64,000 bases of DNA from [Leptolyngbya] sp. PCC 7376 (GTDB lineage: Bacteria; Cyanobacteriota; Cyanobacteriia; Cyanobacteriales; MRBY01), in the NCBI RefSeq assembly GCF_000316605.1, contig NC_019683.1:604036-668035 (forward strand). Reading direction: 5' to 3'. The position numbers and the translations under genes are program-made. Each line of letters opens with the position of its first letter. Within the stretch, counting starts at the first letter, position 1. The notes under the pieces were generated by a model. The model had not been told where the DNA came from. It ran no database searches and saw only the letters and a list, made by a program, of their open reading frames with translations. Shown here one piece after another: positions 1 through 64,000 of this stretch.

Positions 1-54
1 ATTTTTCAGCTTTCCATTCAAGACAATACCAAGCGGAATCAATGTTCTGATCAC

Positions 55-1014
55 CTACTTGAAAACAAATATTTTTTTGAACTTCATCCATAATTTACGA
101 AGCTTCCAAAACTTACTACTTTCCATAGCTTTGATAATAACTTGTGAGCGTCCCCATACTTCATGAGATTGCTCTAAAAGCTTTTGCATTTCCATCAATT
201 CTATCGAATTTTCTTCTGATTCAGATTGTAATTGCTCTACTTCAGATCGCGACTTTCGCAACTCAGATTGAGATTGTTGTAACTGTCGGTGTAAATCCCG
301 TATTGTCTTAGCAGCTTGTTCCTGAGAGGAATCTTCAGACTCTAGTAATTGTGCTTCAGGGAAAGAAGGGACTCCAGTTTTTAAAGTAACTGGTTTGCCA
401 ATAGGACGTTTCTCAATTACAAGAACACTATCGTAATAAGTAAGTGAGTGAGCTGCACGGGTAAAATCTGAAATACCTAATCGTGTATCGAAAGAGTGCC
501 AAGCATTGAGTTTGTCGATAAAATTCTTAGAATATTCTACAAATGAATCATTCTTTTTATAACCTCCACCATATTCCCACCAATATGATGTGTGCATATC
601 CTCACACAAATAGACTCCATTTTTATCAATCAGAGGGAATAATTCCTCAAAAGTTGCTATCTGCTGTTTCATCGTATGTCCGCCATCATCTAGCAGAATA
701 TCTATTTTGGGGATCTTTTCCTTTAAAGATCTCAGAAAACCCCTATCTTCTTGATCACCAATAAAAATCTCAACTTGGTCTTCCTCTAACTCCTTACAAG
801 CAGGATTGATATCTATACCAAAGACTTTTGCTTGCGGGCCAAAGTAGTTTTTCCACATTTGCAAAGAGCCACCATGGTATACCCCGAGTTCCACAATATA
901 CACGTCCGTTGAACGAAAACGAGAAAAGTGTTTATCGTATATATCGAAATAATGAATCCATTTATCAATGAGTCTCCCTTCATTTCCTCTGAAGTATTTT
1001 TCTAAATCATTCAT
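55..1014 (-). CDS. SAM-dependent methyltransferase-like protein with C-terminal coiled coil
   Basis: A 319-residue protein. Residues about 38-75 form a class I methyltransferase-type nucleotide-binding unit (ELGVYHGGS, then a strand ending FGIDINP). A second acidic motif, ILLDDGGH, lies near residue 107. The fold resembles the CmcI / macrocin O-methyltransferase type that modifies sugars. From about residue 225 the chain becomes Gln/Glu/Ser-rich with heptad spacing, consistent with a coiled coil, and it ends in a basic tail. It lies downstream of a Wzm/Wzt exporter and gmd on the same strand. This suggests modification of an exported O-antigen-like polysaccharide or its chain terminus, where methylation plus coiled coil recalls WbdD-type chain-length regulators. 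Methyltransferase fold is fairly sure; the substrate is not known. Confidence 0.7.
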   Translation of the reverse strand: MNDLEKYFRGNEGRLIDKWIHYFDIYDKHFSRFRSTDVYIVELGVYHGGSLQMWKNYFGPQAKVFGIDINPACKELEEDQVEIFIGDQEDRGFLRSLKEKIPKIDILLDDGGHTMKQQIATFEELFPLIDKNGVYLCEDMHTSYWWEYGGGYKKNDSFVEYSKNFIDKLNAWHSFDTRLGISDFTRAAHSLTYYDSVLVIEKRPIGKPVTLKTGVPSFPEAQLLESEDSSQEQAAKTIRDLHRQLQQSQSELRKSRSEVEQLQSESEENSIELMEMQKLLEQSHEVWGRSQVIIKAMESSKFWKLRKLWMKFKKIFVFK

Positions 1015-1060
1015 AATTAAAAACGCCGCCTATTTCAACAATGAAACCATTCAAAATCTA

Positions 1061-1085
1061 GAGAATATTCTTTGCGAATATTCTC
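1061..1085. terminator. Perfect 10-bp hairpin between wzt and the methyltransferase gene
   Basis: GAGAATATTC is followed by a 5-base loop and the exact inverted copy GAATATTCTC. It sits in the 300-base gap between the wzt stop (1317) and the methyltransferase start (1014). On the minus strand it is followed by TAGATTTTG, a weak U tract. It may be an attenuating terminator inside the operon or a processing hairpin. The rest of the gap (1086-1316) is AT-rich and shows nothing else. Confidence 0.4.
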
Positions 1086-1316
1086 ATAAAAACCAACTTG
1101 AAAATCAATTGCAAAGAGGCATAATCTGCTCTATGGCTTTAGGTGAATAGAAATATTTTTTTTAGACAAAATACAGATAGCACTTTTAACTACATTAGCC
1201 TTTCACAATCTTTCTTGCCACAAAATATACCATTTTATTAGTATCGAAAGAATACATCTTTCTTGCTCATATAGTTTTAGAGAATCTTCATCCAAATCAT
1301 CTAGAAGTTATCACAC

Positions 1317-2054
1317 TCAGTCAATATTCTCCAAGTATGCGTCTACAACATCTTCAGATTGACCAATGAGTTTGATGATTCCTTTATCAATCCAAATAGC
1401 TGTATCACATGATTGCTTGATAAAGTCCATTGAGTGCGAAACAACAAGTATGGTGACGTGAGAAGCCCAAAAATCATCCATACGCTTTTGGCACTTATGT
1501 CTAAAGCTCTCATCTCCAACTGACAATACTTCATCCAAGATGAGAATATCAGGCTTTACATCCGTGGCGATCGCAAACCCAAGACGTGCCACCATCCCAG
1601 AAGACAGTCCTTTAACAGGAATGTACCGATATGACTTAAGCTCAGCAAAGTCAAGAATAGAATCTATTCTATTCTTCATTTCTGAGCGCGAAAAGCCAAG
1701 CATTACGCCATATAGGAGTATGTTGTCATACACTGAAATTTCCGCGTCAAATCCAGCTCCCAGTTCAATTAATGGTGCAATATCACCGCGGACTCGCACT
1801 TTTCCAGTTGTTGGCTGCAAAATGCCTGAAATAACTTTAAGTAGCGTCGATTTACCAGCACCATTGCTGCCGATAATACCTATTTTTTCTCCTTTTTCAA
1901 CAACAAGATTTACATCATCTAAAATAAGTTTTTTTGCTGGCTGAGTGTATTTACCTTCAAAAATAGAAAGAACAGTTTTCTTTAAATCATAAGAAAACTC
2001 TTCTTGGGTTCTACGCCAGAGATGCACATTATCTAAACGAATTGCTTCTTGCAT
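1317..2054 (-). CDS. Polysaccharide ABC exporter ATPase (Wzt/KpsT/TagH type)
   Basis: A 245-residue ATPase that would power export of a lipid-linked polysaccharide across the inner membrane. Walker A is GSNGAGKST (residues 62-70), the signature is LSSGM near 155, and Walker B is ILILDE near 175, followed by the switch His in VVSHS. Spacing and the N-terminal extension (LWRRTQEEF) fit the Wzt/TagH subfamily. The chain stops right after the nucleotide-binding domain, so the C-terminal carbohydrate-binding domain of long Wzt proteins is absent. The permease gene ends 14 bases upstream on the same strand, indicating one transcript. Function is confident; the exported polymer is not known. Confidence 0.9.
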   Translation of the reverse strand: MQEAIRLDNVHLWRRTQEEFSYDLKKTVLSIFEGKYTQPAKKLILDDVNLVVEKGEKIGIIGSNGAGKSTLLKVISGILQPTTGKVRVRGDIAPLIELGAGFDAEISVYDNILLYGVMLGFSRSEMKNRIDSILDFAELKSYRYIPVKGLSSGMVARLGFAIATDVKPDILILDEVLSVGDESFRHKCQKRMDDFWASHVTILVVSHSMDFIKQSCDTAIWIDKGIIKLIGQSEDVVDAYLENID

Positions 2055-2068
2055 AAGTGACTATGTAT

Positions 2069-2893
2069 CTATAGTAAATCCATAAATCGAGAGCGCATTT
2101 GTCGGAAATATAGCCATCCGAATGCAGAAGAAAGTATACCACCAAGAAGAGCATTTATCATCAAATTCAAATCAGGAAAATCTCCAGATAAAGTGATTTG
2201 CCTGAGACTTTCAATGATGATAGATAAAGGATTGATATTCAAGAAAGGTCGGATCTTTGGCGCGACAATTTCTGCGGGGTAAAAAACAGGACTACTAATC
2301 CATAGAACAAAAACAACTAGCTCATAAAAATAAGGTAAATCGCGGAAAAATACATATAAGCTACTCACTAAAAAACCGACACCTGTACAGAAAAATATGA
2401 GAGCAATAAATGGAAGAAAAATCGCCAAAACATTTATTAAATGGTGGGATTTCAATAGAGCAACAATAGCAAGTAGGGGAAAAGCTCCCATGACAAATTG
2501 AAAAATGTTGGCGACTATCATCGATAGAGGAAAAACACTTACTGGCAAGCGAATTTTATTAAGAAGTGCGCCATTTCCAACTATGCTTGATAAGGCTTGA
2601 GAAGTAGAAGCAGAGAAAAAGTTGACAATAATCAATCCAGTCAATGCCGCAAGAACATAGTTCAGTATCGAGTCTTGGTAATATGCAGCAAAAGTAGCAC
2701 CAAAGATAACTGTATAAAGACTGGTCATAATCAGAGGATTTAATAAAGACCAGTAAATCCCCAAGATGGAACCTCGATATCGGACTTTTAAGTTTCGCTG
2801 CACTAATACCTGCAAGAGTTCAATGTAGTGCTTGACATCTGAAGGTAAAAGATCTCGAAAAGTCTGCGTGTTTACTAACGACAAAAATGACAT
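2069..2893 (-). CDS. Polysaccharide ABC exporter permease (Wzm/KpsM/TagG type)
   Basis: A 274-residue ABC-2 permease. After a soluble N-terminal stretch with the basic motif RNLKVRYRGSILGIYWSLLN, typical of the family, about six hydrophobic segments follow. The pattern, including FFRDLPYFYELVVF and the WISSPVFYP loop, is that of O-antigen/teichoic acid exporters. It pairs with the ATPase that starts 14 bases after its stop. With gmd upstream, the cargo probably contains a GDP-mannose-derived deoxyhexose. Start chosen at the ATG preceding MSFLSLVNTQ. Confidence 0.9.
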   Translation of the reverse strand: MSFLSLVNTQTFRDLLPSDVKHYIELLQVLVQRNLKVRYRGSILGIYWSLLNPLIMTSLYTVIFGATFAAYYQDSILNYVLAALTGLIIVNFFSASTSQALSSIVGNGALLNKIRLPVSVFPLSMIVANIFQFVMGAFPLLAIVALLKSHHLINVLAIFLPFIALIFFCTGVGFLVSSLYVFFRDLPYFYELVVFVLWISSPVFYPAEIVAPKIRPFLNINPLSIIIESLRQITLSGDFPDLNLMINALLGGILSSAFGWLYFRQMRSRFMDLL

Positions 2894-3043
2894 ATTTTCT
2901 TGGCTTGTTAAATAAGTGACATGTATTCCAATATCTAATCAGACATAAATTACTCTTGGAAAAGAGATAGACATGTATTCTTTCATGTGAGAAGACACTT
3001 ACGATCAGAGAAATAGCCTACTTCTATATGGTTTTCATAAAGT

Positions 3044-3075
3044 TATGCTCACCACTTTATCTTGTAGTGAGCATA
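3044..3075 (-). terminator. Stem-loop downstream of gmd
   Basis: TATGCTCAC and its inverted copy GTGAGCATA enclose a 14-base loop just after the gmd stop on the minus strand. Only a weak U stretch (ACTTTATG) follows, so termination may be partial, allowing read-through into wzm/wzt. Confidence 0.4.
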
Positions 3076-3103
3076 GCCGGTATCAAAAAAGTATAGTGCT
3101 AAA

Positions 3104-4222
3104 TTAACTTTCACGAGAAATTGGAGTCTCATAGCCATGCATTTTGAGAAATGCATAGCGTTGAGCTGTTTTAAGATCAGCATTTACCATTTCTGAACAC
3201 ATTTCTTGTGTTGATATTGCTGGAACCCAGCCTAGTTTCTCTTTCGCTTTACTTGGATCTCCCAATAGAGTCTCAACTTCTGCTGGACGGAAATATCTAG
3301 AATCTACGGCGACAATACAATCACCGGTCTTCAATGCTGGAGCTTTGTCTCCTTCAATTGCATCGACAATTCCCCGTTCATCAATTCCTTCACCTTCAAA
3401 TCGCAAGGTAATACCGAGTTCTGCAGCAGACCATGCGACAAATTGTCGCACAGAATATTGAGAGCCAGTAGCAATGACAAAATCTTCCGGCTCATCCTGT
3501 TGAAGCATTAGCCACTGCATTTGTACATAGTCTTTTGCATGACCCCAGTCCCTAAGTGCATCCATATTGCCTAGATAAAGACAGGAATCTAAACCTTGAG
3601 CAATATTTGCTAATCCTCTAGTAATCTTTCGAGTTACAAAGGTTTCGCCACGGCGGGGAGATTCATGATTAAACAAAATACCATTACATGCATACATTCC
3701 ATAGGATTCACGGTAGTTTACGGTAATCCAATAAGCATAGAGTTTAGCAACAGCGTATGGACTACGTGGATAAAAAGGAGTTGTCTCTTTTTGTGGAATC
3801 TCTTGAACCAGGCCATAAAGCTCAGAAGTAGATGCTTGGTAAAAACGAGTCTTATTCTCTAAGCCAAGAAAACGTATGGCTTCTAATAGTCTTAAAGCAC
3901 CCATGGCATCAACATCAGCAGTATATTCGGGGGATTCAAAGCTTACTGCGACGTGAGATTGAGCACCAAGGTTATACACTTCATCAGGCTGAACTTGTTC
4001 AATGATTCTTGTTAGGTTTGAGGAGTCTGTCAAATCACCATAGTGCAATACAAAATGCTTATTTTCAGAGTGTGGGTCTTCATAGATGTGATCTACGCGA
4101 TCAGTATTAAACAGAGAAGCACGACGTTTAATGCCATGTACTTCATAGCCTTTTTTGAGAAGGAACTCCGCGAGATAGGAGCCATCTTGACCTGTTACTC
4201 CGGTGATTAAAGCTTTTTTCAT
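3104..4222 (-). CDS. gmd: GDP-mannose 4,6-dehydratase
   Basis: A 372-residue extended short-chain dehydrogenase converting GDP-D-mannose to GDP-4-keto-6-deoxymannose, the first step to GDP-fucose, GDP-rhamnose and related sugars. The Rossmann glycine motif is [13 protein letters not shown] (8-20). The catalytic set is STSELYG with YAVAK (Tyr and Lys), and the family stretch [18 protein letters not shown] is intact. Length matches the family. A dedicated GDP-fucose synthase or GDP-rhamnose reductase is not seen in the window. Its place ahead of the Wzm/Wzt genes supports supply of an activated deoxyhexose for exported polysaccharide. Confidence 0.95.
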
Positions 4223-4354
4223 AAGTCGAGGTTTAAGGCTTTGTTTTTATAAGCCAAACGAATTCTAGATAGTTTATCTGTATTGGCATAGTTCAAGTTG
4301 AATTTTACTAGTATTTCTTCAGACTTGATACTGACCTCCCCAATCCCGAAGGAT

Positions 4355-4384
4355 AACCTTATAGAACATTGGCTTCATAAGGTT
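4355..4384. repeat. Short inverted repeat in the gmd/spoIID gap
   Basis: AACCTTAT and ATAAGGTT form an 8-bp stem with a 14-base loop in the 265-base gap downstream of the SpoIID-like gene and upstream of gmd. No U tract follows, so its role as a terminator is doubtful. Confidence 0.25.
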
Positions 4385-4487
4385 AAATAAACTACTCAGA
4401 TGACATATTGGAGGATGAGCATATTTCAAGTTTTGGATTTCAGTTAACAAACAGCAAAGACTAAAACAATTCCTGCATGCCTAATTG

Positions 4488-5603
4488 TTACTTTAAAATC
4501 TTCGCAATATTAACGTTTTGGTAGTAATGGGCAAGGATTTGCTGGTAATCAATGCCTTGCTGGGCAAGGCCATTGGCTCCCCATTGGCTCAAACCGACAC
4601 CATGACCAAAGCCTTTGCCATAAATGTATACATTGCCGTCTTGGATCGTTGCACTGATGAGTGTACTGCGTAGATCAAGTAGTTTACGGAGTTGGTCACC
4701 GCTAATATTTTTTGTGCCGCGATCGCCCACAATTTTGACGGAGACCATCCGACCTTGGGGGGTTTTACGCTGAGGAATAATTTGTTTTACTGTGCCCACA
4801 CCACCAATCAGCTGACCTAAGCGACTAGCAGAGATGTTTTTGCCCCACTGGTACACCGGAGCAGATTGGTCATAGTCCACCACTCCCCGCAAATAAGGCA
4901 AGGGTCTGGTCCACACATCTTCGACATTTTCAGTATGTCCACCAGAAGACGAATGGAAAACAGCAAGGATAACATCGCCGTTGTAAGTCATCACCTGGTT
5001 CGTTGTCGCTTTAACGGCTTCATGAGTGGTGCTGTATTCACTGTTTAAACCCTTATAAACCTGGTTCGCAGTGGTTGTATCTAGGTCATAGAGGTTACGA
5101 CTATTCTCCGCGCGCTTCTTAAGGGCATAGGTACGAGCAGCAACAGCCTGAGCTTTGAGGGCTTCCTGTGGCCAACTAGGAATCGCTTCCGCGCCAACGA
5201 CACTATATAAGTATTCTTCCAAGTCCACATGGTTAATGGCAATTACACCACCATTGTTGATGCGCACTTGAGTTTTGCCTCGGTACCAGCGATCGCCAAT
5301 CCAGACATAACCGCCATTTTTTGGCTCGACCCAAAGTTCACCAGCCTGCCAACGATCGAACGCCAACTGATTTCCCTGTCTATTCACAGAAAAAGCACTC
5401 ATCGCCGAAATCTCGCCGAGAAGCTGGCCGCGACCATTTTTCACAAGGGCATTGGTCGAACTACCAACCTGCACTCTAGGTGCTGATTTCGAGACCGCAA
5501 TGCGCATATCAACCGCTGCTTGGGCTGGAGCCAGCATTGCTAGCCACAAAAAAACCGATACCAACCAAGGATGTCTGCCTAACCTTTGCAAAGGTCTAAA
5601 CAT
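4488..5603 (-). CDS. SpoIID/LytB domain protein, secreted
   Basis: About 371 residues from the ATG at 5603; a longer TTG reading would precede the signal peptide. The N-terminus is a clear signal peptide (basic start, hydrophobic core, LAPAQA cleavage region), so the protein is periplasmic. The SpoIID domain carries the family segments VEEYLYSVVGAEAIPSWP-like (here VDLEEYLYSVVGAE), ALKAQAVAARTYAL, VFHSSSGGHTENVEDVW and the C-terminal GHGVGLSQWGANGLA. Family members are lytic transglycosylases or amidase enhancers acting on glycan strands. Cyanobacteria do not sporulate, so a role in cell-wall turnover is the reasonable inference. Confidence 0.88.
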   Translation of the reverse strand: MFRPLQRLGRHPWLVSVFLWLAMLAPAQAAVDMRIAVSKSAPRVQVGSSTNALVKNGRGQLLGEISAMSAFSVNRQGNQLAFDRWQAGELWVEPKNGGYVWIGDRWYRGKTQVRINNGGVIAINHVDLEEYLYSVVGAEAIPSWPQEALKAQAVAARTYALKKRAENSRNLYDLDTTTANQVYKGLNSEYSTTHEAVKATTNQVMTYNGDVILAVFHSSSGGHTENVEDVWTRPLPYLRGVVDYDQSAPVYQWGKNISASRLGQLIGGVGTVKQIIPQRKTPQGRMVSVKIVGDRGTKNISGDQLRKLLDLRSTLISATIQDGNVYIYGKGFGHGVGLSQWGANGLAQQGIDYQQILAHYYQNVNIAKILK

Positions 5604-5733
5604 AAATACACTAGAAATCAACAAGGAGCGTAACAATCAAGTTTTTATGCACCTGATGTGAACATTCGAGATTCAGAAATGAACCAGTTTGTTCCATCAC
5701 CCTTTTATTTATCGGACAAATTTAGCATGAATC

Positions 5734-6504
5734 CTAGGCGATCGCCGTACCGTCATTAGACAAAACATCCTGCAAACGACCAGAACCCACAGCCTTAACA
5801 GCTTCTGCCAAATTCACATCACCCGTATAAATAGCCTTCCCAACAATGGCGCCAGTGACACCAATTGCTTCAAGGGCAACTAAATTAACTAGATCACTCT
5901 GAGAACTCACTCCTCCGGAAGCAATCACAGGAATTTCAATTTGCGATGCCAACTCCCGTAACGCTTCAATATTCGGGCCAGACATCGTGCCATCGCGGTG
6001 AATATCAGTGTAAATAATTGCCGCAACACCTTGAGTCGCCATCCGTTGAGCCAAATCTGTTGCCATCACTTCAGATGTTTCGAGCCAACCTTTTGTCGCA
6101 ACTTTACCGTTACGGGCATCAATTCCCACTGCAATTCGTCCGGGATATTTTTGGCAGAGTTCAGTAACTAGCTCAGGATTTTCGACAGCCGCTGTCCCAA
6201 TAATTGCCCGCTCAACACCAACATTAAATAGGCGTTCCACACTTGCAACATTGCGGAGACCACCACCAACCTGCACTGGAATATCGAGTGCTGCGGCAAT
6301 ACTTTTAATCGCATCGAGGTTTACCGACTTCCCTTCTTTTGCACCATCAAGATCCACAACATGAAGACGAGTTGCCCCCTGCTCCGCAAACGTTTTTGCC
6401 ATCTGAGCAGGATTATCGTTAAACACTTGGGCTTGATCATAGTCCCCTTGGTAGAGACGCACACATTGACCGCCGAGCAAATCGATAGCAGGGATAACTT
6501 CCAT
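5734..6504 (-). CDS. hisA: ProFAR isomerase (HisA)
   Basis: A 256-residue (beta/alpha)8 barrel enzyme of histidine synthesis that isomerises the ProFAR aminoaldose to PRFAR. The N-terminal catalytic Asp is in IPAIDLLGG (Asp8). The second acidic catalytic region is [14 protein letters not shown]. Phosphate-binding motifs VGGGLR and ASGGVSS are present. Length is normal. No other his gene is adjacent, as is usual for scattered cyanobacterial his genes. The start lies about 60 bases from the divergent tRNA-Cys gene. Confidence 0.96.
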
Positions 6505-6563
6505 GTCGAAAAAATAGTTGGTAGTTGGACAAAAGCTTTGCTATGATAGCTAATCGTTGGCTC

Positions 6564-6635
<72 letters not shown>

Positions 6636-6953
6636 TTTTCATATTTTCAATAGTTATTTGTCGTCTCTAACACAATACAAAGCATTTCACTAACAACTCC
6701 TGTTAATGAAAAGTTGTTATCTATGATTTGCTTGGCAATAGCCAAGCAAAAAGAGACGGAAAATGGGCATGTAGTACCTATCCCACTCTGATAAATTTCG
6801 CACCTAAAATCAAGCAGGATCTATGCAGTGAGGACATTTGACGATTCCCATATCTCAAAAAACAAAGTAGAATATACAATGGCAATTACAAATATGCTAC
6901 ACAAAGACTGCAATTATAGTGTGGCTGACAAATCAACCTCAATTGTCAAGCGG
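6636..6953. other. 318-base gap with one strong hairpin, no gene
   Basis: No convincing coding sequence. At 6728-6749 TTGCTTGGC and GCCAAGCAA form a perfect 9-bp stem with an AATA loop. There is no U tract after it on the plus strand. The reading frame that enters from 6828 overlaps the mtnX fragment and looks random. This gap is the left side of the proposed inversion breakpoint. Confidence 0.4.
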
Positions 6954-7280
6954 TTAAGAAGAAGATGTATAACCATTCAACGACATACCATAAGATTCAT
7001 AACAAGGTACTTGGCGATCGCTTAGAAATTGTAAAAACTCACTAAAACCAGGACGTGTGGGTTTATCGTTTATCTCATCAACAAATGCAGGGAATTTCTC
7101 AGATGGAATCGCTTCGAGGATTGTCCGTACTCCTTCTCGTAGAGTCATCTCACGGTAATAAAGCTTCGGGAGAATATCAGCAGAAACCTCAGGTGCAAAT
7201 TTCGCTAAGGCATCCCCAAAAGTATCAACGGTTGTAATTGTGCCATCGAAGTCGCAGAAGACAATCGTTTTTGCATCCAT
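6954..7280 (-). pseudogene. 5' fragment of mtnX-like HAD phosphatase gene
   Basis: From the ATG at 7280 the reading gives VFCDFDGTITTVDTFGDALAKF-type sequence, the nucleophile motif DFDGT of the HAD-IB MtnX/SerB-like phosphatases. It continues through LREGVRTILEAIPSEKF and PGFSEFLQFL. Homology to the family stops after DRQVP, near 7005; the last 16 residues before the stop are unrelated. Real family members are about 215-235 residues, so the C-terminal half with the second Asp motif is missing. A matching C-terminal half, ELVEKTQVM...IAIGDGLTDINMAL, sits at 37203-37445 on the other strand. The fragment is very likely inactive. MtnX works in methionine salvage; the precise substrate here is an inference. 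Confidence 0.85.
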
Positions 7281-7372
7281 GAAGTTTTGTAAAGTATGTT
7301 GTCTCCAAGGATTATAAACGCCCTGCCTCATTTCGCCATCTGCCCGAGAGGATTTGGTCAAGATCTCCATAA

Positions 7373-7403
7373 AAAAATCTCCCCAAGCATGTTGGAGAGA
7401 TTT
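7373..7403 (-). terminator. Rho-independent terminator of glnN
   Basis: Read on the minus strand, AAATCTCTCCAA pairs with TTGGGGAGATTT around a short loop, with one mismatch, and is followed by a run of seven T. It lies about 50 bases beyond the glnN stop. Confidence 0.75.
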
Positions 7404-7450
7404 ACTTCTTTATAAAATTAAAGAACTGTAAGTCGCCTTAACTTTAGAAA

Positions 7451-9628
7451 TTACTTGATAAAGAGCATTTCTTGGTAAGTAGGTAGAGGCCATGCACTGT
7501 CTGCAACGATACCTTCCAGGGAATCTGCAAAGCCACGAACTTCGTCCATCATGGGGCGAAGTGTGCCAGCTGCGTACTGCATGTGATCTTCGGTAGATGC
7601 GAAATCTTCTTTGGTGATCGCCGCTTCAAGCTTGTTCGCAGAAGCCACGAGATCATTCGCGAGACCAGCAACAGTTTCAGCGATGGATTTGTCGAGGGAG
7701 ATACCCATGCCGCTGAGCTTCGCACTAGTATCAGCCAGCTCAGAAAGATAAGTAACTGCCGCAGGGTAAATCATGGTCTTAGCCACATCAGCCACAACCT
7801 TAGCTTCCACATCAATAGACATGATGTACTGTTCTGCGTAAACCTCGAAGCGACTTTCAAGTTCGACAGGGGTCAACACGCCAGTGTTCTTAAAGAGTTC
7901 CTCAATGCTTTCATCCTTGAGCCAAGGGAGAGCATCCGCAGTGGTGGGGAGGTTCTTGAGTCCTCGTTCTTCCACCGCCATTTTGTGCCATTCTTCGGAG
8001 TAACCATTGCCACCGAAGATGACGACACCATGTTGTTCCATCACTTCTTTGAGAACTGTGAGGATTGCATCGCTAACTTCAAGACCCTTCGCAAGTTCTG
8101 CTTCAAGGCGATCGCCGATCCAGCTCAAAGAATCAGCCAACATAGTATTGAGGGCGATTAATGGACCCGCAACAGATTGGCTAGAACCTACTGCACGGAA
8201 CTCAAAACGGTTTCCAGTGAAGGCAAAAGGAGAAGTACGGTTGCGATCGCCAGCATCCTTAGTGAGGGCAGGTAGCACATCGACACCGAGATCCATCACG
8301 CCTTTCTTCTTAGAATCAGCGACGGAACCAGTCTTGATTTGCTCAAACACTTCCTCAAGCTGAGAACCGAGGTAAACAGACATGATTGCTGGAGGTGCTT
8401 CGTTCGCACCAAGGCGGTGGTCATTACTTGCGTTCGCAATCACTGCGCGCATCAAAGGACCATACTTGTGTACACCACGGATTACAGCACCACAGAAAAC
8501 GAGGAATTGAGCGTTTTCGTGAGGGGAATCACCAGGATCAAGGAGATTACCTTGGGTGGGGTTACCCACAGACCAGTTCACGTGCTTACCAGAACCATTG
8601 ATGCCCGCAAAAGGCTTCTCATGGAGGAGACACATAAAGCCATGCTTCTTCGCAGTGGCCTTGAGGGTTGTCATAATGAGCTGCTGGTGGTCACTGGCCA
8701 CGTTAGCCGCTTCAAATACTGGCGCAATCTCAAATTGACCAGGCGCAACTTCGTTGTGACGCGTCTTTGCAGGAATACCAAGCTTGTAGAGTTGGATTTC
8801 AACATCCTGCATGAAAACCTGAACACGCTCGGGAATCGCACCGAAGTAATGATCATCAAATTGCTGACCCTTCGCAGGTGCTTTACCGAAAAGCGTACGA
8901 CCAGCGAGGATCAGATCAGGACGCTGATAAGCAAAGTTTGAGTCAATAAGGAAATACTCTTGCTCAGCACCACAGCTGGAGTTGACGCGAGCCACATCAG
9001 TGTGACCAAGTAGCTTCAGAACTCGCTCAGCAGCTTCATCCATCGCAGCAATGGAACGAAGAAGAGGTACTTTCTTATCAAGTGCCTCGCCTGTCCAAGA
9101 TACAAAAACAGTTGGAATACAGAGGGTAGACCCATTCTCTGTTTCCATGATGTAAGCAGGGCTAGTCACATCCCAAGCAGTGTAACCACGGGCTTCAAAC
9201 GTGTCACGAATGCCACCGTTAGGGAAAGAAGAACCATCTGGTTCACCCTGTACTAGCAACTTGCCAGAAAATTCGGAAATAACTTTACCTTCACCTTGAG
9301 GGGAGATGAAGCCATCATGCTTCTCTGCCGTCAAGTTTGTCATTGGGTAGAAGACGTGAGCGTAGTAAAGGGCGCCTTTCGAAATTGCCCAATCGCGCAT
9401 TGCTGTTGCTACAGTCTCAGCAATGGATGGGTCAAGTTTCTCGCCTGTTGTAATTGTCTTTTTAATAGACTTAAAAACAGACTTAGGAAGACAAGCCTGC
9501 ATTTTACTCAGGTCAAATACATTCGTTGCCCAAATTTCGTCAAGGGAAGAAGGGCCACCACCACAACCAACAGACGTACGGCTTGTAATTTGCTGAATGG
9601 CTTGAACGCGTGCTTCGTTTCCAGTCAT
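7451..9628 (-). CDS. glnN: Glutamine synthetase type III
   Basis: A 725-residue enzyme forming glutamine from glutamate, ammonia and ATP. Length and domain order match GSIII: an N-terminal region with the signature-type stretch [19 protein letters not shown], the catalytic barrel ([42 protein letters not shown]) and the C-terminal helical extension. In cyanobacteria this isoenzyme is typically induced under nitrogen starvation and supplements GlnA. Upstream (9629-9732) I saw no full GTA-N8-TAC NtcA site, so nitrogen control cannot be shown from this sequence. A hairpin terminator follows. Confidence 0.96.
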
Positions 9629-9732
9629 AGGTTTATCTATAGGTCTAACGGCCTAATATTACTCAAGGCATTCCCTCAAAAAAGATAATCTCTATACAGA
9701 ATTCTCATTTATTTACAATGTATCCTTGATAG

Positions 9733-12552
9733 CTATTTTGCTTGTCTTTTTGACAAAAACCAGCGAAAAAATAGTTTTTCGAGTTCAACCCAAACAAACA
9801 TCAGGGTACTGAAGCCGAGACAAATGGCGAGTTGGGTTAGGGTAAGATACTGAGTTTCAAAAAAGTTGCGGATGGGTGCAACGTAGATCAGTGAGAGTTG
9901 CAGCAATGTAGTGCCGGTGACCGCCCAAATGAGGTAAGGGTTACGGAAAAGGTTTAGTTCTAGGGTGAGACGGGTTTGTGAACGGACGGCGATCGCATGG
10001 CCCATTTGGGAGAGACAAAGGGTTGTGAACACCATTGTTTTCCAACTGTCGGGGTCAATACCAAGTTCTGGGTGATTAAAGGAAATCATCATTAGAGAAA
10101 TAGTGATAATGGCAAAGATAATGCCAACGCGCACCATATAAAATCCAAGACCCCTTGCAAAAATGCTTTCCTGAGGGCTAAAAGGACGGCGCTGCATTAC
10201 ATCGGGTTCTGCTGGTTCGAGGGCAAGGGCAAGGGCGGGCACACCATCGGTGACAAGGTTCATCCAGAGAATTTGAAGAGGACTAAGGGGAACAGTCGGT
10301 AATCCCAATAAGGGCGCTGCTGCGATGGTCAGAACTTCGCCGATATTACTGCCCAAAATATATTTGATGAAATTACGGATATTAGTAAATACAACACGCC
10401 CTTCTTCAGTTGCTGCCACAATCGTGGTGAAGTTGTCGTCGAGCAAAACCATATCACTGGCTTCTTTGCTGACATCTGTGCCAGTAATGCCCATGGCAAT
10501 CCCGATATCGGCTTTTTTTAAAGCTGGGGCATCGTTAACGCCATCGCCTGTCATCGCGACAAAACGGCCGTTAGTTTGCAGAGCTTGGACAATTCTGAGT
10601 TTGTGTTCTGGAGAAACGCGGGCATAGACATTGACATCCTTGACGGCGGCTTCGAGTTTGGGTTGGGAGAGCTTTTCGAGTTCAATGCCGGTGAGGGTTT
10701 TTGTCTCTGTATTGGCAATGCCTAGGTTTTGGGCGATCGCCTTAGCAGTGAAGGGATGGTCGCCGGTAATCATAATGGGACGAATGCCAGCCGCTTTACA
10801 TTTGACCACCGCATCGCGAACTTCGGGGCGGGGAGCATCAAGCATTCCCACTAAACCCAACCAAATCATGTCTTTTTCGGCAGTGTTTGAGTCTTGGGCT
10901 GTGGGCATCTCAGATAAATTTCGATAGCCAAATCCGAGAACCCTTAGTCCTCGTTGGGCTAAATGTTCGTTGCGCTGGAGAATTTCTCGGCGATCGCCTG
11001 CCTCTAGTTGTTGAATGCCACTATCAGTTTGGTATTGCAGACATCGTTCCAGAATAATTTCAGGAGAACCTTTGCAGAATAATTCGTAGGACTTGGAATT
11101 ATCGGCGCTTGAGCCAATGACACTCATCCGTTTACGTTCGGACGAAAAAGGAAATTCTCCTAATCTCCGCCATTGTTTAGGAATCTCCGCGTAATGCTGA
11201 TTGCCTTTCCCTGCCAAAGCCAGTAAAGCGCCTTCAGTTGGATCGCCAATCACTCGCCATTCATTTGAATCTTTGCCGAGATTGGCGTCGTTGCACAGGA
11301 GACATCCTAATAAAAGCTGTTGGAGAGCCGCATACTTTTCGGGGGTGATCGCCTCACCGCGTCGGATAAATTCACCCGTTGGCGCATAACCTTCCCCCGT
11401 CACCCGAAAGGCATGGTCGAGGGTTTCCACTTCCTGCACCACCATTTTATTTTGGGTAAGCGTGCCTGTTTTATCTGAGCAAATCGTATCGACAGAACCG
11501 AGGGTTTCAACGGCCGGTAATTTGCGGATCAGAGCATTGCGTTTCACCATTCGCTGCGTCCCAATCGCCAAGGTTACCGTAATTACAGCGGGCAATCCTT
11601 CTGGCACAACGGCCACCGCCATACTCAACGAAACTTCTACTAATTCTTTTAGGCGACTGAGATTTCCAACTTGCAAGCAACCAATAATAACGACCAACAC
11701 CACAATGGCAATGGAACCTGCCACTAAAACATTGCCGAGTTGCGCCATCCTTTTTTGCAAAGGCGTTGCTTCCGATTCGACGTTTTGGAGCATAGTGGCA
11801 ATTTTGCCAAGCTCTGTCGTCATCGCCGTTGCCGTCACTACAAATTTGCCGCGACCTTTTAAAACCTCAGTTCCCGTAAACACCATATTGAGGCGATCGC
11901 CCAGACTCGTTTCTCCCTGCAATCCCTCGACATTTACCGCTTTAACGACAGGAGTCGCCTCACCAGTTAAAGCCGATTCGCGAATTTGGAGATTTGCCGC
12001 TTCTAGCAACACACCATCCGCACAGAGTTGACTACCTGCTTCAATAAAAACGATATCGCCGGGTACAACTGATTTGCCGTCGATTTCCTGTACCTGACCA
12101 TTCCGTAAAACGCGCACTGAAGGCGAAGACATTTTTTTGAGAGCGGCGAGGGCTTTTTCGGCGCGACTTTCCTGAACAAATCCCAGCACACCATTGATGA
12201 TCACAATGGTCAAAATGGCGATCGTATCTTTAAACGGAAATGAGCCATCAAGCCCACCATTGCGTAATTCAATAAAATCTAAAACTCCAGAAATAATCGC
12301 CACGACAATCAGCATAATCAGCATGATGTCTTTAAACTGATCGAGCAAAATCTCCCATGGCGATCGCCCATGACCTTCTTCAATTTCGTTGCTGCCGTAA
12401 ATTTTTTGCCGTTGTTCGAGAGTGCCTGTTGCTAGTCCTTGCTGTGGGTCAACCTGTAACTGCCCTAAAACTTTCTGAATACTGATCTGATACCAAGATA
12501 AATGCTGATCTGGCGGAGAAAAAGAACGGGAAGAATCACGCACAATAAACAC
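9733..12552 (-). CDS. P-type cation ATPase, PacL/PMR1-like (probably Ca2+)
   Basis: A 939-residue P2A-type ATPase. In order: cytosolic N-terminus, TM1-2, actuator loop with TGEATPV, the TM4 PEGLP ion-binding motif, phosphorylation motif [10 protein letters not shown] near residue 350, nucleotide-binding domain, the hinge [21 protein letters not shown], then TM5-10 with [16 protein letters not shown]. The TM4 and TM6 motifs resemble Ca2+-pumping PacL of Synechococcus, but Mn2+ or Na+ export cannot be excluded. It is not in an obvious operon; the start faces a 360-base gap shared with the divergent pentapeptide gene. Confidence 0.9.
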
Positions 12553-12911
12553 TCAACATAAGAGAAGTTTAATCATTCAGCCATCATAATACTTGTCTTT
12601 TGTAAACAACATGAACTGAAGATCTTTATAAAGATTTGTTGTGATTGGTTTGAGGCTTATCATGCCTTTTAAAGTATTGAAATGTAACGTCTTAAGTCCT
12701 TTGTATGAAAAGCTTCTAGGGTTGTGAAATAATTAAAGTGTGAGCTCAAGAAGCACTTGTTTGTTTGGAATTTGCAGCGTTTATTTTTTCGTTTGAGTGA
12801 TTTCGGGAATGAGTGCAGTCGGTCGTGAAGGGAAAGATGTCTTTTGTCACACTCGGCAAGATACAAATATCCCCCAAAAGTTAAATCACGAAGTATGAGG
12901 AGTAATATCTA
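12553..12911. other. Divergent intergenic region, pacL-like / pentapeptide gene
   Basis: A 359-base AT-rich gap between two divergent genes, so it should hold both promoters. A short dyad, GATCTTTATAAAGAT, occurs near 12618-12632. I see no further clear regulatory motif or small gene. Confidence 0.4.
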
Positions 12912-13370
12912 ATGAAACGTTTATTTTTAAGCTTGTCTGTAGCAATGGTTGCATTGGCGATCGCCAAGCCTGCGATGGCCGAAAATCCTGACCATGTTGC
13001 GCGTTTATTAGAAACTGGTGCTTGCCAAGGCTGTAATTTAATCGGTGCGGAATTAAGCGGTAAGCATTTAATTGGTGCTGATCTACGAGACGCGAATTTG
13101 AGCTATGCGAATTTAGCCAATGCCAACCTCGAAGGGGCAGATTTAACGGGTGCAAATCTTGCTGGTGCTGACATGACTGAAGCATTTCTGACTAATGCGG
13201 TGCTCAACAATGCCCGTTTGGATCGCGTTGATTTCACTGCGGCAAAAATGTATGACACTCTGGTTGTTGATGCATCGATGGAAGATTTAACGTTGACTGA
13301 TGCAGAGCTTTATAACACTGCGATTAGTGTTGGTGGAAGCTACGAACAGTTTGTCCCAGAGGGAGAATAA
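12912..13370 (+). CDS. Secreted pentapeptide-repeat protein
   Basis: A 152-residue protein with a signal peptide (MKRLFLSLSVAMVALAIA...PAMAE). The mature part starts with a Cys pair (CQGC near residue 38) and then runs through A(D/N)LxX pentapeptides from about 40 to 125 (GADLRDANLSYANLANANLE and onward). This would form a right-handed quadrilateral beta-helix. Such proteins are abundant in cyanobacteria and most have no assigned function. Export to periplasm or thylakoid lumen is inferred from the signal peptide. The CxxC pair could be redox-active or bind a metal. Confidence 0.85.
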   Translation: MKRLFLSLSVAMVALAIAKPAMAENPDHVARLLETGACQGCNLIGAELSGKHLIGADLRDANLSYANLANANLEGADLTGANLAGADMTEAFLTNAVLNNARLDRVDFTAAKMYDTLVVDASMEDLTLTDAELYNTAISVGGSYEQFVPEGE

Positions 13371-13455
13371 ATTTCGCGATAATAATTGTCATAGAGCAAT
13401 AGGGCGATCGCCGATTGACAGAGGGACGAACTCTGTATGATCTAGGGATGCAACA

Positions 13456-15138
13456 TTGCGGCTAGATATTGTGACGAAAAAAATAACAAAGCAAGACTGG
13501 TGGCTACTCATTCTGTGGGTGGCCATCGGTTTTTGTTTGCGGTTTGGTAATCTCACACTCAAGCCAATGTGGGGTGATGAATGGGCTACGTTGGTCTTTA
13601 GTTTGGGCTCAGGATTTAAAGGGATTCCCTTTGATCAGTTGATGTCTTCAGAAACTTTGCTGGCCCCAGTTAAGTTTGACGCAGCGAATTCCTTAAACTC
13701 AGTGACGAGCAGCCTCCTGAGTGAAAGTAATCATCCACCGTTATATTTTTGGTTGACTCACCTCTGGCTGCGCCTATGGTCAACAGATCAGCAATATATT
13801 TCGATTTGGGTAGGGCGATCGCTGAGTGCGTTATTTGGGACGCTATTAATTCCGTTAGGATTTTGGTTGGGGTGGTTTTGTTTTCGAGCAAGGCGGCTGG
13901 CACATTTTTGTAGTTTAGTAATTGCCTTGTCACCCTTTGCGGTTTATCTCTCCCAAGAAGCCCGTCATTATAGTTTGGCTTTAATTTTTGTCAGTCTTTC
14001 CCTAGGTTGCCTCGTTGCCCTCATTCGGGAGATAAAAACAGGGCGATCGCCATCATTTTTGTTGCTGGTGGTTTGGCTGGTCGTCAATGGCTTCGGCATT
14101 GCTAGCCATTTTTTTATGGTGTTGCACATTTTGGTAGAAGGACTGGTGTTATTGCGGTTCTATGTTGAGGATGTCCAGCGGTCACTTTTTCCTCTGAGAA
14201 ATACCAAAACATTTTTGACCCGAATATTTATCGCGCCTTGGCGACGGATTATGGTGGGTCTACTTGCGAATGTGACCCTCATTTTAATTTTGCTAGATGC
14301 ATGGTCAGGCAATTCCGATAGCAAACTGACCTCTTGGCTCAATAAAGATTATGGCTGGAGTTTAGAGGCGATCGCCCCAGTAGGCAGACTCATCCTTTGG
14401 CTATGGGGAATGGTCTTTAACTTTCCCCTCGAAGTTCAATCTCAATTCGTTGTCATTCCATCGGCGATCGCCTTTATCTGCCTATTTCTGTGGCTGAGCC
14501 CACAACTGTTTCGAGCTGTCCGAAATGTCACCACTAATCTGGAAAGCCGCATTCTTCTCAACGTTATCGGTGCGAGTCTACTGACCTTTCTCGGACTTAT
14601 CTATATTGGCAAACTCGACGTTAGCCTCACCCCTCGCTATCAATTTATCTACCTCCCTGCCGTATTGCTTCTGTTCGCCACAACATTGGAGCATTTTTGG
14701 CAACAACAGAAAAAACGCTCAACTGCTCTCATCATTGCCTTAATGCTAGTAGGTTCCTTGGCTGTTAATTTCGACACGGCCTATCGCAAACCTGAAAATA
14801 TCAAATCATTCACTACCCTCATGACCACCTATACCACCGATAAATCCTTGGTGATCGGTTCCCGTGATCATCGTGCCGCCGAAATCAGAATGCTAATGGG
14901 CATTGCTTGGGACTTACGCCAAAAACAGATTCCCAGAACGCCTCATTTTTTTGTCCTTGACCATGACACCGAGGATATTGCGCCGATGCTCGACCAAGTG
15001 AAAGATGCTCTGAACCAAGACTTTGAATTGTGGATGATTAATACTTCGACCCTACCCTCCGAAGCAACCTGTATCCGCCAACCCGAACCCAGACAAGGTA
15101 TTCCGGGTTCTCTTTACCGTCGATACATCTGCCAGTAA
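13456..15138 (+). CDS. Membrane glycosyltransferase, GT39-like (ArnT/PMT fold)
   Basis: A 560-residue integral membrane protein with about ten or more hydrophobic helices and a C-terminal soluble tail. The first periplasmic loop carries KPMWGDEWATLV, with the acidic pair typical of GT-C enzymes that use polyprenyl-phosphate sugars, and NHPPLYFWLTHLWL follows as in the family. The likely role is transfer of a lipid-linked sugar to a protein or lipid at the outer face of the membrane; donor and acceptor are unknown. The start is uncertain: TTG at 13456, or GTG at 13471. It is about 185 bases upstream of the nickel module, with no visible functional link. Confidence 0.75.
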   Translation: MRLDIVTKKITKQDWWLLILWVAIGFCLRFGNLTLKPMWGDEWATLVFSLGSGFKGIPFDQLMSSETLLAPVKFDAANSLNSVTSSLLSESNHPPLYFWLTHLWLRLWSTDQQYISIWVGRSLSALFGTLLIPLGFWLGWFCFRARRLAHFCSLVIALSPFAVYLSQEARHYSLALIFVSLSLGCLVALIREIKTGRSPSFLLLVVWLVVNGFGIASHFFMVLHILVEGLVLLRFYVEDVQRSLFPLRNTKTFLTRIFIAPWRRIMVGLLANVTLILILLDAWSGNSDSKLTSWLNKDYGWSLEAIAPVGRLILWLWGMVFNFPLEVQSQFVVIPSAIAFICLFLWLSPQLFRAVRNVTTNLESRILLNVIGASLLTFLGLIYIGKLDVSLTPRYQFIYLPAVLLLFATTLEHFWQQQKKRSTALIIALMLVGSLAVNFDTAYRKPENIKSFTTLMTTYTTDKSLVIGSRDHRAAEIRMLMGIAWDLRQKQIPRTPHFFVLDHDTEDIAPMLDQVKDALNQDFELWMINTSTLPSEATCIRQPEPRQGIPGSLYRRYICQ

Positions 15139-15224
15139 AAAATTCTGTGACAATCGAGTGAAAATTATTTACCCAATTTTGCAATAAAAATACTTTGAGT
15201 ACGAAGTTTAAACAAATAGACCAA

Positions 15225-15295
15225 ACTATAGCGCTACCCCTCAAATTCCCCTAACCTATATCGGTAAGTAATTTTTTACAGCGCACCGCTATAGT
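15225..15295. promoter_or_regulatory. Inverted repeat upstream of sodN, candidate operator
   Basis: ACTATAGCG at 15225-15233 is repeated exactly inverted as CGCTATAGT at 15287-15295, about 30 bases before the sodN start. The second arm ends in TATAGTAATAAG, which could hold a -10 element. Two half-sites separated by 53 bases could be an operator pair or the base of a folded leader RNA. No known regulator motif was recognised. Confidence 0.35.
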
Positions 15296-15324
15296 AATAA
15301 GATTAAAAATCTAGTTCAATACCA

Positions 15325-15786
15325 ATGAGCACTACAGACATGAATCACAATATTGTTCTAACTGCCGAAGCACATTGCGACGGTCCTTGTGGCGTTTACG
15401 ATCCTGCCAGTATGCGTATCGCCGCAGAAGCAGTCGTTTCCATGACTAAAAAGCTACATGCTCTTGAGCCTCCTGCTGCAGGTGATAAAGCTGCGCTAGT
15501 TGCGTACAACAATACTTTTAGCCGCTACGTTGCGATTAAAGAAGAACAGGCCACCCTTGCAAAAGATGAATTGCTCGTTCTCTGGACAGACTACTTCAAG
15601 CCTGTGCACCTCGAAACTTACCCCGATCTCCACACCACGATCTGGAATGCAGCGAAAAATCTTTCTGCTTGTAAGGTAGAGTGCAGCCTCGAACACTGTG
15701 AACAGCTTATGGCTGACGTGAAGAAAATCCACGAGATTTTCTGGGCAAGTAAAGGCCGCCAAGTTGAGTGGTACACCGCAAGCTGA
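15325..15786 (+). CDS. sodN: Nickel superoxide dismutase
   Basis: A 153-residue protein. Residues 1-16 are a propeptide (MSTTDMNHN...AEA), followed by the nickel hook HCDGPCGVY (17-25), which contains the His1, Cys2 and Cys6 ligands of mature NiSOD. The rest is a four-helix bundle sequence. The enzyme disproportionates superoxide and needs cleavage of the leader before His17 by SodX, encoded immediately downstream. Followed within 10 bases by the sodX reading in the same frame. With the nickel transporter genes behind it, this looks like one nickel-supply and nickel-use transcription unit. The reading frame is intact and has a clear ATG. Confidence 0.97.
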   Translation: MSTTDMNHNIVLTAEAHCDGPCGVYDPASMRIAAEAVVSMTKKLHALEPPAAGDKAALVAYNNTFSRYVAIKEEQATLAKDELLVLWTDYFKPVHLETYPDLHTTIWNAAKNLSACKVECSLEHCEQLMADVKKIHEIFWASKGRQVEWYTAS

Positions 15787-15795
15787 AGAACCCTC

Positions 15796-16089
15796 ATTGT
15801 TCAGATTTCTGGTGACAGTATGTACCCGACCTACCGCGATGGTACTAGGGTGCTCGTTAACCTAGACGCTTATTTACAAAAAACACCGGAATCAAAGGAT
15901 GTCGTTCTTGCGCTGCATCCTTTTAAGATCGGGGTTTATATCATTAAAAGAGTCTCCCACGTCACTGATGACGGACGTTATTTTGTGGTGGGAGACAATT
16001 CTTTTAGTAGCTCGGATAGTAGAGGTTTCGGGCCTCTGCGTTTAGAAAAAATCTTAGGTAGAGTAATTGAGACGCGATCTCACGAATGA
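15796..16089 (+). CDS. sodX: NiSOD maturation peptidase (SodX, S26 family), unusual start
   Basis: This encodes the small signal-peptidase-like protease that trims the SodN leader. The catalytic serine motif SGDSMYPT and the lysine base in VYIIKRVSHV are present, with the family end motif VVGDNSFSSSDSRGFG. The only ATG (15820) lies one codon after the catalytic Ser codon, so a protein starting there would be dead. Upstream in frame there are only 11 sense codons (RTLIVQISGDS) before the sodN stop TGA at 15784-15786, and none is ATG, GTG or TTG. I propose the ATT at 15796, with GAAG about 8 bases upstream as a possible ribosome site, giving about 97 residues, the family length. The alternative is read-through of the UGA from sodN, which is in the same frame. 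Confidence 0.75.
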   Translation: MVQISGDSMYPTYRDGTRVLVNLDAYLQKTPESKDVVLALHPFKIGVYIIKRVSHVTDDGRYFVVGDNSFSSSDSRGFGPLRLEKILGRVIETRSHE

Positions 16090-16135
16090 GACATCGACTA
16101 ATCAAGTTTTTTTGTCCTGTACTGAGCAAACAACT

Positions 16136-17005
16136 ATGCTAGAGCCCAAGTTTTTAACCTGCATGGCGATCGTCGTAACCCTTCCCATCATGGTTGTTGC
16201 GTGCGGCACAGAACTAACCCCTCCCGAAACGCCTCCCGAAACGACCTCTGGAGAAGAAAACACAACGGCAGCAAGCGACACAGGTACACTCAACATTGTT
16301 GCCAACGGCGAGGATTTCGTCCGACAGGGTTTCGTTACCAAAGACGGTTGGCAGATCGATTTTGAGCACCTTTACGTCACCTTGGATGAAGTCACTGCGT
16401 ATCAGAGCGATCCACCGTTTGATGCAGAAGCGGGGGGCAATCCAGAAGCGACCGAAACCGTCACTATTGATGAGCCTGTAACCATTGATTTGGCGGAAGG
16501 TGACGCTGATGCTGAACCGATTTTAGTCAAAGCCGTTGAAGCGCCGATGGGTCGTTACAATGCCCTCTCCTGGAAGATAATCCCTGCCGAAGATGGCCCC
16601 GCCGCAGGTCAAACTCTTTGGATGGAAGGTACTGCGACCAAAGATAATGCAACCATTAACTTCGCCCTCAAGCTCGACCCGACGCTGAGATATGTCTGTG
16701 GTGACTTTGTGGGAGATAGCCGCAAGGGCATTCTCGAAAATACTGATACCGCGGAAATGGAAGCGACTTTCCACTTTGACCACCTGTTCGGTGATGGTGA
16801 AGCTGCTCCGGACGATGACATCAATACCGGAGCACTGGGCTTTGAACCACTGGCGGCGATCGCCCAAGATGGCACGCTCGATGTCACGATGGCGGATCTA
16901 GAAGCACAGCTTTCCCCGGAAGAATACAATACGCTGATGGGTATTTTGCCAAGCCTCGGCCACGTCGGGGAAGGTCACTGTAACGAAACGGAACTCAATA
17001 ACTAA
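16136..17005 (+). CDS. Unrecognised lipoprotein in the nickel cluster
   Basis: About 289 residues from the ATG at 16136 (an earlier in-frame codon at 16067 overlaps sodX and lacks a signal). Residues 1-24 are a lipoprotein signal ending in the lipobox VVAC; a Pro/Thr/Glu-rich linker follows. The mature part is very acidic and predicted beta-rich. Candidate metal ligands are the FHFDH stretch near residue 221 and the C-terminal GHVGEGHCNE. I do not recognise the family. Position between sodX and the transporter genes, with short gaps, suggests an envelope nickel-binding or delivery protein, but this is inference from context only. Confidence 0.6.
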   Translation: MLEPKFLTCMAIVVTLPIMVVACGTELTPPETPPETTSGEENTTAASDTGTLNIVANGEDFVRQGFVTKDGWQIDFEHLYVTLDEVTAYQSDPPFDAEAGGNPEATETVTIDEPVTIDLAEGDADAEPILVKAVEAPMGRYNALSWKIIPAEDGPAAGQTLWMEGTATKDNATINFALKLDPTLRYVCGDFVGDSRKGILENTDTAEMEATFHFDHLFGDGEAAPDDDINTGALGFEPLAAIAQDGTLDVTMADLEAQLSPEEYNTLMGILPSLGHVGEGHCNETELNN

Positions 17006-17008
17006 TTG

Positions 17009-17509
17009 ATGCAGCGATTTTCTCAAGCGATACGAATGGGTATTCAGGGTGGTAGTGGATTGGCGGCGATCGCTATAATCACAACGCCCCTAATTGCCTT
17101 GGCTCATGGTGCTCATATTCAGTCACGCACTACCTCTGCCATCGAAATTCAAGCTAGCTACGATAATGGAGAACCGATGGCCGAAGCACAGGTTCAGGTC
17201 TATTCTCCTGAAGATCCTCAAACACCCGTATTTACTGGCATCACAGATGAGGCAGGACAGTTTGTTTTTGTGCCCGACCAACCGGGGGATTGGGAAGTTT
17301 CGGTGCGGCAGGCAGGTCATGGCGACATTGCCGTAATTCCTGTTGATACAGGCGGTATAGAAGGAAACGACACAGAAACAGGTGTTACTATTGCCGAAGA
17401 TTTTTCTGATTCTGCTGCTCTTAATCCGTTACAGCGAACGATTATCGCAGCATCAGTGACGTGGGGTTTTGTGGGTACAGCGCTCTTCTTTTGGCGAGGT
17501 AAACAGTAG
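17009..17509 (+). CDS. NikL-like accessory component of ECF nickel transporter
   Basis: About 166 residues. A signal peptide ends ...LIALA, which would leave a mature N-terminus HGAHIQ, i.e. a free amino group next to His residues, well suited to bind Ni2+. A beta-sandwich of the carboxypeptidase-regulatory/DUF4198 type follows (VQVYSPEDPQTPVFTGITDEAGQF), and one C-terminal TM helix (TIIAASVTWGFVGTALFFW). This layout matches the NikL class of additional subunits in nickel/cobalt ECF importers. Its TAG stop overlaps the GTG start of the next gene, so translation is probably coupled. A TTG three bases upstream of the ATG is also possible. Confidence 0.7.
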   Translation: MQRFSQAIRMGIQGGSGLAAIAIITTPLIALAHGAHIQSRTTSAIEIQASYDNGEPMAEAQVQVYSPEDPQTPVFTGITDEAGQFVFVPDQPGDWEVSVRQAGHGDIAVIPVDTGGIEGNDTETGVTIAEDFSDSAALNPLQRTIIAASVTWGFVGTALFFWRGKQ

Positions 17510-18153
17510 TGCATATTCCGGACGGCTTTGTTCCTGCCCAAGTTTGTGCCGCAGGATATGCGATCACCGGTGGTGTCACCTGGTTTTCATTGCAGCAGAT
17601 TAATAAAGCTTCTGATCCACGGGAAGAAGTGCCCAAAGCCGCCTTATTGACCGCCGCGTTTTTTGTTGGCTCCTCTATTAGCCTGCCGTTACCGCCGACA
17701 AGTGTGCATTTAATAATGAATGGTCTGTTGGGAGCACTATTGAGTTGGTATGCTTTCCCAGCGATTCTGATCGGGTTGTTGCTGCAAGCAGTTTTGCTAG
17801 GTCATGGTGGCTTAATCACTTTAGGTGTCAATGCGTCAATGTTGGGCATTCCAGCTTTGTTGGCAGGATATATCTTCCAGCTTCACTATCGATTTGCGAG
17901 GCAGCTCAATCCAAAAGTCTCACTGGGGCTGTTTAGTTTTTTGTCAGGAGCCACTGGCGCTACGCTAGCTATTATCATTTTTTTCAGTTTGATTAGTCTC
18001 ACCATACCTACTGGAATTGATCAGGGATTAGAACAGGGTTTTCTTACAGCGCTGATGATTGCCTATGTTCCGGTGGCTGTACTGGAGGGAATTTTCACAG
18101 TGCTACTCGTATTCTTTTTGCAAAAAGTTAAACCAGAACTTCTGGAAAAGTAG
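17509..18153 (+). CDS. nikM: ECF transporter substrate-specific component CbiM/NikM
   Basis: A 214-residue membrane protein with about seven hydrophobic segments. It begins Met-His-Ile-Pro-Asp-Gly, the invariant N-terminus of CbiM/NikM in which His2 and backbone nitrogens bind the metal ion. The GTG start is fixed by this motif. Nickel rather than cobalt is inferred from linkage to NiSOD; no cobalamin genes are near. There is no separate NikN gene; the NikL-like protein upstream may take that role. Overlaps the preceding gene by one base. Confidence 0.88.
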   Translation: MHIPDGFVPAQVCAAGYAITGGVTWFSLQQINKASDPREEVPKAALLTAAFFVGSSISLPLPPTSVHLIMNGLLGALLSWYAFPAILIGLLLQAVLLGHGGLITLGVNASMLGIPALLAGYIFQLHYRFARQLNPKVSLGLFSFLSGATGATLAIIIFFSLISLTIPTGIDQGLEQGFLTALMIAYVPVAVLEGIFTVLLVFFLQKVKPELLEK

Positions 18154-18215
18154 ATCTATCTATGTTGAATCGGATGTCCCAAGCTTCAATTTGTTGTTTA
18201 ACTGGGTGGGTTTAA

Positions 18216-19004
18216 ATGGCGATCGCCACTCACGCTGATATTTTTATTCCCGGTAAATCGGCCATTCATCGTTGGGCGGTGCGACCCAAGCTGTTGAGTT
18301 TGCTCACACTAATGTTCGCCATCGCTTTGGTGCGACATTTGGCACTAATTCCGGCAGTGTTGGTCATCGTTGCCTTGCTGTTCTTATATTCGGGTTTGTC
18401 TTGGCGGTATCTCTCGCAGCGGTTGTCTTACCCTGGCATTTTTATTGTGGCAATGGTTGGACTACTGCCGTGGGTAGCAGGTGAAACCATCCTATGGCAG
18501 TGGATGATTTTCACCCTGCGATTAGAAGGTTTACAGACGGCAATCCTAATTATGGGACGCTTTTTCGCAATTCTGACGACAAGCTTTATTTTACTGGGAA
18601 CCACACCATTCCTCGATATGCTGAAGGCATTGCGATCGCTGGGATTGCCTCCATTGCTGATGGATATGGCGCTGCTAACCTACCGCTATTTGTTCGATAT
18701 TGCCAATCAGCTTGCGACCATGCGACAGGCAATGCAACTGCGAGGTTACGGACTGCTAAATCAGACCTTGCAGCGGCGATGGGGCTGGTTGGTGGCATTG
18801 TTTGGTAGTTTGCTGTTGCGGAGCTATGAGCGATCGCAGCGGGTCTACAAAGCGATGCGATTGCGAGGGGATGGCCATGGCGGAAATCTGTCCTATACTA
18901 CGGCGTCTCGCCATATTGGATCTCGTTCTGTCTTACCCACTGTTTTGACCCTACTCGCCGCCCTCAGTCTTGTTATCGGAGAGTCAATTCTGACGTTTTT
19001 ATGA
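18216..19004 (+). CDS. nikQ: ECF transporter transmembrane component (CbiQ/NikQ)
   Basis: A 262-residue membrane protein with hydrophobic N-terminal helices and the cytoplasmic coupling motifs of the T component, seen as MRQAMQLRGY and YKAMRLRGDG (Ala-Met-x-x-Arg-Gly type). These dock on the ATPase and link it to NikM. The stop overlaps the start of the ATPase gene (ATGA), a typical coupled pair. A 62-base gap to nikM shows no other gene. Confidence 0.9.
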   Translation: MAIATHADIFIPGKSAIHRWAVRPKLLSLLTLMFAIALVRHLALIPAVLVIVALLFLYSGLSWRYLSQRLSYPGIFIVAMVGLLPWVAGETILWQWMIFTLRLEGLQTAILIMGRFFAILTTSFILLGTTPFLDMLKALRSLGLPPLLMDMALLTYRYLFDIANQLATMRQAMQLRGYGLLNQTLQRRWGWLVALFGSLLLRSYERSQRVYKAMRLRGDGHGGNLSYTTASRHIGSRSVLPTVLTLLAALSLVIGESILTFL

Positions 19005-19852
19005 CTTCGTTTTCATCCAGTACAATCCCCTCTGTTAAAATTCCGACCCGCAAGGAATTATTGGTGCGTCCCGTGGCGATCGCCCTCCGAGATATTTCCT
19101 TTTCCTATCCTGATACTCCTAACGTTCTGTCGGGAGTGAATTTGAGCATCCGCGAGGGTGAACGGGTTGGTCTGATTGGGCACAATGGTTGCGGCAAAAC
19201 CACTCTTTTTATGTTGGTTTGCGGTCTGCTCAAGCCCAGCATAGGTACGATTCACTTGTTTAATAAGCCGGTGGAACCGAATAAATTCAACCCCGAAATG
19301 GGCTTTCTGTTTCAAGATCCCGAAGACCAGCTTTTTTCTCCCTCTGTTTGGGATGATGTCGCTTTTGGCCCGCAAAATTTGGGTTTATCAGATGCGGAGG
19401 TCAAAGAGCGAGTCGAAGCAGCATTAGAATTAACGGGCATCGAAAACTTGGCTGAACGTCCGCCCCATCATCTGTCGGGAGGGGAAAAGCAAATGGTGGC
19501 GATCGCCGGATTGCTGGCCATGGGTCCTCGCGTACTGTTCTACGACGAACCGACCGCTAGCCTCGACCTGCGCACCCGCCGTCGCCTGATCAAGTTTTTG
19601 CAGCACTCCGACCAAACGATGTTGCTGGCATCTCACGACCTAGAATTTTTGCTAGAGGTATGCGATCGCATCGTCCTCATTGATGAAGGTCGCATTATTG
19701 CCGATGGTGACCCCACCGAAGTCATGGGCAACAAAGCGATGATGGAAGCTCATGGTTTAGAAAAGCCTCACTCGCTGATTCCCCATGTAGAGCCGCATCA
19801 TAATCGTCCGAGTCAAGGGCATGATTACAAAGAAAAAGCAAGGAAGACTTAA
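19001..19852 (+). CDS. nikO: ECF transporter ATPase (CbiO/NikO)
   Basis: A 283-residue ABC ATPase. Walker A is GHNGCGKTT, the Q loop is GFLFQDPEDQLFSPSVW (characteristic of ECF ATPases), the signature is LSGGEKQ, Walker B is VLFYDEPTA, and the switch region is LASHDLEFL. It powers nickel uptake with NikM and NikQ. The C-terminus is His-rich (PHVEPHHNRPSQGHD), which may store or sense metal. The stop is a few bases from a relic of an IS982 end, so the original 3' end or following sequence may have been altered. Confidence 0.92.
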   Translation: MTSFSSSTIPSVKIPTRKELLVRPVAIALRDISFSYPDTPNVLSGVNLSIREGERVGLIGHNGCGKTTLFMLVCGLLKPSIGTIHLFNKPVEPNKFNPEMGFLFQDPEDQLFSPSVWDDVAFGPQNLGLSDAEVKERVEAALELTGIENLAERPPHHLSGGEKQMVAIAGLLAMGPRVLFYDEPTASLDLRTRRRLIKFLQHSDQTMLLASHDLEFLLEVCDRIVLIDEGRIIADGDPTEVMGNKAMMEAHGLEKPHSLIPHVEPHHNRPSQGHDYKEKARKT

Positions 19853-19855
19853 TTT

Positions 19856-19901
19856 CTGCACTTTCTCTTTCTCGTTTTCTTTCCTTATCCAGAACTCACG
19901 T
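19856..19901. mobile_element. Relic of an IS982-type terminus
   Basis: The stretch ending CTTATCCAGAACTCACGT at 19901 matches the outer terminal inverted repeat and next about 25 bases of the IS982-type elements at 37445, 38597 and 46119 (transposase-5' end). Nothing else of the element remains. The T at 19901 supplies one base of the stop codon of the EAL gene. The flank starts with TA, like the target duplications of intact copies. Confidence 0.75.
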
Positions 19902-21544
19902 TAATTACTTAAATAAGCAACTAACTCATCAATTGGTTGAGGCATACCGAATAACCGACCTTGGCCAATGGCATTAGGCATGTTCAGTTTAATAAAGTTA
20001 AGTTCATTTTCTTTTTCAATACCTTCAAATACCACATCAACATCTAATCGGTTAAGCATACTAATAATGCCATCCAGAGTGATGCTATTAATCGTCTCAG
20101 TATCAATAGAATTTGTGAAAAATTTATCTATCTTAATTTCATTTGGCTCGAAAGTAGTCAGCCAAGATAAATTTGAGAAACCTGTACCAAAGTCATCCAG
20201 TGAAATACGATAACCATCTTTTTTGATAATCTTTGATGCTCTCGCCATTGCCTCGCGATTGGATGTAGTACGCTCCGTTATTTCAAGAACTAGCTGTTTA
20301 TTGTTGAATTTGTACTGAGATACTTCATCTTTCAAAAAAGAGATAAAATCATCATCAATTATCAGGCTAGCAGTCACATTAATACTAACTGAAAAGTTAT
20401 GATTGCTTTCTAATATGCTATTCAAGTCTCTAAAAACTTGCTTGATCAGTTGTTCTGTTAGGGGTCTGATCAACTGGAATTGCTCTGCCGTGATTATAAA
20501 TATATCTGGACGAACAGAACCAAGTATCGGATCATTCCATCTAGCAAGAACTTCAACACCAATTGTCTCATGAGTACAAAGATTCACTTTGGGTTGATAG
20601 ACAGGATAAATTTTTCCAGCATAGATTGCTTTACGAAACTTCTTTAGAAAAGCAGTTAAGCCTCCTTGCAACACAACTAATACGTATGTTACTGACATAC
20701 CTAATATGATGCTTAGAAGACTGATGAGGACAATATAGAAATAAGACAACTGAAAAACCCCGCCGCCTTTGATAATCGTCATCAAACAGATATCTGAGTT
20801 CTCTTCGCAATGCTTAGTATGAATCAAGCTCCCCGGTAAGAGTAGCCTGTCATATAGTGAGGCTTCTTTCTTAAGTGTTTGTGAAATGTGATCAGCAACA
20901 ATAATCTTGTCAAACACTTTTAAGATGTATTCATTGTCTTTTAGATATAGATACCCACCAGAACCGTTTCGAGTTTGAATATCAATATGTACTTCAGCTA
21001 AAAAACTAGTGGAAAGAAAAGCAGCTGTATTACCTTGTGTAAATATAGCTGCTTCTTTTTCGTCAATAAATAAATCGTTTTGGTTATTCCAGTAGAGAAT
21101 ATCACTAGAAGATTTATAAGGCTTATCCTCAAGATTAATAGGCTCTTTTAAAAGACCTTTTTTAACAGTGCAAATAATTTGATTGTTTTTTACTCTACCA
21201 ATGTCACCTAAATAGTAGTATTGATTTAGTATTTTCCTCAGGATATCTAAATCATTTTCGCTGCAAATTTCGGATGCTACTAATTTTGCACGCGATAATC
21301 CACGCTTGATTTGAAAATCAAGTTGTTCTGTTTGAAAAAAGATATCATCAGCATACTTGTTGAGTCTACTTCTACTATTAAAAAAAACCAAAATATGGAT
21401 TAGGTAAAAAATCACTAATGACAGAGTCATACCATACAGAAAAAACTTCTTGTTAGAAGGATCAAGTTGTCTCGAATAACGCATCCACAACAACCTGTCT
21501 TGCATAAATTGTTTTCTGTAATTATTCTGTCTCATGCTAGGCAA
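19901..21544 (-). CDS. Membrane c-di-GMP phosphodiesterase, CSS-type sensor plus EAL
   Basis: A 547-residue protein. A TM helix near residues 33-55 is followed by an extracytoplasmic domain of about 200 residues with CSEND and a later Cys (IICTV), resembling the CSS-motif redox sensor domain. A second TM follows near 255-285, then a full EAL domain: EVLARW in place of ExLxR, NVTASLI, LEITERTT, DDFGTGFSNLSWL, KIDKFF and the late EGIE. Catalytic acidic residues appear present, so cyclic di-GMP hydrolysis is likely. It ends in VAYLSN with a stop partly supplied by an IS relic. The Cache-type gene follows 20 bases upstream on the same strand and may be the partner sensor. Confidence 0.85.
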   Translation of the reverse strand: MPSMRQNNYRKQFMQDRLLWMRYSRQLDPSNKKFFLYGMTLSLVIFYLIHILVFFNSRSRLNKYADDIFFQTEQLDFQIKRGLSRAKLVASEICSENDLDILRKILNQYYYLGDIGRVKNNQIICTVKKGLLKEPINLEDKPYKSSSDILYWNNQNDLFIDEKEAAIFTQGNTAAFLSTSFLAEVHIDIQTRNGSGGYLYLKDNEYILKVFDKIIVADHISQTLKKEASLYDRLLLPGSLIHTKHCEENSDICLMTIIKGGGVFQLSYFYIVLISLLSIILGMSVTYVLVVLQGGLTAFLKKFRKAIYAGKIYPVYQPKVNLCTHETIGVEVLARWNDPILGSVRPDIFIITAEQFQLIRPLTEQLIKQVFRDLNSILESNHNFSVSINVTASLIIDDDFISFLKDEVSQYKFNNKQLVLEITERTTSNREAMARASKIIKKDGYRISLDDFGTGFSNLSWLTTFEPNEIKIDKFFTNSIDTETINSITLDGIISMLNRLDVDVVFEGIEKENELNFIKLNMPNAIGQGRLFGMPQPIDELVAYLSN

Positions 21545-21563
21545 AGTTAATATTCACTGGATT

Positions 21564-22178
21564 TCAAGAGGATTCAGCTTGAGGCCTGAACTTAAATAAA
21601 CATAAAGCGGTCAATGAGATGAGCATGGCTATCAATACATTAAGCATGATCGTTTTAGCTGCAATGTCTAAAAATTCATTTTCTATGTCATCCATGTAAG
21701 CTCCATAACCAATGACCCAATCCCAATCCGGAAGTTTAGTCACGCCATTTAATTTTGTCACTCTCTTATCCTCAACTGGCTTCACATTTGCTCTGGTGAA
21801 AAAGATGATGTCTTCATTCTGTAATTGGTGTATTTGTCCGATATATGATGTCTGAAACTTTCCTGAAATCTCAGGTCTAATATGCACGCGGGCGATCGCA
21901 TTATTATCGTTTACCCACACATAACGAGTGCCATAATTCATCGCAGCAAGTGATTCGACTATTCGATTTTCAGCTTCTTCCCTAGTTAGTAAACCTTTTT
22001 CATGGTTATGCACATGTACCAGTGCCTGAGAACGTGCAAAACGTATGACGGATTCAAGTTCACGTTTGCGACTCGCAATTAAATTTTGATTAACTTCATA
22101 TAAATTCAACGCACTGATCGGTATTGAGCTGATAATAACCAGAGAAAAAATAAGCAAAAATTGATTTAGAGATTTCAT
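21564..22178 (-). CDS. Stand-alone membrane Cache sensor protein
   Basis: A 204-residue protein: TM1 at about 6-26, a periplasmic single-Cache domain (YGTRYVWVNDNNAIARVHIRP, then KLPDWDWVIGYGAYMDD) and TM2 near 172-192, with only a short cytoplasmic tail. It has no HAMP, kinase, GGDEF or methyl-accepting region. It ends 20 bases before the EAL gene on the same strand. I infer that it passes a small-molecule signal to the EAL protein through the membrane; this is not shown by sequence alone. Confidence 0.75.
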   Translation of the reverse strand: MKSLNQFLLIFSLVIISSIPISALNLYEVNQNLIASRKRELESVIRFARSQALVHVHNHEKGLLTREEAENRIVESLAAMNYGTRYVWVNDNNAIARVHIRPEISGKFQTSYIGQIHQLQNEDIIFFTRANVKPVEDKRVTKLNGVTKLPDWDWVIGYGAYMDDIENEFLDIAAKTIMLNVLIAMLISLTALCLFKFRPQAESS

Positions 22179-22646
22179 AATTTAAAGCACCAAGGCATTA
22201 AGCATTGAAATTGCATATTGATCGCTCTAAAATCATTGCTTCAATTGGCTCAGCTTGGAAAACTGAATTCTCTTAACAGCTCAGTCAAGAGTCCATATCT
22301 ATGGTACGAAAATACGGCCTGGATATTCTAGGCATTTGTTGAATTTATAAAATACCATTGCTTGAAAACAGTTAATGCTAAACGTTCATTAATCGCTATT
22401 ATTTCAAATTTAAAAATAGCTAGAACATGAGGGAAAGCATAAAAGATATCAAGATTATTGATTTTCACTTCAGAAACATGACAAGAATCTATATTGGGGG
22501 CGACTGAACCCCTTTACATCCTTCTTCTCAGTAACAGTTTCTTTGCATAAATCAAGATTGTAAAGAGCAAAAATGAAGGATTGCTTGCTTCGTTTTGCCA
22601 TCTTAGTCATGCTACGCCTTGATTCATCGTTTGCTTGCTATAGGCA
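22179..22646. other. 468-base gap upstream of the Cache gene
   Basis: Holds the promoter region of the Cache/EAL pair on the minus strand and the 3' flank of tRNA-Ala. AT-rich. No convincing small gene or structured RNA was seen. Confidence 0.4.
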
Positions 22647-22719
22647 TGGAGCTAAGCGGATTCGAACCGCTGACTTCCACAATGCCATTGTGGCACTCTA
22701 CCAGCTGAGTTATAGCCCC
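22647..22719 (-). tRNA. tRNA-Ala (GGC)
   Basis: On the minus strand GGGGCTA pairs with TAGCTCC (one G-U), with discriminator A. The anticodon stem CCACA/TGTGG encloses ATGGCAT, giving GGC. D arm AGCTGGTAG and T loop GTTCGAATC are present. CCA not encoded. Confidence 0.96.
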
Positions 22720-22788
22720 GAATGTGAAATATATTGCCGTAATGATTTTGAACTTGTCAAGCTAGCTATGGACAAAAATCTTCCATAG

Positions 22789-23445
22789 CTACTGGAGATG
22801 GTGCTTTGCTTCATCGGCAACGGCAGCTTGTTCATCGGCCGCAAACTTTTCTAAGTAAGGTTTGGTTTCGTCACCACCAATGCGGCCAAAAGCTTGGGCT
22901 ACACGGTAACGGATTTGCCAGTCGTCGTCTTCGACAAAGGGTATGAGTAAATCAATGGCGCGGCGATCGCCCAAATCTCCTAGGGCGCTAATAGCACTGG
23001 TGCGGATCAGTTCGTTTTCGGATTGGAGTGCTTCTTTAAGTAGGTCAAAGGCGCGAGGATCCCCTAATTCGCCAAGGGCAGCAACAATACTAAATTGCAG
23101 CAACCATTCAGAAGTAGAGCGATAGGTCGCTTCGAGGTCAGGATAGGCTTCCGTTATTTTTAAACCGGCGATCGCATCGGCAGCAGCAGCTTTCACATCG
23201 ATTTCCGAATCATTATTAAGGGAATCTCTTAATAGAACTAAGGCTTCATCTTCAGAACCCACACCAACCGCATCCATCTGACTCACTGCGGCATAACGCA
23301 CTCGTGCTTCTTTATCCTTCAAGAGGGGTTGAATGAGAGGAAATGCTTCCTTCGGCTCAAAAGCGCGTAACTGATTTAGACCAGCGATACGATCGCCAAA
23401 CGTTTCAGAAGCTAAGAGCTGTTGGACAGATTCAATAGAAGGCAT
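22789..23445 (-). CDS. HEAT-repeat protein, NblB/CpcE-like
   Basis: A 218-residue protein made of about six HEAT repeats (for example DKEARVRYAAVSQMDAVG, SEIDVKAAAADAIAGL, NELIRTSAISALGDLGDRRA, DDWQIRYRVAQAFGRIGG). Length and repeats match cyanobacterial NblB-type proteins related to phycobilin lyases, which take part in phycobilisome degradation or chromophore handling. Assignment to NblB rather than another HEAT protein is by resemblance. It precedes a CBS gene on the same strand with a 28-base gap. Confidence 0.75.
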   Translation of the reverse strand: MPSIESVQQLLASETFGDRIAGLNQLRAFEPKEAFPLIQPLLKDKEARVRYAAVSQMDAVGVGSEDEALVLLRDSLNNDSEIDVKAAAADAIAGLKITEAYPDLEATYRSTSEWLLQFSIVAALGELGDPRAFDLLKEALQSENELIRTSAISALGDLGDRRAIDLLIPFVEDDDWQIRYRVAQAFGRIGGDETKPYLEKFAADEQAAVADEAKHHLQ

Positions 23446-23473
23446 AGATGAATTTCACTGGATGGAAAGCAAA

Positions 23474-23941
23474 TTATGACACTTGAGCCATAGCCCGAAT
23501 GATATCACCTTGAGTAATAATCCCTAATACTTTGTTGCTGTCAGAGGCTAGTACTGGCAAGCGTCCTACTTTCTTTTCATGCATAAGATGAGCTGCCTCT
23601 CGTACCATCTTATTCGGGGCGATCGTCACAACCTTATCGCTCATTACCTCACCGACAGTCTGACCCAGTGCTTTGTGGATTTCTTTATCGTGTTTCGCTG
23701 GATTCTGGAGATAAATCACACTGTCGAGCAGCATGATGTAGGGTGGCGTATCGACCCCCGTTTCCTGCCAGGTTAGATCCCCTTCCGAGATAATCCCCAC
23801 TAGCTTCATCTCTTGATCAACGACAGGTAAACCGCTCACTTTCCGATCGACTAAGAGTTGAATCGCCTCAGCAAGGGGCGTGTCTTTTTTTACGACGACT
23901 GGATCGGCGGTCATTATTTCGGCAACGGTTTTCGTGATCAT
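23474..23941 (-). CDS. Two-CBS-domain protein
   Basis: A 155-residue protein containing only a Bateman pair. CBS1 is residues 8-60 (IMTADPVVVKKDTPLAEAIQLL, KVSGLPVVDQEMKLVGIISEGDL) and CBS2 is residues 95-152 (VMSDKVVTIAPNKMVREAAHLM, KVGRLPVLASDSNKVLGIITQGDI). Such modules bind adenine nucleotides and regulate partner proteins; in plants and cyanobacteria some regulate thioredoxins. No partner is visible. Normal length for the family. Confidence 0.88.
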   Translation of the reverse strand: MITKTVAEIMTADPVVVKKDTPLAEAIQLLVDRKVSGLPVVDQEMKLVGIISEGDLTWQETGVDTPPYIMLLDSVIYLQNPAKHDKEIHKALGQTVGEVMSDKVVTIAPNKMVREAAHLMHEKKVGRLPVLASDSNKVLGIITQGDIIRAMAQVS

Positions 23942-24026
23942 GATGCCTTCCTAGGGGATTTTGCGGGATATCTTGTCTTAATTGTAAAAAAATCGACCTT
24001 TATTCCCCGCTTTTCGTAGTAGATCG

Positions 24027-24476
24027 TTACTTCGTTGCCGATTCGAGCTTAATCGTTTCTGCCATTACTGTTTCTAGGTCGGTGATGAGTTTATCGATGT
24101 CTTGCCCGTGGGTCTCAAAGCAACCAGCTGGACTGGGCTCTGCTTCAAAATAAATGAGCTTTACTTGTCCACCACCGATGCAGAGAATAATCGTTTCTTT
24201 ATTAGTATCTGCGCCCTTGATAATGCCGAGAATTTCTTGGATGCGGCCACCAACACGCTTATTTAAGGTTTGCAAAGACTCTGGAGAACAAGGGATAAAG
24301 TGAGGTTGTGGCTGGAGATCGATGCCGAGAATGGTGCCATCATTGCCCCATTCTTGCTGGAGTCCCCAAACCAATGCAGCTAACTGGGGTTGATAGTCTT
24401 GTACAAACCAATCGACGTGCAATCGCCATTTTTCTTGAGGTTGAGGTGCTTGATTTTCAAAAGGAGAAGAAAACAT
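24027..24476 (-). CDS. Conserved cyanobacterial protein, possible CcmS carboxysome chaperone
   Basis: A 149-residue soluble protein: helical N-terminus (KWRLHVDWFVQDYQPQLAAL), then GILGIDLQPQPHF-type beta strands, IQEILGIIKG, an ILCIGGGQVKLIYFE strand, and a C-terminal helix. This reminds me of the CcmS family of beta-carboxysome assembly factors, from memory only. No ccm genes are nearby. If not CcmS, it is a conserved cyanobacterial hypothetical protein. Confidence 0.45.
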   Translation of the reverse strand: MFSSPFENQAPQPQEKWRLHVDWFVQDYQPQLAALVWGLQQEWGNDGTILGIDLQPQPHFIPCSPESLQTLNKRVGGRIQEILGIIKGADTNKETIILCIGGGQVKLIYFEAEPSPAGCFETHGQDIDKLITDLETVMAETIKLESATK

Positions 24477-24559
24477 ATTGCTCTATTAATTGTCATTAAA
24501 CATATAAATTTCTGTTGTAAGAGCTTAATCCGTTAAGCCCTTACCCAATTAGCCAAAAA

Positions 24560-25585
24560 CTAAGCTAAACCCAGTACTTCACCCTGTCCTGCAACAACTT
24601 TACCGAGCCGGAAACTAGTGAGATTCTGTGATTGGAACCAGGTTAAACTGTCAGATGCTTTTGCTGCTGGAACGATAACCACATAACCAACACCCATATT
24701 AAATGTGTCCCACATTGCAGCTGTTGGCACTTCACCCACTTTTTGCAGCCATTGGAACACTGTTGGGATTTCCCAAGCTGTGGTGTCAATTTGAATCGAT
24801 TGGTCAGTTTTGAGGCAGCGAGGTAAATTTTCTGGTAAACCACCACCCGTAATATGTGCCATTGCATGAACATCCAACTCTGCCTTGAGTGCTGCTTGGA
24901 TCACTTCAACATATATTTGTGTCGGAGTGAGGAATACTTCACCCAAAGTTTTACCACCAAACTCTGAGGGAGTGGCTGTCCAATCCAACCCATTCATTTC
25001 AATAATCTTGCGGACTAGGGAAAAACCATTGCTATGGACACCACTACTACCGAGAGCGATCGCCACATCTCCGACTTCAACTTTCGAGCCGTCAAGAATT
25101 AGGTCTTTTTCGACAATACCGACGCAGAAGCCAGCCACATCATATTCGCCCTTTTGATAAAAGCCGGGCATTTCAGCTGTTTCACCGCCGAGTAAGGCAC
25201 AGCCACTTTGCTTACAACCTTCCACAACTCCTTGCACCACATTTGCTAATTGTTGTGGTTCTAATTTTCCCGTCGCTAAATAATCGAGAAAAAAGAGTGG
25301 TTCTGCACCCGCCGTCAAAATATCGTTCACACACATCGCGACGAGATCAATCCCTACCGTGTGGTGGCGATCAGTTTTGTGGGCAATTTTTAATTTTGTG
25401 CCGACACCATCTGTTCCGGAGATTAAAACAGGCTGCCGATAGCCCGCTGGGATTTCAAAACATCCTCCGAAGCCTCCGAGTCCACCGAGCACTTCAGGAC
25501 GATATGTGCTTTCGACATTCTCCTTGATGGTTTTGACGAAAGAACGCCCTGCTTCAATATCTACTCCTGCTTGTTGGTAGTCCAT
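24560..25585 (-). CDS. purM: Phosphoribosylformylglycinamidine cyclo-ligase (AIR synthetase)
   Basis: A 341-residue enzyme of purine synthesis that closes FGAM to AIR using ATP. The family sequences [69 protein letters not shown] and [14 protein letters not shown] are all intact. Length is standard. Isolated from other pur genes, as usual in cyanobacteria. Confidence 0.97.
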
Positions 25586-25912
25586 GCGATAAAGATTGGT
25601 TATTGGTTTACAGTGAACAATTCCGTAGGTACGGGTATGCCAGACAGCTGATTTTACCGTGCTTTAACCTGAATTCCCTGCTTTTAATTCTGCCTTGTGG
25701 GGCTAAATTTTTTGCGATGTATACGGATGTTACGCGTAAAAAGCCTGTGATACTCTGACATCGCTTAAGAAATGTAACGTGATCACAACGTTTGTCCTGA
25801 GCAAGACTCAATGATTTTTTTCTCAATCAGGGTCGCCACACCACAAATTTATGTAACGTTCTTCCGGAATGAAAGATGGGTTTGTTGGTTGCCGAATTCA
25901 ATTACTTTTTAA
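25586..25912. other. Divergent intergenic region, purM / rlpA-like
   Basis: A 327-base gap between divergent genes, so it should hold both promoters. A dyad AACGTGATCACAACGTT lies near 25777-25793, containing the perfect octamer GTGATCAC. It does not match the CRP half-site spacing. No gene or RNA structure recognised. Confidence 0.35.
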
Positions 25913-26779
25913 ATGGTATTTAAACGAAAACATTTACTTTTAACATTGGCCGCCTGTGCCGCTGTAACAACGCTTCCTATTTCTTCTGATTTGACTACGG
26001 CTAATGCTGACGATGCAAGCACAGAGCTAGCGCGTACTCAAATTCTCGACACCGATCAAGCTTTAGAATCTCTCGCTACACTTTTTTCCTACCCTTTTGA
26101 AGGGCGCACGGCTACGACTCTCTACATCAATCGTTTGCCTGTTCTAACTTTCCGTGATGCTAGTGACACTGCTGACAGTGATACTGAGGCGATCGCCGCA
26201 ACAGTTTCTGACAAAATTAACGAGCTTGCTGAAAACCCAGACTTTGATGCCTCTGAACTATCTGTTCGCTGGAAGTCTGAAAACAAATATGAGCTTGTTT
26301 ACGCGGATGAAGTTGTTGTCGCTGTTGATGACACCGTCACTCTCGCTGATAGCACCAACAACCGTGAGCAAGATGCACTCATTGCTGCGAACCGTCTCCG
26401 TCGTTTGATGGGTAATGCTGAGCCTATTACCGAAGTTGTGGGTAAGCCCAAGCCTAAGGTTGTGGCACCTGTTGTGAATGTTTTGCGTTCTTTCACTGGT
26501 CACGCATCTTGGTATGGCCCTGGTTTCCATGGTCGTCTCACTGCGAATGGTGAACGCTATAACCAATATGCAATGACTGCTGCCCATAAGACTTTGCCTT
26601 TTGGTACAAAAGTCCGCGTGACAAACATGAATAATGGCAGGTCTGTCATTGTTCGCATTAATGACCGTGGCCCTTTCATTCGTGGCCGTGAAATTGATTT
26701 GTCGAAAGGTTCTGCTCAGCAGATTGGTCTCATGGCATCTGGTGTTGCAAATGTCAGACTAGAGATCCTCGGCAAATAA
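25913..26779 (+). CDS. RlpA-like septal/cell-wall protein (double-psi beta-barrel)
   Basis: A 288-residue secreted protein with an N-terminal signal region ([18 protein letters not shown]). Residues 30-185 are a poorly conserved lineage-specific domain. The C-terminal 95 residues are a DPBB domain: [35 protein letters not shown], and [18 protein letters not shown] with the catalytic Asp of RlpA-type lytic transglycosylases. There is no SPOR domain. The likely role is peptidoglycan processing. panC-cmk begins 16 bases after its stop on the same strand. Confidence 0.85.
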
Positions 26780-26795
26780 ATAAGCGACTTTAATC

Positions 26796-28316
26796 ATGAA
26801 TCTGGTTCATACTCTTGCGAGTTTGCTGGCTGCTCTCGCGGCGCTCACTCCTGAAAAAAAAGTTGGTTTTGTGCCAACGATGGGGGCTTTGCACGCAGGT
26901 CATGGCAGTCTTATCCGACGGGCAAGGGCTGAATCAGATTTTGTTGTCGTCAGTATTTTTGTGAATCCCCTGCAATTTGGGGAAAACGAAGATTTAGATC
27001 AATATCCCCGCACCCTAGAGGGCGATCGCCAATTTTGTGAAGCATTAGGCGTTGACCTAATTTTTGCGCCATCGGTAGACGAAATCTATGGTCAAGAGGA
27101 GTCGGTAGAGGTTGTGCCGCCTGCATCGATGACCAGTGGACTTTGTGGCAGATATCGTCCCGGTCATTTCCGTGGCGTGGCAACGATTGTGGCGAAGCTC
27201 TTGCAATTAGTACATCCAGATATTGCCTATTTCGGTGAAAAGGATGCCCAACAGCTCGCCATTATTAAACGATTGGTAGCGGATTTATATTTACCTATCA
27301 AAATTCAGGGTTGTCCGATTGTGCGAGAGGATTCGGGCTTGGCACTCAGTTCTCGCAATCAATATTTAAGTGAGCAGGAAAAATCGCAGGCGTTGGGTTT
27401 ATCTCAGGCGTTAGCTGCGGCTCAATCAGCATTTCAATCGGGTGAATGTAATGGGGAAACACTGTTGGCGATCGCCCGACAAACCCTCCAACAATTTCCT
27501 GAGGTAAAACTGCAATATTTGGAGTTGGTACATCCAGAGACGTTGCAGCCCCTCACAACAGTGACAGAATCTGGTTTACTGGCTATTGCCGCCTATGTCG
27601 GTGAAACCCGTCTCATTGATAATGTCGTTCTTATGAATACTTCTCGCAAACCGATTATTGCGATTGATGGCCCCGCCGGTGCTGGAAAATCAACTGTTAC
27701 CCGTCGCGTTGCAGATGAACTGGGTCTATTATTCCTCGATACTGGTGCTATGTACCGGGCGATCGCCTGGCTCGCATTAAACAATGACTTTGACCCGAAA
27801 GAGGAAAGTGCGGTGGCGGAATTGGTGAATACTGCAACGGTGGAACTTAAACCTTCAGCAGACCCTACCAAACCGACTATCGTGCTCGCCAATGGCCATG
27901 ATGTGACAACAGCGATTCGTACTCCAGAGGTGACAGCGCAGGTCTCAGTTGTTGCAGCCCAAGGCGCTGTACGCCAAGCATTAGTCAAGCAGCAACAGAA
28001 TATTGGTAAACAGGGTGGCATTGTGGCGGAAGGCCGAGATATTGGCACCCATGTTTTTCCTGATGCAGAAGTGAAAATCTTTTTAACTGCTACCCCCGCT
28101 GAACGTGCCCGCCGTCGTGCCAAAGATCTCGAAGCCCAAGGGGAAACAGTAGACCTTGCGAAATTAGAGGCTGATATCACAGAGCGTGATCGCCTCGACA
28201 GCACCCGTAAGATTGCCCCGCTCCTCAAAGCTGAGGATGCCACTGAAATCGTGACGGATGGAATGACTATTGAGGCAGTCATCACCAAAATTATTGGTAT
28301 GTATCAAGCCCTTTAA
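26796..28316 (+). CDS. panC/cmk: Bifunctional pantothenate synthetase / CMP kinase
   Basis: A 506-residue fusion typical of cyanobacteria. Residues 1-275 are PanC, which joins pantoate and beta-alanine with ATP; PTMGALHAGHGSLI supplies the nucleotidyltransferase HxGH motif, and FGEKDAQQLAIIKR and DSGLALSSRNQYL follow. Residues 285-506 are cytidylate kinase with P-loop DGPAGAGKST, GAMYRAIAW, GRDIGTHVFPDAEVKIFLTA and RDRLDSTRKIAPL. Both active sites look complete. It lies 16 bases after the rlpA-like gene. Confidence 0.96.
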   Translation: MNLVHTLASLLAALAALTPEKKVGFVPTMGALHAGHGSLIRRARAESDFVVVSIFVNPLQFGENEDLDQYPRTLEGDRQFCEALGVDLIFAPSVDEIYGQEESVEVVPPASMTSGLCGRYRPGHFRGVATIVAKLLQLVHPDIAYFGEKDAQQLAIIKRLVADLYLPIKIQGCPIVREDSGLALSSRNQYLSEQEKSQALGLSQALAAAQSAFQSGECNGETLLAIARQTLQQFPEVKLQYLELVHPETLQPLTTVTESGLLAIAAYVGETRLIDNVVLMNTSRKPIIAIDGPAGAGKSTVTRRVADELGLLFLDTGAMYRAIAWLALNNDFDPKEESAVAELVNTATVELKPSADPTKPTIVLANGHDVTTAIRTPEVTAQVSVVAAQGAVRQALVKQQQNIGKQGGIVAEGRDIGTHVFPDAEVKIFLTATPAERARRRAKDLEAQGETVDLAKLEADITERDRLDSTRKIAPLLKAEDATEIVTDGMTIEAVITKIIGMYQAL

Positions 28317-28329
28317 TTCTCCATTAGAA

Positions 28330-28351
28330 AATCCCCCGGAATTGGAGGATT
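28330..28351. terminator. Weak hairpin between convergent panC-cmk and aminotransferase
   Basis: AATCCCCC and GGAGGATT pair with one mismatch around a GGAATT loop. The U tract is poor on both strands. Position between convergent genes favours a terminator. Confidence 0.35.
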
Positions 28352-28377
28352 AGAATGCTTACTTTTACTTGTTGTTC

Positions 28378-29580
28378 CTACTCTTCTGGTGCAGCCATAT
28401 CGTAATGAATACCCGCATTCTTCCAGAGGCTGATGGCATAACGGAGGCGATCGCAGGGCTGAATTAAACTCATCCGCACATAGCCTTCTCCCCCTTGGCC
28501 AAAGGCATTACCGGGAGTCACAACCACACCAGTTGTCCGGAGTACATAGAGTGCGAAATCAGTGGAATTCATGCTGGGTGGTACAGGAACCCATAGATAC
28601 ATCGTGGCGTTAGAAGGTTTGACCTTCCAGCCAATTTCGCTGAGAGCCTCAATCAGGCAATCCCGACGTTCTCGATAACGCTCTTGCACCCCTTGGATAT
28701 AGGTATCGGGGAGTCCTAGGGCTGCTTCTGCTGCTTTTTGGATGGCAGAGAAAATTCCGTAATCGAGGTTCGTTTTTAAAGTGCGTAAACCTTGAATAAT
28801 GTCCGAATTACCCACGACGAAACCCACCCGCCAACCTGCCATGTTGTATGTCTTTGAAAGGGTGTGGAACTCGACACCGATTTCATCGCCACCGGGAATC
28901 TCGAGCAAACTGGTGGGCTTAAACCCATCAAAGGATAACTCTGCATAACAAAGGTCATGGACGAGCATCACCTTATATTTATGTGCCCATGCCACAACCT
29001 TCTCGAAAAACTCGCGCGGTGCAGAAGCAGTGGTGGGATTACTGGGATAGTTGAAATAGAGAATCTTGGCGCGGTGGGCAACCTCTTCTGGAATAGAGTC
29101 GAGGTCAATTAACCAATCCTGCTCTGGCTTCAGGATAATTTCATAGACATCAGCTCCCGCAATCAGAGGACCACGGAAATGAGCGGGATAGGAAGGACTG
29201 GGTACCAAGACCGTATCGCCCGGATTCACATAAGCCAATGCAAGGTGAGCTAATCCTTCTTTTGAGCCCAGCAACGGTAAAGCTTCACTGTCTGGATTTA
29301 GTTCGACATCGTAGCGGCGTTTATACCAAGTGGTGATGGCATTCCGGAAACTGGCCGTTCCTTCGAATGGCGGATAGCCATGAAACCTGGCTGTCTCAAA
29401 GGCGGCGATCGCCGCATCAATCGCTTCTTTGGGTGCGAATCCATCAGGATTGCCCATGCCCAAATCAATTAAATCAATCCCTTGTTCCCTTGCTCTAGCT
29501 TTCAGCTCATCCAAACGGGCAAATACATAGGGAGGTAAAGCACTGAGACGGTCAGCTCTGGTAATCCAATCTACACTCAT
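28378..29580 (-). CDS. PLP-dependent aminotransferase (aspartate/alanine type, class I)
   Basis: A 400-residue fold-type I aminotransferase. IDLGMGNPDG and FHGYPPFEG lie near the N-terminus. The substrate and cofactor residues are in ILYFNYPSNPTTA, VHDLCYAELSFDG and the PLP lysine motif TLSKTYNMAGWRVGF; the carboxylate-binding Arg is in EGYVRMSLIQP. This subfamily is usually annotated aspartate aminotransferase, and is related to AlaC and LL-DAP aminotransferase. The exact substrate is not determinable here. Length normal. Confidence 0.85.
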   Translation of the reverse strand: MSVDWITRADRLSALPPYVFARLDELKARAREQGIDLIDLGMGNPDGFAPKEAIDAAIAAFETARFHGYPPFEGTASFRNAITTWYKRRYDVELNPDSEALPLLGSKEGLAHLALAYVNPGDTVLVPSPSYPAHFRGPLIAGADVYEIILKPEQDWLIDLDSIPEEVAHRAKILYFNYPSNPTTASAPREFFEKVVAWAHKYKVMLVHDLCYAELSFDGFKPTSLLEIPGGDEIGVEFHTLSKTYNMAGWRVGFVVGNSDIIQGLRTLKTNLDYGIFSAIQKAAEAALGLPDTYIQGVQERYRERRDCLIEALSEIGWKVKPSNATMYLWVPVPPSMNSTDFALYVLRTTGVVVTPGNAFGQGGEGYVRMSLIQPCDRLRYAISLWKNAGIHYDMAAPEE

Positions 29581-29710
29581 CGATGCCGGAAATATTTAGG
29601 TAAAGGTATAGCCTACCATCATCGCATCCATAGTCCTTACCCTTCTGCTTTATTAAAGAATTTCCGCCGAATCACTTACTATAAACCTGCCAACCCTATC
29701 CACCACTCCT

Positions 29711-31438
29711 TTGAACAGCGATCGCCCTAACTACCAAAAACTGCTGCCCTATTTGCGTCCCCAATGGAAAACCATTGCTCTCGCTCTCTTGTGTACGCTG
29801 GGATTCACGATATTTTGGCCGATTTTGGCGTACCTTGCCGGGAAAATCGCTGCTGATATTGGCGCAGGAAATGTACAGGGTATTATCAATCTCGCTGGTA
29901 AAGCCGCCGTTATTTTTCTGATTCGGGGTTTTGTGCAATATGGCCAAGACACCCTAATGGCAAAGGCCGCGCTGAAAATTGCCCTACGATTACGCGTCCG
30001 AGTTTATGCGCACCTCCATAAATTGAGTCTTAACTACTTTGAGACCGCGAAAACAGGGGATTTGTCCTATCGTCTCACCGAGGATATTGATCGCGTTGGG
30101 GAAGTGATTAATAAAATTTTCCACCAATTTGTCCCCAGTATTTTGCAACTCATTGTGGTGTTGGGCTATATGTTTTGGGTGAATTGGCAACTTACCTGTG
30201 CGGCGTTGGTGATTGGTCCTCTAATGGCGGTTTTAATTGGGGCATTCGGTGAAAAACTTCTTGAATTTTCCCGCAAAAGTCAGAGCCGTACCTCCAATTT
30301 GTCTGCACTCCTAACCGAAGTATTTAGCGGGATTCGGTTGGTGCAAGCCTTTGCCGCAGAAGATTATGAGCTACAGCGCTTTGAATTAGAAGCTGAGCAA
30401 AACCGTAAAGCAAAATATCGTGCCGAACGGATTAAAGCCTTGCAATTTGTAGTGGTGGGTTTCCTCGAAGCCATGAGCGTCATTTTTCTATTTTTCCTTG
30501 GTGGTTGGCAGATTTCCCAACAGAATTTAACCGCAGCGGATTTTGTGGCCTATGTGGCAGCAGTGGCATTGTTGATCGATCCAATTCAGATTACGACCAG
30601 CAATTTCAATGAATTCAAGGAAGGGGAAGCTTCTATCGACCGCATTTTTGAGCTGATGGCGATTCAGCCTAGTGTGGTCGAAATCCCTGATGCTCAGCTT
30701 CTGCCCGAAGTGACAGGCAAGGTTGAATATCGTGATGTGACCTTTGCCTACGAAGCCGATAAACCAGTATTACAGGGCATTGATTTAACAGTGAAACCGG
30801 GCGAAATGGTGGCGTTGGTAGGAGCTTCGGGAGCCGGTAAAACCACCCTCGTTAATCTTCTGCCTCGTTTTTATAATCCTGATGGTGGTGAAATTCTAAT
30901 TGATGGCGTTGATACGAAATCCGTCACGTTAAAAAGCTTGCGCCAACAGATTGGTATTGTGCCGCAGGAAACGGTTTTATTCTCTGGCACGATCGCCCAA
31001 AATATTGCCTTTGGTCAGACTGATATCAATGTCGAACAAGTCGAAGCCGCTGCCAAAATTGCTAATGCTCATCAATTCATTTCAGATTTTCCGCAAGGCT
31101 ATCAAACCTATGTGGGAGAACGGGGTGTTAATCTCTCCGGCGGTCAACGACAACGGGTGGCGATCGCCCGTGCGGTTTTACTCAATCCCAAAATCCTGAT
31201 CCTTGATGAAGCGACTTCTGCTCTTGATGCCGAATCTGAAGCATTAGTGCAAGAAGCCTTAGAACGCATTATGAAAGACCGGACTGTTTTTGTCATTGCT
31301 CACCGTCTCGCAACAGTCCGACGCAGCGATCGCATCCTTGTTTTAGAAAAAGGAAAAATCGTTGAGTCCGGAAATCATGACGAACTTCTCACGGAAGATG
31401 GACGTTATGCCCAATTCCATGCGCAACAGTTTTCCTGA
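29711..31438 (+). CDS. ABC exporter, MsbA-like half transporter
   Basis: A 575-residue fusion of a six-helix type I exporter domain (about 1-315) with an ATPase domain. Walker A is GASGAGKTT, the Q loop is IGIVPQETVLFSGT, the signature is LSGGQRQR, Walker B is ILILDEATSALD, and the H loop is FVIAHRLATV. It should act as a homodimer, exporting lipids, peptides or other hydrophobic molecules; the substrate is unknown. The start is TTG (29711); no ATG lies upstream in frame. A decayed fragment similar to its C-terminal 55 codons occurs at 36995-37165. Confidence 0.88.
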   Translation: MNSDRPNYQKLLPYLRPQWKTIALALLCTLGFTIFWPILAYLAGKIAADIGAGNVQGIINLAGKAAVIFLIRGFVQYGQDTLMAKAALKIALRLRVRVYAHLHKLSLNYFETAKTGDLSYRLTEDIDRVGEVINKIFHQFVPSILQLIVVLGYMFWVNWQLTCAALVIGPLMAVLIGAFGEKLLEFSRKSQSRTSNLSALLTEVFSGIRLVQAFAAEDYELQRFELEAEQNRKAKYRAERIKALQFVVVGFLEAMSVIFLFFLGGWQISQQNLTAADFVAYVAAVALLIDPIQITTSNFNEFKEGEASIDRIFELMAIQPSVVEIPDAQLLPEVTGKVEYRDVTFAYEADKPVLQGIDLTVKPGEMVALVGASGAGKTTLVNLLPRFYNPDGGEILIDGVDTKSVTLKSLRQQIGIVPQETVLFSGTIAQNIAFGQTDINVEQVEAAAKIANAHQFISDFPQGYQTYVGERGVNLSGGQRQRVAIARAVLLNPKILILDEATSALDAESEALVQEALERIMKDRTVFVIAHRLATVRRSDRILVLEKGKIVESGNHDELLTEDGRYAQFHAQQFS

Positions 31439-31985
31439 TCAAAAGTTTAGATATCCAACTTTACGCCCTTGCAAAAAAAAGCTCGAAAGACTACAACAGA
31501 TCACTAATCTCATAAAGGTGAACTTAACCATTGGCAATACTATTCAATGAGCTGCTGACTCATTACTAATCCTTGATTTTGTGAGCAATGATGAAGAAGT
31601 CTTTATCTTAACAAAGTATTATGTGCTCTCAAGCGAGAGTCAGAGCACAGCGCAGAAATCAAACAAGATCGCTGCAGTCTATTTTCGTAATAATTTTTCT
31701 CTTCCTTCTGCGAAAAAATTTGTCTGCCATCATGAAATCTGACAATACATCAATAGATTACTTCGACATCCTCTCATCTGAGCTATATTTCCTAAACTAC
31801 CTGCCACAAGATCTCTTACTAGATGATTTTTCATAGCTTCTGTAGCAAGATTGTTGTGTAGACTGAACAGCCTAGAATGTTGCACAAGATAGTCTCTCCA
31901 TCTGCTTTGCATTTGTTCTAGGGGACAATTTTAAAGCTTGCCTCGCGACAGACGCAGTGTATCAAAGACGCCAAATACCAAAGTT
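31439..31985. other. 547-base gap before the dynamin-like gene
   Basis: AT-rich. A 71-codon open frame at 31621-31836 has no recognisable domain or ribosome site, and I do not support it. It presumably holds the promoter of the GTPase gene. Confidence 0.4.
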
Positions 31986-34514
31986 ATGACCCCACCTAGC
32001 CCTGCGGAGAATCTAAATCAAATACATGAGCTTCTAAAGCAGTTAGGACGGCAGATTATTGACATTTATCGCTCCGCTCCAGATATTTTCGATGATCAAA
32101 ATATTGGGACAGAATTAGAGCAATTTCTGAATGCATACCGGGACGCCAATAACCGTCTCGAATACCCTCGCCTAAGAATTGCGACTATTGGCACGACTTC
32201 CTCTGGAAAATCAACCATCGTCAATTCTTTAATTGGCCGGAGAATTGCTCCGATTGAAGCAGGAGAAATGAGCGTTGGTCTACTCAGTATCAACCACGAT
32301 GAGCAACGCCGTTTGGTTATTAATCAAACTCCAGAGGCAGCTTGGGAAACTGGTGAATGGACCGATTTAGATGATCAGGATATCTATCTCAAAATTCGCA
32401 GTACCATGCAGAATTATCGTCAACTTAAGCGAAACACTGAATGCGTTGCACCCCAAGTCAAAGCTTATTTCCCATTATTACCGGCCAGAGATATTGCATT
32501 ATCCGGTCTACCCGACGAAATTAGTATCGAATTCCTTGATCTGCCAGGACTGAAATCTGTCAGCGATCGCCGCAACCTGTCTGTCATCCAGTCGCAAGTC
32601 GGTAAAGCTTTTAGTTTGGTGGCCCTTGACTATCTCCAAGTTAACGAAGAAAAGCGCCAGCGCCTTCTCAGCGAACTGCAAACAGTCGTGAGGTACTACC
32701 ATGGCCACGTCGAATCTATGATCTTCATTTTGAACCGTATTGATAATCGTGGTACTGATGACCTGCCTTTAGAAGAGAGAATCGTTCAACTTAAAAAAGA
32801 AATCAAAGAAGTTCTAGACCTTGCAGAAGAGCCAGACTTAATCCCTTTCAATGCCCGCCTGCTCTACTACTCTCAATGTGCATGGGGAACAACCCCTTTA
32901 GACTCTGCTTCAGAAGTCCCTCAAGCCTTAAGAATTCAATTTTTAGAAGCCTTATTTAACGACTGTGCAAAAGTGATCCGTGAGAATCTGAGCGAAAACC
33001 GAGAGTTAAGACAATGGTTCCGAGATCTAGAAGATAATGTTGCCGACCAAAATGAAATTACAGATGAGGATCTGCGCAAATTACTGCAATACGCAATGCA
33101 ATGGAGTGGTGGAAAAAAATTATGGGACTGTATTCAAACTAGACTTAAAGACTCCTTTTCTGAATTAGTTATTATTCCAATTCTTGTTGAAACATTGAAT
33201 AGTTTTGATGCCCTCAATGAATCCCTGGAGATTTTATTACAAGCCCGTCGAATTGGCACCACGGAAGAGGTGAACCAAGAAAAAGAGAAAGTCGTCAAGA
33301 TTCGCAATGATTTACAAGCTTGTCTCTCAAAAATTCGGGAAGACTTTCACGATACCGTCAATGTCTATATGGCCGCATTGAAAAATGATAATCCTAAGCT
33401 CAGACTGAAGATTAAACAAGAGACTGAAGCCAATGGTATTCAAGGGTTTTCCGCTGTTTTTGACTCTGTTCGAAATGTTGAAACAGATCTAATTACGTCA
33501 CTCATTATTCCAATACGCCAATCTTTCCATCAGAAAGAGTCGATGTTGCAAGTAAAAGAAAAGCTGGAGCCTGTCATTGGTATTCAATTGGCTCAAGAAA
33601 TCGCTCAAAATTATGAACGAGTTCAGAAAGTTCTAGGCAAATTTAGTAAGCACAAAAATGGTCGATTCATTAAGCGTCGTGTACCGACTAATGATGATGA
33701 AGCATTAGCTGAACTGAAGCAAGATGAACGTGTCGTTAAATTGTTTTATCGCTCAATCAGAAAAGCGATATCCCGCCGTGCAGAATTTTGTTTACAAGCT
33801 CAAGCAAAACAATTTAAAGAAGTATTGGAATCTCTCGTTGAAAATCAGCTTAAACAGCTTGAGATTTGTTTGACTGTTAGCAAAGAATACTGTTCGATTA
33901 CTTTAAGCAAAGCCGCCATTAGTAGCCTCTACAAAAAACTTTTGCAAAATCCTCCAGCTCTACCTGAAAACTTTTTTGAAATTCAAGACTTAAGTCGTAA
34001 AGAAAGTAAGACAGAGATTGAAATAGTTGGCTCAGAAACTTTTTTTGAAGAATCTAGTGAAATTCGTAGGGAGCTTTACACTGAATATTATCGACAAGGA
34101 TCTTGCTTTAAAAGTACTCGTCGTCGTTTGAAAGCTCGTCCCGTGATTGAAAAAGTCAAAAAGCCTGTTGTTAAGAAAAAGTATTCAGAGATTGATTATA
34201 TGGAGTTATTTTTGCCATCACCACAAACAATGGCAAAGCAGTGGTCAGAAGGGATTAATAGTACTAAAGGAAGTTTGTGGGATGTTTTGTCAAAGTGGAT
34301 TATGGATCGATTAGATTATGTTAATGAGACCTTCGAACAGTCGGCAATTAATATTACTGATTTAGCTGAAAGAACATTAAATAAACAGCTTGAGATCATT
34401 GAGACTAATTTTCAGGAAAACACTCAGAAATTGCATGAGTTTGAAATCAAGAAGGAAAATATAATTGCTACTCGTATTGAATTGGAGCGTCTTGCAAAGC
34501 GTAAAGATCAATGA
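31986..34514 (+). CDS. Dynamin-like large GTPase
   Basis: About 842 residues from the ATG at 31986 (a TTG at 31938 would add 16 residues). The GTPase domain has G1 GTTSSGKST at 69-77, a likely G2 Ser/Thr near 97, G3 DLPGL at 185-189 and G4 NRID at 250-253. Long helical regions rich in Glu, Lys and Gln follow, with heptad-like character near 410-640 and 770-842. A basic hinge (STRRRLKARPVIEKVKKP) lies near 705-722. No TM helix is evident. Bacterial dynamins bind and remodel membranes; some act in envelope repair or phage defence. The TPR gene starts 170 bases downstream on the same strand. Role unassigned. Confidence 0.8.
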   Translation: MTPPSPAENLNQIHELLKQLGRQIIDIYRSAPDIFDDQNIGTELEQFLNAYRDANNRLEYPRLRIATIGTTSSGKSTIVNSLIGRRIAPIEAGEMSVGLLSINHDEQRRLVINQTPEAAWETGEWTDLDDQDIYLKIRSTMQNYRQLKRNTECVAPQVKAYFPLLPARDIALSGLPDEISIEFLDLPGLKSVSDRRNLSVIQSQVGKAFSLVALDYLQVNEEKRQRLLSELQTVVRYYHGHVESMIFILNRIDNRGTDDLPLEERIVQLKKEIKEVLDLAEEPDLIPFNARLLYYSQCAWGTTPLDSASEVPQALRIQFLEALFNDCAKVIRENLSENRELRQWFRDLEDNVADQNEITDEDLRKLLQYAMQWSGGKKLWDCIQTRLKDSFSELVIIPILVETLNSFDALNESLEILLQARRIGTTEEVNQEKEKVVKIRNDLQACLSKIREDFHDTVNVYMAALKNDNPKLRLKIKQETEANGIQGFSAVFDSVRNVETDLITSLIIPIRQSFHQKESMLQVKEKLEPVIGIQLAQEIAQNYERVQKVLGKFSKHKNGRFIKRRVPTNDDEALAELKQDERVVKLFYRSIRKAISRRAEFCLQAQAKQFKEVLESLVENQLKQLEICLTVSKEYCSITLSKAAISSLYKKLLQNPPALPENFFEIQDLSRKESKTEIEIVGSETFFEESSEIRRELYTEYYRQGSCFKSTRRRLKARPVIEKVKKPVVKKKYSEIDYMELFLPSPQTMAKQWSEGINSTKGSLWDVLSKWIMDRLDYVNETFEQSAINITDLAERTLNKQLEIIETNFQENTQKLHEFEIKKENIIATRIELERLAKRKDQ

Positions 34515-34684
34515 AAATAAGTTTGATGCTATGGATTTCAATCAGAATTTGTAGTCGATAATCATTTGGGTTTCGATGATTGTAGGATTGGCTACTTTTT
34601 TCATTGTGACAAGTAATATTTGTTCGCTTCTGGTTATTGAGATGTGTGATATAAAATACATGGGCATCTACTACTACTGGGATA

Positions 34685-36166
34685 ATGAAATTAAATAATC
34701 GGGACAGTGATGGCTTTTCTCTGGCATTTGGTCAGTTTAAAGATGTTTCACGCAGTCAAAGTAACACTGCGGGGAAAAGTCAGGATGATTATGCTTTTTG
34801 GAATAGTCAGGGATTAGAGCAAGGAATTCAAGAGAAATATCGCGAAGCTTTAATTAGTTTTGATGAGGCGATCGCCATTGATGCGGAACATAGTGAGACT
34901 TGGTATAACCGCGGTATTGTGCTGTTTCAGTTACAGCGCTATGGAGAAGCTTTAGACAGTTATAACCATGCAGTTGAGCTTAGAGCTGACTCTGTACCAG
35001 CTTGGAATAATCGTGGCAATACACTCAAGGTATTAGGGAAATATGAAGAGGCCATTGATTCCTATGATCAAGCTTTGAAATTAGAGCCAGATGATTATTT
35101 GTCATGGGACAATAAAGGCGACTTATTGAAAGAGTTGAAGCAATACCACGAAGCAATTCAATCTTATAGCAAAGCATTAGTAATTAAGCCGAATTCAGCA
35201 GAGATTTGGTATAAGCGTGGTCTGGTTTTTGAGCTTTTATCTCAAGATAATGATGCTTTGATGAATTATTCTAAAGCATTAGAAATCAATCAAAACTCAC
35301 CTCATATTCTTTGTGCAAGGGGATCGATTTTGGTTCGGTTAGAACGTTTTCAAGAAGCATTGATGTGTTTCAATCGGGCGATCGAACTTAAAGCTGATTG
35401 TGTAGAAGCCTGGTCACATAAAGGCTTTTTGTTGGAGCAACTCAAGAAAATAGAAGATGCTATTTTCAGTTATGGTCAAGCCTTGGCTGTTAATCCGAAT
35501 CAAGAAATTCTTTGGTATCACCGAGGAAATTTATTTCTCCGCCAAAAACAATATCAACGTGGTCTTCATTCCTATGATGAAGTCTTGAGGCTGAACCGTG
35601 AGCATTATCAATCACTGAATAATAAAGGCGTTAGCTTATACAAGCTAGGCGATGTTCATGGCGCCTTTAAATGTTTTCAGAAGGTCTTAGAAATTAATCC
35701 TTATGCTTTTTCTGCTTGGAATAATCAGGGTCAAATTTGTAAAGCTATTGGTGATTATCAGGAAGCAATCATCTGTTATGACAAGGCTTTGAAAGTTGAA
35801 CCTAAACAATCTAAAATCTGGTCAAAGCGAGGTCTATGTTTGGCAAAATTAGGACACTATGAGGAAGCTATTAATAGTTTTCAACAAGCTATTCAGTTGG
35901 ATAAGTCTTACGCTGAAGCCTTGTATGCTCAAGCTGCTGTGTTCGCTGTGCAGCAAAACCTACAATTGGCCCTGGAATATTTAGGTAAAGCAATCTCTGC
36001 TAATCCGAAATACATACAGGTTGCTCAATTAGATCGCAACTTCGAATGTTTGCGAGAGCACTATCATTTTGAGGCCTTGATCAACACCACACCTCTCTTG
36101 AATCAAAGGCAAATTCTATTGCAAGAATTTCAGCAGTTTCACCTTCCTCTTACATCCAATGCGTGA
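34685..36166 (+). CDS. Large TPR protein
   Basis: A 493-residue protein built of about twelve tetratricopeptide repeats of 34 residues. Examples are WYNRGIVLFQLQRYGEALDSYNHAVEL, WNNRGNTLKVLGKYEEAIDSYDQAL and WSKRGLCLAKLGHYEEAINSFQQAI. The Trp at position 4 and Tyr/Phe at position 11 recur regularly. The first 45 residues are unique and the last 40 lack the repeat. Such solenoids bind partner proteins. Position after the dynamin-like GTPase, same strand, suggests a partner or adaptor, but this is inferred. The repeated codons make a periodic DNA pattern that is coding, not a DNA repeat array. Confidence 0.88.
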   Translation: MKLNNRDSDGFSLAFGQFKDVSRSQSNTAGKSQDDYAFWNSQGLEQGIQEKYREALISFDEAIAIDAEHSETWYNRGIVLFQLQRYGEALDSYNHAVELRADSVPAWNNRGNTLKVLGKYEEAIDSYDQALKLEPDDYLSWDNKGDLLKELKQYHEAIQSYSKALVIKPNSAEIWYKRGLVFELLSQDNDALMNYSKALEINQNSPHILCARGSILVRLERFQEALMCFNRAIELKADCVEAWSHKGFLLEQLKKIEDAIFSYGQALAVNPNQEILWYHRGNLFLRQKQYQRGLHSYDEVLRLNREHYQSLNNKGVSLYKLGDVHGAFKCFQKVLEINPYAFSAWNNQGQICKAIGDYQEAIICYDKALKVEPKQSKIWSKRGLCLAKLGHYEEAINSFQQAIQLDKSYAEALYAQAAVFAVQQNLQLALEYLGKAISANPKYIQVAQLDRNFECLREHYHFEALINTTPLLNQRQILLQEFQQFHLPLTSNA

Positions 36167-36516
36167 TGCTTAGGTATGATTCGGTTTTGAAAGGCATATT
36201 GTAAGGAGTTTAGTCTAGGAGATAGTCTTTATTGAAGAGATAGTTGCTTTGTTGTCTTAAGCTTAGACGGCAGAGTTCCTTTAGGTAAAGATAGTGTTAT
36301 GTTCGTCAGTATAGATTTTGTAAGCTATCCTGATATATGTATCTAGGTTACGGAATCAGGGGCATCGGTTTCATTTTGTTTTTAAAGGCAAGCCTGCATC
36401 TATGTAGTCTTCGAGAGATTAGTTCTTAATCGCGAAGAATACATTGCATTGTCAAGTTTGGCTGAAGATACAGCTTGAAACAAGTACGTGTAAACTCTTT
36501 ATGCTGCCTACACTCG
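36167..36516. other. 350-base gap after the TPR gene
   Basis: No gene with recognisable domains. AT-rich with no strong hairpin. A TTG-initiated extension of the next gene could begin at 36475. Confidence 0.35.
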
Positions 36517-36954
36517 ATGCTGTCAAATCTAACTTCATTCCAGTTTAACTTGCCTTTCTCTACAAATTCTTCACCGAAAACGCAGGTTTTTGTCCTTATT
36601 CCAGCTATTTACGAGAAATTAGTTGCTGAGTTAAAGGATAAACAAGAGTTTGATAATGCCAAGATGACGGCAGATTTTTTTCATGCAGCTCAATATATTT
36701 ATCAAGCTGAACCACGGATTGCAGCAGAAAAACGTCATCAGTTTGAAGCTCATGAGAGCTATGAGTTCGCTGTAGATGATCTTTTTCTTGTAGAAATAAC
36801 GCTCTTTGAAGAGGATACTCGTTTTGCTCCGAATGTGAATGGGCTTGATCGTTACGATGCCTTTGTAAATTTGATCCGTAGTGCCGTTAAAGTCGAAGTT
36901 TCAGAACGTTTGCGCATGGATACTTATGATTGTCTAGATTGGTATACTCGCTAA
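36517..36954 (+). CDS. Hypothetical protein of about 145 residues
   Basis: From the ATG at 36517 (MLSNLTSFQFNLPF). No signal peptide or TM. The centre is helical and acidic (LVAELKDKQEFDNAKMTADFFHAAQYIYQ), followed by beta-like segments (FAVDDLFLVEITLFEEDTRFAP) and VNLIRSAVKVEVSERLRM. I do not recognise the family. It sits next to the broken mtnX end. Moderate chance of being a real gene because composition and codon use look coding through its whole length. Confidence 0.55.
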   Translation: MLSNLTSFQFNLPFSTNSSPKTQVFVLIPAIYEKLVAELKDKQEFDNAKMTADFFHAAQYIYQAEPRIAAEKRHQFEAHESYEFAVDDLFLVEITLFEEDTRFAPNVNGLDRYDAFVNLIRSAVKVEVSERLRMDTYDCLDWYTR

Positions 36955-36994
36955 ATTCTAAATCGTCTATCTTAGATGGCACACAGGTGTTGAA

Positions 36995-37165
36995 GTATTT
37001 TTTTTGGCGATCACCCATGCGGTTTTACTCAATCCAAAAATTCTGATTCTCGACGAAGCAACCTCTGTCCTTGATAGCGAATCCTTGGCACAATTAAGTT
37101 CTTTAGCGGATCGCGTTTTGTCATCGTCCACCACCTTGCAACAGTTGGCGTGATGATCGCATACT
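36995..37165 (+). pseudogene. Fragment of an ABC exporter ATPase gene
   Basis: The stretch encodes AVLLNPKILILDEATSVLD, i.e. the Walker B region of a type I ABC exporter, then a damaged linker and FVIVHHLATV in place of the H-loop motif FVIAHRLATV. It has no Walker A, no start and no membrane domain. The DNA resembles 31160-31330 of the intact MsbA-like gene. A decayed partial duplicate or relic of a second exporter. Confidence 0.75.
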
Positions 37166-37202
37166 TCTATTCTGTAACGCCTTTTTAACGATTATTATCT
37201 CA

Positions 37203-37445
37203 TCATTTGAAGGGGGAACGGAGTTAGTCGAAAAGACTCAGGTGATGAAAAAGTATCAGTATGAAAAGGCGATCGCCATTGGCGATGGATTGACCGATAT
37301 CAATATGGCATTAAAAGCTGACTTAATTTTTGCAAGGAAGCATTTACGCAATTATCTCGACCAAGAAGGGAAAACAAACTATGTTGCCTGGGAAGCCTTT
37401 GATGATATTTGCCAATACCTTGAACAAAGTAATTTTCTAGCCTAA
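37203..37445 (+). pseudogene. 3' fragment of mtnX-like HAD phosphatase gene
   Basis: In frame from about 37203 the reading is SFEGGTELVEKTQVMKKY, then IAIGDGLTDINMAL (HAD motif with conserved GD..TD acidic residues), LIFARKHLRNYL and a normal C-terminus. This is the last 80 or so residues of the HAD-IB MtnX-like family whose N-terminal half is at 6954-7280. About 60-80 middle residues are absent from both pieces. A GTG/ATG pair at 37242 could start a short peptide, but it could not be an active phosphatase. The stop codon shares its last base with the inserted IS982 copy. Confidence 0.85.
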
Positions 37446-38413
37446 CGTGAGTTCGGGATAAGAAAGAAAAAGGAGAAAGTGCATATTGTGGAAGTTGATA
37501 ACCAGTCCACCACCTTCTCCCATGACCAGTCTAGAACCTTTGTTTTGTGCCGTTGATGATTTCTGCCCAGTCTTTGAACCTCAATGGCAACAGCAATTAC
37601 TGGCCTCAAAGCAAAAAGCGACGGCGTCGCCCCAGAAGCCTTAGTCTCAGCGAGATAATGACGATATTGATTGCTTTTCACCAATCTCACTATCGCAATT
37701 TTAAATATTTCTATCTCATCAATGTGCGTCATCACTGGCGAGGAGCTTTTCCCAGAGCCGTGAGTGACCAACGTTTTGTGGAGTGGATGCCTTCGACGTT
37801 AGTACCTCTCTCTCTGTGTCTACCTACAGCACTGTTATGGTCAATGCATAGGTATCAGCTTCATTGATGCCACCAGTATCAAAGTTTGTCACAATCGCCG
37901 CATCTCTCAACATCGCGTTTTTGAAGGTCATGCCGCTCGAGGTAAAACCTCTGTGGGTTGGTTCTTTGGCTTCAAACTACATCTGGTTATCAATGACCAT
38001 GGCGAATTACTCAATGTGAAAGTCACACCCGGCAACACCGATGATAGAAAACCGGTAGTGGAGCTTTTGAAAGGGTTATACGGCAAAGTCTTTGCTGATC
38101 AAGGTTACGTCTCTCAACCTCTGGCACAGTATTTACAAGAAGAATATGATGTGAGGCTTCTAGCTAAGCCTCGTCGCAATATGAAGAATCACCGGATGCT
38201 TTGGCGTGACAAAGTGCTGGCTCGTAAGCGAGCTTTGATTGAAACAGTCATTGACCAACTGAAGAATATTTCACAGATTGAACACTCTCGCCATCGCAGT
38301 CCAGCGAACTTTTGTGTCAACTTGCTTTGCGGTCTCATTGCCTATTGTCATCAGCCCAAGAAACCCTCTCTTCAGCTTGATTAGAACCTTGATTCCTTAT
38401 CCCGAACTCACGT
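37445..38413 (+). mobile_element. IS982-type element, copy A (transposase frameshifted)
   Basis: A 969-bp element bounded by ACGTGAGTTCGGGATAAG and its inverted copy, with a perfect 7-bp target duplication TAGCCTA at 37438-37444 and 38414-38420. The transposase begins at the ATG 37522, but a +1 indel after LLAS shifts it, and a second frameshift occurs near 37830; the C-terminal half reads from 37953 to 38384 ([59 protein letters not shown]). So it is inactive by itself. It lies directly after the mtnX 3' fragment. Confidence 0.9.
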
Positions 38414-39253
38414 TAGCCTAAACACTTGACCTTTTGCAAAAGGGGTGAGAGTAGATAAAAAAGAGGAAAGTAACAGAGCCATAGCGATAAAAATGCCAAC
38501 TTACGAACAGCTCCAACATTTATCGACAGAACAATTCAGGAGAGCCTGTGGAGTTAAACTTCAGACTTTCAATCGTCTGGTAGAGGTCCTAACAGAACGT
38601 GAGTTCTGGATAAGGAAAGAAAAGGAGAAAGCCCATATCGTGGAAGTTGTAACGAATCCACGGCTTTCTCCCATGTCCAGTCTAGAGGCTCTGTTTTGCC
38701 ATGTTGATGATTTCTGTCGAATCTTTGAACCCTTATGGCATCAAGCGTTACTCAGCTCTGGCAAAAAATACCGTCGCCGTCAGAGAAGCTTCAGTCTGAG
38801 TGAGGTGATGACTATTCTCATTGCTTTCCATCAATCTCACTATCGAAATTTCAAGCATTTCTATCTCATCAAGGTGAAATGCGATTGGCAACAAGAGTTT
38901 CCTCTAGCTGTGAGCTATCAACGCTTTGTGACATGGATACCTTCGAGCTTGATTCCTCTCTGTACATATCTGCGACGATGCTTCGGACAATGCACTGGTA
39001 TTAGCTTCATTGATGCCACCAGCATCAAGGTTTGCCATAATCGCCGTATCTCTCAACACCGTGTTTTTGAAGGTTGCGCGGCAAGGGGCAAGACTTCGGT
39101 GGGATGGTTCTTCGGCTTCAAACTACACCTGGTCATCAATGAGCGAGGAGAATTACTCAACGTCCAAGTGACGCCCGGAAATACCGATGACCGCCAACCT
39201 GTAGTGGAGTTATGGCAAGACTTATGGGGTAAAGTCTTTGCCGATAAAGGCTA

Positions 39254-40200
39254 TAGCAGGCAAGGAGTGGGTTAAGACAGAATAGGATAGAAGCAATAAA
39301 CATAGATGCCATGCCTGCTCCCCATAGTCTTGATTTACGCCTAAAAGCTGTTGCCGCCTTCGATAAAGGTGAACGAAAAAGTGATATCTGTCGCTTCTTT
39401 GGTATTAGCCGAAATACGCTAGACCTGTGGCTGAAACGACGAGAGAAAATCGGTTCAGTCGCTCCGAAGACAGATTACCGTCGAGGCCCTCAACCGAAGA
39501 TTAATGATCTAGATGCTTTTCGTGCTTTTGCAGAGAAATATGGGCATCTAACCCAGAAGGAAATGGCGGAGAAATGGCCAGAGTCTATTAGTGATGCATC
39601 CAGACGTGAAGCTCTACGGAAAATTGAATTTACTCGAAAAAAAAGACCTATCGATATCAAGAGAGAGATAAAGAATTAGAAAAAGCATTTGTGGCACAAC
39701 TGAAGCAGTATGGCCAAGAACGACTCGTATATATCGATGAAAGTGGATTTGATAATACCTTAGATTATGGGTATGGCTACTGCCATAAGTCAGAGAGGTT
39801 TATCGCAGAGAAGTTAGGTCATCGTACAGAACGAGTTAGCGTGATTGGAGGATGGCGAGAGGGAGAGCAGATAGCACCGATGGTATTTGAGGGCTATGCC
39901 AACAGCGCCTTAGTTTGCCAATGGGTAGAGGATTGCTTAGTGCCAGAGTTGATTCCGGGTCAAATTATTATTCTGGATAATGCCAGTGTTCATCCAAAGG
40001 AAAGAATACAAACATTGGTGGCGAAGGCAGGATGTGAAGTGATATTTTTGCCACCCTACTCACCACACCTGAACAAGATAGAGAAGTTTTGGGGGAGGTT
40101 AAAGAAGGAGGTAAGTAAGCTCATCAAGAAGACTGAGGATTTGTTCGATGCCATCAGAATAGCCTTCTGTTCTATGTCCTAACCTTCTCCTTCGCTGCTA
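39254..40200 (+). mobile_element. IS630-type element 1, innermost of the nest
   Basis: A 947-bp element with imperfect ends TAGCAGGCAAGGAGTGGGTT and, inverted from the right, TAGCAGCGAAGGAGAAGGTT. The target dinucleotide TA is duplicated at 39252-39253 and 40201-40202, the hallmark of IS630/Tc1-mariner insertion. Removing it restores the IS982 reading GDKGYVSQSLAQ. It carries a two-frame transposase. Confidence 0.92.
39311..40182 (+). CDS. IS630-family transposase in two frames joined at an A8 run
   Basis: Frame 1 (39311-39679) is the helix-turn-helix part: YSLDLR-type start HSLDLRLKAVAAFDKGERKSD, GISRNTLDLWLKRR, to TRKKRP. Frame 2 (to 40182) is the DDE part: LVYIDESGFD, IILDNASVHP and PPYSPHLNKIEKFWGRLKK, with the Asp, Asp, Glu triad intact. 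The frames overlap at eight A residues (39637-39644). Moving back one base there gives KKTYRYQERDKELEKAF, which continues smoothly into frame 2, so production of the full protein needs a -1 ribosomal shift or an extra A from RNA polymerase slippage. Otherwise undamaged, so this element may still be active. Confidence 0.85.
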
Positions 40201-41267
40201 TATGTCTCACAATCTTTAGCCCAGCATCTTCAAGAGGAACATGAGGTGACCCTAATGGCTAAACCTCGTCGAAATATGAAGCATCATTTGATGGTTTATC
40301 AAGATAAACTTTTTGCTCGTAAGCGGGCTTTGATTGAGACAGTTATTGACCAACTGAAGAACATCTCATAGATTGAACATTCCCGACATCGCAGTCCCAC
40401 AAACTTTTGTGTGAACTCGCTGTGTGGGCTGATTGCTTACTGCCATCAACCCAAAAAACCTTCTTTACAGCTTGATTAGACCTATCATTCCTTATCCAGA
40501 ACTCACGTTAACAGAAGCTAAAGCAAAGCAAAAACCCGGTCGTCCCAGTATTGTATCCCTGGAAAATCAGTTACTCCTCACCTTGGAATATCTGAGGGAA
40601 TATCGCACTTATTTTCCTATCGCTTAATCATGGGGCATTCATGAATCAACAGTTTGTCGCATGGTGCAAAAAACAGAGAATACACTCATCAAAGAAACCG
40701 ATTTCCACTTACCCGGCATGAAACAGCTCCATGGTTCAGAAGAGTTATCTCTAACAGTAGTGTTGATGGATGCCACAGAACAGGCGATTGAAAAGCCCCA
40801 AAAAACAACGTCTTTACTACTCAGGAAAAAGAAGCATCATTCCCTTAAAGCTCAAATAGTTATTGCTTGGCAGTGGGCACAGATTATCTGTTGTGACTGT
40901 GAGAAAGGTAGCACCCATGACTTCAAACTACTCAAAAAGAGTAGAGTGCATTTTCAGCAGGGACAACTCTGCCTTGCCGACACTGGATATCAAGGTCTAC
41001 ACAAGCGACATCAGCGGAGTCACACTCCTCACAAGAAGCCGAGGAGGAGAGTTGACTGCGGGAACAGAAACAGGAGAATCAGCTCTTAGCAGCTCAAAGA
41101 ATCATCATTGAGATGGTATTCAGAATGCTCAAAAGATTTCGTATATTATCCAGTCGATATCGTAACCGCCGTCGGAGATGGGGATTAAGACTCAATCTCA
41201 TTGCTGGTCTCTACAATTTTGAATTGCCATAACCTTTTGCAAGAGGTCAACTCATTGCAGTCCATAT

Positions 41268-41319
41268 AAAAAACTTCCTTAGAGTTTTAAACCTATAAGC
41301 TTAGCCAAGGAAGTTTTTT
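41268..41319 (-). terminator. Terminator of the PTPA-type surface protein gene
   Basis: A 13-bp perfect stem (AAAAAACTTCCTT and AAGGAAGTTTTTT) with a 26-base loop, just after the gene stop at 41350 on the minus strand. The long A and T arms make it look bidirectional. Confidence 0.75.
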
Positions 41320-41349
41320 ATGTTTTAGAGTGAAGAAAAGAAAGCAACC

Positions 41350-42111
41350 TTAGCTTTCATTGTCACGCTCTTGCTTACGCTTACGGGCGATCGCCGCACC
41401 ACCAGTAAACAACCAAGCGAGGCCAGCAGCAGGAGTTGGAACTGGAGTTAAGTCAACATTGAAATCTGCATGGTTTTCGTATAGATTGCCGTTCTCGTCA
41501 TATGCCTTGAACCAAGTAGACATACCCAAGTTCGAGTTTTTACCATTAGCACCAATGCCCACTTGGACAGGATATTTCCCACCGGTGAGATCATCAATTG
41601 TCAAAACAAGATTATCAATCTCGCCACCGAATCCAGTGAGCGTAGAAGCGACATTATCGCTAAAGTCATAAAAACTCCATGTGGAGGGATCTACAACACC
41701 ACTGCCGTAAGGATTATTGCGATTAAGTTCTTTCTTGGGTCCACCAGTACCTGCACCATCTCTCTTGACGAGATGAACATCTACTTCCCAACCAAATGGG
41801 CTTGCATTGCCACCATTCACTTGTTTTTTGTCATAAACAGTACCGTAGAAGTGAACAGTACCGTCGTCATACTCTTCCCAAAAGAGATCTTCAGAGGATG
41901 TGGTGATAGAGCTTCGCTCGTTTAAACTGCCTGCGTCTAGACCATAGATTGTATGGCCAGCACCACCACCGTAGTACTGATCCTTATATGCAGTCGTAAC
42001 AGAATATTTATTGACGAGTTCAAGTGCTTGAGCTGGGGCTTCCATCATAAAACCACCAACAACAACACTAGCCGCCATTAACGGTAAACCGAAATGCTTA
42101 ATTGGATTCAT
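41350..42111 (-). CDS. Secreted surface protein with PTPA-CTERM-like sorting tail
   Basis: About 253 residues from the ATG at 42111 (alternative 42126). A signal peptide ends EAPAQA. The mature part is Gly, Asn, Asp-rich and beta-like without recognisable catalytic motifs (YGGGAGHTIYGLDAGSLNERSS, DDGTVHFYGTVYDKK). The C-terminus is PTPAAGLAWLFTGGAAIARKRKQ: a PTPA motif, one hydrophobic helix and a basic cluster, as in exosortase-processed proteins of cyanobacteria. Such proteins are linked with exopolysaccharide loci, and the next gene upstream is a polysaccharide initiating transferase. No exosortase gene is in the window. Confidence 0.8.
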   Translation of the reverse strand: MNPIKHFGLPLMAASVVVGGFMMEAPAQALELVNKYSVTTAYKDQYYGGGAGHTIYGLDAGSLNERSSITTSSEDLFWEEYDDGTVHFYGTVYDKKQVNGGNASPFGWEVDVHLVKRDGAGTGGPKKELNRNNPYGSGVVDPSTWSFYDFSDNVASTLTGFGGEIDNLVLTIDDLTGGKYPVQVGIGANGKNSNLGMSTWFKAYDENGNLYENHADFNVDLTPVPTPAAGLAWLFTGGAAIARKRKQERDNES

Positions 42112-42126
42112 TGAAGAGAAAAACAT

Positions 42127-42829
42127 AGGACACAAAAGTAATAAAATCTGAGTTTCATTCCGCGATCGCCAAGTAATCTGTAAACTTTGCCTCACTGAAA
42201 AACTTGTGAGATGGAGTGCCCTGAAATCAATGGCTTACAAAATACATTGAGTTGCGAAACTACATTAAAACTCTAACAAGACCTTGGAGCTTGCAAATCA
42301 AGCTCAAGTAAAGTTTCGAGGGCTTTTTTATGAGTTTTCAATGATGGATATCCTGATATTTACGGACAGCAAAAAAGCGTAGTAACTAGACTAATAATAA
42401 AGTTCTCATGAAGTTCCGGACTCTTGATCTTGGTGAAATCAAGCATCTTTAGAACCCAACATCAATAGTTGTCAAGACCTTTATCCATAAGCATTTAAAT
42501 TCTTTTTTATCTCGACTAATATTTTGTTCCAGTCTCTATCAAGGAAAGAATTCTTACTCGATTCCTTATATAAACTCAAGAAGAGTTAAAGTTACTGATT
42601 CTTTTCTCACCAAACACCTCATTGTTTTTACGGATCTCACAGATCAAAATAAATATTAGTGTATTTTTTTGTACTGAAGCTAATTCACAATAGCTAAACA
42701 AAAAGCCGTATTTTAAAGGTTTAAATAGTCATAGGCTTAGGAGCAAATTTTCTAATGGCATGACGAAAAAACGGGAAAACACAATCGATCTTGATTTTCG
42801 AGCACAGAGTCCAGCAGTCTAATAACGAT
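42127..42829. other. 700-base AT-rich gap
   Basis: Holds the promoter of the surface protein gene and the 3' flank of the phosphotransferase gene. A short stem GAGCTT/AAGCTC occurs near 42287-42305. No small gene, tRNA or repeat array was recognised. Confidence 0.4.
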
Positions 42830-44269
42830 CTAGTATGCTCCTTTGCCAAACAGCACAATTCTGACGGTTTCAATCAAGATGTCGAGATCAAGGTTTAACG
42901 ACCAATTATCGATGTAATACAGATCGAGGCGAGCTGCAGCATTAAAGTCTTCAAGGTCAGAACGTCCCGATATTTGCCAAAGCCCACTAATGCCCGGAAC
43001 AACTTGATGGCGGATATGGTGCCAAGAGTCAAAGCGTTCTACATCGCGAATCGGTAGGGGACGGGGGCCAACAAGACTCATTTGCCCAATTAAGACGTTG
43101 ATGAGTTGGGGCAATTCATCGATACTGGTGCGTCGCAAAAATTGACCGACTTTGGTGATGCGAGGATCCTTTTTGATTTTGAATAGAACTCCATCTGACA
43201 TTTGGTTCTGGGTTTCGAGTTGCTGTTGGAGTTTGGGAGCATTTTTAACCATGGTGCGGAACTTCCACATCCGAAATGTTTTACCGTTTAAACCCACACG
43301 CTTTTGCCGAAAAAAGACCTCACCGGGAGAGTCAACTTTGATGGCGATCGCCACACCGATAAAAAGTGGCAAGAGAATCATTAAACCAAACGCAGACCCC
43401 ACAAAATCAAACCAACGTTTCAGTCGATAATCCCAACACAAAAGCAGAGGTGTTTCGACACGGAGAGTGGGAATACCCGCAAAAATCTCTGGTAAACCCC
43501 GACGGTAAAGCATTTCTTTACTCGATGGCAGCAGCCGAATCGCCACGCCTGTACTCCGCAGTTGCCAATACAAACTTGACGCAAGATCTGTATCTGGTAA
43601 ATCCTTAACTAAAACTTCCATCGCTCCAGATTGCTGAATATTTGCAATCGTTGTGGCTGTACTCGCAGTGGTCGCTAGAGCCGCACCAACAATTTCGTAA
43701 TTCGGCCTCTTTTTGACGAGATTTGCTAAGTGATTTAGTTTTTCGGCGGGGGCAATCACAAATACTTTAATCGGTGGTTTTTGACGCACAAATTGCCGCA
43801 AAATCAGCGTCAGAGATAAGCGTTGTCCCAACACAAATGTGATGCTTAAAAACCATGCCGAAATAAAGAGTGATCGCGGTGGATCAAGCATCGGATTATA
43901 AAAATAGCTACCAAGCAAAAACAAACAATAAACCAAGGTGATGATCTTAGCGGCACGAGTATAATTCTGGGCTTCGAAAGGAATGCGGTAGAGATGATTC
44001 GCTACAAAAAAGCTCAGGGTAACGATTAAAAAAAACCAAAATAGACTGGGGATATCGAACCAAACCCACCACACTAAACCAGTAGGAATCGGCGAATAGA
44101 AACCGTTCAAAAAATCTGCAAACCGCCAGGCGATCGCCAAGCCCAACGTATCACTACAGATCAAGAGCAACATATACCGAAAACGCTGACGCCCCGGTTT
44201 CAAATGTTCTAAAGCTTGGATGGAGCGGAGATCTTGTGTGGAGTTAGGGATGGGTTTGCGTTTCAACAT
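42830..44269 (-). CDS. Exopolysaccharide polyprenyl glycosylphosphotransferase
   Basis: About 479 residues from the ATG at 44269 (MLKRKPIPN). The N-terminal half has four to five TM helices and a CoA-binding-like domain. The C-terminal catalytic part begins with a further TM and holds the family motifs VFFRQKRVGLNGKTFRMWKFRTM, DPRITKVGQFLRRTSIDELPQL, GQMSLVGPRPLP and VVPGISGLWQISGRSDL. Enzymes of this class (WbaP/WcaJ/CpsE type) place the first sugar-1-phosphate on undecaprenyl phosphate to start polysaccharide repeat synthesis. It precedes a WecG-type transferase on the same strand. Confidence 0.93.
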   Translation of the reverse strand: MLKRKPIPNSTQDLRSIQALEHLKPGRQRFRYMLLLICSDTLGLAIAWRFADFLNGFYSPIPTGLVWWVWFDIPSLFWFFLIVTLSFFVANHLYRIPFEAQNYTRAAKIITLVYCLFLLGSYFYNPMLDPPRSLFISAWFLSITFVLGQRLSLTLILRQFVRQKPPIKVFVIAPAEKLNHLANLVKKRPNYEIVGAALATTASTATTIANIQQSGAMEVLVKDLPDTDLASSLYWQLRSTGVAIRLLPSSKEMLYRRGLPEIFAGIPTLRVETPLLLCWDYRLKRWFDFVGSAFGLMILLPLFIGVAIAIKVDSPGEVFFRQKRVGLNGKTFRMWKFRTMVKNAPKLQQQLETQNQMSDGVLFKIKKDPRITKVGQFLRRTSIDELPQLINVLIGQMSLVGPRPLPIRDVERFDSWHHIRHQVVPGISGLWQISGRSDLEDFNAAARLDLYYIDNWSLNLDLDILIETVRIVLFGKGAY

Positions 44270-44342
44270 AGAAAAAGGGCCACAGACAATCAGCAAAAAA
44301 CCTTTAAACAGTTAGTCTCTGTGGTTTCAGCCGAAAGAATAA

Positions 44343-45113
44343 TTATGTACTGCGCAGTCGAACCCTAACGAACTGGATCAAAAACAACACCACAAAAGCC
44401 ATATTGTTAACGACATAGCGTTTCCAGAGACGCCGTGGTTCTTGAAGTAGGCGGTAAAACCATTCTAAGCCCAGGGACATCATCCACCGAGGGGCTTGGG
44501 AAACGGTTCCAGCGTGGAAATCAAAGGCAGCTCCTACTCCTAACAGAACTGCGGTCAATTTATCCGTATGTTTTGCCATCCAAAATTCTTGTTTAGGACA
44601 ACCCAATCCGACAAAGACTAGTTTTGCGCCTGACTGAATAATATTCTCGATTTCGAGATTTTCTTCTTCTGCGCTCAAAGCACGGAAGGGTGGCGCAACC
44701 ATCCCCACAATATTTAGCTCAGGGAATTTTTCGAGTAAGTTCTGGCGAAGTTTATCGAGGGTTTCGGGGCGGCTACCGTAAAAATAAACGGGCATATTTT
44801 CGCGCGTGGCGATCGTACAACAGTGGAGCGTTAGGTCAGGGCCATAAACCCGAGAGGCCTCTTGAAGTCCAAATAGTTTTAATCCCCATACGAGGGGCAT
44901 TCCGTCCGGTGTCGTTAATAGAGCATTGTTAATAATTTGCTGGAACTCATTATTCCAGTAGCCCGTCATCACCATATGGACATTGGCGATCGCCACATAG
45001 CCGGACTGATTATTTCGAATCGCCTGTAGGATGCGCTCCCCTGCATCGACATAGTTCGTCAGATGCACCCGAGTCCGGAGAATATGGCGTTGGGGAAGCT
45101 CTTCAAAAGTCAT
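44343..45113 (-). CDS. WecG/TagA/CpsF-family glycosyltransferase
   Basis: A 256-residue GT26 enzyme. Motifs: IANVHMVMTGYWNNEF, NALLTTPDGMPLVWGLKL with the likely catalytic Asp, PVYFYGSRPETLDKLR, LVFVGLGCPKQEFWM and VGAAFDFHAGTVSQAPRWM. The family adds ManNAcA or ManNAc to a lipid-linked first sugar. Its stop lies 73 bases from the phosphotransferase start, so initiating and second transferases are probably co-transcribed. Divergent from the HAD gene. Confidence 0.92.
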   Translation of the reverse strand: MTFEELPQRHILRTRVHLTNYVDAGERILQAIRNNQSGYVAIANVHMVMTGYWNNEFQQIINNALLTTPDGMPLVWGLKLFGLQEASRVYGPDLTLHCCTIATRENMPVYFYGSRPETLDKLRQNLLEKFPELNIVGMVAPPFRALSAEEENLEIENIIQSGAKLVFVGLGCPKQEFWMAKHTDKLTAVLLGVGAAFDFHAGTVSQAPRWMMSLGLEWFYRLLQEPRRLWKRYVVNNMAFVVLFLIQFVRVRLRST

Positions 45114-45206
45114 GGCGATCGCAGCAAACTACAGCTTATTTTAAAGCGTGGCCTCCATGGGCGATCCGGAATTCTCCTAAAATATAAAAAACCGACCGTT
45201 CACCTC

Positions 45207-45926
45207 ATGCCCCAACTACAGGCTGTTCTTTTCGAAATTAATGGCGTTTTTCTGAATGACTCAGCAATTCAATTTGAGCTGCTGGATGAAATCCTCCTAT
45301 CCGAAAATCTCCGCCCCACCGATGCAATCTACCAAAATGAAAGCTTAGGGAAGAGCGATCGCCGTTGTCTACAGGAATGTTTGGCTTTACGCGGACGCAT
45401 TGTCAGCGATGAATACCTTGATAAGCTCATCGCAAAAAAATCTCAGGCCTATCAAGCAAAGCTCAGTGCCCTAGAAACTTTTCCGGTCGCATCAGATATC
45501 TTGCCATTTATCACATCCCTTAAACTGAAGGATCTTCTTCTCGGCATTGTGACAGGTTATAGCAGCACAGATACAGACTATATTTTGGGTCAGTTGGAAC
45601 TAAAAGATGCTTTTGATATCGTGCTCACCGCCGACGATATCCCAATTTTCAAACCGAGCGGAGATAGTTATCGAGCCGCAATCAAAGCATTACAAACAAA
45701 ATATCCAGAGCGTCAGATTACCGCCAAGAACTGCCTTGCCATCGAAGATAATTTCCACGGTATCCAAGCCGCAAAATCCGCACGCATCCCTGTTGTTGGT
45801 GTGGCACGCACCTATCCATTCCATATGATGCAGCGTTGTAGTAATTGGTGCGTTGACTATTTGACAGAACTAGAGCTAGAACGCATTGACCCAAGCCTTG
45901 CTCCACCAGCAGAAGTGCTACAATAA
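45207..45926 (+). CDS. HAD-superfamily protein with altered nucleophile motif
   Basis: A 239-residue HAD-IA / beta-phosphoglucomutase-like protein from the ATG at 45207. Motif II is GIVTGYSS, motif III Lys is in IFKPSGDSY, and motif IV is CLAIEDNFHGI; all are normal. Motif I, usually DxDG, is FEINGV: the nucleophilic Asp is Glu10 and the acid/base Asp is Asn12. Some cyanobacterial relatives have DFNG, but I know of none with Glu at the first position. Aspartyl-phosphate chemistry would be abolished or weakened, so the protein may be a binding or regulatory version. tRNA-Ala follows 11 bases after its stop. Confidence 0.82.
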   Translation: MPQLQAVLFEINGVFLNDSAIQFELLDEILLSENLRPTDAIYQNESLGKSDRRCLQECLALRGRIVSDEYLDKLIAKKSQAYQAKLSALETFPVASDILPFITSLKLKDLLLGIVTGYSSTDTDYILGQLELKDAFDIVLTADDIPIFKPSGDSYRAAIKALQTKYPERQITAKNCLAIEDNFHGIQAAKSARIPVVGVARTYPFHMMQRCSNWCVDYLTELELERIDPSLAPPAEVLQ

Positions 45927-45937
45927 TTTTCCTTTCC

Positions 45938-46010
45938 GGGGAATTAGCTCAGTTGGTAGAGTGCTGCGATCGCACCGCAGAGGTCAGGGGTTCGAATCCC
46001 CTATTCTCCA
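45938..46010 (+). tRNA. tRNA-Ala (CGC)
   Basis: GGGGAAT pairs with ATTCTCC (one G-U), discriminator A. The anticodon stem CTGCG/CGCAG encloses ATCGCAC, giving CGC. D arm AGCTCAGTTGGTAGAG and T loop GTTCGAATC are normal. The HIP1-like octamer GCGATCGC spans stem and anticodon. CCA not encoded. Confidence 0.96.
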
Positions 46011-46118
46011 TTGCTCTCGCACTCAGGCTTGCAGCCACCAACGCTGCTTTAATGATAGCTCAAGTATCAGCCTTTTCTATCAGGATTCTATTTTTAGGTC
46101 GTGATTTAAGCCTTGTTA

Positions 46119-47080
46119 ACGTGAGTTCTGGATAAGGAATGATAGGTCTAATCAAGCTGTAAAGAAGGTTTTTTGGGTTGATGGCAGTAAGCAATCAGCC
46201 CACACAGCGAGTTCACACAAAAGTTTGTGGGACTGCGATGTCGGGAATGTTCAATCTGTGAGATGTTCTTCAGTTGGTCAATAACTGTCTCAATCAAAGC
46301 CCGCTTACGAGCAAAAAGTTTATCTTGATAAACCATCAAATGATGCTTCATATTTCGACGAGGTTTAGCCATTAGGGTCACCTCATGTTCCTCTTGAAGA
46401 TGCTGGGCTAAAGATTGTGAGACATAGCCTTTATCGGCAAAGACTTTACCCCATAAGTCTTGCAATAACTCCACTACAGGTTGGCGGTCATCGGTATTTC
46501 CGGGCGTCACTTGGACGTTGAGTAATTCTCCTCGCTCATTGATGACCAGGTGTAGTTTGAAGCCGAAGAACCATCCCACCGAAGTCTTGCCCCTTGCCGC
46601 GCAACCTTCAAAAACACGGTGTTGAGAGATACGGCGATTATGGCAAACCTTGATGCTGGTGGCATCAATGAAGCTAATACCAGTGCATTGTCCGAAGCAT
46701 CGTCGCAGATATGTACAGAGAGGAATCAAGCTCGAAGGTATCCATGTCACAAAGCGTTGATAGCTCACAGCTAGAGGAAACTCTTGTTGCCAATCGCATT
46801 TCACCTTGATGAGATAGAAATGCTTGAAATTTCGATAGTAAGATTGATGGAAAGCAATGAGAATAGTCATCACCTCACTCAGACTGAGGCTTCTCTGACG
46901 GCGACGGTATTTTTGCCAGAGCTGAGTAACGCTTGATGCCATAAGGGTTCAAAGACTTGGCAGAAATCATCAACATGGCAAAACAGAGCCTCTAGACTGG
47001 ACATGGGAGAAAGCCGTGGATTCGTTACAACTTCCACGATATGGGCTTTCTCCTTTTCTTTCCTTATCCAGAACTCACGT
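46119..47080 (-). mobile_element. IS982-type element, copy D
   Basis: A 962-bp element with both terminal repeats (ACGTGAGTTCTGGATAAGG and inverted copy). Flanks CTTGTTA and TAAGAAG do not match, so a target duplication is missing. That points to recombination with another copy or deletion of a flank. An IS1-type relic begins immediately to the right. Confidence 0.9.
46148..46942 (-). CDS. IS982-family transposase, N-terminus out of frame
   Basis: 264 residues from an internal ATG at 46942. The normal start (MSSLEALFCHVDDFC, at about 47004) is separated from this frame because an A6 run of copy B is A5 here, a one-base loss. The DDE part is complete: [76 protein letters not shown] and [12 protein letters not shown]. 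It might be made from the internal ATG, lacking about 35 residues; activity is doubtful. Confidence 0.8.
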   Translation of the reverse strand: MASSVTQLWQKYRRRQRSLSLSEVMTILIAFHQSYYRNFKHFYLIKVKCDWQQEFPLAVSYQRFVTWIPSSLIPLCTYLRRCFGQCTGISFIDATSIKVCHNRRISQHRVFEGCAARGKTSVGWFFGFKLHLVINERGELLNVQVTPGNTDDRQPVVELLQDLWGKVFADKGYVSQSLAQHLQEEHEVTLMAKPRRNMKHHLMVYQDKLFARKRALIETVIDQLKNISQIEHSRHRSPTNFCVNSLCGLIAYCHQPKKPSLQLD

Positions 47081-47114
47081 TAAGAAGGGAAGTTAAGTCA
47101 CCAGTCTCCCTCAA

Positions 47115-47823
47115 ATGCTTCGTTGTCCCAACTGTCAATCCACAAAAGTTGTAAAAAATGCTCGTATCCATAACGGCAAACAAAACCATAGATTTCGAGA
47201 CTGCGGTAGACAATTTGTAGAAAATTCTCAACAGAAAATCATCTCTTCTGACACCACGGAGTTAATTGATAAGTACTCCTCGAAAAGATTCCTCTGGCTG
47301 GAATTGCTCGAGTTTGTGATGTCTCAGAACCCTGGTTACAAAGTTATGTCAACCAGAAATACGAAGCCATACCGCAGCAAGTGCACATATGCTCGAAACA
47401 AAAGGACAATTGACGATTCAATGCGATGAGATGTGGTCTTTTGTCGGCAATAAACATCAGAAATATTGGATTTGGCTGGCCTTAGATGTCGATAGTCGCG
47501 AGATTGTGGGAGTCTACGTGGGAGACCGTTCTGAGGCAGGAGCATTAGGGCTATGGCAATCTTTACCCGGAGTTTATCGCCAATGCGCAGTAGCTTACAG
47601 TAATTTTTGGTCTGCTTATGGCCTCATCTTCCCTAGCAAACTTCATCAATTCGTAAGCAAAGAGACAGGAAAGACAAGTTATATTGAGCGATTCAACTGT
47701 ACTTTGAGGCAAAGAGTTTCGCGCTTGGTGAGAAAGACTTTATCCTTTTCTAAGAAAGTCGCAAACCACATTGGAGCTATTTGGCTTTTTGTTCATCACT
47801 ACAAATCATCCTTACCTCTTTAG
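47115..47823 (+). pseudogene. IS1-type transposase relic
   Basis: The N-terminal zinc-finger/HTH part (MLRCPNCQSTKVVKNAR, NHRFRDCGRQF) reads in one frame to about 47280. KIPLAGIARVCDVSEPWLQ follows in a second frame and GQLTIQCDEMWSFVGNKHQKYWIW with WSAYGL and IERFNCTLRQRVSRLVRKTLSFSK in a third, so at least two frame changes exist. IS1 elements use one programmed shift; the second indicates decay. Terminal repeats could not be placed with confidence. Confidence 0.82.
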
Positions 47824-47895
47824 GACTACCAAATTTGGCAACAGAATATCAAGTACAACAAACTGAGATTGACCCACGTAGAGAATTGATCCTGC

Positions 47896-48984
47896 ATGAT
47901 GCTAGTTAATCTCTCTGTCCTATCTGCAAAACCAACGGGCATTAGTATCTACGCCAAAAATGTAGTGCCCCATCTGGTTGAACTTGATTCTTTCACATTA
48001 CTGAGCGAATCCTCCCTAATCCCTCTTGTCAAAGAGGATGTCAGACAGAAGATTCCAGCAGGGATGAGTCCAGATTTTGGGATGCAAGGCCATGCAAAAC
48101 GTTTACTGTGGACACAGTTTGGACTCCCAAAACTTTATAAAAAACTAAAAGCAAATCTGATTTTTTCACCGTTACCCGAAACGCCTCTATATACATCCTG
48201 TTGCAATGTGGCGATGGTGCATGATTTGATTCCGCTACGTTATCCAGATCGGCGATCACCCCTCCAGTATTACCAAAAATTTGTTTTACCCAAGGTTTTG
48301 TATCAGGCGGAGCATCTAGTCTGTAATTCTCAGGCGACAGCGGATGATGTGATTAATTATTTTGGGATTCCTGCGAGGAAAATCACACCAATTCCTCTTG
48401 CCTACGACGCGAAACATTTTCGGGCAATCGACAATTTACCCCAACCGACAAAACCCTATTTTCTGTATCTTGGTCGCCACAATCCTCACAAAAATGTATT
48501 GCGAATGATCAAGGCTTTTGCGCAACTGCCCAACTATCAAGATTATGAATTTTTGCTCGTTGGTTCGCAAGATAAACGCTATACCCCAACCGTGAAGGCA
48601 CTGATTACCGAGCTTGGTTTAGAGCAAAATGTTTTGATCAAAGATTATGTTGCCCAGCAAGATTTGCCGATGATCATTAATCAGGCGATCGCCCTTGTTT
48701 TCACAACATTGTGGGAGGGATTTGGGTTACCCGTGCTTGAAGCAATGGCCTGTGGAACTCCGGTGGTCACATCAAACCAATCGGCTTTACCAGAAGCAGC
48801 AGGAGATGCAGCCCTACTCGTCAATCCAGAAAATGTTGGGGCGATCACCAATGCAATGCAACAAATCACCCAAGACGAAACCCTGCGACAAGATTTACGA
48901 ATGAGAGGTTTAGCCCAAGCACAAAAATTCTCTTGGCAACACACAGGCAATCAAACCGCTGCAATTCTAAAGAGATTTCTCTGA
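47896..48984 (+). CDS. GT4-family glycosyltransferase
   Basis: A 362-residue GT-B enzyme. The N-terminal domain includes AMVHDLIPLRYPDRRS and VCNSQATADDVINYF. The C-terminal nucleotide-sugar domain includes FLYLGRHNPHKNVLRMIKAF, LIKDYVAQQDLPMIINQAIALVFTTLWEGFGLPVLEAMACGTPVVTSNQ (EX7E motif with both Glu). It resembles mannosyltransferases acting on exopolysaccharides; donor and acceptor are unknown. Its gene lies between an IS1 relic and a convergent ABC ATPase gene, separated by IS elements from the other polysaccharide genes. Confidence 0.9.
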   Translation: MMLVNLSVLSAKPTGISIYAKNVVPHLVELDSFTLLSESSLIPLVKEDVRQKIPAGMSPDFGMQGHAKRLLWTQFGLPKLYKKLKANLIFSPLPETPLYTSCCNVAMVHDLIPLRYPDRRSPLQYYQKFVLPKVLYQAEHLVCNSQATADDVINYFGIPARKITPIPLAYDAKHFRAIDNLPQPTKPYFLYLGRHNPHKNVLRMIKAFAQLPNYQDYEFLLVGSQDKRYTPTVKALITELGLEQNVLIKDYVAQQDLPMIINQAIALVFTTLWEGFGLPVLEAMACGTPVVTSNQSALPEAAGDAALLVNPENVGAITNAMQQITQDETLRQDLRMRGLAQAQKFSWQHTGNQTAAILKRFL

Positions 48985-49001
48985 AAAATTTCCGACAAAT
49001 C

Positions 49002-49856
49002 TTAATCGAGTTGCCGACCTGTCAACTCCACAAAAATATCTTCGAGATTGGATTCGCGCACCATCACACCTTTTTTGTCTTCGAGATTGGCGAGATGATG
49101 TTCTGCCTCTTGCACAGTCGGGAAAAAATTATAATCCCAGCGATCACTCTGCTGTTTCACCATGAGACCGCGACCATATTTTTCCTGCAACTCTGATACA
49201 GTTCCTTCCTCAATTAGCTGACCCGCTTCCATAATGCCGATGCGATTACAGAGTGTTGCGGCCTCTTCCATATAGTGAGTGGTGAGCAAAATGGTCATGC
49301 CATTGTTATTCAGCTCGCGGATAATTTCCCAGAGACGACGACGCGTTTGAGGATCGAGACCGACAGTTGGTTCATCTAAAAACAAGATTTTGGGTTCATG
49401 CAGTAACGCCCGAGCAATCTGCACCCGACGTTTCATTCCACCCGATAATGTTTTTACTAAATCATCGCGGCGATCACCCAACCCCACATATTCAAGAGAT
49501 TGCCGAATTAATCTTTGGCGTTTTGATTTCGGGATATGGTGCAACCGACCATGAAATTCCAGATTTTCCCAAACCGTGAGATCCACATCCACACTCATCT
49601 GCTGGAGCACCACCCCAATAGTGCGTTTCGCGTGGGCGGGATTACGCTGCACATCTTCCCCGGCCACACAAATTACTCCACCACTCGGCTCCGTTAACGT
49701 AATCACCATCCGAATTGTCGTTGATTTCCCCGCGCCGTTTGGCCCCAAAAGACCATACATTTCGCCATCTTTAATCTCAAACGAAAGCTCATTAACCACA
49801 GGCACTTTGCCAAAAACTTTCGTGACTTTATCAAGGGAAACCGCAGCGGATGTCAT
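49002..49856 (-). CDS. ABC-2 type exporter ATPase (DrrA/CcmA-like), no permease adjacent
   Basis: A 284-residue ATPase: Walker A GPNGAGKST, Q loop VVLQQMSVD, signature LSGGMKRRVQ, Walker B ILFLDEPTVGLD, H loop LLTTHYMEE, and a C-terminal domain typical of drug- or lipid-export ATPases. The partner membrane protein normally lies next to it, but here the downstream neighbour is a convergent glycosyltransferase and the upstream side is an IS mosaic beginning at 49948. The permease may lie elsewhere or have been separated by rearrangement. Confidence 0.9.
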   Translation of the reverse strand: MTSAAVSLDKVTKVFGKVPVVNELSFEIKDGEMYGLLGPNGAGKSTTIRMVITLTEPSGGVICVAGEDVQRNPAHAKRTIGVVLQQMSVDVDLTVWENLEFHGRLHHIPKSKRQRLIRQSLEYVGLGDRRDDLVKTLSGGMKRRVQIARALLHEPKILFLDEPTVGLDPQTRRRLWEIIRELNNNGMTILLTTHYMEEAATLCNRIGIMEAGQLIEEGTVSELQEKYGRGLMVKQQSDRWDYNFFPTVQEAEHHLANLEDKKGVMVRESNLEDIFVELTGRQLD

Positions 49857-49947
49857 GGAGAATGTAACTGATTGTAAAGTTTACTGCGTATATTATAGCA
49901 GTGGCCGGATAGCTTTAGAATGAGGAGAGAAGTTTGTATCTAGATTA

Positions 49948-50097
49948 ACGTGAGTTCGGGATAAGGAATAAAGGTTCTAATCAAGCTGAAGAGAAGGTTT
50001 CTTGGGCTGATGACAATAGGCAATGAGACCACACAGCAAGTTGACACAAAAATTGGCAGGACTGCGGTGGCGGGAATGCTCACTCTGAGAAATATTC
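49948..50097 (-). mobile_element. IS982 3'-end remnant, left edge of IS mosaic
   Basis: Starts with the terminal repeat ACGTGAGTTCGGGATAAGG and encodes, on the minus strand, the C-terminal part of the IS982 transposase ([25 protein letters not shown]-type). Homology stops at 50097 where the IS256-type end begins. Closest in bases to copy A. Confidence 0.85.
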
Positions 50098-51086
50098 GGA
50101 TATGTAAATTAATTTGTGTAAGCGGTCAAAATCCAGAAAAAAGCAAGGAGACCATGACCCATGAAAAAACAGAATCAAACCAGTAGAGCCGATGAACTGA
50201 TTGATGAATTACTGCAAGATTGTCCAGACTCGGAATCAATTCTGGGAGAATCAGGCTTGCTACAGCAGTTGAGTAAGAGAGTTAATTGAAAGAGCCTTGC
50301 AAGGGGAATTGAGTCATCATCTGAATCAAGTCAAAGAAGCAGGAAAGCAGAATAGTAGAAACGGCTATTCCAAGAAAACAATCAAATCAACCCAAGGGGA
50401 AATGGATATCAGCATCCCAAGGGATAGGAAAAGTGAATTTGAGCCGCTGTTAGTGCCCAAAGGTCAAAGGCGTATTCAAGGGCTAGAAGAGAAGATACTG
50501 GCTTTGTACAGTCGAGGTATGAGTACCAGAGATATTCAGGCACAAATGCAAGAACTGTATGGGGTGGAGATTTCAGCTGGGCTAGTGAGTGAAGTGACCT
50601 CGGCAGTGATGGAGGAAATCAAAGCATGGCAGCATCGTCCTCTGGAGGAGATATATCCGATATTGTGGCTGGATGGCATGAGAATAAAAATCAGAGAGGA
50701 AGGACGGGATACGAATCAGACTCTCTATCTAGCACTGGGAGTGAAGCAGTCCGGTCACAAGGAGGTCTTAGGAATGTGGCTATCCTCGGGAGGAGAGGGG
50801 GCAAAATTTTGGTTGTCAGTGCTGAATGAAATCCACCATCGGGGGGTCGAACATATCTGCATAGCTTGTGTGGATGGGTTGAAGGGATTTCCCGCTGCCA
50901 TTGAAGCGGTGTTCCCAAAAACGAGAGTGCAATTATGTATCGTTCATCTGATACGAAATAGCCTGAAATTCGTTTCTTGGAAAGACCGTAAGTCCGTGGT
51001 GTCAGACCTCAAGCCTATTTACCAGGCCGCCACAGTTTCCGAGGCAGAATCCGCCTTAACTGCTTTTGCGGAGCGTTGGGACGGTA

Positions 51087-52125
51087 TAGCAATTTCTAGT
51101 CGAGTGAGGTGCAATAGCAGCAATGTGTAAACCAGCATCGAATATCATCAAGGGTAATCTTGGAAAAAGCTACCTCAATTGCCTTGTCTAGAGCTAGATA
51201 AGTTCTTGCCCCGATACTTTTCAAGGTACTTTTCAACTTTGACCAGCAATTTTCAATGGGTGAAAAATCTGGAGAATAGGGAGGAAGGTAAATCAACTTA
51301 GCTCCCACGGCCTCAATCATTGTGCGTACTGACTCTCCTAAATGAATCGAACAGTTATCCATCACCACACATGCTCCCGCCCATAAGTTTGGTATTAACT
51401 TCTGGCTGATGAATGCTTCAAAGGTTAATCCATCCGTACTCCCCAGCAGATGATAATTAGCGACCATTCCCTTGAAGCCTAATGCTCCAATCAAAGAAAC
51501 ATTCTTGCCTCGTTTACTGGATTTCGGACTATAAGCTCGTTTCCCTTTCTCAGAACGTGCCCTCAGTCTTGTCATGGCTAAGTTCACGCCCGATTCATCG
51601 ATAAAAATCAAGTTTTTCGCTAGAGTCGCTTGCATTTTCTGCCAAAAATCATATCTGGCTTGTTGCACTCGTTTTGTCGCCTTAAGGTCTGGATAGAATG
51701 TTTTTTTTGAGGCTATATCCCATTCTTCTTAAGGTGCGATGCATTGTGCTATTGGCCACACGGAGACCAGTGCGTTTCTCCATCTCATCACATAGTTCCG
51801 CTAGCGTCGCATCGTTTTTCTTGGTGAGCAACTGGCGCAATATTGTTTGATGCTCTTCGTTTAATTTGGGAGGTGTTTGTTGGCTTCGTTTTTTCGGAGC
51901 AATCGACCCTGTCAGTCGTTTTTGGTCGAGGAGCTTTTGTACAAAACTTTTCGCCACTCCAAATTGTCGGGCAAGACTACTTTGACTCACACCACCCCTT
52001 TCGTAGGCATCCACTATTTTCTGTCTTAAGTCTAATGAGTAGGCTTTCGGCAAGATGCTACTTTCTTCCTCACCAGTCAACTCACCTATACTACTTCATA
52101 CACCTTGCTAGGCTGAAATTTGCTG
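51087..52125 (-). mobile_element. IS630-type element 2, inside the IS256-type transposase
   Basis: A 1039-bp element with ends TAGCAATTTC and, inverted from the right, CAGCAAATTTC. The TA target is duplicated at 51085-51086 and 52126-52127. Its removal restores the IS256 reading AERWDGIYPTISQ. Different subfamily from element 1. Confidence 0.9.
51096..52080 (-). CDS. IS630-family transposase in two frames with an A8 run
   Basis: The first frame (52080-51682) has an HTH start (YSLDLRQKIVDAYERGGVSQSSLARQFGVAKSFVQKLL) and ends MGYSLKKNILSRP. The second (to 51096) has the DDE core LIFIDESGVN, VVMDNCSIH, PPYSPDFSPIENCWSKLK. At 51701-51708 there are eight A on the coding strand. Losing one gives SLKKTFYPDLKATKRVQQARYDFW, which runs directly into the second frame, so a +1 shift or a one-base slippage deletion is needed. 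Otherwise intact. Confidence 0.85.
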
Positions 52126-52266
52126 TATCTACCCCACTATTTCCCAAATATGGCTGAATCATTGGGAAAACATCATTCCATTATTTGATTATCCAGCTCC
52201 CATCCGTCGCATCATTTACACCACCAATGCCATTGAGGCGGTCAATCGCTCTTTGGGCAGAGTTGT

Positions 52267-52885
52267 CCCTGCTGAAAATGCACTCTACTCTTTTTGAGTA
52301 GTTTGAAGTCATGGGTGCTACCTTTCTCACAGTCACAACAGATAATCTGTGCCCACTGCCAAGCAATAACTATTTGAGCTTTAAGGGAATGATGCTTCTT
52401 TTTCCCTGAGTAGTAAAGACGTTGTTTTTTTGGGCTTTTCAATCGCCTGTTCTGTGGCATCCATCAACCACTACTGTTAGAGATAACTCTTCTGAACCAT
52501 GGAGCTGTTTCATGCCGGGTAAGTGGAAATCGGTTTCTTTGATGAGTTTATTCTCTGTTTTTTGCACCATGCGACAAACTGTTGATTCATGAATGCCCCA
52601 TGATTGAGCGATATGAAAATAAGTGCGATATTCCCTCAGATATTCCAAGGTGAGGAGTAACTGATTTTCCAGGGATACAATACTGGGACGACCGGGTTTT
52701 TGCTTTGCTTTAGCTTCTGCGAGGACCTCTACCAGACGATTGAAAGTCTGAAGTTTAACTCCACAGGCTCTCCTGAATTGTTCTGGAGATAAATGTTGGA
52801 GCTGTTCGTAAGTTGGCATTTTTATCGCTATGGCTCTGTTACTTTCCTCTTTTTTCCCTACTCTCACCCCTTTTGCAAGAGGTCA
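52267..52885 (-). mobile_element. IS5-type element, copy 2, 3' part missing
   Basis: The minus strand carries the IS5-type transposase from its start ([16 protein letters not shown], position about 52820) through FHIAQSWGIHESTVCRMVQKTENKLIKE, then a frame change near 52440, to HFQQGQLC, where it is joined to IS256-type DNA. The left terminal repeat GACCTCTTGCAAAAGG ends at 52885. In this copy the Gln codon that is a stop in copy 1 is intact, so the two copies decayed separately. Confidence 0.85.
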
Positions 52886-52894
52886 AATATCCAA

Positions 52895-53053
52895 CCAACT
52901 GAAGAACATTTCTCAGATTGAGCACTCTAGACATCGTAGTCCAGCGAACTTCTGCGTCTATTTGCTCTGTGGCTTGATTGCCTCTTGTCATCAGCCTAAG
53001 ACACCTTCTCTCCAACTCAATTAGAGTCTCTTTTCCTTATCCAGAACTCACGT
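52895..53053 (+). mobile_element. IS982 3'-end remnant, right edge of IS mosaic
   Basis: Encodes [21 protein letters not shown] and the transposase C-terminus, ending with the terminal repeat CCTTATCCAGAACTCACGT. It is in the opposite orientation to the remnant at 49948, so the mosaic is flanked by two inverted 3' ends. Confidence 0.85.
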
Positions 53054-53209
53054 TAATATTAGTAAAAAAAAGGTTAAAAATTCGTTATTCTACTGAATCT
53101 CGGAGCATATTTTGAATGATCTGGCCAATAGATTTTGGTGATGAAGCTTATGCAATATTACGGAAACGATAGTGCTGGATACGAATGAATACTGTCTACA
53201 ATGAGGAGA

Positions 53210-54871
53210 TTATTTGCGGACTAAGCGGTCAATGCGTTCTTGGAGTAGGAGTTTGAGGAGCGATCGCCCAGTCAAGAATCCTAGGAAAAGGGCAATGCAA
53301 AAAACGGCGATCGCATAGTTGGGATAGCTGAGGAGTAACACGCCGACAATGGTTGCAAAGCCACTGAGAGTGCCGTACATAATGGTTTTGACGGCGAGAT
53401 AAATGCGACGGAGTTGGCGATCGCTCTCCAGAGATTTAACGCGGAACTGAATTTCACCGAGCTCGATGCGGGATTCGAGGCGTTTAATCGCCATCTCGGT
53501 GCGGGTCGGTTTTTTGATTTGGTAGAGAACGAATTCTTTTGCTTGTTTCGCTAGGGAGGTAATACGGCTTTCGTTTTCTTCTTTGCTAATGGCAATGCTT
53601 CGGACAAAGGGTTGGGCTGCGGCGAGCAGGTTGTACTGGGGATCAAGGGCGCGGGCAATGCCATCAAGGGTTGTAATTGCTTTGATGATGAACGTCATTT
53701 GAGGAGGCAACCGGAATGGCTGCTGTTCAAACATCAAATAGATTTCGCCGCTAATCTGCTCAAATTCTTTTAAATCAACGGGGCGATCGCGGAATTTATC
53801 GAGTAGAAATGCAATCATCCGTTTAATGGGAGTCATGTCGGCCATCGGTTCGACTAAACCCATATAGACTAAGGTGTCTACCACTTCATCAGTATCTTTG
53901 CGGAGGATGGCGAAAAAAGTACGCATCATCTGCGTCTTTTCCATCGATTTGACTTCGGTCATGGTGCCAAAGTCGTAGAAAATTAGTTTGCCATCTTCAT
54001 CAACCGCCATATTGCCCGGATGGGGATCAGATTGGAAAAATCCGTCTTGCAGTAATTGCTTGAGGTATGCGGAAATGCCAAGGCTAATGACGTTATCGGG
54101 ATTGATATTGACTGCTTCGAGAGCAGCACGGTCATCGATTTTTATGCCGGGGAGATATTCGAGGGTAAGGACACGCTCAGTGGTGTATTGCCAATAGACT
54201 TTTGGGACAAGGATATGGTTTTGGCCAGCGAAGTTACTGCGGAAATGATCGCCATTTTTTCCTTCCTGCACATAGTCAATTTCTTGGTATAGCAGGTCAA
54301 AAAATTCACGGCAGACTTGGGTCAGATTATATTTATGGAGATCTTTTGCAAAGCGTCCGGCGATCGCCATTAATCTTTCAATGACTTGGATATCGACGTG
54401 AAACAGATTTTTAAGGCCGGGGCGCTGCACTTTAACGGCAACTTCTTCGCCAGTATATAGAATTGCTTTATGAACCTGTCCTAAACTTGCTGAGGCAAGG
54501 GGTTCTTGATCAAAGTCTTTAAAAACTGAGTAGAGAGATTTCTCAAATGATTTCTCGATGACGGCGATCGCCTCTGTGCTGTTGAAGGGAGGCACACGAT
54601 CTTGCAGCTGACTCAGTTCTTCGATGTATTCGATCGGAAAAAGGTCGGGACGGGTGGACATCGCCTGACCAATTTTGATAAAAGTTGGCCCGAGATCGAG
54701 GAGATGGTTGACTAGCCAGCGAGCTTGACGACGACGGTTACTGGATTCATTTTTGCCCCCAAAGAATTTATCTTTGCCAAGACGCGCGACAAATTGCGAA
54801 GCGACAGCAAAAATTTCTAGTTGCCGCTGCCATAGATTGATATTCTGTCGTTGCCAACGTGGGGATTTCAA
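53210..54871 (-). CDS. ABC1/UbiB-family atypical kinase
   Basis: A 553-residue protein. KxGQ motif in FIKIGQAMSTRPDLFP, the Ala-rich loop LASASLGQVHKA in place of a glycine loop, VAVKVQRPG with the ATP-binding Lys, QEIDYVQEGKNGD, LEYLPGIK, DPHPGNMAVDEDG and the metal-binding DFG in YDFGTM. Two C-terminal TM helices follow (about 500-545). Family members regulate prenyl-lipid (quinone, tocopherol) metabolism in chloroplasts and cyanobacteria. The specific role of this paralogue is unknown. It follows prepilin peptidase on the same strand with a 52-base gap. Confidence 0.93.
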   Translation of the reverse strand: MKSPRWQRQNINLWQRQLEIFAVASQFVARLGKDKFFGGKNESSNRRRQARWLVNHLLDLGPTFIKIGQAMSTRPDLFPIEYIEELSQLQDRVPPFNSTEAIAVIEKSFEKSLYSVFKDFDQEPLASASLGQVHKAILYTGEEVAVKVQRPGLKNLFHVDIQVIERLMAIAGRFAKDLHKYNLTQVCREFFDLLYQEIDYVQEGKNGDHFRSNFAGQNHILVPKVYWQYTTERVLTLEYLPGIKIDDRAALEAVNINPDNVISLGISAYLKQLLQDGFFQSDPHPGNMAVDEDGKLIFYDFGTMTEVKSMEKTQMMRTFFAILRKDTDEVVDTLVYMGLVEPMADMTPIKRMIAFLLDKFRDRPVDLKEFEQISGEIYLMFEQQPFRLPPQMTFIIKAITTLDGIARALDPQYNLLAAAQPFVRSIAISKEENESRITSLAKQAKEFVLYQIKKPTRTEMAIKRLESRIELGEIQFRVKSLESDRQLRRIYLAVKTIMYGTLSGFATIVGVLLLSYPNYAIAVFCIALFLGFLTGRSLLKLLLQERIDRLVRK

Positions 54872-54923
54872 TACTGAACTAGGCTATCGTTTCGACCACC
54901 CCTCATCATACAGAAAGCTTTCG

Positions 54924-55739
54924 CTAAAAACCTAAAAACGAGTCTAAATATAAGGCAATTAGGCGATCGCCAAAAAATAAACTCCCCATCGCACCCATCG
55001 CTAGAAAAGGGCCAAAGGGTAAATGCTGTTTTTTGCCATGTTTGCCGAGCTTCATTGCTGTACCGATAATCGCGGTGCCAAGGGCGCAGGACAAAAAGAT
55101 TGTGAGGATAACATTTTGCCAACCGAGCCAAACACCAATCATCGCCAATAATTTTGGGTCACCGCCGCCCATCGCTTGTTGTTTGAGGGCAATCGTCCCG
55201 AGAAATCCGACAATATCTAATAACCATATCCCCAAAACCATCGCGCCAATGCCTCCAATAAAATATTGGATTGCGCCAGTCAAGCTATTGGCCTGAAAGC
55301 CGAGCATAATCTGAAAAATGAGGCCGAGTACTAAACCAGACTGGGTTAGGGAGTTCGGCAGAGTAAAGGTATCAAAATCGATGAGGGCAAGGGAAGTCAG
55401 CCAAAAAAGTAAAACGGCGGCGGCGATCGCCTCTAGATGTAACCCAAATCGAAAAAATACTGCGACAAATAATAACCCCACAAATGCTTCAACGAGAGGA
55501 TAGCGTACTGGGATAGGCGTTTTGCACCACCGACATTTTCCGAGCAGCGTGATCCAACCAAAGACTGGAATATTTTCCCGAGCGCTCAAGCCATGACCAC
55601 ATTTTGGGCAGCGGGACGGCGGGTGGATCAAAGACAGTCCTTCTGGCAAACGATACACCACAACATTAAGGAAACTACCGAAGCAAGACCCAATCACAAA
55701 GATAAAACTCGCGGCGATCGCCCAGAAGAAAAAATCCAT
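54924..55739 (-). CDS. pilD: Type IV prepilin peptidase (A24 family)
   Basis: A 271-residue membrane aspartyl protease/methylase that cleaves the leader of prepilins. The N-terminal cytoplasmic loop has two Cys pairs (CPKCGHGLSARENIPVFGW, CRWCKTPIPVRYPLVE). The two catalytic Asp are in LIDFDTFTLPN and MGGGDPKLLAMIG. About seven to eight TM helices follow. Full length. It serves type IV pili and natural competence; no other pil gene is in the window. Confidence 0.95.
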   Translation of the reverse strand: MDFFFWAIAASFIFVIGSCFGSFLNVVVYRLPEGLSLIHPPSRCPKCGHGLSARENIPVFGWITLLGKCRWCKTPIPVRYPLVEAFVGLLFVAVFFRFGLHLEAIAAAVLLFWLTSLALIDFDTFTLPNSLTQSGLVLGLIFQIMLGFQANSLTGAIQYFIGGIGAMVLGIWLLDIVGFLGTIALKQQAMGGGDPKLLAMIGVWLGWQNVILTIFLSCALGTAIIGTAMKLGKHGKKQHLPFGPFLAMGAMGSLFFGDRLIALYLDSFLGF

Positions 55740-55774
55740 AAATCGACTTGCCAGAACACTAAAAAGAAAAAAGT

Positions 55775-55793
55775 CCCCCTTAATTTAAGGGGG
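55775..55793 (-). terminator. Terminator of the prohibitin gene
   Basis: CCCCCTTAA and its inverted copy form a strong hairpin, followed on the minus strand by ACTTTTTTC. It lies 46 bases beyond the prohibitin stop. Confidence 0.75.
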
Positions 55794-55838
55794 AGTTAGG
55801 AGGATTCAAGATCCACCTACTACGAAATTAAACTAACT

Positions 55839-56681
55839 CTATTTAGCAGCATCCCCGAGGTTAAACAGGAATGGTACGCTACCACCTTTCTCACCCATCA
55901 CTAAAACATTGGGCATTTGAGCACCACCTTCGCGCCATGCTTCAATCGCTTCTTTCTCCAGTACGAGTTCACCACCCTGAGCCTTAAGCGTTTCAGCAAG
56001 GAGGCGTTGCGCTTCCGCTTTACCTTTCGCGCGGTTAACATCTGCCTGTGCTTGTTGCTCTGCTTCTTGAGCCACATAAATTGCCCGTTGAGCACGCTGT
56101 TCAGCAATTTGTTTTTCCTCTACTGCCTTCGAGAATTCAGCAGAGAAATTGAGATCGACCACGCTAGTATCCAGCACGATAATGCCATATTTTTTGAGGC
56201 GAGTATCAAGGGCGTCATCAAAGTCACGTTTTAGCTCTGTACGCTTTGTGATTGCTTCCTCAACAGTACGTTTAGCTGCCGCAATCTTGAAAGATTCCTG
56301 GGTTTGGGGTGCAATAATTTTCGCAACAATATTTTGGAGTGTGCCTTGGGTTCGACGGATGGTTACAACTTCAACAGGATCGAGGCGGAAGTTAATCGCA
56401 AACCGTGCCGATAAATCCTGCAAATCTTTTGTCGAACTTTCGGCAGGGACTTCAAATTTTTGGACGGTTACATCATAGACATCGACGTTTGTGATGAAAG
56501 GTGGCTTAATGTGAAAACCTTCTAGTAAAGCGCCGTCTTGGGCCTTACCTAGCACACTTAATACCCCTGCTTGTCCGGGATTGATAATGACAAAGGCATT
56601 TAATACCAGAAATACGGCAAAGGCAACAATAGTGCCAACCAGGGAAAGTGGAAAGTTCCCGTTAGGGGTCACGTTACGCAC
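55839..56681 (-). CDS. phb1: Prohibitin-family (SPFH) membrane protein
   Basis: A 280-residue protein: one N-terminal TM helix (SLVGTIVAFAVFLVLNAFVII), a Band 7/SPFH domain (about 30-200: PGQAGVLSVLGKAQDGALLEGFH, LSARFAINFRLDPVEVVTIRRT), and a coiled-coil region rich in Ala, Glu and Gln (200-250, QIAEQRAQRAIYVAQEAEQQAQ). Cyanobacterial prohibitins form large ring complexes in the membranes and assist protease and photosystem quality control. Normal length. Separate from the LemA gene by 180 bases. Confidence 0.93.
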   Translation of the reverse strand: MRNVTPNGNFPLSLVGTIVAFAVFLVLNAFVIINPGQAGVLSVLGKAQDGALLEGFHIKPPFITNVDVYDVTVQKFEVPAESSTKDLQDLSARFAINFRLDPVEVVTIRRTQGTLQNIVAKIIAPQTQESFKIAAAKRTVEEAITKRTELKRDFDDALDTRLKKYGIIVLDTSVVDLNFSAEFSKAVEEKQIAEQRAQRAIYVAQEAEQQAQADVNRAKGKAEAQRLLAETLKAQGGELVLEKEAIEAWREGGAQMPNVLVMGEKGGSVPFLFNLGDAAK

Positions 56682-56863
56682 GAGTTTGGATCTCCATCAA
56701 TAAAGTAATCACGCATCTCATTGTAGAAAAGTCTTTAGAAGAAGGTGATCCAGTGTCGTAGATCGTAAAGATTTGAGTGGAGGAGGAAATGGGTGGCGAT
56801 CGCCCAACTGATTTTTTCACCTCCAAAGATATCGCGATTATCTAGGGAGTGATGCTCTCTGCA

Positions 56864-57610
56864 TCATTGATTATTGGTTGAAAATTCCGCCGCATTAAAT
56901 CCAGCCACTTTAGCGATGAGAACATTGGGAAAGCTCTGGGTCACTTGTTCATAATCTTGGATAGCCTCGTTATATCGTTTACGCTCAACAGCTAAACGAT
57001 TGGCTGTGCCCGCGAGTTCATATTGAAGATTGATAAAAAGTTGATTATTCGCCAGTTCAGGATTTTGGGCAGAAAACTGAGTGAACTCACTAATGGCATT
57101 ATTTACTGCGGCGATCGCCTGGGATTTTTCAGTCGGCGTTTGAGCTACTAAATAACTTTCTCTTGCCGAAATGAGTTGGGTGAGAATTCGTTCTTCTTGA
57201 TTCGCAAAAGTCTTCGTAATATTGACCAAATCTGGAATTAATTCTGTCCGCCGCTGCTGCTGATTTTCGACTTGGGCTAATGCTGCTTTAACGTTTGATT
57301 TTGCGCTATTTAAATGATTAAACGTGAAAATAGCCCACAGTCCTGATATGACAACCGCACCAATCCCAATCCGTTTATAGAGCTGTTGTTGTGTTGCTTT
57401 CTTTTTCTTTGCGAGTTGCTCTTGTCTTTTTTGTTGCTCAATTTCGGCGATCGCCTTTTGTATGAGTTCAGCCGGAATCGAAACTTGCCCACCAATTTCG
57501 ACTAAATCTGCCGCTGAATAACTATCTTTATAGTCTTCGTAATAACGAGAAGCTAAGTCTAGAACCTCCTGGGCAATCTCATCAGGAATACGTAAATTAT
57601 CTGAACTCAT
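56864..57610 (-). CDS. LemA-family membrane protein with N-terminal extension
   Basis: A 248-residue protein. Residues 1-70 form a helical extension not found in ordinary LemA. A TM helix follows at about 85-100 (IGIGAVVISGLWAIF), then the LemA helical core (ALAQVENQQQRRTELIPDLVNITKTFANQEERILTQLISAR, NNQLFINLQYELAGTANRLAVERKRYNEAI). LemA genes are often next to TPM-domain genes, as here: the TPM gene ends 53 bases upstream on the same strand. Molecular role unclear; likely acts at the membrane with the TPM protein. Confidence 0.88.
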   Translation of the reverse strand: MSSDNLRIPDEIAQEVLDLASRYYEDYKDSYSAADLVEIGGQVSIPAELIQKAIAEIEQQKRQEQLAKKKKATQQQLYKRIGIGAVVISGLWAIFTFNHLNSAKSNVKAALAQVENQQQRRTELIPDLVNITKTFANQEERILTQLISARESYLVAQTPTEKSQAIAAVNNAISEFTQFSAQNPELANNQLFINLQYELAGTANRLAVERKRYNEAIQDYEQVTQSFPNVLIAKVAGFNAAEFSTNNQ

Positions 57611-57663
57611 TTTTCGTGATCCGAAAGATTAGTTAACAATAAAAGAGTCTATAAAGACTATCT

Positions 57664-58861
57664 TTACCAGCTACCGCCAGCACCACCTCCACCAGAGCTA
57701 CCACCACCTGAGGAGCTACTACTACCACCGCTGCTACTAGAACTGCTAGAAGAATAAGAGTTGGAACTACTAGAGGAAGAGTGACTTAGTCGAGGCGTAA
57801 CGGCCTCTTGGCTGAACTCATGCTGACAAAACCGGCACACGCAAGTTTGTCTTTCTTTACCAGCACGACTGTAGGTTGCTTTTACAAGAGATTCACTTGA
57901 TTTAATACGCGCAGTAGGGGCTTCGCACTTTTCGCAATAAACGCTTTGTTATGAGTCCAGGGTAAACAAAGACGTGGATCTGCTCTGGTTTTTCGTCAGA
58001 TGAAGAACATTTTAGGCATTGCCAGCCGTTTATATATGCGTAATGTTTTTTCTTAGCGAATTTTTCTGGTTCTGATAGTGATTCAGAAAGAATTTTGGGC
58101 TTGACTTTTCGCATTTTGGTGCGACATTCATCGCAGTGCATGCGACGACTTACACTCGCTGAATCTTTCTCTTTTGTTTTCCCCCATGGTTTGACATAAA
58201 GAGGCCGACTTAAATAAATTATGATTCTGCCAATCACCAGGGCAAATGGGCTAAAAAATAAGCCTAGAACGATGATGACAGGTAGCTTATTCCACAAAAA
58301 TAATGTGATTTTTTCAAACCCACTGCTGATAGTTCTTTGAAGAGGGAATTTTGCAGGTTCTAATTCTTTAATTAATCCTTTTGTTCCATTGATAACGCCA
58401 CTATCAAAATCTCCTTCTTTAAAGGCTGGGATAATTTGTTTGTCGATAATTGCACCTACGCGAGCATCCGGTAAAAACTCCTCTACGCCATAGCCTGTTT
58501 CTATCTCGACGCGGCGATCGCCCTTTGAGATAACAAATAAAACCCCATTGTTAACCCCTGCTTTCCCGATACCCCAGGTATTAAAAAGCTCGGTTGTAAA
58601 TTCTTTTGGGGTAGCAGAAGGCGCAGTATTCGGTACAGCAACCACGACGATTTCAGTCCCATTCTTTGCCTCCAGCTCCGAAATCATTTTATTCAGCTGC
58701 GCTTCTGTCTGAGGGGTCAGCAAATCCCCCATATCGGTTACCCAACTATTGCCCGTATCCCAAGGCTTAGGCACTTTTGAAACTTCGACCGCTTGAACAG
58801 GTAAAACTATTGTTGCGGCGATCGCCAAACCGACAACATTGCGAGAAAGAAATTTAGACAT
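57664..58861 (-). pseudogene. TPM-domain (Psb32/YgcG-like) gene with a C-terminal frameshift
   Basis: The first 319 codons read from 58861 to a stop at 57902-57904: signal peptide (VVGLAIAATIVLPVQA), TPM domain (VTDMGDLLTPQTEAQLNKMI, GVLFVISKGDRRVEIETGYGVEEFLPD), a TM helix (VIIVLGLFFSPFALVIG) and two CxxC pairs. The family's third and fourth Cys pairs and Ser/Gly tail continue in another frame: YCEKCEAPT, CVCRFCQHEF, a run of Ser, and GGGGAGGSW with a stop at 57664-57666. One extra base near 57940-57950 explains it. Repaired length is 398 residues. The TPM domain itself remains; the zinc-ribbon half and tail are lost. TPM proteins assist photosystem II repair or membrane maintenance. Confidence 0.85.
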
Positions 58862-59029
58862 GAAATGAATTGTGTCACTGAAAATATGCTAGCCAAAAAA
58901 GCTAGATAGTACAGACCATCAAAAACACTCCTAAATAAAAAAAGCTTGGCCAAAGCGATAAAACTTCAACCAAACCCTTTTTAATCGATGCCACTATGGC
59001 TCTTGAAAATCCTGAGTCAATCTTTGTGA

Positions 59030-60247
59030 CTATTCAATAAAGGTGAATTTCCCTTCTTCACCAGACTCGTCCATCTCAATCTTCGCAACATAAAATTGCT
59101 TTTGGACAAGCTCACCTTCTTCCGTAAAGGAAATTTCACCGAGGGGAGTGACATATGTTCCGGCAAAAACTTCATCCCGTAATTGCTTACGCAAATCGGA
59201 TAAAGACATTTCAGCCACAGGTGATTTTGCATCTAAACTACGCAAAGCTTCAACAAAAACTTGTACACCAGTAAAGGCTTGAGCACTGAATTGTGGTGGG
59301 TCAGTTTCATTCTCAGCGATATATGCTTCGCGGAAGGCTGTATTAATGTCGTTTTCTAGCTCTGGACTATAGGCTTGGGCGATTAATACGCCATCACATT
59401 TTGCTTGGCAAACGGGGAAAATATTTGAAGTATTTAAGCCATTACCACCAATAATGATGCCTTTGTAACCGAGCTCCCGCAGTTGTTTTACGAGATTGCC
59501 GCCATCTGCTGCCAGACCGGAAATAATCACAAGATCTGGGTCAAGATTGATCGCCGTTGTAGCTTGGGTCTGGAAGTCAGTATCCGTGGTTTGAAATTTC
59601 TGGACAGTGACCAGATCCAACTCAAAATCTTTGACCGTTTGTTGAAAGGTTTCGGTTTCGGATTTACTGAATGCGTCATTCTGAGCAAAGAAAACTGCAA
59701 CTTTAGAGATGTCTGGATTGACCTTTAAAGCTTGTTCGACAGCATTGGGAGCAACAACGGCGACTGGTGCAGAGACACGACCAATAAATTCACCAATTTG
59801 TGGGATACCTTGGGCTGTGTTGGAAGGGCCTAATACAGGGAGTTGAGCGCGGTTCGCGATAGGGTCAGCTGCAAAGGCTTGTTGGGAAAGAGTTGGCCCA
59901 ACAATTCCAACAACTTTGTCTTGGTTAATCAGGGTATTGAAGGCATTAATTGCGCCCTGTTCATCTCCGGCAACGTCCTGTAGGGCAATGCTAAAGGCTT
60001 GCCCATTGATACCATCGTTGTCATTGAAATAGGTTTCGGCCAGCTTGGCACCAATCACTTGTTCTTGGCCGAGCAAGGCGACATTACTGGTTTGAGCTAC
60101 GCCAACACCGATAACAATTTCGCTAGTGGAATCGGTTTCGTTGCTGCTGGAATCTGACGTTTCCGTCGGAGGATTACAGGCAATAATTGTTGTGACAATG
60201 ATTGAGGCGATCGCCCCACTGATAAACAATCGACGTTTATTAAACAT
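59030..60247 (-). CDS. Branched-chain amino acid-type ABC substrate-binding lipoprotein
   Basis: A 405-residue protein. Signal with lipobox IIAC near residue 24, an Asn/Ser/Asp/Thr-rich linker, then a type I periplasmic binding fold: IVIGVGVAQTSNVALLGQEQVIGAKLA, VVGIVGPTLSQQAFAADPIA, LPVLGPSNTAQGIP, VAVFFAQNDAFSKSE, GIIIGGNGLNTSN. It probably captures an amino acid, urea or related solute for a Liv-type ABC importer; no permease genes are adjacent, so it is an orphan here. Confidence 0.88.
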   Translation of the reverse strand: MFNKRRLFISGAIASIIVTTIIACNPPTETSDSSSNETDSTSEIVIGVGVAQTSNVALLGQEQVIGAKLAETYFNDNDGINGQAFSIALQDVAGDEQGAINAFNTLINQDKVVGIVGPTLSQQAFAADPIANRAQLPVLGPSNTAQGIPQIGEFIGRVSAPVAVVAPNAVEQALKVNPDISKVAVFFAQNDAFSKSETETFQQTVKDFELDLVTVQKFQTTDTDFQTQATTAINLDPDLVIISGLAADGGNLVKQLRELGYKGIIIGGNGLNTSNIFPVCQAKCDGVLIAQAYSPELENDINTAFREAYIAENETDPPQFSAQAFTGVQVFVEALRSLDAKSPVAEMSLSDLRKQLRDEVFAGTYVTPLGEISFTEEGELVQKQFYVAKIEMDESGEEGKFTFIE

Positions 60248-60350
60248 GAAAATAACTATAGGAGCTTGATATAACAGATATTCAGAATACTCCTAAGTTT
60301 TTCTGCATTCAACATTCAGCTGAGTAGGGGACGCGTTTCAAATCTCAGCT

Positions 60351-60443
60351 CTACAAACACACGGCGATAGTCAAAAAACCAGAAATGAGTAGAGCCAATC
60401 CAGAAATCCAGCGAATTTCGTTCTTTTCTTGTTGGAATTGCAT
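60351..60443 (-). CDS. Candidate 30-residue single-helix membrane protein
   Basis: ATG at 60443, stop at 60351-60353. A charged start MQFQQEKNEIR is followed by WISGLALLISGFLTIAVCL, a clean membrane helix ending the protein. A GGGGAGG stretch lies 13 bases upstream of the ATG, a possible but distant ribosome site. It sits alone in the 370-base gap between rubrerythrin and the binding-protein gene. It does not match a small photosystem or cytochrome b6f subunit that I know. Could be chance; the charge/helix layout argues for a real small protein. Confidence 0.4.
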   Translation of the reverse strand: MQFQQEKNEIRWISGLALLISGFLTIAVCL

Positions 60444-60568
60444 GATGTATTCTTGGCCTCCCCGCGCTATTTACACTTACTTTCTTGAGTATAAGTACTC
60501 AGCTCTGGTTTTGCCCATGCTTGTTTCATCAGTAAATCGAAGACTTTCCATCAGACTGATAAATAAAA

Positions 60569-60587
60569 AAGGGGCGATCGCCCCCTG
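60569..60587 (-). terminator. Terminator of the rubrerythrin gene built on a HIP1 core
   Basis: GGGGCGATCGCCCC is a perfect palindrome containing GCGATCGC and is followed on the minus strand by TTTTTTATT. It lies 30 bases beyond the rubrerythrin stop. Confidence 0.75.
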
Positions 60588-60617
60588 ATGTCTTCATTCA
60601 CCGTTTAACGTTTTAGC

Positions 60618-61319
60618 CTAAGCTGCTGCTACGTATTCCTCGTAGGGCACAAATGTCTTTTTTGTTGCACCACAGATCGGGCACTGCCAATCGTCGGGAA
60701 TATCTTCGAAATTTGTACCCGCCGCAATACCAGAATCAGGATCGCCAACAGCTGGATCGTAAATCATGGAGCATTTTTTACAGATCCACTTTTGACCAAG
60801 GGAACGTGGTGTTGCTTCCCCACCATCCAAGGCTTTGAGAGCATCACTATACTGATTGGCATGGTGTTCTTCGATGGATGTAAGCAACCCGAAGTTCTTC
60901 GCTGCAGTGTGGAACATTTCCGCATGTTCTTTAGACTCTTCTTCCTGCTCTTTAAACTCAGCCTCTGCCCCTGCATCCTTATCCTGCTGTGCCTGAGCCG
61001 CGAACTCTGGGTACATCGTTTGATACTCGTAAGTTTCGCCGGCGATCGCCAGCTCTAAACAACGTGCCGCGATCTTTTTCTTGTCCGCATCACTGAGCGC
61101 ATCAGGATTTTTCACGACAAGCTCAGGATGTAACAAACGAAAATGGGCAAAAGCATGCTCAGTCTCTTGGTTAGCCGTTTCCCGAAATAACTTCGCTAAG
61201 TCAGACATCCCAAGCTTTTTGGCAACATCTGCGAAAAAGAGATACTTCCGATTTGCTTGAGACTCACCCCCAAAAGCTGCCTCTAAATTGTCTACTGTGC
61301 GCGCATTTTGCATATCCAT
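60618..61319 (-). CDS. rbr: Rubrerythrin
   Basis: About 233 residues from the ATG at 61319, chosen because GAGGA lies 8 bases upstream. The N-terminal ferritin-like diiron domain has the ligands in [52 protein letters not shown] and [17 protein letters not shown]. The C-terminal rubredoxin domain has two Cys pairs ([18 protein letters not shown]). It reduces hydrogen peroxide in the cytoplasm using electrons passed through the rubredoxin iron. A palindromic Fur/PerR-type box lies 34 bases before the start and a PerR-like gene is divergent, so peroxide-controlled expression is likely. Confidence 0.95.
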
Positions 61320-61352
61320 AACGTTAATCCTCATGTGCAATCTATTCTTGAC

Positions 61353-61367
61353 TAAGAATAATTCTTA
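61353..61367. promoter_or_regulatory. PerR/Fur-type operator upstream of rubrerythrin
   Basis: TAAGAATAATTCTTA is a perfect 7-1-7 inverted repeat, the arrangement of Fur-family boxes. It lies just upstream of the rubrerythrin ribosome site and 236 bases from the divergent PerR-like gene. Confidence 0.7.
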
Positions 61368-61602
61368 TCTTGTAAAATGTCAATTCTGACAATCGCTCAT
61401 ATAACAAAGCAACTATCAGATAAAAGTGTTAATATAAGCAAAGTGATCTGAATCACATATCCGCAAAGGCTGATGATTCTCAACAGAACCTCAAGAAACT
61501 TCACTCAACGTAATATCTATGTTGAATAATCTTGATTTCTGTATCGGAACTTCGTCACAATAGCGGCCAGTACTACCTTGGCTTAGCCATTGAGTCCATA
61601 TC

Positions 61603-62028
61603 ATGCTCAAATCTTCAAGCGCGAACGAAATCCGTGATGTCATGAAACATGAGGGGTTAAGAATTACTCCCCAGCGTTTTGCGGTGTACGCCAATTTGTT
61701 GCGTCGTGACGATCACCCTACGGTTGAGCAGATTTTAGAAGATGTCAACGCTGAGTTGCCTATCGCTTCGAAGGCCAGTGTTTATAGTGCTTTAACCATT
61801 TTGCGTGAAGTGAATTTAGTCCGTGAAGTCCTGCTTGATGAAGGGGTTACCCGTTACGATGCCAATGTGAATCCCCATCACCATTTCGTCTGTCGAGACT
61901 GTGGTGCCATTCATGATCTAGCGTGGCAAACGTTTAGTTGTTTTAATCTCGAAGAGCTTTCCGATGATTTACAGGCTGAAAGTTACGAGGTAACGGTTAA
62001 AGGTCTCTGCAAGACTTGCCAGGACTAA
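61603..62028 (+). CDS. Fur-family repressor, PerR-like
   Basis: A 141-residue metalloregulator. The winged-helix part has GLRITPQRFAVYANLLRRDDHPTVEQI and SKASVYSALTILREVNLV. The metal sites are in PHHHFVCRDCGAIHDL and the C-terminal CKTC, giving the structural Zn(Cys)4 site and a His/Asp-type sensor site. Divergence from rubrerythrin and the operator at 61353 favour PerR (peroxide sensing) over Fur, Zur or Nur, although the nickel module 40 kb away leaves Nur worth excluding. A perfect terminator follows. Confidence 0.85.
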   Translation: MLKSSSANEIRDVMKHEGLRITPQRFAVYANLLRRDDHPTVEQILEDVNAELPIASKASVYSALTILREVNLVREVLLDEGVTRYDANVNPHHHFVCRDCGAIHDLAWQTFSCFNLEELSDDLQAESYEVTVKGLCKTCQD

Positions 62029-62050
62029 AGACTTTAAAAAAGAAAATTAC

Positions 62051-62090
62051 AAAACCCACGCTTGAAAAATATTTTTCAAGCGTGGGTTTT
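62051..62090. terminator. Perfect 40-bp palindromic terminator between convergent genes
   Basis: AAAACCCACGCTTGAAAAAT is followed immediately by its exact inverted copy. With A and T runs at both ends it serves as a bidirectional terminator for the PerR-like gene and the convergent hydrolase gene. Confidence 0.9.
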
Positions 62091-62117
62091 ATTTTGGTTG
62101 CGAATGATCTGAGCTGT

Positions 62118-63008
62118 CTAATTTGGTAGACGGGAAAGCCAATCAGAAATGAGTGAATTGACTAAAGTTGGATTTTCGTCGTGAGGGCAGTGCCCTGCTC
62201 CCGGAATGGGATGAAATTCGACACCTTCATTGGCTGCTGCTAGATCCTGATAAATTTGTGAACCTTTAATTGGTGTCCAAGGATCTTGATCACCCCAAAG
62301 GACAAGTAGGGGATGTTTGCGTTTGGGGAGAAGTTCAGTTGGGTTTTCTCCTGGTGGTGCTGTAATGACTGATGCAAAAACCTTTTGGGCTCCTTCATCG
62401 CAGGATGGTGCATAAAGCATTTCAACAAGCTCATCGGTTACTGCGCGGCGATCGCCATAAACCTGATAAAGAGTTCCTTTAATGCGAAATTTGCGGCGAA
62501 TTTCATTGAAAATCAGTTTTCCGGTGAGTGGAGAACTCACCAGTTTTGCAAAAGCACTCATCACCAAACGTAACGGTAAAGCCAGTTCATCAGGGCGATG
62601 ATTTAAACCCCCTGCACAATTAATCAAAACTCCACCTGCACAGAGATCTGGATAATTCGCCAACATTGCCAAACTTAATAAGCCACCGATGGAATTACCA
62701 ACAAAAATAGTGGGTCGTTGAATTTTGTCTTGCCAGAAATCATGCAGCAGTTCTTGCCATAGTTCTAGGCTGTAATCCCAAGCTGGTTTTGCCGAGCCAC
62801 CAAAGCCTAATAAATCAATCGCAAAAATTTGGTAGCCATGTTCGGCTAAGGCTGGAATATTGTGTTTCCAGTGACCAATAGATGCGCCAAAGCCGTGGAT
62901 GAGAAGTAAGGGTTGGCCTTCCCCTTGAACGGTATAGCAGATTTTTTGGTCACGCCAACTCCAGTCGAGAGGCATCAGGGCTGTAGAAGCAACGGGAGTC
63001 TGGGTCAT
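62118..63008 (-). CDS. Alpha/beta-hydrolase fold protein
   Basis: A 296-residue hydrolase. Oxyanion region LLIHGFGASIGHWKHN, nucleophile elbow VGNSIGG (Ser), acid in LWGDQDPWTP, and His in IPGAGHCPHDENP. Related cyanobacterial and plant proteins include pheophytinase-like and epoxide hydrolase-like enzymes; the substrate here is not determinable. The WD40 gene ends 70 bases upstream on the same strand. Confidence 0.88.
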   Translation of the reverse strand: MTQTPVASTALMPLDWSWRDQKICYTVQGEGQPLLLIHGFGASIGHWKHNIPALAEHGYQIFAIDLLGFGGSAKPAWDYSLELWQELLHDFWQDKIQRPTIFVGNSIGGLLSLAMLANYPDLCAGGVLINCAGGLNHRPDELALPLRLVMSAFAKLVSSPLTGKLIFNEIRRKFRIKGTLYQVYGDRRAVTDELVEMLYAPSCDEGAQKVFASVITAPPGENPTELLPKRKHPLLVLWGDQDPWTPIKGSQIYQDLAAANEGVEFHPIPGAGHCPHDENPTLVNSLISDWLSRLPN

Positions 63009-63077
63009 CAGCGAAACAGGCAGAGTAGAGATCGTCTAGTTAGTATAGCGTTCTCGATTTGGGGAAGTCTGTCTGTC

Positions 63078-64000
63078 TTATTGGCTATTTTCAGAGCGGT
63101 TTGATGACGCCGAATTGAATGGTTCTAGGGGGTCACAAAGCTGGCGATCGCCGTCCCGAACTTTGGGGTTATGGCGCAGATAAAACTGCAACCAATCACA
63201 GCTTTTTGCTAGGAGTCGGTCGAGATCTAGCTCCCAGATAATTGCGGTGTTGTCATTACTCGCTGTGGCGATCGCCCCACCATCTGGACTCCAATCCAAA
63301 CCTGTAATGAGATCAGTATGACCATCTAAACTTTTGAGCAACGTATCGTCTAATGTCCAGAGTTGGAGCTGATTATTCCAAGTGCTCGTGGCGAGGAGCG
63401 GCACAATTGGACTAAACCGGAGGTTCGCAATACTGTCGCTGTGACCTTTGAGAGTAATGGGTTCATCAAACTGGGGATTGTTGTTTTGATAGCGCATCTG
63501 CTGGACTTGAATGATATTGTCATAGCCCGAAAACGCTAAATATTCGCCGCCTCCCGAAAAAGTGACATCGGTAACCCAACTACTGTGTGGTTCAAATTGT
63601 GACACAAGGAAAAAGCTATTATCAGCGCGCCGTTGCCACACTTTAACCGTGCGATCATCGCTGGCTGATGCTAGCAATTTGCTGTCGGGGCTGAAATTAA
63701 TGCTGTTAACGCGATCTTCATGCTCTGCCAAGGTTTGAAGTAAGGTGCCATCCGCTGACCAAATATTTATGACCCCATCTAAATCTGAGGACGCAAACAA
63801 GCTACCGTCAGGACTATATTCCACGTCTAAAACTCGATTCTTGTGAGCTGTCAGAGTCTCTAGTGGTTGACCGTTGCGTGACCAGAGTCGAACGGTTTGA
63901 TCATCACTACCGCTAATGATTTTTTCGCCATTGGGATGCCAAGCCACTGCATTAATCCAATCTGTGTGACCTTGTAACGTGTGGAGAAGTTTGCCGCTTT
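63078..64000 (-). CDS. WD40-repeat protein, 5' end beyond the window
   Basis: At least 307 residues, open to the window edge. The frame continues upstream of an internal GTG as KLLHTLQGHTDWINAVAWHP, another WD repeat, so the gene is partial here. At least six repeats are seen (for example GEKIISGSDDQTVRLWSRNGQPLETLTAHKNRVLDVEYSPDG, SKLLASASDDRTVKVW, GAIATASNDNTAIIWELD). The C-terminal region (LLAKSCDWLQFYLRHNPKVRDGDRQLC) resembles the tail of large cyanobacterial nSTAND/WD40 proteins, so an NTPase domain may lie upstream. Confidence 0.88.
   Translation of the reverse strand, partial: SGKLLHTLQGHTDWINAVAWHPNGEKIISGSDDQTVRLWSRNGQPLETLTAHKNRVLDVEYSPDGSLFASSDLDGVINIWSADGTLLQTLAEHEDRVNSINFSPDSKLLASASDDRTVKVWQRRADNSFFLVSQFEPHSSWVTDVTFSGGGEYLAFSGYDNIIQVQQMRYQNNNPQFDEPITLKGHSDSIANLRFSPIVPLLATSTWNNQLQLWTLDDTLLKSLDGHTDLITGLDWSPDGGAIATASNDNTAIIWELDLDRLLAKSCDWLQFYLRHNPKVRDGDRQLCDPLEPFNSASSNRSENSQ

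Follow-up and report, generated by a model that had tools for sequence, protein, structure and literature searches.

The window, by which we mean the whole stretch of 64,000 nucleotides analysed from [Leptolyngbya] sp. PCC 7376, holds on one strand a dynamin-type GTPase (gene 1), a TPR protein and a small open reading frame, followed by gene fragments and by the end of a dispersed repeat (Table 1). The initial annotation had proposed that the GTPase and the TPR protein belong together in a membrane-remodelling or stress/defence unit, with the small protein beside them.

Table 1. Features of the locus and their positions in the window.
Feature	Position	Strand	Remarks
Chromosomal flank: aminotransferase-like gene and ABC transporter	28378..31463	.	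blastn; common to 5 same-genus genomes
Gene 1, dynamin-type GTPase	31986..34514	+	ATG start, 842 aa; Dynamin_N, alignment, clade membership
P-loop GTTSSGKST of the GTPase	32190-32216		
DLPGL (DxxG) of the GTPase	32538-32552		
NRID of the GTPase	32733-32744		
Segment between gene 1 and gene 2, absent from relatives	34515..36474	.	spacing, gene order
TPR protein of 12 repeats, outside the conserved operon	34685..36166	+	493 aa
Short gene 2 (small ORF)	36475..36954	+	159 aa, TTG start
Expected start of gene 3 (JukB-like)	36955..37441	.	no remnant; fragments instead
ABC-transporter fragment, 79 bp	37005-37083		84% identity with the ABC gene of the window
MtnX-like C-terminal fragment	37242-37445		
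End of dispersed IS-like repeat	37442..37500	.	transposase-like ORFs beyond

The open reading frame of the GTPase covers 31938-34514 if a TTG start is assumed, and 31986-34514 if the start is ATG; in the second case it is an uninterrupted frame of 842 amino acids with no stops. It matches the Pfam family Dynamin_N at 2e-12 (47.9 bits, for a cut-off of 27), and has the G1, G3 and G4 motifs by which the dynamin superfamily domain is recognised. The three motifs listed in the initial annotation are indeed there: in an alignment with 17 relatives, to which the window GTPase is 36-50% identical, the residues of GTTSSGKST and DLPGL are invariant across the 18 proteins, and the position of NRID reads N-R-V/I-D. 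The same alignment gives the extended P-loop motif as NAL in the relatives and NSL in the window. A clear TM helix is not found in this GTPase, whose best 19-residue hydropathy is 1.25, in agreement with the earlier remark that it has no TM anchor.

The locus was also said to be accessory and close to mobile DNA, and both points stand. About 18-20 kb around the flanking ABC gene was taken from each of five same-genus genomes: the DNA that they have in common with the window ends between 31432 and 31463 (blastn), and the five genomes give no match at E<=1e-5 to the GTPase, nor to gene 3 of the operon described below. The GC content is 0.396 in the GTPase and 0.387 in the TPR gene, versus 0.465 and 0.495 in two upstream genes. 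The TPR gene has, as announced, twelve repeats (12 TPR_1 stretches in Pfam, 4.9e-93); it begins 171 bp past the GTPase stop on the same strand, within a segment of 1,960 bp that parts the GTPase from gene 2. Except for one match of 63 bp, this segment has no second copy in the genome, and no convincing repeats were found around it. On the 3' side, a repeat starting near 37442 recurs elsewhere in the genome with at least 40 matches, a lower bound since 40 of 317 first-look candidates were given a score; by our reading of the ORF list, transposase-like ORFs come after it. A scan of the locus for promoters and terminators stayed at chance level.

A search of 195 genomes with the GTPase gave matches at E<=1e-5 in 62 of them, the window's own included. 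Among the 61 other genomes, 26 wider loci (best match of at least 177 bits) and 6 more distant ones were taken, and 29 were not; a scan of genome contigs with the single protein returned no relatives of the window GTPase. The homologous set used in what follows consists of the 26 wider loci and one plasmid locus, 27 in all, of which 26 are uncut, since locus L055 runs off its contig. In the 27 loci the gene order is GTPase, gene 2, gene 3, all on the same strand, with a median spacing of 23 bp between genes 1 and 2 (21 named loci) and of 15 bp between genes 2 and 3 (21 loci). Each of the 26 uncut loci has gene 3 downstream on the same strand, whole or in part: it is reduced to a 97-aa piece in L052 and shortened in L061 and L062; gene 2 is present in 23 of them and absent from L056, L061 and L062. 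Split or broken copies are common among the relatives (L052, L060-L062, L091, L094, L095). A second full GTPase of the same family occurs in none of the 27 loci; L051 has a 363-aa ORF that resembles the C-terminal part of the GTPase, and L053 a 106-aa piece.

The association between GTPase and gene 3 also appears when whole genomes are counted. With a strong match set by us at 170 bits or more, 25 of the 195 genomes have both, 2 have the GTPase alone, 9 have gene 3 alone and 159 have neither (Fisher p 7e-22, uncorrected for phylogeny). The two genomes with the GTPase alone are the window's own and G133, which keeps a fragment of gene 3; three of the nine with gene 3 alone (G074, G161, G174) have weaker pieces of the GTPase. 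In the reverse direction, the gene 3 alignment was used to scan the named genomes and yielded 31 loci; at least six of their contigs repeat genomes already in the first set, as judged by 100% identical GTPases (L073, L078, L083, L085, L087, L089). GTPase sequence lies upstream in 22 of the 31; in three the contig stops no more than about 1.1 kb upstream (L074, L084, L093), and the GTPase is absent in six (L088, L096-L099, L101), all six with a truncated or fragmentary gene 3. The triad is also found on L090, a deltaproteobacterial MAG contig of 71% GC, so that the operon probably extends beyond the cyanobacteria. Another copy is carried by a conjugative Nostoc plasmid, adjoining HmaC/HmaB-like, helicase, VapC and ArdA genes, the HmaC/HmaB-like and helicase genes being downstream of the triad. 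Examples of complete triads are those on the plasmid of Nostoc sp. TCL26-01 and in Chlorogloeopsis fritschii PCC 6912. Five neighbour proteins scanned at other loci gave a weak PADLOC match in two cases and none in three; only the plasmid locus has clear defence surroundings.

The small ORF of the window belongs to this operon. Searches of Pfam, NCBIfam and PADLOC assign it to no family at E<=1, and PHROG gives a single chance-level match (0.11), which agrees with its first description as an unknown protein. It corresponds to the C-terminal domain of gene 2 of the relatives, with homology starting at 36553: blastp connects it directly to gene 2 in 18 loci (best E 9e-14), and the other five gene 2 proteins are connected to it through the family. 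Homologues were found in six of 40 genomes searched, besides the window's own, all six at the triad. The N-terminal half of gene 2 left no trace in the window (tblastn). The peak hydropathy of the small ORF is 0.92, versus at least 1.6 in 18 of the 23 gene 2 proteins of the relatives. In a model of the gene 2 protein of L071 (mean pLDDT 88.3), a helical N-domain (1-112) is followed by a helix at 119-142 that fits a TM span, then by a flexible linker and an alpha/beta C-domain (178-301). Foldseek and VIA-align returned nothing for this model at E<=0.001 (best Z 4.2), which does not imply a novel fold; PDB sequence searches with gene 2 gave no useful match, and PADLOC gave none for three gene 2 proteins. 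By comparison with these proteins, the small ORF is probably a truncated gene 2, without the N-terminal part and the TM helix of most relatives. The missing helix alone is no proof of damage, since gene 2 has no clear TM helix in five of the 23 relatives (L039, L047, L048, L050, L059), and all five triads have gene 3.

Gene 3 is the part of the triad that suggests a function. The Juk (jumbo phage killer) system, directed against jumbo phages, has a sensor, JukA, and varied effectors that include phospholipases and the pore-forming JukB, whose pores are tetramers built on the early-infection vesicle (PMC13282480). In the relatives, gene 3 encodes about 390-460 amino acids, and its N-terminal part is JukB-like: the PADLOC JukB model PDLC04114 matches 19 of 19 proteins scanned (best 1.7e-16), drawn from the 31 loci after truncated, split, ambiguous, doubtful-start and lipase-fused copies had been set aside, and matches in none of 14 control genomes. 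The similarity is limited to about 120 N-terminal residues, which include a glycine-rich hydrophobic stretch, IAAGASVLNLGVSIAGFAY; beyond the match lies a large conserved C-terminal helical domain. In two loci, L057 (1.2e-31) and L100 (4e-29), a Lipase_3 domain stands ahead of the conserved part; of the two, L100 retains the glycine-rich stretch, which is not evident in L057. A weak structural model of gene 3 (mean pLDDT 63.5) has N-terminal beta-hairpins, middle helices of low confidence and a confident C-terminal helical domain. Its comparison with the solved JukB 9jht_A gives Z 9.4 (rmsd 3.6 A, 149 residues aligned), where unrelated helical proteins reach Z 12.8, and Foldseek finds nothing for it at E<=0.001. 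PDB sequence searches with gene 3 did not find JukB, the same search with a solo JukB-like protein gave no useful match, and viral contigs scanned with the gene 3 alignment had no match.

In the window, a tblastn search with the gene 3 family finds nothing above chance, and the rest of the genome has no match to gene 3 or JukB. The window GTPase is nevertheless nested in a clade of triad GTPases (20 members, support 0.997), and the remaining six members of its own 7-member clade (support 0.752) all have genes 2 and 3. The loss of gene 3 is thus derived. That a conserved triad exists, and that the window has a broken copy of it, is observed in the gene order, the co-occurrence, the homologies and the damage, and we are highly confident of it; our estimate was lowered slightly by the TM-less gene 2 proteins of complete triads. 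As for the history of this copy, the TPR segment came between genes 1 and 2, and the effector was lost, a loss that probably went along with the 3' rearrangement. With its effector lost and the TPR segment between its first two genes, the window copy should not execute the response. As a broken copy, it shows which neighbouring gene is not a partner of the GTPase and which is a true one.

The explanation that we favour, with some reserve, is that the window's copy is the damaged form of a three-gene operon which spreads horizontally, combines a dynamin with a JukB-like membrane attack and is probably anti-phage. How the triad would be activated, what it would target and with what outcome for the phage, we infer from its parts. 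Gene 1 would be a soluble dynamin-type GTPase acting as membrane sensor or assembler, and would assemble on a membrane altered by infection, either a phage-derived vesicle or a damaged inner membrane. Gene 2, usually membrane-anchored, may couple this assembly to gene 3, the JukB-like membrane effector, sometimes with a lipase, which would open a pore or hydrolyse lipid; this would destroy the compartment of the phage or the host cell itself. That the triad itself is an anti-phage membrane-attack system seems to us reasonably probable. The JukB-like and lipase effectors, the patchy distribution and the carriage on a plasmid next to defence-type genes favour this defence reading, and the membrane or defence role first suggested for the locus is probably correct in this sense, given the plasmid relative and the JukB-like operon partner; the reading is weakened by the lack of a JukA match at the locus and by a clear defence context at one locus only.

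A more specific scheme, offered as a tentative proposal, is a dynamin-gated immune system in which the GTPase would recognise or wrap a membrane-bounded phage compartment or a phage-stressed membrane and a membrane-anchored adaptor would fire a JukB-type pore or a lipase at it, the dynamin replacing the JukA sensor. If so, the window would represent a natural strain with the sensor half kept and the weapon lost. A tight operon that joins a dynamin to the homologue of a pore protein already known to act against phages, in some versions with a lipase, gives the triad a concrete, testable role, and would, if true, link the membrane action of bacterial dynamins to immunity. Such an operon apparently has not been described so far: a literature search for JukB together with dynamin found none, the original Juk paper being outside its results.

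An unlikely alternative, though one with precedents, is that the triad serves for membrane maintenance or as a vesicle machine and not for defence, with the GTPase remodelling the membrane and the products of genes 2 and 3 acting there as adaptors. Bacterial dynamins do their work on membranes: DynA of Bacillus subtilis, whose anti-phage effect is exerted at the membrane, is described as a membrane surveillance protein that delays lysis after phage infection (PMC8844932), and vesicle release is reduced in LeoA/LeoB knockouts (PMC4159319). DynA is described as delaying lysis, whereas the triad operon has a candidate pore or lipase effector. Against this alternative, gene 3 is JukB-like and in some loci lipase-bearing. 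The strong GTPase matches, in 27 of 195 genomes, are patchily distributed, many copies are split or broken, and one is plasmid-borne beside defence-type genes, a pattern that would speak against housekeeping.

It is a good deal less likely that the window GTPase took a new role, either by itself or together with the TPR protein and the short gene 2. The three frames are all open, the GTPase motifs are intact, and short TM-less forms of gene 2 exist in complete triads, but gene 3 is not found in the genome. With 18 sequences, the window GTPase deviates at 12 of 135 otherwise invariant sites, versus 0-6 deviations in the others, as if its constraint were relaxed; the effect fades with 34 sequences, where the window GTPase is changed at 7 of 100 conserved sites, and comparable sequences (branch lengths about 0.6-0.8) at 4-9. 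The larger set shows no excess of unusual substitutions, so that decay of the GTPase itself is not apparent.

The genuine two-gene unit of GTPase and TPR protein, which their common strand, their distance of 171 bp and their similar low GC had suggested, is scarcely credible and was rejected as a partnership, for in the 27 homologous loci the GTPase has next to it no ORF resembling the window TPR protein at blastp E<1e-3, and the nearest TPR homologues elsewhere are unlinked. At E<=1e-60, these occur in seven other genomes (30-36% identity), and the three that also have the GTPase (G025, G050, G089) keep the TPR gene on another contig or about 190 kb off; a weak TPR match (23% identity) lies about 4 kb from the GTPase in L048. 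Linkage in relatives had been named in the initial annotation as a comparison that could refute the unit: it holds for the small protein and fails for the TPR gene.

The triad resembles several known systems in part. With Juk it shares the JukB profile match of gene 3 in the relatives, and its lipase-bearing forms recall the phospholipase effectors of that system (PMC13282480). It differs in that the dynamin GTPase and gene 2 stand in the place of JukA, in that the large C-terminal helical domain of gene 3 is outside the PADLOC match, and in the window's lack of gene 3. The one JukA model tried, PDLC04113, has weak matches in 96 of 100 genomes searched, elsewhere than at the triad, and no match near it in the 13 triad genomes among them, where some contigs are only about 5 kb long. 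With no JukA match at the locus, and no JukB in the window or its genome, the locus was not filed as Juk.

Eleos is the defence-system name for the LeoA-LeoBC dynamins. Of 18 proteins of the family, 16 are matched by the LeoA profile and 15 by that of LeoBC, at the GTPase end, but the window GTPase matches profile positions 17-92 of 559 only (3.1e-6), and the triad has one GTPase rather than a tandem pair, with a JukB-like third gene. The match being partial and the tandem GTPase missing, filing under Eleos/LeoA was rejected too.

The cyanobacterial dynamins known as cBDLPs are likewise GTPases with conserved gene neighbours, and fall into KGK, HSR1, chaperone, Tandem A, Tandem B and unclassified groups (PMC5827413). 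The neighbours there are KGK, HSR1, DnaK or a second dynamin (PMC5827413), whereas neither the small ORF of the window nor genes 2 and 3 of L036, L040 and L071 match KGK, HSR1 or DnaK in Pfam. None of the six groups is defined by genes 2 or 3 in the main description of that 2018 survey (PMC5827413), and some triad GTPases may be among its unclassified cBDLPs.

JukB-like proteins, named after the pore protein of the Juk anti-jumbo-phage system, also occur in other cyanobacterial settings than the operon, or triad, formed by the dynamin-type GTPase, gene 2 and the JukB-like gene 3. This follows from locus L112, taken from another genome, whose JukB-like protein shares with gene 3 the start motif GL..G.....G.VIRWAAGT...GQIVRHL, and for which no dynamin gene is found in the 3.4 kb of L112 sequence covered.

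Features of the window, of its genome (contig C1) and of two loci from other genomes
Feature	Length	Location	Strand	Remarks
JukB-like protein	362 aa	L112 793-1881	-	
Large protein	1921 aa	L090 5680-11442		downstream of triad; deltaproteobacterial MAG contig, 71% GC
ABC transporter fragment	79 bp	window, 37005-37445 region		3' of gene 2; matches the window's own ABC transporter gene (31158-31236) at 84% identity
MtnX-like phosphatase fragment		window, 37005-37445 region		3' of gene 2
Dispersed IS-like repeat		window, 37442 onward		at least 40 other matches in genome
Dynamin_N frame	459 aa	C1:678199-678528		about 10 kb past window end
Dynamin_N frame	475 aa	C1:2743325-2743708		

The triad itself is altered in loci L061 and L062, where two ORF families common to both (clusters 50 and 51) lie between the GTPase and a shortened gene 3: these are either an insertion or an alternative version. 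The GTPase is also shortened in both loci.

In six loci with remoter relatives of the GTPase (L065-L070), genes 2 and 3 are absent. The gene order there is GTPase, a small protein of 150-290 aa, and a second GTPase; in L066, the match of the first GTPase to the bacterial dynamin family LeoBC is weak (7.3e-7). The window's own genome holds two further Dynamin_N frames.

Turning to the neighbours of the triad, the large protein of L090 has no match in Pfam (E<=0.01) or PADLOC (E<=1e-5). In L036, a plasmid of Nostoc sp. TCL26-01, HmaC/HmaB-like, VapC and SNF2-type genes flank the triad, as does an ArdA anti-restriction gene. In the window, several transposase-like ORFs come after the IS-like repeat.
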